This document shows, in pieces, positions 1 through 35,447 of a stretch of 35,447 nucleotides of DNA (the first letter of the stretch is position 1; each line of letters begins with the position of its first letter). The stretch is from Verrucomicrobiota bacterium (GTDB lineage: Bacteria > Verrucomicrobiota > Verrucomicrobiia > Verrucomicrobiales > Akkermansiaceae): the NCBI GenBank assembly GCA_004294095.1, contig RDZR01000055.1, forward strand, positions 1 to 35,447, read 5' to 3'. A program made the translations under genes and the position numbers. The notes below the pieces were generated by a model. It ran no database searches. It was not told where the DNA came from and was given only the letters and a program-made list of their open reading frames with translations.

Positions 1-647
1 ATCGTCGCATCGCGGAAATCGCGACCGCCGCCTGCTGGTTTCTCATTCACGGCGATGCCGAAAACGGTGTTGATGCCAAGAAAGAACTCGGCCTTTTGGA
101 TGCGCTTGCCTGCTGGCAAAACAAAACTACGCCGGAAATAAATTCTTTTGTTAGATTCGGCAGCAGCATTTTCATGAGAAATCCACGACGCATCTAACAA
201 TGGCTTGGCTTTGACATCGCTCTCCAAACCAATCCATTCGCCTTTCCAATCATCCTTGCCTAGGGCCATGCTCCACACGGCAATTTCGCTCCATGCACTT
301 GGCACAGCTTCTTGATCCCAAATCCGCACCTGCCAATAAACACGCTGCCGCGGTTCTAACTTTTTTCCCGCATAAATGACATGCTGCGATTGATCGGACA
401 TCACCTGCTCAGAATCCCACAGATCCGCTTGATCGGTAGTGAGAAGCTCCTCGGTGCTCGCCGCACGCACTTGCCATGCCGTTTGCTTGGCACCGCGTTG
501 GTCAGAGATTTGCTTCCAACTCAGCCGTGGCTGATAGACATCGATGCCTTCTGGATTTTTTAAATACTCACAACGCAAATCGCTAACTTGGCTGCCTTGG
601 GCAATCATTTGAGCACTCAACATAAGGGTAAGAAGGAAACGGATCAT
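1..647 (-). CDS. GH78 alpha-L-rhamnosidase, secreted (N-terminal 215 codons; 3' end outside window)
   Basis: Probably removes terminal alpha-L-rhamnose from plant or algal glycans outside the cytoplasm. The frame is open from an ATG at 647 to the window edge. The N-terminus is a signal peptide (MIRFLLTLMLSAQMIAQG), followed by the typical opening of GH78 enzymes: a fibronectin-like domain with RCEYLKNPEGIDVYQPRLSW near residues 25-45, the YWQVRIWD strand near 106, then GEWIGLE near 138 and the start of the jelly-roll domain with YFRRSFVLP. The catalytic (alpha/alpha)6 barrel lies beyond position 1. The ATG overlaps the stop of the upstream GH78 gene by 4 bp (ATGA), so the two are probably translationally coupled. 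The family call is confident; the substrate is inferred. This is a partial gene because of the window edge, not because of damage. Confidence 0.85.
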   Translation of the reverse strand, partial: MIRFLLTLMLSAQMIAQGSQVSDLRCEYLKNPEGIDVYQPRLSWKQISDQRGAKQTAWQVRAASTEELLTTDQADLWDSEQVMSDQSQHVIYAGKKLEPRQRVYWQVRIWDQEAVPSAWSEIAVWSMALGKDDWKGEWIGLESDVKAKPLLDASWISHENAAAESNKRIYFRRSFVLPAGKRIQKAEFFLGINTVFGIAVNEKPAGGGRDFRDAT

Positions 648-2974
648 GGGTTAGTCAATTCAATGTTCCACTTTCCGGGTGGAAAGCGATATTCTAAAAA
701 GTTGGAATCGTAGGCGATTTTTTCGACTTCTTGCACCAATTCAGCAGGAAGTTGATAGATCAAGACCTGCGAGTGCGGATTGCCGATCCGCAGATGGGCA
801 TGCGTGCCCTGCGGAGATGTTAGATCGATGCGGGTGTCTTGATCGTTGCGCGAAATGGCCAACTCGATGATGCCAAATCGTGTGGGCACGATGCAATGGA
901 CATTCTTTAAGCGACCCAATTGCGGATCGATCAGATACGTTTCAAATGCCGGCGATGTCGGTGAAATGCCAGCAACGTATTGGCTTAAAATTGTGAGCGG
1001 CCCACCCGACCATGCGTGATTGCAGGTGCCCCGTCCTATGCCCTCATAGCCATCAAGCACGATTGGGTCAAAAAGTTCCCATAGCGTGGTCATGCCATCT
1101 GCGAGCATCGCGGCGTAGCGCGTGAGCATGCGATCCAATGCAATTTCCGGCTTTTGCATGATGAACAACGCCTCTAACACATATTTTTCCATGTATGGGC
1201 TAGCATGTTGCTGAGTGATGAAATGTTGGAGCATCGCCGCATGGTGATCTTGCGGTGCCAAGCCAGCGACCACGGCCATGGCCTGCGCACGATCATCAAT
1301 CGGTCCCTCGTGCCAAGCACTGCGGTAGTGATCACCACGCCAGAAGTTTTGGGCAAATCCGGCTTTAATCGAGCGCATGGAATTCTGATAGAGTGAGGCA
1401 TCATCTGGATACCCCGCGAGATCAGCCATGCGATGTGCGGCGCGCAACGCGAGGTATAACCAACAATGCTCAATGACGATGCCATCCGCATGATTTCCCC
1501 AATCGCTCCAATCCCAATCTCCTGCACGATGGGTAGCTAGCCCGCTGTTAGATAGCTCCCATAGCATAACATATTTTCTAACAGATGGGTAGGCGTCAAT
1601 GAGAACCTGCAAATCTCCCGAATACCAATAATAGGTCCAAAATCCATACCAGCCGACGCTCGCGAGCATTTGCTGCGGGAGTTCTTGATCGCAAATACGC
1701 TCATCGCGAGGCACACGGTTCACATCTTGCACGCCCGTCGGCACCGGAGAAAAAAGCCTGCCGTCTTCGCGCTGCCAGCCGATGAGTTCATCGATCCCAT
1801 TGCGTGCGAGCAGTGGCGCTCGCACTGGATCGAGTGCGTAAAATGCTTCTCCCATTTCGTTGACGACGTCGCCCCACCACTGCCCCCGCTCGCGGTCCGG
1901 GCAATCCATGTAGCTATCCCGCATCGTCACCTGCAACGTCCGCGCGGCTTTTTCCCAAAGAAGATTGAGCTGCGGATCATCGCATGAAAAATGGCCGCAG
2001 ACCTCGGTATCATACGATGTCTCACGGTATTTAAGATCTAACACTTCGATCCCCGCTGGGATGTGGTAATGGATTTCATGGCCATTGATCCATGATGGAA
2101 ATTCAAAATCTTGCTCCCCATCTCGCGTGACATATTCGTGCCGCAAGACTTCCAAGCGCGGCAGCTTGCCGTAGCTCGCATAAATATCACTGTGCACTTG
2201 AATGCACTCTCCAGCCAGAGCACGAACTCTGAACTGTGGCGTCACTTGTGCATTGTATGGCAACTTGCAACGAATCATTTGGCCATCACTCATGAACGGC
2301 ATCGCCGGTGATTGTGCATAATCTAACAAACCGCTGTCTTTCAACTGCGGGATCGGCCGCGGTAAAAGCATGTGCCATGGCTCACAAGGCACTTTGCCAA
2401 AACACTTCGCAAACGGCCAGTGCTCATCATCAAATGAAGGCGCCTGCCAATCGATAAGATCCAGCCTCGCATCGAAGCGGATGTTAGATTCTGATAGACG
2501 AAAATTATCCAACGGTGGATCTGTCGTGCCGAATGCAGGATGAACGATGGCGCGCCACGTTTTATCTGTTTGAATCGTCTGCTTGGCATTTTCCGCCTGG
2601 AGCCAGAGTGCCGCCTTACCTGAATCGTGATGAGAAAATCCACTGCGCCCAAAGTAGCACACTAAAATGGCGAGTGTGTTTTCGCCTTCGTGCAAATGAG
2701 GTGTTAGCTCGATTTGATCGACATACGTATCTTGCGGGGTTGGGCCGCGTTTGAGTTGTCCTTCAAAAACAAGCAGGCGTCCGTTAAGCCAGAGTTGGTA
2801 TTTACTGTCGCAAGCGATGTTTGCAATCAACGGATCATCGAGAGAGTGGATCTTAAATTTTTTCCTAAATGCAATCCACATATTTGCATGTGACTGCATG
2901 GTCACACCTATCCAATCGGCTCGCGATGAAGCAATCCATGCGTGCCGAGTAGGTGTCATCAACTCATCGATCAT
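644..2974 (-). CDS. GH78-type alpha-L-rhamnosidase, 776 aa
   Basis: Glycoside hydrolase predicted to release alpha-L-rhamnose. Residues about 30-130 form a jelly-roll-like carbohydrate domain (YQLWLNGRLL, GENTLAILVCYFG). The catalytic region contains YMDCPDRERGQWWGDV near residues 355-370, which matches the GH78 signature in which spaced Asp and Glu residues act in catalysis. Later comes TTLWELFDP near 630, and CNHAWSGGPLTIL near 660. The C-terminus is a beta-sandwich. Unlike the downstream paralogue, the chosen start gives no signal peptide, so it may be cytoplasmic or periplasmic by another route, or the true start may differ. It lies 27 bp after the beta-helix gene and overlaps the next GH78 gene by 4 bp, consistent with one transcript. 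No clear Shine-Dalgarno is present. Confidence 0.82.
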   Translation of the reverse strand: MIDELMTPTRHAWIASSRADWIGVTMQSHANMWIAFRKKFKIHSLDDPLIANIACDSKYQLWLNGRLLVFEGQLKRGPTPQDTYVDQIELTPHLHEGENTLAILVCYFGRSGFSHHDSGKAALWLQAENAKQTIQTDKTWRAIVHPAFGTTDPPLDNFRLSESNIRFDARLDLIDWQAPSFDDEHWPFAKCFGKVPCEPWHMLLPRPIPQLKDSGLLDYAQSPAMPFMSDGQMIRCKLPYNAQVTPQFRVRALAGECIQVHSDIYASYGKLPRLEVLRHEYVTRDGEQDFEFPSWINGHEIHYHIPAGIEVLDLKYRETSYDTEVCGHFSCDDPQLNLLWEKAARTLQVTMRDSYMDCPDRERGQWWGDVVNEMGEAFYALDPVRAPLLARNGIDELIGWQREDGRLFSPVPTGVQDVNRVPRDERICDQELPQQMLASVGWYGFWTYYWYSGDLQVLIDAYPSVRKYVMLWELSNSGLATHRAGDWDWSDWGNHADGIVIEHCWLYLALRAAHRMADLAGYPDDASLYQNSMRSIKAGFAQNFWRGDHYRSAWHEGPIDDRAQAMAVVAGLAPQDHHAAMLQHFITQQHASPYMEKYVLEALFIMQKPEIALDRMLTRYAAMLADGMTTLWELFDPIVLDGYEGIGRGTCNHAWSGGPLTILSQYVAGISPTSPAFETYLIDPQLGRLKNVHCIVPTRFGIIELAISRNDQDTRIDLTSPQGTHAHLRIGNPHSQVLIYQLPAELVQEVEKIAYDSNFLEYRFPPGKWNIELTNP

Positions 2975-3001
2975 GGTTACAGCACGCCTGATGTCGTATA
3001 A

Positions 3002-6000
3002 TCAAGGCGTGATCAACGGATTCGGCCTGAAGGCGCGGACTCGATAAAACTGGCGATCTTGGGTCGCGGGAGCATCCCACTGCGCGGCTAGAGAGTTCGC
3101 AACGATCGGGGCGCTGGAAATCACCGTCCATGAGCCCCCGATTAACGTCGTCGAGCTCTCGATGTAATACACCATGCCCGGGCGCGAATCCCAAGTAATC
3201 CGTGCAATGTTGCCTAACAATTCCGTCGTGGCCACAGAGAACCGCGAGGTGGGTGCTTTAGGATCCGTATCCGATAGGTATTCTTGGAGATTGGTGAATC
3301 CATCGCCATCTGAATCATCGGCGGCATCAGCAGCCGATATGGGATTGAGCTCGAAGGTCGTTTCCCATGCGTTAGGCATGCCATCGTTATCATCATCAGC
3401 CTCAATTTTGGCAAGCGTGAGGAAAGTGAACGAGCTGGCGCTCCAGAGCGGATTGCCGCGAATATCGAGCGCGTTGGCAAGCGTCAAAGTGGCATCAAGT
3501 CCATTGGTATGACCTGTATTCCAAGTCAGGCGATAGATCGGCTCACCTACTGTGTTGAGGTAGCTAATCGTCGATGGATTCGTCGCCGCCGTGCCTTTGC
3601 CAAGGCCGCTTAGGCTGTAATTTGCAACGTTGAAAACGCCGCCATCCGGACTCATCGCTTGGTTAAACTGAATGTCGATTTGGTTGGATGAAATTTGCGT
3701 CACGCTTCTCACATATGGATTTTTTACCGACTCGAAGCGATCGATCACCATATTGGATCCAGCCCCGTCGGTCGGGTCCAAACGGAATCTTGTGACCACC
3801 CCGCGATAGGTGCTCGCAGTGCCCATCGGCACGATGTAGTCACGCATCACGCCATCGGCAATGATCGGGAAAGTGACGGCTTTATCGCCGGTGTAGGTGG
3901 GAAATGTTTCTGTTTGGAAAAAGATTTGCGCATTATTTCCGGCCGTCTGGCTCATTCGCACATGCACCCAGCGGCGCTCGCGCGTGTTGACCCATGTCGG
4001 CGAACTTTCCGCAAATGGATCGGCCCCAGAAGAAGTGCCGATGATTGCGCCATTGAGAAAACCAAATCCAGCCCATTGATTCAGAGCGGCCCAGCCCTCG
4101 ACTGAGGCAGCAAAGTCCCAACTCGTCGGCCGTGAAGAAACGGCGGAAAATGGGGTTGAAGCGCGGTTATTTCCTCCACCCGAATAGTTCGTCCAGCGGG
4201 TCGGGTTATTGTAAACGGCGAGTGAAGGTGGGGCGAGAGTGTCCGCACCAAGGTAAATTCCATTGTTGGTGAAGGTTCCGGAATTTCCAGAATTTGCCAT
4301 CATTTCCCTATTTTGATCTGCGTTCTTCGGATTTCGCGCGTTATTCCAAAACGTATTATCGCGAATCACAAATCCTTGATTGCTGCGGTTGGTATTAATC
4401 ATCAACATGCCCCCGCCGTCGTTGTTGTGGATGACATTGTGTTGGAATACGACGTTATCGGTATTTCCTTCATAATCAAAGCCTACGCCATCATTGGCTG
4501 TTCCATTGCGCTTGTTGAAGCCAAATTCGCAATCCTCGATTGTGTAGCTTTTCATGTCTTGGATGAAGCCACCGGTGGTGCCGCTGCCATAAAATCCATT
4601 GCCGCCCATGAACGTATCGACGCGTCTGGTATGGCCGCCATTGATGTAGAAATATGCCATGGAGCCATTTTCACAGCCAGTCACCCAAGAATCCTCAAAA
4701 ATGACATTATTGAAACGCTCTTTAAACCACGGCGGATAGTAGAAATTCATCCCAAAGCCAGTGCTGACTTGATCGAATCCACAGAATTTAACCGATATAT
4801 TATTCAAAATTGCCGTGCTGGTCGATGCCCATGGGCCGCCTGATGGCGATGGGATATTTCCGCCAATCCAAATGCCAGCACCCCATGATAATTCAAACGG
4901 CGGGCCCAAGACGATGTTGCCGTTGATGTCGGCAAATGGCTCATCCATATTTTTGAAATAACAATGCGAGATGTGCACATCCGTATTGTTGAACATTTCC
5001 CCCGTGCCATTCAAATTTCCCCCAGTGTATCTCAGATAGATGCCCACCTTCGCATCGCGGCAATCCATCGAATTGATGTTCACGAACGATGGATTATTCC
5101 AAACAATCGTCGGCTCGGAAGTCACATTGATGCCGGTGATGCGCGGGCGATTTCCTTCCCCGTAGGCGGTCAGCGTGATTGGATTTCCACTCACTCCTTT
5201 GCCGATCAATTCCAATTTGCTATTCGCCCACAAGTCGCCACGCTTCAGATGGATCGTGGTCCCCGGGCTCAGCGGGTAATTTTTTAAATTAGCAAACGTC
5301 TGCCACGCCGTCGCTGGGGTGCGACCGTTGGCTGCATCATTTCCACCACTCGAGCTGATGAAAAAGGAAACATTGGCAGGCGGTCCCGCGGCATTAACCA
5401 CTGGGCTTGGGCCAAAACGCGAAGCAGGGTGCAAGCGAATGAAATCCACCTCCGTCAAATTTCCAGCCGCATTGGCAAACATCCCTTGGAACGCATCACC
5501 CGGGATGTTCATCGTCGCGCCGCCGCCTGCCGTCCATGCGTTGCCGAAGCTTTGGGTGCCGGTGAGATCGATGGAGATCGTCTGGAAATTTCCGTCAGCC
5601 ACCGTGTTGTTAAGCTGGAATCCACCCGTCGCGTATCCTGCCGGATTACTGCCATAGGCCCACTTGAAAATGTTAGGATTGGCTGTCGTCACTTGGCGCA
5701 AGCGCGTTTCGAGCCGATTGAAATGGTTAGAGCCTATCACGCGAAATGGGCGCGTCATTGCAACCGCGACGGAAGCACTCGTGGCCGCCATTCGTAACAC
5801 GCCGGTGCCAGTATTCGTCAGCGTGGTATTGGCGGCTTGGTTCCACTCGCCCAAATCGCTTGCTTCATCGAAATTCCATTTCATCGATTCTGTCACTCGG
5901 ATGTAGTCGATCTCGATGCTGTCGCCGATGTTCGTGCTGGGAATAAACAACGAAATGGAAATCGGCGCGGTGCCATCCACCCAGCACGTTGCCGCGCCCG

Positions 6001-6610
6001 CGTGATTGATTCCCAAATCAAAAACATATGTCTGGAAATTTGGCGTATTGCTCAGCGTGACCGTGCTTAAAATCGCAGAATTTCCATCATCGCCTCCGCC
6101 CGCAACACCATTGGGCCCAGCACTTTGTAAAATAAGACTCGCCGCCCGGCTTCCTGTCCCTTGAAAGCGCATGCGGACTTCCAGCGCGCGGCCGCGGCTG
6201 CGAATCAGATTATCCCCATAAATATTCACGCTCATATCGCTGCCATTCGCGACTTCCGTCTGCTTCCATGTGCCGCCCGCGACCACCGAAGTATCAGCAC
6301 CTACCGACCATCCCTGGGTATTTCCTGGAGCATTGAAATTCCAAACTTGCCCGTTCTCGACATAAAATTGATCCCCCGCAGTGGTTGAAATGTTAGGGAA
6401 ATTGAAAAGCCCCGTCGGCGTCGTCGTGCCGCTCGCCACCGAAACCCCATTTTTAAACAACTCGACCGATGCTGAAAGCGGCCCGCCCGAGCCATTCACG
6501 GACACACTCGGCCCTTCCGCAATAGGATTGAGCACCAATGTTTGTGCGCTCAAAGTCGCAGAGCACAAAACAGTAAGTGAAAAAATGAGGTGAATAAAAG
6601 GTTTTTTCAT
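3002..6610 (-). CDS. Secreted modular right-handed beta-helix protein (probable polysaccharide-active), 1202 aa
   Basis: Large secreted multidomain protein, probably binding or cleaving a polysaccharide. The ATG at 6610 starts a clean signal peptide (MKKPFIHLIFSLTVLCSATLSA); an upstream in-frame start at 6697 would place 29 residues before it and is less likely. Order of parts: a beta-sandwich near 25-85; two related jelly-roll modules opening with WNFNAPGNTQGW (90) and WNFDEASDLGEW (245); a parallel beta-helix region near 415-810 opening with FFISSSGGNDAANGRTPAT, a common start for pectate-lyase-like helices; a third copy of the jelly-roll module (WDFAASVEGW, 831); an SbsA/Ig-like domain (about 965-1068); an Asp-rich TSP3-like calcium repeat (DDDNDGMPNAWE and DDSDGDGFTNLQEY, 1072-1112); and a C-terminal beta domain common in Verrucomicrobiota. 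It leads the rhamnosidase operon. Catalytic residues could not be assigned. Confidence 0.75.
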   Translation of the reverse strand: MKKPFIHLIFSLTVLCSATLSAQTLVLNPIAEGPSVSVNGSGGPLSASVELFKNGVSVASGTTTPTGLFNFPNISTTAGDQFYVENGQVWNFNAPGNTQGWSVGADTSVVAGGTWKQTEVANGSDMSVNIYGDNLIRSRGRALEVRMRFQGTGSRAASLILQSAGPNGVAGGGDDGNSAILSTVTLSNTPNFQTYVFDLGINHAGAATCWVDGTAPISISLFIPSTNIGDSIEIDYIRVTESMKWNFDEASDLGEWNQAANTTLTNTGTGVLRMAATSASVAVAMTRPFRVIGSNHFNRLETRLRQVTTANPNIFKWAYGSNPAGYATGGFQLNNTVADGNFQTISIDLTGTQSFGNAWTAGGGATMNIPGDAFQGMFANAAGNLTEVDFIRLHPASRFGPSPVVNAAGPPANVSFFISSSGGNDAANGRTPATAWQTFANLKNYPLSPGTTIHLKRGDLWANSKLELIGKGVSGNPITLTAYGEGNRPRITGINVTSEPTIVWNNPSFVNINSMDCRDAKVGIYLRYTGGNLNGTGEMFNNTDVHISHCYFKNMDEPFADINGNIVLGPPFELSWGAGIWIGGNIPSPSGGPWASTSTAILNNISVKFCGFDQVSTGFGMNFYYPPWFKERFNNVIFEDSWVTGCENGSMAYFYINGGHTRRVDTFMGGNGFYGSGTTGGFIQDMKSYTIEDCEFGFNKRNGTANDGVGFDYEGNTDNVVFQHNVIHNNDGGGMLMINTNRSNQGFVIRDNTFWNNARNPKNADQNREMMANSGNSGTFTNNGIYLGADTLAPPSLAVYNNPTRWTNYSGGGNNRASTPFSAVSSRPTSWDFAASVEGWAALNQWAGFGFLNGAIIGTSSGADPFAESSPTWVNTRERRWVHVRMSQTAGNNAQIFFQTETFPTYTGDKAVTFPIIADGVMRDYIVPMGTASTYRGVVTRFRLDPTDGAGSNMVIDRFESVKNPYVRSVTQISSNQIDIQFNQAMSPDGGVFNVANYSLSGLGKGTAATNPSTISYLNTVGEPIYRLTWNTGHTNGLDATLTLANALDIRGNPLWSASSFTFLTLAKIEADDDNDGMPNAWETTFELNPISAADAADDSDGDGFTNLQEYLSDTDPKAPTSRFSVATTELLGNIARITWDSRPGMVYYIESSTTLIGGSWTVISSAPIVANSLAAQWDAPATQDRQFYRVRAFRPNPLITP

Positions 6611-6705
6611 GATCTGAACTTGATAGGAAAAATGATGATTCAGGTTCAAAAAATTCGGCTGGGGCACGACTTTTCTGACAAACCTCGAAATATCCACATT
6701 TTTAG

Positions 6706-6730
6706 AATACCTTCAATACCTCCAATAGGA
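6706..6730. repeat. Short tandem repeat, possible regulator-binding direct repeats
   Basis: On the plus strand the units AATACCTTC, AATACCTCC and AATAGG follow each other without gaps about 100 bp upstream of the beta-helix gene start. On the coding strand this reads as repeated TATTGRAGG. Tandem direct repeats in a promoter can be binding sites of AraC-type activators, but no such regulator is in the window, so the role is speculative. Confidence 0.35.
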
Positions 6731-7023
6731 TGCAGCCAGCTTCTTTTGCTTTCCAATACCGCATCCACGCGGAAGACCGTCCATGCTTCACAATATGAGA
6801 AAAGCGTGGTGCTCAGATGCTTTCAGGACACGCTGTGACCCAAAAAACTCTCGTGCGATGAGATTGACTTCCGCATGACCACGAGTGAGCTACACGGAAG
6901 ATAGTGACAATCCTTATGGAAAAATGGCCGTGGTTGCCTCGCGCGACTCTGCTAATGAGTCTTGTTACGCTTCGTCCGTGTGGCTGCGAACCTCACTAAA
7001 AACATTATCAAGCAACTGAGTTA

Positions 7024-7039
7024 GAGGTAAATGAACCTC
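7024..7039. repeat. GAGGTAAATGAACCTC inverted repeat, copy 1
   Basis: A 5-bp arm inverted repeat with a 6-nt centre. It is nearly identical (15 of 16 positions) to the element at 16770-16785. It lies in non-coding DNA, as does the second copy. Function unknown; it could be a protein-binding site or a small hairpin. Confidence 0.4.
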
Positions 7040-7113
7040 GGCACCGCAACACGTCAGTTGATGACGTTCGCCGCTCATTAAATTGGCAAGCTGTCAAGAT
7101 CTATTCAATAGAA

Positions 7114-7166
7114 AACCCAGAACGAAATGATGTCAGATATATCTGCCATCAATACACGTCTGGGTT
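7114..7166. repeat. Nested inverted repeat / palindrome, possible terminator or operator
   Basis: Outer arms AACCCAGA (7114-7121) and TCTGGGTT (7159-7166) enclose a perfect 12-bp palindrome CAGATATATCTG (7134-7145), itself flanked by GATG and CATC. On the minus strand the outer hairpin ends in TCTGGGTTTTC just downstream of the PEP-CTERM gene, so it may be a weak terminator of that gene. The inner palindrome looks more like a dimeric regulator site serving the downstream glycan operon. Confidence 0.4.
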
Positions 7167-7201
7167 GACTCCGCTTTTTTTAGACGCTCGCGCATCAACA
7201 A

Positions 7202-7918
7202 TCAACCATTACGGCGGCGTGATCTTTTGAACGCCGAGAGCACTGCAAATGCTGCTATCAAGCTCGCAGAGCTCGGCTCAGGGATGACAGGCAGCTCAAA
7301 TACTAATACATCATCCAAAGCAAGATCGGTAAGCGGCTCTGCGGTTGGGGTGGTGTTGGTGAACCTAAGAGTGCTGGAGCTGGAAGTAGCCGTAAAGGTA
7401 TAAAAATTACGGATCACCGAAGCACCTGTGAAAAAGCCATCACCCGTGACGGAAAAAGTGCCGGAGCTTCCTAACGTCAACAAGGAAGTCGTATCGAATA
7501 CAAGACTTGTGCCGCTGGCCGTTCCTGGAGGAACAACCGACAAAGGCCGAGGTTGATTGTTCCCGATTGCTCTGCCATTTGTAAAGTTAACGATGTATTC
7601 GCGGCCGGGGATCGTCGAGAAAGCTTGTTGGATAGTTCCACCAGTGGCAGAGCCGTTGATGCCCATGGCATAATAATTACTGTCGTAAGGGGCTGTTAGG
7701 CGCCATGGGTTAGCACCGGAGGAAATGACGGCACTTTGTGAAGTTGGGCCACCAATCGTCCAGAATGCTGGACCCGCGCCGGGTGCTGAGTATACCTGAC
7801 TGCTGGCCGGCAGAACTGCGGGATTCTCAAAACCTCCATTAGTAATAAGGTTTACTTGAGCATTCGATGCCGAACTTGCAGCGAGGGTAAAAAATAATAT
7901 GCGTAAGGTGTGTTTCAT
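7202..7918 (-). CDS. PEP-CTERM sorting domain protein, 238 aa
   Basis: Exported surface protein of unknown role. It has a signal peptide (MKHTLRILFFTLAASSASNA, 1-20), a beta-rich body beginning NLITNGGFENP (a common opening of DUF642-like or choice-of-anchor domains) and ending TDLALDDVLVFELP, and a textbook C-terminal PEP-CTERM signal: VIPEPSSASL near 212, a hydrophobic stretch, and the basic tail KRSRRR. Such signals are processed by an exosortase, which is not in this window, and in the family are linked with exopolysaccharide-producing bacteria. It stands alone, about 590 bp from the glycan operon, and any link with that operon is only positional. Confidence 0.85.
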   Translation of the reverse strand: MKHTLRILFFTLAASSASNAQVNLITNGGFENPAVLPASSQVYSAPGAGPAFWTIGGPTSQSAVISSGANPWRLTAPYDSNYYAMGINGSATGGTIQQAFSTIPGREYIVNFTNGRAIGNNQPRPLSVVPPGTASGTSLVFDTTSLLTLGSSGTFSVTGDGFFTGASVIRNFYTFTATSSSSTLRFTNTTPTAEPLTDLALDDVLVFELPVIPEPSSASLIAAFAVLSAFKRSRRRNG

Positions 7919-7921
7919 AAG

Positions 7922-7933
7922 AACAGGCCTGTT
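7922..7933. promoter_or_regulatory. Perfect 12-bp palindrome in the leader of the PEP-CTERM gene
   Basis: AACAGGCCTGTT lies 3 bp upstream of the start codon, where a ribosome-binding site would be. A bound protein or an RNA hairpin here could block translation, but the length is short enough that chance cannot be ruled out. Confidence 0.3.
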
Positions 7934-7966
7934 ATCGTCACCTCAAGCTGGATTGGCAAGATAAAT

Positions 7967-7992
7967 ATTAAAAAATTTATATAATTTTTAAT
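7967..7992. repeat. AT-rich inverted repeat upstream of the PEP-CTERM gene
   Basis: Arms ATTAAAAA and TTTTTAAT with an AT-only centre. On the minus strand a possible promoter overlaps it: TTGGAT, a 16-nt spacer and TATATA, about 50-75 bp upstream of the start codon. This is the most AT-rich stretch in the neighbourhood. Confidence 0.35.
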
Positions 7993-8108
7993 AAGGCGAA
8001 TCCAAAGAACACAAAACTTCTACATAACTCGTTTATCAGAAATAATATAGCAAAAATCAATGGACAGAACACCGCCTCAAAGCCTCGCCAAATAGTATGA
8101 CAATCATC

Positions 8109-9332
8109 TCAGAAATACGTCCGGAATGCGATGCTGTAGGTGAGCGCGTCTGCTTCGCCGGCGGGTGTTTCGAGAGAAGTGTATTCGATGCCGCCCATGA
8201 TTTTTGCTTGGTGGCCGCAGAGGTGGTAATTGAGGCCGAGGTAAAGTGTGTGGAGTTCATCACCGCGTCCGCCATTGACATTTACTCCCGGTGAGTGGGC
8301 GGAGCGGAAGTAGCGGCTGTTGGTGCGCATGCCTTCGCTTTGGGAGGCTCCTGCGTAGTGATATTGACAAACTGCTTGCAAGCGCTTTTCCACCACCCAA
8401 TACCACGGCATCAGTGTGAGACTGTGGAACGATCCACCGCGATTTGCGGCAGAGCTGTTATTTTCCCCAACGACGAGGGTGGAAAGCAGCCCAAACTGGT
8501 CTTTTTCATAAACGGCGCTCAACGCTGTGGCCCAATCGTAGGCGAGAAAGTCATCTTCCCCGGACGGATCATTCATAACGCCATCAAAAATCAAGCGCCA
8601 ATCATCATTCAACGTGTGGCTCACCGAAAGATAATAGGCAAGACCGTCATTCCAACCGCCGATGAATTCCGAGTCATCCTCTCCGCTGAAAATCCCGAGC
8701 GTCATCGACGTGTCGCCGATTTGCGCGTCAAGCGTCATACCCGTTGGACGGTTTTGTGCGCCTGCGAGTTTATTGGTCATGGCAGAGCGCTCGAGCGTGT
8801 AAATTTCCTTGGATGACATGTGCATTTCCTCGGTCATGTTAAATTTGAAGCGCCCGTAATTGAGCGATAACTTCTCGAATGGCTCGGCTGCGAAGAGTTT
8901 TTTCAAATCCAAAGAAATGATCGCCTCATCAAAGGTATCGTAGCCCCAGTCCAAATCGCCTTCATTGCGGCGCTCGTCATTGACTAGGTTTACCGACGAT
9001 TTGATGCTGAAATAGGTGAGGAATTTGGACTTAAGCTCCAAGCGCGCGCGCCGGTATTCATCGTAAGAATCATTAAAATCACGGCCATTGACATCGGTGC
9101 CATCGATGTATGCAGCTTGATAATGGAAACGCCCGCCGATGGTCAGCGACTCCAGCCAATGATTACCTTTATCTTTGTAAAGCTCGCCCGGATCATTCTG
9201 CAACCACTCGCACCACGTTGCAGTGGCGGGCGGCTCGTCGGCGGCGGGAGCCATAGGAGTGCCAGCGCCCGCTATCGTCAAAGAAGCGAACCAGAGAAGC
9301 ATGACACGACGAAGGGATAAAATAGATTGCAT
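8109..9332 (-). CDS. Phosphate-selective-type outer-membrane porin (OprO/OprP family), 407 aa
   Basis: Outer-membrane beta-barrel likely admitting phosphate or polyphosphate. The ATG at 9332 begins a signal peptide (MQSILSLRRVMLLWFASLTIAGAG); a TTG eight codons upstream (9356) is a less likely start. The mature protein shows the family's pattern: LTIGGRFHYQAAYIDG, then YRRARLELKSKFLTYFSIKSSVNLV, LSLNYGRFKFNMTEE, and a series of alternating strands with acidic turns, ending in a terminal Phe (AFRTYF), as expected for BAM-dependent insertion. It is divergent from pstS, with PHO-box-like repeats between them, which supports a role in phosphate uptake rather than general permeation. Substrate specificity is inferred from family and context. 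Confidence 0.82.
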   Translation of the reverse strand: MQSILSLRRVMLLWFASLTIAGAGTPMAPAADEPPATATWCEWLQNDPGELYKDKGNHWLESLTIGGRFHYQAAYIDGTDVNGRDFNDSYDEYRRARLELKSKFLTYFSIKSSVNLVNDERRNEGDLDWGYDTFDEAIISLDLKKLFAAEPFEKLSLNYGRFKFNMTEEMHMSSKEIYTLERSAMTNKLAGAQNRPTGMTLDAQIGDTSMTLGIFSGEDDSEFIGGWNDGLAYYLSVSHTLNDDWRLIFDGVMNDPSGEDDFLAYDWATALSAVYEKDQFGLLSTLVVGENNSSAANRGGSFHSLTLMPWYWVVEKRLQAVCQYHYAGASQSEGMRTNSRYFRSAHSPGVNVNGGRGDELHTLYLGLNYHLCGHQAKIMGGIEYTSLETPAGEADALTYSIAFRTYF

Positions 9333-9347
9333 GGGCGAAAAGATGTA

Positions 9348-9395
9348 ATGTGACAATGATGTAACGTCAAAAAATTTATGTGACGATCATGTCAC
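9348..9395. promoter_or_regulatory. Two PHO-box-like pairs of direct repeats between porin and pstS
   Basis: Four 7-bp units are visible on the plus strand: ATGTGAC (9348-9354), ATGTAAC (9359-9365), ATGTGAC (9378-9384) and ATGTCAC (9389-9395). Within each pair the units are 11 bp apart (7 bp plus a 4-bp spacer), the architecture of the enterobacterial PHO box bound by PhoB dimers; the two pairs are 30 bp apart. The sequence is not the E. coli consensus, so recognition by a PhoB-type regulator is inferred from spacing and from the flanking genes. Confidence 0.6.
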
Positions 9396-9483
9396 ACTGC
9401 AACCTTTGAAGTTTTTTTATCCTGCACAGAATAGAAGTTTGCAGGGCACGACGCTGCCTCTTAAAAAGAAACACAATCCATTT

Positions 9484-10443
9484 ATGAAAATCAAGCATCT
9501 CAGCATATTGAGCCTCTTGTGGGCGGTCATGCCCGCAGCGGCAGAAGTCTCTCACATTGATGAAAATCATGCAAAGTATGAAGCCGTCAGCGGCGTGACT
9601 GGCAATTTAAACTCGATTGGCTCAGATACGTTGAACAACCTGATGACCTTATGGGCTGAAGGTTTCAAAACCGCCTATCCAAACGTCAATGTGCAGATCG
9701 AGGGCAAAGGATCTTCCACCGCGCCACCGGCATTGATCGAAGGCACAGCGCAAATTGGACCGATGAGCCGCCCGATGAAGGCCGAGGAGATTGATGCTTT
9801 TGAAAAACGTTACGGCTACAAGCCGACTGAAGTGCAGGTGGCGATCGATGCCCTCGCGATTTTTGCGCATAAGGATAATCCGCTCGAAGGGCTGAGCATG
9901 AAGCAGGTGGATTCGATTTTCTCGCAAACTCGCAAGAAGGGCGGAGAAGATATTCAAGACTGGGCACAACTTGGCCTTAGCGATTGGAAAGGCCGCGCTA
10001 TTTCGCTCTTTGGAAGAAATTCGGCATCTGGCACTTATGGTTTTTTCCAAGAGCACGCCCTTGCCAAAGGTGACTTCAAAAGCAGCGTGAAAGAGCAGCC
10101 CGGCTCGTCCGGCGTGGTCCAAGGCATTGGCGGCGATCTTTATTCACTCGGCTATTCCGGAATTGGTTACAAAACTTCCGGCGTGCGCGCCGTGCCACTC
10201 AGCGGTGATGACGGGAAATTTTTTGAACCCAATTACGATAATGCCCTCTCGGGCGATTATCCACTGGCCCGTTTCCTCGTCGTTTACGTCAACAAAAAAC
10301 CGGGCCAAGCGCTTGATACCTTGACGTTGGAGTTCCTCAAATTCGTGCTTTCCAAGGAAGGCCAAACCATCACTGAAAAGGAAGGTTACTTTCCGATGCC
10401 AGCGGAACTTGCCGCCGAGGTGGCTACTAGCTTAAGCAAATAA
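9484..10443 (+). CDS. pstS: Phosphate ABC transporter substrate-binding protein PstS, 319 aa
   Basis: Periplasmic phosphate-binding protein that delivers phosphate to the Pst permease. The start at ATG 9484 gives a signal peptide (MKIKHLSILSLLWAVMPAAA); a TTG in frame at 9406 would add 26 residues without a function. Family motifs are clear: SIGSDTLNNL (44-53), GKGSSTAPPAL (74-84) and NSASGTYGFF (179-188), the loops that hold phosphate, then GIGGDLYSLGYSGIGY near 220. It is the first plus-strand gene after the divergent promoter region with PHO-box-like repeats and is followed by a terminator-like hairpin, which could allow much more PstS than permease to be made. Confidence 0.93.
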   Translation: MKIKHLSILSLLWAVMPAAAEVSHIDENHAKYEAVSGVTGNLNSIGSDTLNNLMTLWAEGFKTAYPNVNVQIEGKGSSTAPPALIEGTAQIGPMSRPMKAEEIDAFEKRYGYKPTEVQVAIDALAIFAHKDNPLEGLSMKQVDSIFSQTRKKGGEDIQDWAQLGLSDWKGRAISLFGRNSASGTYGFFQEHALAKGDFKSSVKEQPGSSGVVQGIGGDLYSLGYSGIGYKTSGVRAVPLSGDDGKFFEPNYDNALSGDYPLARFLVVYVNKKPGQALDTLTLEFLKFVLSKEGQTITEKEGYFPMPAELAAEVATSLSK

Positions 10444-10492
10444 TCATCGGCCTAACTCACTGAGAAAAGACGTTTGCTTTGCCCACAAATCG

Positions 10493-10525
10493 CGTGCCGA
10501 ACCATGCCGTCCGGCACGTCTTTTT
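10493..10525 (+). terminator. Intrinsic terminator or attenuator after pstS
   Basis: Arms CGTGCCG (10493-10499) and CGGCACG (10512-10518) with a 12-nt loop, followed by TCTTTTTG. It lies between pstS and pstC in an otherwise continuous same-strand cluster, so partial read-through would raise the PstS to PstC ratio. Confidence 0.7.
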
Positions 10526-10540
10526 GTTTCCTAGAAAAAA

Positions 10541-12811
10541 ATGTTAGATAAGCAGACCACGCCCGATCCGAATCGATTCAATGTATCGCGCGCGACATTG
10601 TGGCTCGATCGTGCGATGGGCTGGATCATTCGCGCGGGCGGCATCGCGGTGATCCTCGCGGTGTTTGGTATTTTCTACTTCATCGGGAAAGAAGTGGTGC
10701 CGCTCTTTCACGATGCAAAAATTAACAACGTCGCCAGTTTTTCGAACGGGATCGAATCGCGCGTGCTCGGTGTCGATGAATGGGGCGAGATGCCATTTTT
10801 CTACGATGGCGGTAAATCATTGATCTTCATCAATGTGGCCGACGGCAAACGCGAAGTGTTAGATGTTTCAGGTCTAACAGATTTGACGGTTCGTTCCTTT
10901 GCATACGATCCGGTGCACCGGCGGATTGCCTTGGGTCTCGAAGACGGCCGCGTGGGCGCGATGGTGATCAACTACGAGCGAAAATTCGCGCCAGACGGCA
11001 GCTCGTCGATTGCGCCAAGCGCTGAGTTAGAACCTTGGCAAGAGCTAAGCCATGGCAGTGGCCCAGTCGTGGCAGTGAGTCATGGCGATTCTGGAGATGG
11101 CCGAGTGATCGTTGCCCAACGGCAAGCCGCAGATGGCTCCTCGCAGGTCTCGATTCTCAAGCTGGCGATGAAGCGTGGGCTGATTGGAAAAGGGAAATTA
11201 TCGCTGGTGGCGGAAGTGGATGTGACTTCCCAATTGAGTGCTCCATCCTCACTGCTGCGGGCTTCATCGAATGCATCGATGGTCTTGATCGCCACCACCG
11301 ATGGCAAGGTGCACTACTTTCTAGCAGATGGCGATGGGGTGAGCAAACGACAAGTCTTCCAACCCCACGGCGAGCTGGCACTGCGGCAATTGGATTTTTT
11401 GTTTGGAGGTGTCTCGTTGGTGGCGACGTCCGAGAACGGCGATCAAGCACAGTGGAGTTTATTCCGGCCCGAGAACCAAGGTGAGCGCTTGTTTGGCGAG
11501 ACGAAAAAGCTTCCAGCACTTGAAAAGGGCGAGATTTTTTTCGCAGCAAGCCAACGCAATCGCACGTTTCTAACAGGATCTAACAAAAAACTCGCAATCA
11601 TCCACAGCACCTCCGGAGTAGCGCGCTGGGCGGGCACTTTGGACATCGCGCCCACCACCGCAGTGATCGATGCCAAGGGCGAGCATTTTTTCGTGGCAGA
11701 TGCGGCCGGTGCGGTGCGGAAATTTGCGATTCACGATCCGCATCCGGAGGCTGGCTGGCGCGCATTTTTTGGCAAAGTTTGGTATGAGGGTGGCTCGAAA
11801 CCCGTCTATCAATGGCAATCGACTGGCGGCACGGATGATTTTGAGCCCAAGCTCTCGCTGATTCCGCTGATCTACGGCTCATTGAAAGGCACCGCCTACG
11901 CGTTGCTTTTTTCGGTGCCAGTCGCCCTTTTGGCAGCCATTTTCTCAGCCGCTTTTTTACCGTTAGAAATCAAACGGGTGGTCAAGCCAGTGATGGAAAT
12001 TATGTCTTCGCTGCCGTCGGTGGTGTTAGGCTTTCTCGCCGGATTATGGCTGGCACCGATTTGGGAAATGCGGGTGCCATCGGTGCTGATGATCACGATC
12101 ATGCTGCCAATCTCTGCATTGGCGATGGGCTACATTGGCTGCCGCTTGCCGCCGGCCGTGCGCAATCGTTTTGAGAATGGGCGCGAGTGGCTTGTCGTGC
12201 TGCCGGTGATGGCACTTTTCGCCTGGCTCGGATGGCACCTCGGCCCGTTGCTCGAGCGCTGGCTGTTTATTTATCGCGATCCAACCACACAGCAGGCCAT
12301 CGCAGATTTCCGTTTGTGGTGGCCACAATTTACCGGCACGCCATTTGAGCAAAGAAATTCGTTAGTGCTCGGATTCATGATGGGCTTCGCGGTGATTCCC
12401 GTGATTTTCACCATCGCGGAAGATGCCCTCTCAAATGTGCCGAAGTCTCTAACAGCCGCCGCCGCCGCACTCGGCGCGAATCGCTGGCAAGTGGTGCGGA
12501 CGGTGATGCTGCCAGTCGCGTCTTCAGGAATTTTCTCCGCGTTAATGATTGGTTTTGGCCGCGCGGTGGGTGAGACGATGATCATGGTGATGGCCACCGG
12601 AAATACGCCGGTGATGGATTGGAATATTTTCAACGGCATGCGCACACTCTCGGCCAACATCGCCGTCGAGCTGCCAGAAGCACCGGTGGGGTCCACTCAC
12701 TATCGCACTCTGTTCTTGGGTGCAGTGGTGCTATTTGCGATGACGTTTTTCATGAATACTCTAGCAGAAATTCTCCGGCAGCGGCTTCGCGAGCGCAATA
12801 AAATCGTCTAA
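10541..12811 (+). CDS. pstC: Phosphate ABC transporter permease PstC with large periplasmic insertion, 756 aa
   Basis: Inner-membrane permease subunit of the Pst importer. One N-terminal membrane helix (about 31-52) is followed by roughly 390 residues of soluble sequence rich in beta strands, with recurring patterns such as ALGLEDGRVGAMV, IATTDGKVHYFLA and FVADAAGAVRKFAI that look like a beta-propeller (inference). The MetI-like permease domain starts at about 445 (YGSLKGTAYALLF), with the EAA loop EDALSNVPKSL followed by AAALGANRWQVVRTVMLP (about 627-657), and ends in a basic tail. Standard PstC proteins are around 300-340 residues, so this one is more than twice as long; long forms are known in some bacteria. 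It is 3 bp from pstA. No Shine-Dalgarno is evident. Confidence 0.9.
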   Translation: MLDKQTTPDPNRFNVSRATLWLDRAMGWIIRAGGIAVILAVFGIFYFIGKEVVPLFHDAKINNVASFSNGIESRVLGVDEWGEMPFFYDGGKSLIFINVADGKREVLDVSGLTDLTVRSFAYDPVHRRIALGLEDGRVGAMVINYERKFAPDGSSSIAPSAELEPWQELSHGSGPVVAVSHGDSGDGRVIVAQRQAADGSSQVSILKLAMKRGLIGKGKLSLVAEVDVTSQLSAPSSLLRASSNASMVLIATTDGKVHYFLADGDGVSKRQVFQPHGELALRQLDFLFGGVSLVATSENGDQAQWSLFRPENQGERLFGETKKLPALEKGEIFFAASQRNRTFLTGSNKKLAIIHSTSGVARWAGTLDIAPTTAVIDAKGEHFFVADAAGAVRKFAIHDPHPEAGWRAFFGKVWYEGGSKPVYQWQSTGGTDDFEPKLSLIPLIYGSLKGTAYALLFSVPVALLAAIFSAAFLPLEIKRVVKPVMEIMSSLPSVVLGFLAGLWLAPIWEMRVPSVLMITIMLPISALAMGYIGCRLPPAVRNRFENGREWLVVLPVMALFAWLGWHLGPLLERWLFIYRDPTTQQAIADFRLWWPQFTGTPFEQRNSLVLGFMMGFAVIPVIFTIAEDALSNVPKSLTAAAAALGANRWQVVRTVMLPVASSGIFSALMIGFGRAVGETMIMVMATGNTPVMDWNIFNGMRTLSANIAVELPEAPVGSTHYRTLFLGAVVLFAMTFFMNTLAEILRQRLRERNKIV

Positions 12812-12814
12812 CGT

Positions 12815-14449
12815 ATGTCTGAGAAATCAACCATCAGCCAGCCATTTGCCACGACCGGGCGCTCGCGCAAGGGCGAGCCGTGGGTGTGGCTGACCGCCGC
12901 TGGGCTTACGTTTGGCGTGCTGATGGCGCTTGGCCTATTTATCCTCATTTGCGTCAAAGGCGTGGCATCGTTCTGGCCGCAACGGATCGAATTGTTAGAG
13001 ATAAAAGGCGATACGACCCGCCAAATTGCGGCGGGCATTCCAAGCCAAGAGCGCTTGCGAAAAGATGCTCAGGGCGTGGAGCATGAAGAACTCCAATTTT
13101 TCCATGGCAACCGCGATTTGCAGGCCGAGGCGTTTCGCTACTATGATCGTAGTCAAATTGTGCGCAGCACGCAGCCGCAGGAAATGTGGTGGGTTGAGCG
13201 CAGTGAAAATGGCACTGCATTTATTTTTCCCAAGCAGGTCGAATCTGATGGCAAGACGATTCAAGCCGGTGATCCCGCATTCGAGCCGACGTTGGATCGT
13301 GTTTTGAAAAAAGGGCGTGAAGTGCGTAGCCGCCTGCGGCAAATCGAGCGCAAGGAAATCGGCGCGATCAGCCGTGAAATGGAAGCACTCAATCGCGCTG
13401 AGAGATCGCGCGAGGTCGCACCCGGACTGGCTGCTGAGCGCCGTGCTACCTTGCAGCAAGAGTTCGAGCGCTTGCAAAAGGAGACCGCGGAAATGCGTGC
13501 GGAGCTGGCCAAGTCTCGCCTGTTAGGCAGCTCGGCGGATGGCCGCGAGATGGTTTTCCCAGTGGAAACGTTATTGAATTATTTCCCATCTAACCGGGCC
13601 GGATTCTTCGAGAGAGTGGCAGAAATGGTTAGGCGCATGAGCAACTTTCTCACCGAAGATCCACGTCAAGCCAATACCGAGGGCGGTGTCTTTCCAGCGA
13701 TTTTCGGCACGGTGATCATGACCTTGGTGATGAGCTTGATGGTCACTCCATTTGGTGTGATTGCGGCGATCTATTTGCGAGAGTATGCCACGCAAGGAAT
13801 GCTGGTTCAATTGGTGCGAATTTGCGTGAACAATCTAGCAGGTGTGCCTTCGATTGTGTTCGGGGTTTTTGGGTTGGCCTTCTTTGTTTACTTCGTCGGC
13901 GGTGGATTGGATCAGTGGTTATTTGCCGATAAATTGCCAACGCCGACGTATGGCACACCCGGCATTTTGTGGGCCTCGCTCACACTCGCGTTGCTGACTT
14001 TGCCGGTCATCATCGTCGCCACTGAGGAAGCCCTCTCCGCAGTGCCCCGCGGCGTGCGCGAAGCGGCTCTCGCTTGTGGTGCGTCCAAGTGGCAAATGAT
14101 CCAACGCGTGGTTTTGCCAGCATCGATGCCCGGCATTCTCACCGGTGTGATTTTAGCCATGGCGCGCGGCGCGGGCGAGGTCGCGCCGCTGATGTTAGTC
14201 GGCGTGGTCAAACTTGCGCCCTCATTGCCAGTGGATGGCATTGCGCCATTTATTCATCCGGAGCGCAAGTTCATGCACTTGGGATTCCACATTTATGATC
14301 TCGGCTTTCAATCGCCGGATGCAGAGGCCGCCAAACCAGCGGTTTTTGCGACTGCCATGCTGCTCATCATCATCGTCGTGGCTCTGAATCTGACGGCAAT
14401 TTTAATCAGAAATAGGCTTAAAAAACGCTTCGCGGTGAGTAGCTTCTAA
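12815..14449 (+). CDS. pstA: Phosphate ABC transporter permease PstA with periplasmic coiled-coil insertion, 544 aa
   Basis: Second membrane subunit of the Pst importer. After one membrane helix (about 24-48) comes an insertion of roughly 235 residues, predicted periplasmic. It includes a charged, heptad-rich stretch (about 165-240: [17 protein letters not shown], then [18 protein letters not shown]) that should form a coiled coil. The permease domain runs from about 288, with the EAA loop [19 protein letters not shown] followed by [13 protein letters not shown] (about 405-436). Typical PstA proteins are around 280-300 residues. Since PstC also has a large periplasmic insertion, the two may contact each other or the porin. 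It is 3 bp after pstC and 5 bp before pstB. Confidence 0.9.
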
Positions 14450-14454
14450 CAGTA

Positions 14455-15243
14455 ATGGAAGATGATCTAACAAAACCAATCGCACTGATGAATGATTTCA
14501 TCAAAGTGGATCATTTTAACTTTTTCTATGGTGAGAAGCAGGCGATTCACGAAATTTCCATGGACATTCCTGAGCGGCAGATTACCGCACTGATCGGCCC
14601 ATCTGGATGCGGAAAATCCACGCTTCTTCGGAATCTGAATCGCATGAATGATCTCATCAATGGCGTGCATCACAGCGGTGATATCCGGATTGCCGGCACC
14701 AGTTTATACGATCCCAAAGTGGAGGTCATTTCCTTGCGCAAGCGGGTGGGCATGGTCTTTCAAAAATACAATCCGTTTGCGAAATCGATTTACGAAAACG
14801 TCATTTTCAGCCTGCGCGTAGCAGGGCGCTCGCGGCGCAAGGAGTTAGACGAGACAGTCGAGCGAGCGCTGCAATCCGCTGCCTTGTGGGATGAAGTCAA
14901 GGACCGCCTGCACGAGAGTGCCTTTGGTCTATCAGGTGGCCAGCAGCAGCGATTATGCATTGCGCGTGCGATCGCCAATCAGCCGGAAATTTTGTTGATG
15001 GATGAGCCATGCGCGGCGCTCGATCCACTTGCGACGCTGAAAATTGAGGAACTCATCCTCACTTTGAAAAAGCAATTCACCATCGTCATCGTCACTCACA
15101 ATATGATGCAAGCGACGCGCTGCTCAGACCGCACCGCATTTTTATACATGGGCCGTTTGATCGAATATGGCGAGACGATGCAAATCTTCGAGCGGCCCAA
15201 AGAAACACAAACCGAGGCCTACATTTCTGGGCGTTTCAGCTAG
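14455..15243 (+). CDS. pstB: Phosphate ABC transporter ATP-binding protein PstB, first copy, 262 aa
   Basis: Cytoplasmic ATPase driving phosphate import. All ABC motifs are intact: Walker [10 protein letters not shown] (48-56), Q-loop VFQKYNPF (101-108), signature LSGGQQQR (159-166), Walker B ILLMDEP (179-185) with the D-loop ALD (188-190), and the H-loop TH. The PstB-typical NRMNDLI follows Walker A. An alternative start is Met12 (14488). The stop codon of this gene is one base away from the start of a second PstB gene, so the operon encodes two ATPase paralogues; they could form a heterodimer or be used under different conditions. Confidence 0.93.
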
Positions 15244-15244
15244 T

Positions 15245-16018
15245 ATGGAAAAACCGCTGTTAGATCCCGCAGTAAAGGTGCAAGATTTGGATTTTTACTA
15301 TTCCAAATCGCTAGCCCTCAAGCGCATCACGATGGACATTTTTCCCAATGAAGTGACGGCCTTCATCGGTCCATCCGGTTGCGGGAAATCGACGTTGCTG
15401 CGCTGCTTCAATCGCATGAACGATTTAATTCCCGGTGCTCGCATCGGCCACGGCGGCATCTGGATCCGCGGGGTGGAAATTCATGGGGATGATGTGGATG
15501 TCGTCGAGCTGCGGCGCGGCATGGGCATGGTTTTTCAAAAATCCAATCCATTCCCACGCACGATTTACGAAAATGTGGCTTATGGGCCGCGCATTTTGGG
15601 CGAGAAACGCCGAGATGTGTTAGATGCTACCGTTGAAAAATCCCTGCGTGGCGCGGCGCTTTGGGATGAAGTCAAAGACCGCTTGAACGAAAGCGCGTTC
15701 GGCCTATCCGGCGGCCAGCAGCAACGCCTATGCATTGCGCGGGCCACTGCCGTGAATCCGGAAATCATTTTGATGGACGAGCCATGCTCGGCACTCGATC
15801 CGATTGCGACATCCCGCGTTGAGGAATTAATCCTTGAGATGAAGCGAGAATATACGATCATTATCGTGACGCATAACATGCAGCAGGCGACTCGCGTCTC
15901 AGACCGCACTGCGTTTTTCTATTTAGGTGCTTTGGTTGAATATGATCTCACCTCAAAAATTTTCTCTACTCCATCGCTCAAGCAGACGGAAAATTATATC
16001 TCTGGCCGCTTTGGATAA
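15245..16018 (+). CDS. pstB: Phosphate ABC transporter ATP-binding protein PstB, second copy, 257 aa
   Basis: Paralogue of the preceding PstB. The ATG at 15245 follows the first pstB's stop by one base; a longer in-frame reading from 15167 would lie inside the first pstB and is rejected. Walker [10 protein letters not shown] (42-50), Q-loop [10 protein letters not shown] (97-106), signature LSGGQQQR (154-161), Walker B IILMDEP (174-180) and the H-loop are all intact, so it should be active. The two copies have clearly diverged and are not a recent exact duplication. Tandem PstB ATPases also occur in, for example, Bacillus subtilis (pstBA, pstBB). Confidence 0.93.
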
Positions 16019-16051
16019 TTTCTGATAGATTTTTCTAACAATATAACAATC

Positions 16052-16753
16052 ATGCAAGGCGGCCATATTTTACGCGATTTTGATCAAGCCATCACTCACT
16101 TGCGCTGTGAAGTGCTCTCGATGGCGGCCAAGGCGCGTCATAACTTAGAAGGCGGCATCCAAGCGCTTCTCACACGCAATGAAGAATTGGCCAATGCGGT
16201 GATTGCAGAGGACGATGAAGTCGATGACTACGAACGCAGCATCGACCAACTTGGAATGGACATTTTAGTGCGCTTCCACCCGATGGCGACGGACCTGCGA
16301 TTGGTCATTTCCTCGATGAAAATCGCGATGAATTTGGAGCGCATTTCCGATCATGCCACCAACATCGCGAAGCGCGCGAAAAAAATCAGCCGCGGGCCAG
16401 TGATGGCGGATGCCGTATTGATCGAACCCATTTACGCTCTAGCAGATCAGTTGCTGCGAGATGCGATTTCCGCATACAGCGATTCCAACGCCGAATTAGG
16501 CGGCTCGCTTCACGGCCGCGATAAAGAATTGGACCGCTTGCATCACGCGGTGACAACGACCTACAGCCAACGCATGGAGCAGGGCAACGGCCGCAGCGAA
16601 AGTTATTTGCACTTGGTATTGACGGTGCGCTCGCTCGAACGCGTCGGCGATCTCGCATCGAATATTGGCGAAGATGCCGTCTTTGTGCAAATGGCCAAAG
16701 ATTTACGTCACCTGTCATCGGGCCAACGCAACGAGATTTCATCTGAAAAATGA
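16052..16753 (+). CDS. phoU: Phosphate uptake regulator PhoU, 233 aa
   Basis: Cytoplasmic helical protein that in other bacteria restrains the Pst transporter and signals phosphate status to a PhoR-type kinase. Two PhoU repeats are visible, each a three-helix bundle: the first with DEVDDYERSID (about 54-64) and NLERISDHATNIA (about 94-106), the second with DKELDRLHHAV (about 153-163) and SLERVGDLASNIGEDAVF (about 193-210). These acidic ExxxD and DxxTN/DxxSN patterns bind metal clusters in known PhoU structures. It closes the pst cluster, as in many genomes. No phoR or phoB gene lies in the window. The TCTAACA heptamer occurs 12 bp upstream of the start. Confidence 0.92.
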   Translation: MQGGHILRDFDQAITHLRCEVLSMAAKARHNLEGGIQALLTRNEELANAVIAEDDEVDDYERSIDQLGMDILVRFHPMATDLRLVISSMKIAMNLERISDHATNIAKRAKKISRGPVMADAVLIEPIYALADQLLRDAISAYSDSNAELGGSLHGRDKELDRLHHAVTTTYSQRMEQGNGRSESYLHLVLTVRSLERVGDLASNIGEDAVFVQMAKDLRHLSSGQRNEISSEK

Positions 16754-16769
16754 CTGATTTACTTCGGTC

Positions 16770-16785
16770 GAGGTAAATTAACCTC
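16770..16785. repeat. GAGGTAAATTAACCTC inverted repeat, copy 2
   Basis: Second copy of the element at 7024-7039, with one base changed. Here it is followed by TTTTA and lies 17 bp after the phoU stop, so it could act as a weak terminator (only a 5-bp stem) or as a regulator site ahead of the EEP hydrolase gene. Confidence 0.4.
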
Positions 16786-16837
16786 TTTTATCTTGGGGGA
16801 AATAAGCTTAGATCAGGCATCTTGCGCAGAACGACTC

Positions 16838-17731
16838 ATGAATAAACTCCATTTTTTCCCTCGATTGCTCTCACGTTGTTTTTTGATCATTGCAATCATT
16901 TCGCCATGCGCATTCGCCGCGGAGCCGCTTCGCTTGATTAGTTGGAACATGGAGTGGTTCCCGGGCAATCGTCCAACGGCTTCGGAAAAAGAAGCGGATA
17001 AGCACATGGAGCAGGGGAAAAAAGCTCTCGCAAAATTAAATCCCGATATTTTTATCGGCGTCGAAATCCGCGATTGGGCTGCATTTCACGAATTATGCAG
17101 TGCGGTGCCAGGCCTCACGGTGCATGTGGTTAGTAGCTTTTTCGATCCAGAAACTGGAGAAATCAGGCCACAACAAATCGGCATCGCCTCCAAGCTTAAG
17201 TGCCGCGCAGCACTTTGGGAACCATGGCAGGCAAACGTGCCAAATCTTTCTCGCGGATTTTCCTTCGCCGCCCTCGAGCACCCATCCGGTGCTCTGCTCA
17301 TGATTTATGGCAACCACTTCAAAAGCAACCGTGGCAGCGATACTCCAGAAGGCGCGCAATCCGTGGCCGATATGCGCAATGAGTCAGCCAATCAACTCGT
17401 CATGCACCGCGATAAGATGCGCGTGGCATTCTCAAATCATGAGATTATGGGCTGGATTGTCGCCGGCGATTTTAACACCAATCACGATGGCCAATTCCCG
17501 CTGTGCCGCGCGATAGAAATTCTGATGAGCTCAGGTCTTTACGATACTTGGACGAACACGCCGCCCGAAAAACGCCACACCTGGCTGCCGGATAAAGATA
17601 CAGATTTCAAACCGACGACGTTTGATTTTATTCTAACAGACGGCATCAAGCGACAAGATGCGATCCTCATCGACATGGAAGAGGGGATGTCGGATCACCC
17701 GCCAATTGGTTTGCTCATTGAGCCTGAATAG
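16838..17731 (+). CDS. Secreted endonuclease/exonuclease/phosphatase (EEP) family protein, 297 aa
   Basis: Exported metal-dependent phosphoesterase; members of the superfamily cleave nucleic acids, phospholipids or sugar phosphates. The ATG at 16838 gives a signal peptide with a basic start and a hydrophobic core ending CAFA; an upstream TTG (16793) is less likely. Superfamily motifs: LISWNMEWFPG near the N-terminus (Asn for metal), VEIRDW (Glu), GNHFKSNRG (catalytic His region), VAGDFNTN (Asp and Asn), and MSDHPPI near the C-terminus (Asp-His). It lies 84 bp after phoU on the same strand. A role in freeing phosphate from organic phosphodiesters during starvation is inferred from that position and from export, not proven. 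Confidence 0.8.
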   Translation: MNKLHFFPRLLSRCFLIIAIISPCAFAAEPLRLISWNMEWFPGNRPTASEKEADKHMEQGKKALAKLNPDIFIGVEIRDWAAFHELCSAVPGLTVHVVSSFFDPETGEIRPQQIGIASKLKCRAALWEPWQANVPNLSRGFSFAALEHPSGALLMIYGNHFKSNRGSDTPEGAQSVADMRNESANQLVMHRDKMRVAFSNHEIMGWIVAGDFNTNHDGQFPLCRAIEILMSSGLYDTWTNTPPEKRHTWLPDKDTDFKPTTFDFILTDGIKRQDAILIDMEEGMSDHPPIGLLIEPE

Positions 17732-17737
17732 GCCCCC

Positions 17738-17779
17738 AAAAAAATTGCGAGTGACGCATCCATCGATACGCCACTCGCA
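17738..17779 (-). terminator. Intrinsic terminator of pckG
   Basis: On the minus strand arms TGCGAGTG and CACTCGCA (17772-17779 and 17746-17753) form an 8-bp stem and are followed by AATTTTTTT. It lies directly downstream of the pckG stop codon and separates the convergent EEP gene. Confidence 0.8.
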
Positions 17780-17795
17780 TCCCATCCTTGTCCTC

Positions 17796-19637
17796 TTAAT
17801 ACATCCTCGCGGCTAACAGCTCGCGTTGGAATATCAATTCTTTGGGCAGGTGATCATAAAGCTCGATAAAGAACTCGCCTTGGCTTGTAAGCTCGGCCTT
17901 CCATTCCGAGCGATTAAAGGCCATCACCTTATCATATTCTTTTTCGGTGAATCCTTCGAGCCCCTCGAAATTGAAGTCCTCAAATCCCGGAATCCAACCG
18001 ATCTGCGTCTCATGCCCTGCGGCGTGGCCATGACAACGCTTCACAATCCATTCAAGCACGCGCATGTTTTCGCCGAATCCGGGCCATAAGAAATTCCCCT
18101 CCGCATCTTTGCGGAACCAATTGACGTGGAAAATCCGCGGCAGATGTTTGATGGTGCGGCGCATTTCTAACCAATGCCCAAAATACTGGCCCATATTATA
18201 GCCAGCAAATGGAAGCATGGCCATCGGATCGCGGCGCACTTTGCCAATTTGACCGAAAGCGGCAGCCGTCATTTCTGAGCCCATCGTCGCCCCGAGATAG
18301 ACTCCATGGCTCCAGTTAAATGCTTGAAAAACGAGCGGCATCGTCGTCGCGCGGCGTCCACCAAAAATAATGCCATCGATCGGCACGCCATCTGGATTTT
18401 GCCATGCAGGATCTACCGATGGGCATTGCGAAGCGGGAGCCGTGAAGCGCGCGTTGGCATGGGCACATGGGCGGCCACAATCGGGAGACCATGATTGGCC
18501 CGTCCAATCAATTGCGTGAGCAGGCGGCTCGCCATCGATGCCTTCCCACCAGACATCGCCATCATCTGTGAGGCCGACGTTGGTGAAAATCACATTGGCT
18601 TTGATCGATTCCATCGCCAGCGGATTCGTTTTATACGATGTGCCAGGAGCGACTCCAAAGTATCCCGTTTCCGGATTGATGGCGTGAAGCTTTCCATCTT
18701 CATGTGGCCAAATCCATGCAATATCATCACCCACGATCGATGTCTTCCAGCCAGCATCTTGATAGATTTTTGGCGGAATTAACATCGCTAAGTTCGTCTT
18801 CCCACAAGCGGATGGAAATGCCACGGCGAGATACGTCGTCTCTCCTTCCGGGGAATGAACGCCGACGATGAGCATGTGCTCAGCCATCCATGAATGCTCG
18901 CGGGCGATGTTAGATGCGATGCGCAGCGCTAAGCATTTTTTCCCTAACAGAGCATTGCCGCCGTAGCCGGAGCCATAGGACATGATTTCCCGAGTGTCTG
19001 GAAAATGGACGATGTATTTGTCCTCGTTGCATGGCCATGGCACGTCCGCTTGGCCTGGTTCTAACGGCGCACCTACGGAATGTAAGCAGGGGATGAAATG
19101 GCCGTATCCATCGCGCTTGTTAGAGATCTTACCGCTTGCTTCGTCTTCCAAACGTTGCAGCACATGAGAGCCCATATGAGCCATGATCCGCATATTGACT
19201 ACGACGTAAGCACTATCCGTGATCTCGATGCCAATTTTAGCCAAGGGCGAATCTAACGGACCCATGCAAAATGGAATCACATACATCGTGCGGCCCTTCA
19301 TGCAGCCAGAAAATTTCCCCTTCAATTTTTCGCGCATTTCCTTGGGATCTGCCCAGTGATTGGTCGGCCCCACTTCGTCTGGACGACGCGTGCAAATGAA
19401 CGTGCGGTCTTCCACGCGGGCGACATCCGAGGGAGTCGATCGAGCAAGAAATGAATTGGGTCTCTTTTCCGGATTGAGGCGGGTAAAGGTGCCTTTTTCG
19501 ACCATCATGCTGGTCAGTCGGTCCCACTCTTCCTGGGAGCCATCGCTCCATTCCACGGCCTCTGGGGTGCAAAGCTCAATCATGGCTTCTACCCACGCTT
19601 TTAATTCTGGATGAGATGTTTGATATGTTGTCTTCAT
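17796..19637 (-). CDS. pckG: Phosphoenolpyruvate carboxykinase (GTP), 613 aa
   Basis: Cytoplasmic enzyme that converts oxaloacetate and GTP to phosphoenolpyruvate, CO2 and GDP, the first committed step of gluconeogenesis. Length and motifs fit the GTP-dependent class: the PEPCK P-loop FPSACGKTN (274-282), the metal-binding GDDIAWIW (303-310), [12 protein letters not shown] soon after, and [12 protein letters not shown] near 416. The start at Met 19637 ([15 protein letters not shown]) fits family N-termini; an in-frame reading 13 residues longer is mostly hydrophobic and unlikely. It ends at a strong terminator. A 17-bp palindrome lies 50 bp upstream of the start. Confidence 0.95.
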
Positions 19638-19686
19638 GACAGCTATGAAATAACAAACAACGCACGCAACCAGCAAGCAGATGCGG

Positions 19687-19703
19687 ATTTATGATTCATA
19701 AAT
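19687..19703. promoter_or_regulatory. Palindrome upstream of pckG
   Basis: ATTTATGA-T-TCATAAAT is a perfect inverted repeat with one central base, 50 bp upstream of the pckG start and 49 bp downstream of the helicase gene's stop. Size and symmetry suit a dimeric regulator that could sense carbon status. No U-tract follows it, so it is not a good terminator. Confidence 0.45.
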
Positions 19704-19751
19704 GAAAAGCCATGCACAGTCGCCAATGCGCGGATTTTCTCGCCGGAACCA

Positions 19752-22700
19752 TCAAAATGCCAATGCGCAGCGGTGCCGCGTGGAAATCAAGACGCAGGTG
19801 ATTTCTGCGTTGGGGAAAATCAGCGCCAGCGCTGCTCGGTATGCTTCTAACTGTTTCGTATAACGATCTAACAACTCACTTGCGTGCTGGACAGCATCGG
19901 TTTTGTAATCGAGCACCTCAACCCGTGCCACATCGCCGGATGCATTCGTTTCCAAATGAAGCCGATCGATCACGCCACTCATCCATGCGCCATCTAACAT
20001 CGCATCGATCGCTTGTTCATGAAATAGCCGGATCATGCGGCCACGGCGCTGGAACCAATGCGCGACTTGCTCGTCTTTGAGAACATCCACAACTACCGCG
20101 CCCGCCTCGCGATCAGAAAAATTTTGCGGGATTCCCGTTTCATCAATCCAGCCGATGTTTTCAAATTCGAGGTGCACGGCATTTCCGAATGCTTTTCCTC
20201 CGGCATTGAAATCGGCGGGCGCGTGCTTGGCAGATTTCTCGCCGCTCGGAGTTCGCCGTTGCATGGGTGCCGCGGCAGGCCGGAGGGAAATCGCCTGCTT
20301 TGGCTCGGGCTGATTAAGATCGAGCAATGGCATTTCCTCAAACCAGTTAGAAATACCTGCGTGATAGATGATGCCATCTAACAGCGATGAATGTGAAGCA
20401 AACGAACTTCGCAACCAATTCACCAGCGTAGCTTTATCCGCATCGTCAGCCTTCGCTGGTTTTTCCAAAAAAAGATAAAGCCCACGCTTGGCTCTCGTGA
20501 TGGCGACGTAGAGCAGACACATCGCCTCGTAGCCCTGCTTCTTTTCCCACGCCTCCTCAAGTGACTTGATCTCAGGAGTCATCTTTCTCACCCATTGTGG
20601 CGGGGCATCGCAGATACACGCATCACTTAGAGCAAACTCAAAATGACCGCTGTTAGGGATTTTCTCCTTTGGAACTTGCGGGATAATGACCACATCAAAT
20701 CCAAGGCCCTTTGACTTATGGATCGTCATCACTTGGATGGTTGCCGAGCCTGCCGCTTCATTCACCACCAGCCGCTTCAGCCATGAACGAGCGTCGGCCG
20801 CGCTCAAGGTCGCTTGCTGGTCAAAGTCTGCGAGTGATTGTAAAATTTCTTGGGCGCAGCGTTTGGAAAATGGCGGCCAACTCGCAATGAACTCATCACA
20901 TACCTGATGCATCATGCCTGCCCAGCCGGACGAACTAATAACCTCATGCAATTTCTCCCAAACGCGGTTCCACGCTTGCCCATAGTTGGATAGTAGTCGG
21001 TCCGCGAGCGGCGACATTTCAATGACTCTGCGAGCGAACTCATTTGATGGATCATCCAACCAGCATACGAGCTGATTCAGCAAAACTCCCACCGTGTCCT
21101 CCGAGATAGGACACCGCGCTCCATCCTCCACCACTTGATGGCCTGCGGCGCGCAAAGCATTCGCCCACTTCTTAACAGATTCATTATCGCGCACTAAAAC
21201 ACAGCAGCTCATCGCACGCTTCTGAACTTGCAAACGATCTAACAAATCAAAAACCGCCTCTTCCAACGCATCCTCTCCTTTTTCAATTTCGTAAACAATG
21301 GCTTCACCTGTTAGATTCGGATTACTGGCCACATGATCCTGCCATTGCCAATCGTTAGCAGCTTCGCCAAAAATTGTTTTAATCGTCATTTGATCTCCAC
21401 AAACTGCATTGACCAAATCGAGCACTGCTGGCGATGAACGATACGATGTTGTTAGGCTTTCTTGCGAAAATACCGAGCCGTATTTATCAAGAATTCGATC
21501 AAATAACGTCACATCACCGCCGCGCCAGCCGTAGATCGCTTGCTTGCGATCGCCGACGATAAACGTCGATTGATCTGGATCAGTAATCGCTTCTTCAATC
21601 AACGGAGATAGGCCTAGCCAATCATCATGGCTGGTGTCTTGAAATTCATCTAACAGCCAGTGTTGAAATTTTGCATCGAGTTGAAAATCGATGGCCTCGC
21701 GGCGCAGGCGTTGGTCCTCAGTTTGCGTCCAGCGGCCCATCAGAAATTTCACATCGTCGTAGCCGAGTAAGCCTCGCTTGCGCAATTGCTTTTCGCAAAG
21801 AGCATCATAGCCAACCATGATGAAATAAATCGCTCTCGTCCGCTGCACTGCGGCTGCTAGCTCGGCATCCGCGATGATCCGAAGCATGGCGCGCAGCTTG
21901 GTGGCGAGAGGCTGAGGCAATGAGTGGACTTTTCTGTTATAGCAAATTTCTAACGGATCTAAATCGCGAGAGCAATGATCTAACAGCTGCTCGGGAATCT
22001 TGTTTTTAAAATCGATGATTCCACTGCCTGTGCTGTGTGCCGCGCAGTTTTCCACAAACTTTTTAAGATGTTTGTGAAACTCATTCTCAGGCATGGATTC
22101 CATGGCATCAAGAACGTCGCGGGTGATTTCACCGCGTTGCAAATTCCATGTAGAGATTTCAATTTTTTCAAATGCCTGTGGCCCCCATTCTAAGCCAACA
22201 TGCTGGCGATACAATTTCTGCCAAGTTTTAACAAATTCTTGCAACTTGGCGGCCACCGACACGCCTTCTTTGCCAATCGTCGTGCGGCGAAACGCTTTAA
22301 TGAATTCATCCACCGCCTGATCTTCGCGTGTGTCTGATAGAATTTGTGCTAAAATTTGCTCTTTTTCCGCCGATTCACGATTCGTATCTAACACCTGAAA
22401 CCGCCCGCCCGTCACGCCCAGATCATATTGAAAAGCGCGGACGATTTTTGCGAAAAATCCATCATTGGTGCTAAGCGTCATCCTCGGCAAAGCACGCACC
22501 ACCTGGCCTAACAGATGTGTGAAATCTACATCTTCCACCGCGATCTCGTTGGCAATTTTTTGCGCGTCTTGAGACGATGCCGCGGCGCGTGCGAGCTTGC
22601 CTAAAATCGATTCCGCAAATTCACCCGCCGCTTTGCGCGTGAAAGTGAGTGCGACGATCGATTCTGGTGCGGCTCCTAGTGCGCACAGGCGGATGAAGCG

Positions 22701-22772
22701 ATTGCTGAGTCGGTATGTTTTTCCAGATCCGGCAGAGGCGCGGATGAGTTGATTTTTTTCGTGCGCTTGCAT
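19752..22772 (-). CDS. UvrD/RecB-like helicase-nuclease (AddA-type), 1006 aa
   Basis: ATP-dependent DNA helicase with a C-terminal nuclease, probably acting on double-strand breaks. Superfamily 1A motifs are complete: Walker A ASAGSGKT (12-19), motif Ia LTFTRKAAGEF, motif II LLDEFQDTSHDDW near 378, motif III IVGDRKQAIYGWRGGD, motif IV TTSYRSSPAVL, motif V VMTIHKSKGLGFDVVI and motif VI LYVAITRAKRGLYLF. The C-terminal part has the RecB-family nuclease pattern GVIDRLHLE, then VEVLDYKTD and YTKQLEAYRAAL (Asp, Asp-x-Lys). This is the AddA layout. AddA normally works with AddB, which is usually adjacent; none is seen here, and both neighbours are unrelated. It ends shortly after the nuclease motifs, so it is complete but compact. 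Confidence 0.85.
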   Translation of the reverse strand: MQAHEKNQLIRASAGSGKTYRLSNRFIRLCALGAAPESIVALTFTRKAAGEFAESILGKLARAAASSQDAQKIANEIAVEDVDFTHLLGQVVRALPRMTLSTNDGFFAKIVRAFQYDLGVTGGRFQVLDTNRESAEKEQILAQILSDTREDQAVDEFIKAFRRTTIGKEGVSVAAKLQEFVKTWQKLYRQHVGLEWGPQAFEKIEISTWNLQRGEITRDVLDAMESMPENEFHKHLKKFVENCAAHSTGSGIIDFKNKIPEQLLDHCSRDLDPLEICYNRKVHSLPQPLATKLRAMLRIIADAELAAAVQRTRAIYFIMVGYDALCEKQLRKRGLLGYDDVKFLMGRWTQTEDQRLRREAIDFQLDAKFQHWLLDEFQDTSHDDWLGLSPLIEEAITDPDQSTFIVGDRKQAIYGWRGGDVTLFDRILDKYGSVFSQESLTTSYRSSPAVLDLVNAVCGDQMTIKTIFGEAANDWQWQDHVASNPNLTGEAIVYEIEKGEDALEEAVFDLLDRLQVQKRAMSCCVLVRDNESVKKWANALRAAGHQVVEDGARCPISEDTVGVLLNQLVCWLDDPSNEFARRVIEMSPLADRLLSNYGQAWNRVWEKLHEVISSSGWAGMMHQVCDEFIASWPPFSKRCAQEILQSLADFDQQATLSAADARSWLKRLVVNEAAGSATIQVMTIHKSKGLGFDVVIIPQVPKEKIPNSGHFEFALSDACICDAPPQWVRKMTPEIKSLEEAWEKKQGYEAMCLLYVAITRAKRGLYLFLEKPAKADDADKATLVNWLRSSFASHSSLLDGIIYHAGISNWFEEMPLLDLNQPEPKQAISLRPAAAPMQRRTPSGEKSAKHAPADFNAGGKAFGNAVHLEFENIGWIDETGIPQNFSDREAGAVVVDVLKDEQVAHWFQRRGRMIRLFHEQAIDAMLDGAWMSGVIDRLHLETNASGDVARVEVLDYKTDAVQHASELLDRYTKQLEAYRAALALIFPNAEITCVLISTRHRCALAF

Positions 22773-22876
22773 CGATGATTCAGATGCTGCGAAAGATGCG
22801 TGATTTCAATCGCAGCCGCCAGACAAATGATGTGCTTTGCCATTGACTTCACGGCAGGTCAGGAAATTCTCGACAC

Positions 22877-23686
22877 ATGAGCGAGGCGATGGATTGGAGG
22901 GAAATTCAGCTCGGCGACGGGCAGTGGATGAAGCGGAAATTCGGCCAAATATGGTTGTTTGTGCTGAGTGCTCGCCACGAATGGCGGGTGGCGCAAGTGC
23001 CCTCCGCAGTTGCGGAAAAATTGCCAGATCACGGCGTGCTGTCTGATCTAACAGAGCGCTTCAATTGGCAGCGTTGGAATCGCTGTGCAGAGGATACGCA
23101 GATTCATTTCCGCCCCGCCTATCCGACGTTGCCAGTCGTTGCTCGGCCGCGAGATGCCTTTTTTCTCTCACCACAAGGGCGCACGGATTTTTACGTGGGC
23201 ATTCCGGCATGCGTCGATGTGTTAGGCGGCTGCAATGGCAAGATGATGAAGCTATGTTCATTTTCGACTGAGAATCTAACAAAAACGTGGCATGGCACGA
23301 CGCATCATGGCAACCTCGCCTATGCTTTGCGCACAGAAGCCCGCCGCGATCTTGCCGCTGAGCCATTCGTGCTTCATGAAATTATTTTCAAAGTGGAAAT
23401 TTCTAACAACGGCAAAGTTCACCTTCCTTTTGAACGGCTTTATGTCGAAACTCAACACCTCGCGATTTTCGACAACGGCCGCCAGCTTTGGGGCAATGCG
23501 GCGCGCATTCACATCGATCCAGAAAATCACTCTGCGTCTAACATCACCTACGCTGCCAATCCAAGTGCAGATGCCGGCGATGTCACCCAACTCACTGCAC
23601 CGCGTGAGGGCCGCAAGCGCAGCTCTGTTTTTCGCAGTAGTCTGGCGCGAGTGATCGATCAATTTGACTTATTTCAAGAAATCTAA
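22877..23686 (+). CDS. DUF432-like protein upstream of a mechanosensitive channel, 269 aa
   Basis: Function unknown. No signal peptide or membrane segment. The sequence is beta-rich, with FFLSPQGRTDFYVGIPA near 97-113, GNLAYALRTEARRDL near 145-160, HEIIFKVEISN near 166, and HLPFERLYVETQHLAIF near 182-198. I believe it matches the DUF432 family, which recurs next to MscS channels in bacteria and archaea, but this is from recall of the pattern and context, not a search. It ends 5 bp before the mscS start, and the two are almost certainly co-transcribed, so it may regulate or attach to the channel. The start is the first ATG after the divergent helicase gene. Confidence 0.55.
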   Translation: MSEAMDWREIQLGDGQWMKRKFGQIWLFVLSARHEWRVAQVPSAVAEKLPDHGVLSDLTERFNWQRWNRCAEDTQIHFRPAYPTLPVVARPRDAFFLSPQGRTDFYVGIPACVDVLGGCNGKMMKLCSFSTENLTKTWHGTTHHGNLAYALRTEARRDLAAEPFVLHEIIFKVEISNNGKVHLPFERLYVETQHLAIFDNGRQLWGNAARIHIDPENHSASNITYAANPSADAGDVTQLTAPREGRKRSSVFRSSLARVIDQFDLFQEI

Positions 23687-23691
23687 CAACC

Positions 23692-24498
23692 ATGAATGAA
23701 GTCATTGTTTGGATCGAGTCATGGTTAACGAATGATACGATCCGTAATCTCCTCAGTGCGTGCCTAATCATTGGCATCGGGCTGCCGCTCGCAGCACTGC
23801 TAGCTCGGATTCTCTATCGCGTCACAAGTGTGCGCTTCTCATTGCAATCGGGGCTCATGCTTTCGCGAGCCGTGCGCTGGATTTTATATCTTGTGATCGT
23901 CGCCACGGCGCTCAGAAATTTTGGCATTGATCTGGGCGCGGTGATGGGTGCTGCGGGCATCGTCGGCATCGCGGTCGGCTTCGCTGCGCAGACTTCACTC
24001 TCGAATGTGATTAGCGGATTTTTCTTACTCGCAGAAAAACCATTTGTCATCGGTGACTTCATCGAAGTGGCCGGCACCAGCGGAGTGGTCGATCACATTG
24101 GCATGATCTCGGCGACGATTCGCACGGCGGATAATCGCTCGGTGCGAATTGCGAATGAAACATTGGTCAAATCCCAAGTGATCAACATCACTAAGCATCC
24201 GATCCGGCGCTATGACATGACGATCAGTGTGAGCCAGCAGAACGATCTCGCCAGAGTTTTTGAAATTTTGCGCAAAACGGCAGAATGCCATCCACTTTGC
24301 TTGGACGAGCCTGAGCCATTTTTGTTATTCGTCGGTTTTACCCAGACCTCGGCAGATGTCATGCTCGGCGTTTGGGTGGTGAAGGAAGACTACGTGCAAG
24401 TCCGCAATTCGCTGCCGTCTATGGTGTTGGATGCCTTCAAGCGAGCCGATATTCATTTCCCACATGACCCTGCACAGTCAGCCATGGCCCGCAAATAG
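23692..24498 (+). CDS. MscS-family mechanosensitive ion channel, 268 aa
   Basis: Small-conductance mechanosensitive channel releasing solutes on osmotic downshock. Three membrane helices are visible (about 20-42, 58-76, 82-112). The third is the pore helix [20 protein letters not shown] (about 87-106), with the Gly/Ala packing typical of TM3. The cytoplasmic beta domain follows: [18 protein letters not shown], then [16 protein letters not shown] (about 146-160) and VKSQVINIT. Length is close to that of E. coli MscS (286 residues). It is paired with the preceding DUF432-like gene (5-bp gap). An aquaporin-family gene lies 2 kb downstream. Confidence 0.9.
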
Positions 24499-24554
24499 TC
24501 GGTGCATCAAAAATCGCCTTGGCACGTCCGCTGTGCACAACACGTAATCATTTC

Positions 24555-25331
24555 ATGCCCACGCTCGATCCCATCCGCGTCACTGTTTGGAGTGAATTCC
24601 GCCATGAAAAAAAGAACCCAAAGGTCGCTGAAATCTATCCGTTAGGAATGCACGAAACGATTGCTGATTTTCTCCGAACTCAAGAAGACATGACCGTGCG
24701 CACTGCGTATTTGGACCAGCCTGAGCATGGCCTAACAGAAAAAGTGTTAGATGAAACTGACGTGCTCATTTGGTGGGGACATATGGCACATGGCGAAGTG
24801 GCCGATGAGGTCGCAGAGCGCGCGCGCACGCGGGTGTTAGAAGGCATGGGGCTGGTTGCACTTCACTCTGCACATTACTCGAAAATTTTCAAAGGCCTGA
24901 TGGGAAGCACCTGCTCGCTCAAATGGCGGGAGGCCACCGATAAAGAACGACTGTGGAATATTTTCCCGTCTCATCCGATCACGCAAGGCATTGGCGAGTT
25001 TATCGAAATTCCGGCAGAAGAAATGTATAGCGAGCCATTTGGCATTCCTACGCCGGATGAATTGCTTTTCATTTCATGGTTCACGGGCGGCGAAGTCTTC
25101 CGTAGTGGAGCGACGTGGCAGCGTGGCCACGGCCGTGTCTTTTATTTCCGCCCAGGGCACGAGACGTATCCAACGTATCATCACGCCGATGTGCAGCGCG
25201 TGATCATCAATGGCGTGCGCTGGGCGAGGCAGACGGTGCGCATCGGCGATGATTGCCCGTGCGCCGCGCCGTTAGAGCCACTGCCTGCTGATCCAGATAG
25301 CGACGATCGCCCGACCGTTGGTTTCAAATAA
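24555..25331 (+). CDS. ThuA-like protein, 258 aa
   Basis: ThuA-family protein with a glutamine-amidotransferase-like fold. In rhizobia ThuA acts with the oxidoreductase ThuB in catabolism of trehalose and related disaccharides through 3-keto intermediates. Family features include [11 protein letters not shown] at the N-terminus, [14 protein letters not shown] near 80, [19 protein letters not shown] near 108-126 (the loop around a conserved His), and [18 protein letters not shown] near 205-222. ATG 24555 is preferred over a TTG at 24519 that would add a poor N-terminus. It is 17 bp upstream of a Gfo/Idh/MocA oxidoreductase, the arrangement expected of a ThuA/ThuB-type pair. Confidence 0.85.
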
Positions 25332-25348
25332 TTTCAACAACTCACATC

Positions 25349-27107
<1,759 letters not shown>

Positions 27108-27147
27108 AAAATCAGCGATCCAACGTCTTTGGCGCCGTTTTAGCGCG

Positions 27148-27178
27148 TGCGTCAGCTTGAGTGGAATGCAGTGACGCA
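27148..27178. repeat. Hairpin downstream of the aquaporin gene
   Basis: Arms TGCGTCA (27148-27154) and TGACGCA (27172-27178) with a 17-nt loop, 40 bp after the aquaporin stop. No T-run follows, so it may stabilise the transcript end rather than terminate. The rest of the 262-bp gap to the next gene shows no gene. Confidence 0.35.
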
Positions 27179-27369
27179 ATGCTTGTCTCACCGCCTCCGT
27201 GCGAAAGAACATAAAGCGCTGGGCAAAGTGAACATGCGCGGATTCACGCAAGGGATCATCATATTAGTAGATGATACGAGGCCAGCCCTTTTGCTATTAC
27301 TTTAGCTTTTTTCCCTAAACCCATTTTTGGTGATGGATATGGGTCAAGTATTGGCCTAAAGAATCAGGA

Positions 27370-29694
27370 ATGAAAAACCAAATAATCATTCTCTTGGTTT
27401 GTTTTCCCTTGGCGGCTTTATTCGCTGATACTTCATATATCAAAGAGTTCGAGGCCGCAGAGGCAATTCAAAAATCCGATCCTGATCTTGCATATGATGG
27501 ATTTATGCGCAGTTACGAGCTAGCCGTCATTGCGGCGGACTCCAATTACGCGATTTCCGCAGGACTCAAAGCCTGTTTCATCCAGCATGAAAAGCAACTG
27601 ACGGCGGCAACCGGGAAACTCGCGCGGCAAATGATTGACGAAATTCATCCCTTGCCCACTAAAATGCTGGGAAATGACATTTTTCGCCGAGCGCAGCTTT
27701 TTGGATTTCTTCAAAGCGGACTGCTCGATGAGGGGAAAATCGGCCTCTCTTGGCAAGCAAATCGCGCCGCCGCTGAAACCATGCGCGGCAAAAATCTAAC
27801 ATCCAGCGCGGGCGGCAAACCGATCTCGCTCGATGAAGTCATTCAAATGAAACCAAATATGCGTGGTATGGGTTGGCGCTTGATAGAAAAGGAAGCGTCT
27901 TTACTGGATCTCGCTGGGCAAACCAACAAAGCCCGCATGCTACTCGATGATGCAGCGTCATATCTCGGTGACAACTGGCTGGAGGCATCCAGCAACGAGC
28001 AATTTTATGCATTCAAACTCCTGTCTTCCCGTGCAAGTATCCTCGATTTTCTCGGCTACAAACAAGAGGCAATTAAGGCGCAACAGGAACTTGAAGCCGC
28101 CGCGAAAAATATAGGCATTTCGGAGAGATCACTTCTCATTTTGCAAGTGAACATATTGCGGAATCTCTCCCAATGGGAAGGCCCGTCGGAGGACTTGGTC
28201 CGCCAAGTCCGCGAAATTGACACTCGACTCAAAGCATTAGGAGTCAAATTCGGCGCAGGGAAAGTTTTAGCCAATATGGAACTCGACCTGCGGAATTTTG
28301 ACGATGCTCGCAAGGAGTTGAGCAAGAATTCGCGAGAGAGTGCCAAACTCGGCCACCTTTTCGCTACCCTATATGCGGATCGGGATGCCCTTATCGCCGA
28401 TTCCAAGAACGGCAAAGATGATTTGGATGCCGAGTATGCGCGGGTCCTAAGCAATATGCGATCCCAAGGGAACAAGCGTGGGGAGCCCACATTATATCGA
28501 GAATATGGAAGCTATCTACAAGATCGCAATCGCCCAGCAGAAGCAAACGCGATGTTCACCGAGGCGTTGCGGCTCACCCGCTCATTCGGTTGGACTCTTC
28601 ACGAACCTGGGCTGCTTTGTTTGGTTTTCGATGCACGCTTTCAAGCTGGGGATACTTCCGGAGCACTCAATGTTATAGCAGAAATAGAAAGCTGGATTCA
28701 GGCGAATCCAGAGGCGCCCGCGGCCAGAAAAGCACTTGCTGCCGGTGCTTGCGCCAAAGCATATGCACAGCTTGGAAATCGAGACATGGCAAAAGCTGCG
28801 CTCGCACTCGCCAGAAAATTCTCGACCGGCCTACCGGACTATCAAAAAGGCTGGCTCGATGAAGAAGTCGATTTTGCCGTCTCTCAAGCAAATGCTACAA
28901 GTAACGCTACCGCAGAAAAACCGATACCCATTTTGAAAGTCCAACCGTTGGAAGTGCTTAGCATGGCCACTCCTAGCGATGCAGCTCGCACAAGATTCTC
29001 GGTTTTCAATCCTACCAACACGCGCATCAATGGTGAGTGGGTGGTAAGCGGAAACGGTGCGGCTCTGGTGAATCAGGAAATCCTTTTCGATGTGGGCAAA
29101 CCGTCCGCCACCGTGAGCGTTCCTCAAACACTCGGCGTCGGTTCCTCTGGCCGCCTCTCTGCATATATCCGCGCTGCCAAGGAAATCACCCAATCTGAAA
29201 TCAAGGTTGCTTGGAAAAACCACGGTCAAACCACTGGCCCCGCATCCACATGGAGCATCCGTTGGGACGATGCTGCAATTCGTAGCGTGGTATTAGATGC
29301 TAGCAGTATCGAGAGCAATCCATTCCGCTACTTTCCGCTCTTTCACGAAATTTCGATGCCGCTTGGCGAGGAACTTGGCCTTCCCATCCGGCTGCGATCG
29401 ACTGTCCCGCTTCGTCTCGAATACTACGAAGCCCGTAGCCAGCGTTTGCTTGCAATCGATGCCAACGGCAATGGCGATTTCACCGAGTCCGGCGATCTCT
29501 ACATGGACAGCCAGTCAGGTGTCGCCGCGCCCTTCGTTCCCGCTTCAGAAACAGAGCGCCAAGTGACGCTCGAAGTCCATCTTTTCGCTTCTCAAAACGT
29601 AACGTCAGCTCTTAACAAAGACCCCATGATTCTAGAAGTGGAAGTTTTTCGTAACGGAGCTTGGACTAAGCAAGCAGAAGACATCGTGAAATAA
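27370..29694 (+). CDS. Secreted helical-repeat (TPR-like) protein of unknown function, 774 aa
   Basis: Not assigned to a known family. It has a signal peptide (MKNQIIILLVCFPLAALFA, 1-19) and then about 480 residues of helical hairpins with TPR-like spacing, for example DPDLAYDGFMRSYELAVIA (36-54), RPAEANAMFTEALRLTRSFG (about 384-403) and AKAYAQLGNRDMAKAALALA (about 460-479). From about 515 the sequence becomes beta-rich: an Ig-like domain (TRFSVFNPTNTRINGEWVVSG) and then a C-terminal region with DANGNGDFTESGDLYMD (about 696-712), a calcium-loop-like Asp pattern. The mix suggests a periplasmic or surface scaffold or solute-binding role. It is a single gene with roughly 260 bp of free upstream sequence. 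Confidence 0.65.
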   Translation: MKNQIIILLVCFPLAALFADTSYIKEFEAAEAIQKSDPDLAYDGFMRSYELAVIAADSNYAISAGLKACFIQHEKQLTAATGKLARQMIDEIHPLPTKMLGNDIFRRAQLFGFLQSGLLDEGKIGLSWQANRAAAETMRGKNLTSSAGGKPISLDEVIQMKPNMRGMGWRLIEKEASLLDLAGQTNKARMLLDDAASYLGDNWLEASSNEQFYAFKLLSSRASILDFLGYKQEAIKAQQELEAAAKNIGISERSLLILQVNILRNLSQWEGPSEDLVRQVREIDTRLKALGVKFGAGKVLANMELDLRNFDDARKELSKNSRESAKLGHLFATLYADRDALIADSKNGKDDLDAEYARVLSNMRSQGNKRGEPTLYREYGSYLQDRNRPAEANAMFTEALRLTRSFGWTLHEPGLLCLVFDARFQAGDTSGALNVIAEIESWIQANPEAPAARKALAAGACAKAYAQLGNRDMAKAALALARKFSTGLPDYQKGWLDEEVDFAVSQANATSNATAEKPIPILKVQPLEVLSMATPSDAARTRFSVFNPTNTRINGEWVVSGNGAALVNQEILFDVGKPSATVSVPQTLGVGSSGRLSAYIRAAKEITQSEIKVAWKNHGQTTGPASTWSIRWDDAAIRSVVLDASSIESNPFRYFPLFHEISMPLGEELGLPIRLRSTVPLRLEYYEARSQRLLAIDANGNGDFTESGDLYMDSQSGVAAPFVPASETERQVTLEVHLFASQNVTSALNKDPMILEVEVFRNGAWTKQAEDIVK

Positions 29695-29766
29695 ATCTCC
29701 CAACTAACTTAAACTGTTCTAGTGTCAAAAAAGCATCGCTATATCAGAATTGCAAAAAGCATGGCT

Positions 29767-30246
29767 TCATGCACTTTCACCGGGGCGATCCCGCGCAAAC
29801 ATGTCTGGGTGTTTTTTAGCGGCTGCGCTTCGCGAGAGCATCTGGCCTTGCAAGCGTAAGCGCCCTATTTTGTCGCGGACTTTGTTGACGACGCGAGAGT
29901 GCAGCGGTTGCTCGGTTAGGATGGTGAGGTCTTCGTCCGAAAGAATGCCTGAATGGCGTGCTAGTGCTTGATTTTCTAGTTCTTCGTGGCGCATTGCCTG
30001 GCGCATCGCGGCCTCGCGCTGGAGCGATTTGCTGAGACGCTTCGAGCCAATTTCCAACTCAAGGCGCTCTGCACGCATGCGCAAATCTTCGAGGTTGCGA
30101 GCCAATTTGGAAAGAGCTTAGGCGCGGAGCTCGGGATTGCCGATGCGGGTAGCGGCATCATCTCGGAGTATCTCCGCAAGGCGGGAGTTGCCTAGGGAGA
30201 ATGATTTTCCATCATATGGGTTGACATTGGAAAATAGATCATGCAC
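29767..30246 (-). pseudogene. Unidentified coding sequence interrupted by an in-frame TAA
   Basis: The minus strand from a GTG at 30246 reads 42 codons with coding character (HDLFSNVNPYDGKSFSLG, then AEILRDDAATRIGNPELRA) to a TAA at 30118-30120. The same frame then continues for over 110 codons to a TGA at 29767 with an Arg- and Glu-rich helical sequence (NLEDLRMRAERLELEIG). Either one gene has gained a stop codon or two small genes abut in the same frame, the second starting at a TTG (30105) or later ATG. No family was recognised. It lies at the end of a run of minus-strand fragments next to the defence island, which favours decay. Confidence 0.45.
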
Positions 30247-30404
30247 TTAACTTTCATCATTGGGTTTGTTTCAAGACCTGCAATGACCTCAGCACCCTCT
30301 CCGACGAAAGCTGTAGGGGGTGCATTTTCTATAATAATCGAATCCACTTTCATGCTGCGCGCATGATTGCCTTTTTTGCTATCTTCGATGCCTTTAATGC
30401 GCAT
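30192..30404 (-). CDS. Small hypothetical protein, 70 aa
   Basis: ATG at 30404. The sequence opens MRIKGIEDSKKGNHARSMK and continues with VDSIIIENAPP and VGEGAEVIAGLET. It begins 10 bp after the stop of a truncated upstream frame (TAA at 30415-30417) and overlaps the start of the next frame downstream, an operon-like arrangement. The first 48 or so residues look like genuine protein. The last part (after about residue 55) overlaps the better-looking frame that starts at 30246, so the true end may have shifted by a frameshift. No family was recognised. Confidence 0.4.
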   Translation of the reverse strand: MRIKGIEDSKKGNHARSMKVDSIIIENAPPTAFVGEGAEVIAGLETNPMMKVKCMIYFPMSTHMMENHSP

Positions 30405-30414
30405 GCGGTATAGC

Positions 30415-30468
30415 TTATTTTCCCAGCATCACGGTGATGGCACGGTTGCTAGAGTGAGTCAAATAGCC
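30415..30468 (-). pseudogene. C-terminal stub of a gene cut by the defence island
   Basis: A reading frame on the minus strand ends with the peptide YLTHSSNRAITVMLGK and a TAA at 30415-30417, 10 bp before the next small gene. Upstream, its frame runs into the DUF45 gene in a different frame and has no start of its own. This looks like the last codons of an older gene whose 5' part was replaced when the island arrived; the junction would lie at roughly 30450-30475. The short length makes a chance frame possible. Confidence 0.35.
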
Positions 30469-30770
30469 CGGGCCTTCAAACGCTGCTCGATCTGCTCCCA
30501 ATCTCCCAGATGCGCGCGCATCAGCATCTTCCAGAGCTTGCCGTGATTCGGCACGGAAAAATGCAGGAGTTCGTGAACGATGACGTAGTCGCCGAGTTTT
30601 GTGTCCATGCCGAGGAGTTCATCATTGAAACTCAGCGTCCCAGCCGTGGAGCATGACGCCCACTTGCGGCGCATGGGGCGGATGTAGATGGAATGCGCTT
30701 TCACGTCGAGCTTCGCGGCCCATTCAAGCACTCGGGCTTTAAACTGTTCCCTGTTCCGCCAGCGTTTCAT
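30459..30770 (-). CDS. DUF45/YgjP-like metallopeptidase domain protein, 103 aa
   Basis: Short zinc metallopeptidase-like protein of the YgjP/WLM group. The signature HELLH lies in VIVHELLHFSVPNHGKLWK (about 64-82), with a third His downstream as metal ligand. RRKWASCSTAGTLSFNDELL (34-53) is the usual family strand before it. Full YgjP proteins have around 230 residues; this is the compact catalytic part only, and no rest of a longer gene is visible upstream because the start overlaps the hsdR stop by 4 bp (ATGA). Genes of this family commonly follow hsdR in type I restriction loci. The role there is unknown. Confidence 0.75.
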   Translation of the reverse strand: MKRWRNREQFKARVLEWAAKLDVKAHSIYIRPMRRKWASCSTAGTLSFNDELLGMDTKLGDYVIVHELLHFSVPNHGKLWKMLMRAHLGDWEQIEQRLKARAI

Positions 30771-33700
30771 GGCTTGTGGCTCCTTTGCAACAGGGTGAAT
30801 AGGGCATCCACGGTGGCGGTCACTTTGTTCAGGTCATCCTCTTCCGAGAAGATCGCGAAGGTCACCTGCTTGCGGGCTTCCCGCAGTTCGGCCTCGCTAC
30901 TCTTCCAGTTCGGATGCTTCTCGAAGGCTTCGCGCACCTTGCCGGCCACCTTTTCAGGGTTCGGGATGCCTTCCTCGGTGAACTTCGACATCATGAAGTA
31001 GGTGAAACTGTCCAGTCCCTTGGCTGCCTGCTCCTTCTTGCGTGCCTCGTTCTTGGCGATGGCCGAGAGCAGATTCTCCAGCGCCTGCTCCGTGCTGTCC
31101 TGCCGAGCCTCGAAAGCCTCCTGCACGGCGCGTGCACGGTCCTCCATGGCGAGCAGGAAAGGATCGTCACTCTTTTCCTCGGCCTCCTTCTGGATGGCCT
31201 TGATCAGGTTGATCACCTTCGTCGCTTTGCCTTCGTCTTTGAGCTTGATCGTCTCGATGGTGCTGCGGTCGATCACCACATACTCAGTCGCGGGCTCGGC
31301 AAGGGATGCCCCGATATGCTTTTGCACCAGCGCGTTGGTCTTCTTCTGGAAGTCGCGATCCACATACACCCGTCGGGTGTAGGCGTTGCGCACCACCTCG
31401 TAGATCGCGGCCAGGGTCGTGTAGTCTTCGATGAACGGCCTCAAGAACGCATCCGGGGAGATGATCTCGTAGAGCATCTCGATCTCCTTGTATTCCTTGA
31501 AGAACTCCTTCCGCCGCTCGGGATCGCGGAAGTGCTCGATGAGCGTGTCCACGTCCTTGTCGTTAAAGTCGCGCTCGATGAGGCCGAGGTAGGCCGGGGC
31601 CTTGGACTCCATCTTGTTTTTGAAGAGCACCTTCAGCAGCTTCAGGTCCTTGACGATGGCGTTTATCTCGTCGCTGTCGAAGGCGAGCGCCTTTTCCAGC
31701 TTGTCGAAGATGCCGACGAAATCGAGGACGAAGCCGTGGGGCTTCACCATCTCCTGCGCTTCGTTCTCGTAGGGGCGGTTCACCCGGGCAATGGCCTGCA
31801 GCAGGGTGTGGTCGCGCATCGGCTTGTCGAGATACATGGCGTAAAGCACGGGCGCGTCGAAGCCAGTAAGTAATTTCTCGGTGACGATGAGAATCTTCGG
31901 CATCTGGTCCAGCTTGCCGAAGCTCTTGCGGATCTGCCGCTCCTTCTTCGGGTCGAGGTGGAACTCCTTGAGCAGCGCGGAGTCGTTGTTGCTGCCGGTA
32001 TAGACGACCTCGGAATACTCGGGCGGGAGGAACTGATCGAGCGCGTGCTTGTAGTGGGCGCAGGCCTCGCGGTCCACGCCCACGAGGAAGGCCTTGTAGC
32101 CGAGCGGCTCGACGTTCTCGCGGTAATGCTCGGCGACAAACTTCGCAACTTTCTGGATGCGCTCCTTGCCCTTGAGGAAATTTTTCAGGTTCACCGACCG
32201 TTCGAGGATCTTGTTCAGCTCCTCGATGTCCGCCACGCCCTCGGCTTCGGCGAGGGAGAGGAACTCCTTGTCCAGCGTCTCGTGCGGGACGAGCATTTCG
32301 TTGGGCGCGAGCTGGTAGTAGAGCGGCAGCGTGGTGCCGTCCTCGATGCTGTCGGCGATGGAATACTTGTGCAGGTAGCCTTGGTCGTCCTCGCAGCCGA
32401 AGGTCTTGAAGGTGCCCTTGCCATAGACGGTCTTGTCCACCGGGGTGCCGGTGAAGCCGATGAAGCTCGCGTTCGGCAGTGCGGCCATGAGGAAGTTGCC
32501 CAGATCGCCGCCGGTGGTGCGGTGGGCTTCGTCGATGAGGACGTAGATGTTCTTCCGCAGGTTCAGGTTCGCCGGCATGTCGCGGAACTTGTGGATCATC
32601 GTCACGATGATCCCCCGGTAGTCGTCGCGCAGCAGTTGGTTGAGCCGGGCGATGCTGCTGGCGTGCTTCAGGTTGCTGAGGCCGAGCGCGGCCAGGTTCT
32701 TGAGCATCTGGTCTTCCAGCTCGTTGCGGTCGATCATCAGCAGGACTGTCGGCTTGTCCGCCTCGGGGGCGCGGAAGAGCATCTCCGCCGCCTTGATCAT
32801 GGTGAAGGTCTTGCCACTGCCCTGCGTGTTCCAGATGAGGCCACGCGTGCGCTTGGGATCGAGAGCGCGGCTCACGGTCGCCTCCACCGCGCCGGTCTGG
32901 TGCTGGCGCAGGATGTATTTGTTCAACTCCTCGTCCTTCTCGGCAAAGACGATGTAGTCCTTCAGGAAGGCGAGCACCTGCGGGATGGCGCAGAAGCTCT
33001 TCACCTTGGCCTCCAGCTTGCCTATAACGGACCACGGGTTTTCCAACCCGTTTTTCCCCTCAACCAACGGGCTGGAAAGCCCGTTCTCCTCTTCCCAGAG
33101 CATAAAACCATTACTCAGCTTCGCCTTCACAGGGTTGTTCCGAATGTAATCAGCATACTTCAAGAAGTGCCGCTCACTCCGCACCAGCCGATCCCAATAC
33201 TCCTCCTGCCACAGTTTCCCCTTCGTCCCCATGCGCTTGTTGATCTCCCTCGCCGTGAAACCCTTCCACGACTTCATGATCTCCTCAATCAGATGCCCCT
33301 TCCGCGGTCTGAACAGCACATGCACATGATTCGGCATGACCACAAACGAAGCCAGTTCACAGCGCTCCCCGTTGAAATGCCGTAGCGCATCCGCCACGAT
33401 CTTTGCGTTGCCTGGATCACGCAACACACATGCCCCCGACCCTTGGTCCAGCCACTCATCTATCTGCCGCGAAATTCGCTGATGATACTCCTCCTCCGTC
33501 GATTCATCCCAAGGCACAGGATGCTGGCCCAGCCAGATTTCTTTCTCGTCCTGCCACTCCCTCAGCTTACCCGCAGGCAGAGAATCCCGCAGCCGCCACG
33601 TCACAAAGCACCACACCTCCCCTTGCCGCCAGTGGGGCAAGTTCCTCCGATGCTTGTCTGTCTTCGCCTGTGGTGAATAAAACGGAGCACGGACATTCCT

Positions 33701-34432
33701 GTCCGTGTCGGAAGAAGAACACGGGTTGGAAAACCCGTGCTCCGTTGCCTTCCAATTAAAAACGTTCCGCCGCACCGTGTTCCAGCTCACCCCGTAGGAA
33801 AAGCCGATGGCGTCGGTGGCGGTGAAGAGCTGCTGCGACACGAACAGCTCGGGCGTCTCGCGGTGATAACGGCGGATCTGGTCCACCCCCAGGGCAATCG
33901 CCTCGTCCTTGTTGGCGTTCTTGCACTCGATCACCAGCACCGGGATGCCGTTGATGAGAAAGACCACATCCTCCCGCGTGCCGTAGTGGCCGTTGTGAAA
34001 GGCCCACTCCTCGGTGACTTCGTAAACGTTCTGCGCCGGGTCGTCGTAATCGATCAGGATCAGGTCGCGCTCGCGCTTTTCCTCGTGGTCGAAGAATTTG
34101 CCCCGGTTGCGCAGGTGCTCGACGAATTCCCGGTTGCCGTAGATGTCCGTGTGGAGATGGCGGAACTTCCCGAGCAATGCTCCCTCGGCCTCGGCGTAGC
34201 GCGGGTTGAATTCCCGCACCTTGGCGTGAAGGATGTCTTCAAAAAATAACCGCAAAGAGCACAAAGAACTCAAAGACTTAGAATCCAAATCTTCTTTGTG
34301 CCCACTGCGTTCTTTGTGGTTCAAACCTCTCCGCCGCTCGGCTTCCTCCGGCGATACGAACGTCCAGCCGATGTCCTTCGCATAGGCGAGGATCCGGGCT
34401 TGGACTGTTTTGTGTTCGCTCGGCTTGCTCAT
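30767..34432 (-). CDS. hsdR: Type I restriction endonuclease subunit R (HsdR) with two in-frame insertions, 1221 aa
   Basis: ATP-driven motor and nuclease of a type I restriction system. The start MSKPSEHKTVQARILAYAK at 34432 matches HsdR N-termini; an in-frame extension to 34528 is repeat-derived. Domains: the PD-(D/E)xK nuclease with LILIDYDDP and IPVLVIECKNA (near 165-170); the helicase with Walker A TQGSGKT (near 536), LIDEAHR (near 633), FTGTPVD, and LLQAIARVNRPY near 880; and a C-terminal helical region. Two segments do not belong: residues about 38-62 (NHKERSGHKED...SLCSLRL) come from a 74-bp palindrome, and about 230-469 come from an inserted REP-type transposase. The frame stays open through both. 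Whether the protein is active is unknown. hsdM and hsdS are not in the window. GC and codon use differ from the rest of the window by eye. Confidence 0.88.
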   Translation of the reverse strand: MSKPSEHKTVQARILAYAKDIGWTFVSPEEAERRRGLNHKERSGHKEDLDSKSLSSLCSLRLFFEDILHAKVREFNPRYAEAEGALLGKFRHLHTDIYGNREFVEHLRNRGKFFDHEEKRERDLILIDYDDPAQNVYEVTEEWAFHNGHYGTREDVVFLINGIPVLVIECKNANKDEAIALGVDQIRRYHRETPELFVSQQLFTATDAIGFSYGVSWNTVRRNVFNWKATEHGFSNPCSSSDTDRNVRAPFYSPQAKTDKHRRNLPHWRQGEVWCFVTWRLRDSLPAGKLREWQDEKEIWLGQHPVPWDESTEEEYHQRISRQIDEWLDQGSGACVLRDPGNAKIVADALRHFNGERCELASFVVMPNHVHVLFRPRKGHLIEEIMKSWKGFTAREINKRMGTKGKLWQEEYWDRLVRSERHFLKYADYIRNNPVKAKLSNGFMLWEEENGLSSPLVEGKNGLENPWSVIGKLEAKVKSFCAIPQVLAFLKDYIVFAEKDEELNKYILRQHQTGAVEATVSRALDPKRTRGLIWNTQGSGKTFTMIKAAEMLFRAPEADKPTVLLMIDRNELEDQMLKNLAALGLSNLKHASSIARLNQLLRDDYRGIIVTMIHKFRDMPANLNLRKNIYVLIDEAHRTTGGDLGNFLMAALPNASFIGFTGTPVDKTVYGKGTFKTFGCEDDQGYLHKYSIADSIEDGTTLPLYYQLAPNEMLVPHETLDKEFLSLAEAEGVADIEELNKILERSVNLKNFLKGKERIQKVAKFVAEHYRENVEPLGYKAFLVGVDREACAHYKHALDQFLPPEYSEVVYTGSNNDSALLKEFHLDPKKERQIRKSFGKLDQMPKILIVTEKLLTGFDAPVLYAMYLDKPMRDHTLLQAIARVNRPYENEAQEMVKPHGFVLDFVGIFDKLEKALAFDSDEINAIVKDLKLLKVLFKNKMESKAPAYLGLIERDFNDKDVDTLIEHFRDPERRKEFFKEYKEIEMLYEIISPDAFLRPFIEDYTTLAAIYEVVRNAYTRRVYVDRDFQKKTNALVQKHIGASLAEPATEYVVIDRSTIETIKLKDEGKATKVINLIKAIQKEAEEKSDDPFLLAMEDRARAVQEAFEARQDSTEQALENLLSAIAKNEARKKEQAAKGLDSFTYFMMSKFTEEGIPNPEKVAGKVREAFEKHPNWKSSEAELREARKQVTFAIFSEEDDLNKVTATVDALFTLLQRSHKP
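33026..33085. repeat. REP pair at the 3' side of the transposase insert
   Basis: Two hairpins in opposite orientation: ACGGGTT-TTCC-AACCCGT within 33026-33052 and AACGGGCT-GGAA-AGCCCGTT at 33066-33085. Read in their own directions both have a TTCC loop and a stem of 7-8 bp. They encode GLENP-like and GLSSP-like residues of the hsdR frame. The pair is a BIME-like unit. Confidence 0.8.
33681..33746. repeat. REP pair at the 5' side of the transposase insert
   Basis: On the plus strand AACGGAG (33681-33687) leads into a hairpin with arms CACGGACA and TGTCCGTG and a TTCC loop (33688-33707). On the minus strand the same AACGGAG leader (at 33746) precedes a hairpin with arms CACGGGTT and AACCCGTG, again with a TTCC loop (33720-33739). 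The two are head to head, 12 bp apart, mirroring the pair on the other side of the transposase. Confidence 0.8.
34248..34321. repeat. 74-bp palindromic element inserted in frame in hsdR
   Basis: Left arm AACCGCAAAGAGCACAAAG (34248-34266) and right arm CTTTGTGCCCACTGCGTTC to GGTT (about 34293-34321) form an imperfect inverted repeat. On the coding strand it yields residues NHKER...LCSLRL between the HsdR-typical EEAERRRG and LFFEDIL. The same arm family occurs at 34441-34515 and 34903-34931. Such AAAGAACACAAAG-type palindromes are dispersed repeats in several bacterial phyla. Confidence 0.75.
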
Positions 34433-34890
34433 GATTGCATAACCGCAAAGAACACAGAGATCGCAGAAAGCAGGGAAACCAGAAAACTTTGTGTTCCTTG
34501 CGTTCTTTGCGGTTTCCCATTCGTCCAAGCGAACTTGCGGATTTCAAACTTGTAGGAGCCGAAGTTGATCAAAAGGCCGTGTTCTGATTTTGAGGACTTC
34601 AAATATCCGAGAATCTGCGCCTCATGTTCCGGAGCAAGTGTCTTCGCCGTCTTCAACTCGACAATTAGATGCCCGTCTATCAAAAGATCCGCAAAATAGT
34701 CTCCGATGATGGTGCCGTCCTCGTCATAGACCTTGATCGGGTGTTGTTGCTCCACCCTGAGCCCGGCTTTCCTCAGTCGATTTGCCAGTGCATTCTCATA
34801 CACCTTTTCCAAATGCCCATGCCCGTGATAGACATGAATGTCATAGGAAACCTGCCTCACCTTGTCACACAGCGCTTTGATCTCACTCAT
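34429..34890 (-). CDS. GxxExxY family protein (PDDEXK-like), 153 aa
   Basis: Small protein of the GxxExxY family, whose fold is related to PD-(D/E)xK nucleases; function unknown. The name-giving motif is GHLEKVYENAL near 25-35. The core continues with DYFADLLIDGHLIVELKTAK near 64-83, with Asp and Glu-x-Lys in nuclease-like positions, then HEAQILGYLKSS and HGLLINFGS. The last 40 or so residues (GKPQRTQGTQSFLVSLLSAIS) are translation of the repeat at 34437-34515 and probably not part of the ancestral protein. The start overlaps the previous gene's stop by 4 bp (ATGA). A perfect 29-bp direct repeat brackets the coding core, suggesting the gene travels as a cassette with these repeats. Confidence 0.8.
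   Translation of the reverse strand: MSEIKALCDKVRQVSYDIHVYHGHGHLEKVYENALANRLRKAGLRVEQQHPIKVYDEDGTIIGDYFADLLIDGHLIVELKTAKTLAPEHEAQILGYLKSSKSEHGLLINFGSYKFEIRKFAWTNGKPQRTQGTQSFLVSLLSAISVFFAVMQS
34437..34515. repeat. Palindromic repeat between hsdR and the GxxExxY core
   Basis: Left arm AACCGCAAAGAACACAGAG (34441-34459) and right arm CTTTGTGTTCCTTGCG to GGTTT (34487-34515) form an imperfect inverted repeat. The right arm is identical over 29 bp to 34903-34931. The element also supplies the start region of hsdR and the tail of the GxxExxY protein. Confidence 0.8.
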
Positions 34891-34902
34891 TTCATTTTCT
34901 TT

Positions 34903-34931
34903 CTTTGTGTTCCTTGCGTTCTTTGCGGTTT
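34903..34931. repeat. 29-bp repeat arm, perfect direct copy of 34487-34515
   Basis: Begins CTTTGTGTTCCTTGCGTTC and ends GCGGTTT. It is identical to the copy 416 bp away and in the same orientation. Only this one arm of the palindrome is present here. The two copies bracket the GxxExxY coding core. Confidence 0.85.
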
Positions 34932-35244
34932 GATTGGCAGGAATTCCCTCGCCACATCCGCGAGTTGCCTGGCGGTGGGCAGCTTGCCCTTGAACTCCGC
35001 CGGCAAGGTCTCCTGGAGCTGATACTCTGCCACGCCGATTGGGTTTGCCTTGGTCTTCAGCGCGAATTCCACCTCCACGTCATCCTTCACCGCCCGCTCA
35101 TACGCCTGCCCTTTGATCTGGTTTAGCAACACGCTCCGGCTCCAGCCGAACTGTGCGGTGGCACGGAGGTAATAGAGCCGGGCCGCTGGGTCTTTCAGCT
35201 TTTTCATCAATTCAACATGATGCCCCCACGGCACGGATGCGACC

Positions 35245-35271
35245 AACTCTCTCACACACTGTGAGAGAGTT
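35245..35271. repeat. Perfect 12-bp inverted repeat inside the yhcG remnant
   Basis: AACTCTCTCACA, a 3-nt spacer CAC, and TGTGAGAGAGTT. It lies in frame within the conserved LSQCVRELVA segment, so part of the symmetry may come from coding. It is about 90 bp from the start codon of the IS630-type transposase. Confidence 0.6.
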
Positions 35272-35363
35272 TCTGGAACAGCTTGTCCCAGAATTTCGCT
35301 AGTATCATGTAACGTTTATATTTTCGTATTGAACTGAAGTTATTTTTTAGTTATTGGAAGTGC

Positions 35364-35447
35364 ATGGCTCCTCGATACCGAATCACATTGACTCAAGAAG
35401 AGCGCGCGATGTTGTTGGCTCTCACGCGCTCTGGAAAAACCAATGCT
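35364..35447 (+). CDS. IS630-family transposase, N-terminal 28 codons (window edge)
   Basis: ATG at 35364 opens MAPRYRITLTQEERAMLLAL and continues RSGKTNA to the window end. This is a characteristic start of IS630-type transposases, beginning a helix-turn-helix DNA-binding domain; the DDE catalytic domain would lie beyond the window. The left end of the element must lie between the yhcG remnant (about 35315) and the start codon, but its terminal inverted repeat cannot be confirmed without the other end. IS630 elements insert at TA, and several TA steps occur at 35303-35321. It has probably removed the 5' part of the yhcG-like gene and separated this locus from hsdM/hsdS, if those existed. Confidence 0.7.
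   Translation, partial: MAPRYRITLTQEERAMLLALTRSGKTNA

Follow-up and report, generated by a model that had tools for sequence, protein, structure and literature searches.

We wondered why both permease subunits of a bacterial phosphate importer should carry large extra domains behind their first membrane helix. The question is raised by a 35,447-nucleotide stretch of DNA (here called the window) from a member of the Akkermansiaceae (Verrucomicrobiota), in which pstS, pstC, pstA, pstB and phoU, the gene set of the Pst phosphate importer, lie all together (Table 1). The locus is recognisable by its genes as a Pst importer. The coordinates and reading frames of pstC and pstA held when re-checked. 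By eye, an in-frame ATG at 9484 is the likelier start of pstS. The second pstB, read from its first ATG, shares 77 nt with the first copy. Repeats between the porin gene and pstS mark a possible shared control region.

Table 1. Genes and predicted protein features of the pst locus (positions in the window).
Feature	Position	Strand	Evidence and remarks
Porin_O_P family porin gene	8109..9356	-	Pfam PF07396, E 7.7e-08; divergent from pstS; outside the conserved unit
pstS, phosphate-binding protein, TIGR02136 type	9406..10443	+	250.5 bits vs cut-off 206.6
pstC, propeller-type permease, 756 aa	10541..12811	+	TIGR02138, 199.5 bits vs cut-off 196.45
PstC residues 57-400, predicted periplasmic WD40-type beta-propeller	10709..11740	+	AF2 model, PDB fold matches
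PstC residues 401-445, conserved stretch from propeller to TM2 (HPE, WYE, WQS, DFEPKLS)	11741..11875	+	Information content
PstC residues 512-575, extra transmembrane hairpin	12074..12265	+	Hydropathy, alignment with short PstC
pstA, arm-type permease, 544 aa	12815..14449	+	TIGR00974, 249.8 bits vs cut-off 193.45
PstA residues 55-290, predicted periplasmic arm (beta domain and hairpin)	12977..13684	+	AF2 model
PstA residues 156-231, predicted antiparallel coiled-coil hairpin	13280..13507	+	AF2 model; missing in Nitrospira group
pstB, first copy	14455..15243	+	TIGR00972, 393.4 bits
pstB, second copy	15167..16018	+	TIGR00972, 379.7 bits
phoU	16052..16753	+	TIGR02135, 155.1 bits

An earlier note on this locus had described about 390 beta-rich, propeller-like extra residues in PstC and about 235 residues with a coiled coil in PstA. 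Indeed, the PstC insert spans residues ~57-445 (389 aa), directly behind hydrophobic segment 1 (30-48). The AF2 model places 28 strands (7 x 4) in model residues 34-372 with block pLDDT values of 84-97, and WD40-type propeller proteins, the nearest folds in the PDB, ranked top in Foldseek and VIA-align searches with the insert (Z up to 24.3). The insert is thus predicted to be a seven-bladed WD40 beta-propeller with four-stranded blades. AIP1, Ciao1, Sec12, eIF3i and others share this fold (VIA Z 22-24 over ~290-310 residues), whereas the PstC propeller sits within a bacterial membrane permease, with identities of 7-14% among the matches listed. WD40 sequence models in the Pfam search gave no significant match to the window PstC (best E 0.19); among eight PstC relatives, the WDR3 propeller model matched two (best 3.5e-5) and the Prp19 WD40 model one (3.4e-6). 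Mean information is 3.06 bits in residues 401-445 against 1.36-1.76 bits in the propeller body. Two further hydrophobic segments (515-533 and 550-568), overlooked by the earlier note, form an extra transmembrane hairpin whose columns are filled in all 363 aligned propeller PstC proteins.

The PstA insert occupies residues ~55-290 (236 aa), likewise directly behind hydrophobic segment 1 (29-47). Modelled alone by AF2, PstA 45-296 reached a pLDDT of 93.7 and a pTM of 0.85, and the coiled coil appeared as two antiparallel helices (156-197 and 203-231). Residues 281-300, which lead into the membrane, carry 3.87 bits of mean information. Foldseek gave no match to the arm at E <= 0.001 (best E 0.037), and VIA aligned mostly just the hairpin, a generic element, with a best Z of 10.7 over 67 residues; we do not claim a new fold. 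The coiled coil is missing from 39 of 349 distinct PstC-PstA pairs that keep the propeller, which speaks against it as an essential element and indicates, at the level of sequence, that it is dispensable. We found no dedicated Pfam model for either the PstC propeller or the PstA arm. The periplasmic side of both inserts follows from the permease topology by inference. Taken together, this anatomy, with a propeller and a transmembrane hairpin in PstC, a beta-domain-plus-hairpin arm in PstA and both inserts after TM1, is nearly certain.

Do long PstC and long PstA always go together, as the earlier note had asked? Among 380 loci in which both transmembrane-domain ORFs were present, 357 had both inserts, 23 had neither and none had exactly one. 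Because most loci were gathered with a PstC query, this count tests the direction from arm to propeller weakly; plasmid searches started from either Pseudomonas domain by itself returned the identical 2 of 72,556 records. Long PstC next to near-standard PstA, the pairing held to speak against a joint structure, does exist in the window's genus (PstC open frames of 640-670 aa with PstA open frames of 375-416 aa), but a profile search found these PstC inserts unrelated to the propeller. An apparent arm without propeller on a viral contig (L399) was rejected: it is a phage tail open frame that continues into the beginning of a pstA-like gene where the stretch ends, and it has no bearing on the pairing. 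At locus L047 a PstC whose propeller is shortened stands alone, with no other pst genes beside it.

Spacing within genomes was also examined, for the rows with a partner on the same contig (leaving out others such as G033 and G114, and short solitary rows). Where the PstC open frame was at least 700 aa, the PstC and PstA transmembrane domains lay at least 743 nt apart in 23 of 23 pairs among the matches listed for the first sample and in 6 of 7 pairs of a second genome sample. In the seventh (G160) the PstC match is uninterrupted, and its open frame is therefore merely overlong. Length alone was discarded as a marker. In G052, G121, G168, G199 and G164, among others, wide spacing was seen with no PstC of propeller length.

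The paired inserts were also found in Pseudomonas, Aeromonas, Nitrospira, Methylomirabilota and other phyla, and conservation across hundreds of species argues against chance as the source of either. Propeller-type PstC was encoded in 85 of 274 gammaproteobacterial genomes sampled and in 67 of 387 from Verrucomicrobiota, the window's phylum. In a tree, its 41 leaves formed one clade with none of the 26 others inside (support 0.959), which points to one old gain kept together instead of 357 independent gains; the co-occurrence is therefore weaker than its count implies. These comparisons of sequences show that propeller, PstA arm and extra transmembrane hairpin are inherited as a unit that defines an old, widespread Pst subfamily.

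The Pst operons of P. aeruginosa and Aeromonas (L031 and L032) belong to this type. Their PstC (677 aa) and PstA (558 aa, both as annotated) carry the same domains as the window by profile (propeller 1.8e-91 and 1e-74, arm 7.3e-82 and 3.2e-71) and share ~36% and ~44% identity with the window's PstC and PstA, respectively. L031 has the gene order pstS-pstC-pstA-pstB-phoU, and its annotated PstC start excludes TM1; both operons have a single pstB in contrast to the window's two. E. coli PstC and PstA (319 and 296 aa; PDB 9k3s, 9k3x, 9k3y; locus L394) share the permease core of a phosphate ABC importer, yet lack propeller, arm and extra hairpin. In alphaproteobacterial Pst permeases, DUF3708 and DUF3333 presumably sit one on PstC and the other on PstA, both permeases being extended as here. 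One paper links the two to one another and to BPD_transp_1 phosphate transporters (PMC3597751). Neither Pfam model matched the window's PstC or PstA at E up to 1, nor did either occur in the full family list of eight PstC relatives or among the best 25 of 66 families for the PstA arm relatives.

We propose, as the likeliest use of the inserts, a periplasmic collar that helps PstS to dock, by analogy with MalF P2 and MalE, and give this reading a probability of about 0.45. In MalF, an ABC permease, residues 91-271 make up the periplasmic insert P2, which has a segment contacting the binding protein MalE (PMC3150292). The window's inserts likewise lie within the permease, between hydrophobic segments 1 and 2. 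MalF P2 differs from them in size (~180 residues), place and fold, and no kinship is claimed. Each insert begins directly behind TM1, and the chain returns to the membrane at TM2; both should therefore lie above the permease's periplasmic mouth. There the collar would receive PstS, hold it in register and link the membrane domains and PstB to its state of loading; the propeller might act as a bulky wall, the PstA beta domain as a constant partner and the coiled coil as an optional lever. The conserved stretches leading into the membrane and the variable propeller body suit a scaffold rather than an enzyme. The shared position of the inserts and their confident folding in the AF2 models favour such a collar, as do their never being apart in the 380 loci, the accompanying transmembrane hairpin and the presence of a PstS relative in 64 of 80 named loci. 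Against it, E. coli docks PstS without such inserts, 11 of the 80 loci have no PstS relative despite more than 1.5 kb upstream, and the pairing has a single origin. TIGR02136 PstS also serves propeller-less importers (Halorussus, Bacteroides) and is therefore not specialised at the family level, which counts against the collar as well.

A second question is whether the two inserts work as one. A read-through PstC-PstA chain was modelled by AF2 with a pLDDT of 82.6 and a pTM of 0.74. Mean-field DCA covered 359 pairs, the window's among them, with an effective number of 284. The 22 strongest pairs all fell within one protein, and the 119 between-protein pairs in the top 400 were scattered. The top between-protein score was 0.94, against 0.79 in a random and 0.72 and 0.74 in within-clade shuffles (one shuffle per kind), an excess that may stem from fine-scale phylogeny; the positive control, transmembrane domain against transmembrane domain, behaved alike (1.78 vs 1.33; one shuffle, 345 pairs). 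Such diffuse coevolution, little above the within-clade shuffles, would fit inserts that act separately, having been gained jointly in an ancestral operon and kept through co-inheritance of pstC and pstA, each stabilising its own subunit or the heterodimer. The monophyly of propeller PstC and the pairs that lost the coiled coil but retain the propeller point the same way. We nevertheless consider this unlikely, as unlinked ornaments would not be expected to leave no intact single-insert pair in 380 loci from many phyla.

WD40-type propellers are protein-interaction platforms, and phoU neighbours the transporter genes here as in most named loci, so that propeller and arm might instead signal whether PstS is loaded, or bind a partner in the periplasm, and thereby tune Pho signalling via PhoU/PhoR. 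No partner gene exclusive to propeller systems was identified, however, and E. coli Pst-PhoU signals without these domains; we regard this role as quite improbable. That arm or propeller merely anchors the importer at peptidoglycan or the membrane surface is highly unlikely: no peptidoglycan-binding family was seen in the window's inserts among the matches listed, although the coiled coil varies across lineages as an anchor might and the named loci listed, with unsystematic sampling of single-membrane groups, all come from groups generally regarded as two-membraned. The earlier note had suggested a periplasmic superstructure, perhaps one that docks PstS or ties the importer to the outer-membrane porin encoded beside it. 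The inserts do go together, yet its porin link fared poorly and seems extremely improbable. The Porin_O_P gene divergently adjoins pstS over the repeats in the window, but in the co-occurrence survey relatives of the window's own porin, a query that could miss other porins, were found in just 5 of 80 named loci (one weak, E 4.8e-4; near-full 6 kb flanks in 46 of 80). Besides, one propeller and a helical hairpin with arms of 30-40 residues would be short for spanning the periplasm.

The Pst transporter as such is known; what is new is the variant with paired periplasmic domains, for which no describing paper was found in the literature searched, few subscription journals being covered. The P. 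aeruginosa PstC record is named just 'ABC transporter permease subunit', and its TIGR02138 score (191.8) falls under the NCBIfam cut-off that the window PstC just passes. Propeller, arm and hairpin are all lacking from the Pst system of E. coli, the textbook example of a phosphate importer and sensor. Given the counts of propeller PstC above, the E. coli picture of docking and Pho control may not fit Pseudomonas and its relatives. Most ambitiously, and in our view decidedly unlikely, propeller, arm and hairpin could make up a single periplasmic module for gating and sensing that replaces the simple PstS-permease docking of E. coli, in which PstS would first dock on the WD40 platform, and the platform would sense loading and license transport and Pho signalling. 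If true, many diderm bacteria, a large share of the whole and with Pseudomonas among them, would have a WD40 platform as part of an ABC importer.

By all sequence tests run, the system encoded in the window is a Pst importer. Its PstC (756 aa) and PstA (544 aa) both score above their NCBIfam family cut-offs, PstC by a narrow margin (199.5 vs 196.45 bits), and E. coli PstC (319 aa) and PstA (296 aa) are the top PDB sequence matches. Since Pfam and the PDB sequence search recognised the membrane domains alone, PstC has about 390 and PstA about 235 extra residues. Both blocks directly follow the first membrane helix, which bears out the position and size described in the earlier note. We refer to them as the propeller (PstC) and the arm (PstA).

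Features of the window and of related loci (L, collected pst loci; G, genomes from surveys)
Feature	Location	Observation
pst operon	window	pstS, pstC, pstA, two pstB, phoU
Porin_O_P gene	window	divergent from pstS
Direct repeats	window 9339-9395	two of 27 nt, 74% alike, spacing 30 nt, between divergent porin and pstS
Tandem pstB genes	window 14455-16018	first-ATG frames overlap by 77 nt
Hydrophobic segments	PstC 515-533, 550-568	within TM3-TM4 insertion
P. aeruginosa PstC	L031:1768-3801	under NCBIfam PstC cut-off (191.8 vs 196.45); annotated merely as 'ABC transporter permease subunit'
Orphan PstC	L047:5998-8052	684 aa, shortened propeller; no pst neighbours within 14 kb
Phage tail-pstA frame	L399:3579-5594	contig filed as viral; tail protein frame continues into start of arm-bearing pstA; either assembly chimaera or insertion
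Two pst permease pairs	G147 (Halomonas), contig C26	open frames of 811/582 and 416/567 aa, with ~6 kb between the pairs
Nitrospira group	L077, L086, L093, L174-L200, L259-L268	arm without coiled-coil hairpin, beta part retained

In the window, pstC and pstA share a reading frame, with a stop and one codon in between, so that a stretch read through the stop yields both as one chain. The AF2 model of this chain (PstC 27-756 followed by PstA 1-468; 78 aligned rows) reached a pLDDT of 82.6 and a pTM of 0.74. A beta-rich, propeller-like PstC insert had been proposed from the sequence alone and the model agrees: 28 strands are predicted, and the top structural matches in Foldseek and VIA-align are WD40-type propeller proteins, several of them so titled, with eIF3i at E = 1.3e-10 (Foldseek) and AIP1 at Z = 24.3 over 288 residues at 3.2 A (VIA-align). 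At the sequence level, the Pfam WD40-propeller model of WDR3 matched two of eight PstC relatives (best 3.5e-5) and the Prp19 WD40 model one of eight (3.4e-6). As modelled, the PstC insert adopts a fold already known. The arm alone (PstA 45-296, 77 rows) gave a pLDDT of 93.7 and a pTM of 0.85. It is predicted to run from nine strands through a hairpin of two long helices, the anticipated coiled coil, to three further strands and a helix of amphipathic appearance; Foldseek and VIA-align found no confident PDB structural match for it. Both folds are predictions, not structures.

We built one profile for the propeller (PstC 57-400) and one for the arm (PstA 55-285) and scanned the open reading frames of 393 loci with them. 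Among the 380 loci with both membrane-domain frames, 357 carried both domains, 23 neither and none a single domain, so the joint occurrence raised in the earlier note holds. The 357 loci represent 341 distinct PstC membrane-domain sequences because some places were fetched twice. The other 13 loci were without one of the two membrane-domain frames and five of them were discordant; PstA is truncated by the stretch end in L171, L257 and L350, and PstC likewise in L332, while the fifth, the orphan PstC of L047, is a genuine exception. As the profiles were trained on the scanned loci and most loci were located through PstC, the scan is a good test of the step from propeller to arm and a weak one of the opposite step. 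Plasmid searches with the Pseudomonas propeller alone or arm alone returned the same two records. Neither profile matched the 23 loci, nor did either match the outgroups, five named loci from E. coli, Azospirillum, Halorussus, Bacteroides and Paraburkholderia. Most of the 23 have PstC open frames of 640-670 aa and PstA of 375-416 aa; the others combine PstC of 536-601 with PstA of 358-707, PstC of 386-414 with PstA of 451-505, or are short pairs. The 640-670-aa PstC, a second long class with its 375-416-aa partner, occurs in the window's genus (L015-L023, L025). Its insert is unrelated to the propeller by profile search and helical-looking by eye, and in one genome (G016) this class shares a contig with a propeller-type pstC.

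The same PstC and PstA domains were found in Pseudomonas aeruginosa (annotated lengths 677 and 558 aa) and Aeromonas caviae. A genome scan gave at least 590 relatives, the best 80 of which, all named, include by record title Verrucomicrobiota, Gammaproteobacteria, Nitrospirota, Methylomirabilota, Gemmatimonadota, Calditrichota, KSB1, Planctomycetota, Acidobacteriota, Myxococcota and others. Profile surveys, whose counts include some partial hits, recovered 85/274 in the class of a Stutzerimonas genome (E<=1e-100) and 116/369 in an overlapping sample (E<=1e-200). At E<=1e-90 they recovered 67/387 in the window's phylum and, in the phyla of a Nitrospira, an Acidobacteria, a Methylomirabilis and a Brocadia genome, 40/198, 25/199, 41/95 and 56/189. 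Of 18 relatives in the genus of the window, 5 are of the propeller type. All 41 propeller PstC group in one clade (support 0.959), with 0 of the 26 others inside, in a tree built from 67 PstC membrane domains over 230 columns. The pairing is thus one ancient acquisition kept without seen loss, not hundreds of independent cases; its retention is suggestive of a joint function.

Not every part is equally constrained. Most coiled-coil columns are missing from 42 of 349 distinct propeller pairs, three of which (L171, L350, L363) are truncated by the stretch end. The 39 real cases comprise L383 from the Brocadia-phylum sample and 38 that belong to the Nitrospira-phylum sample or bear the name Nitrospira; since these PstA retain the beta part of the arm, the hairpin is optional. 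Mean information per column is 1.36-1.76 bits in the propeller, 3.06 at PstC 401-445 and 3.87 at PstA 281-300, placing the constraint in the stretches leading into the membrane. Propeller PstC are also about 80 residues longer between TM3 and TM4 than a short PstC of the same order; this insertion includes two hydrophobic segments, a putative extra transmembrane hairpin, and its columns are filled in 363/363 aligned propeller PstC. L269 and L270 carry a further ~120 residues between this transmembrane hairpin and TM4. The same may apply to many other hits whose open frames measure 850-1010 aa and whose profile match ends at about position 600.

A link to the adjacent porin, also raised in the earlier note, did not hold up: a relative of the window porin occurs in just 5 of the 80 named loci, which puts it outside the conserved unit. 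Of these 80 loci, just L033, L034, L035 and L036 contain two strong pstB relatives. The pattern of the repeats between porin and pstS occurs six times in the window (<=3 mismatches), four of these hits falling on the repeats; at a guess, the repeats could be a shared control region, e.g. a Pho box.

Our best reading, to which we assign a probability of roughly 0.45, is that propeller and arm would form a periplasmic collar above the permease mouth that accepts PstS and positions it. The analogue we propose is MalF P2: according to excerpts of PMC3150292, this insert (residues 91-271) is periplasmic and has one segment touching MalE; the comparison also draws on excerpts of PMC8134467. Against a collar speaks that the PstS family of propeller systems also serves importers without a propeller. 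As for contact between the two inserts, coevolution across 359 pairs gave a propeller-arm signal only slightly above within-clade shuffles, scattered and similar to the membrane-domain control. DUF3708 and DUF3333, associated with alphaproteobacterial phosphate permeases in an excerpt of PMC3597751, are a comparable case, yet different from the propeller/arm system. For the combination, we found no dedicated Pfam model and our literature search no paper. What lends propeller-type Pst moderate interest is that it is common, that Pseudomonas has it and that the E. coli model lacks it.
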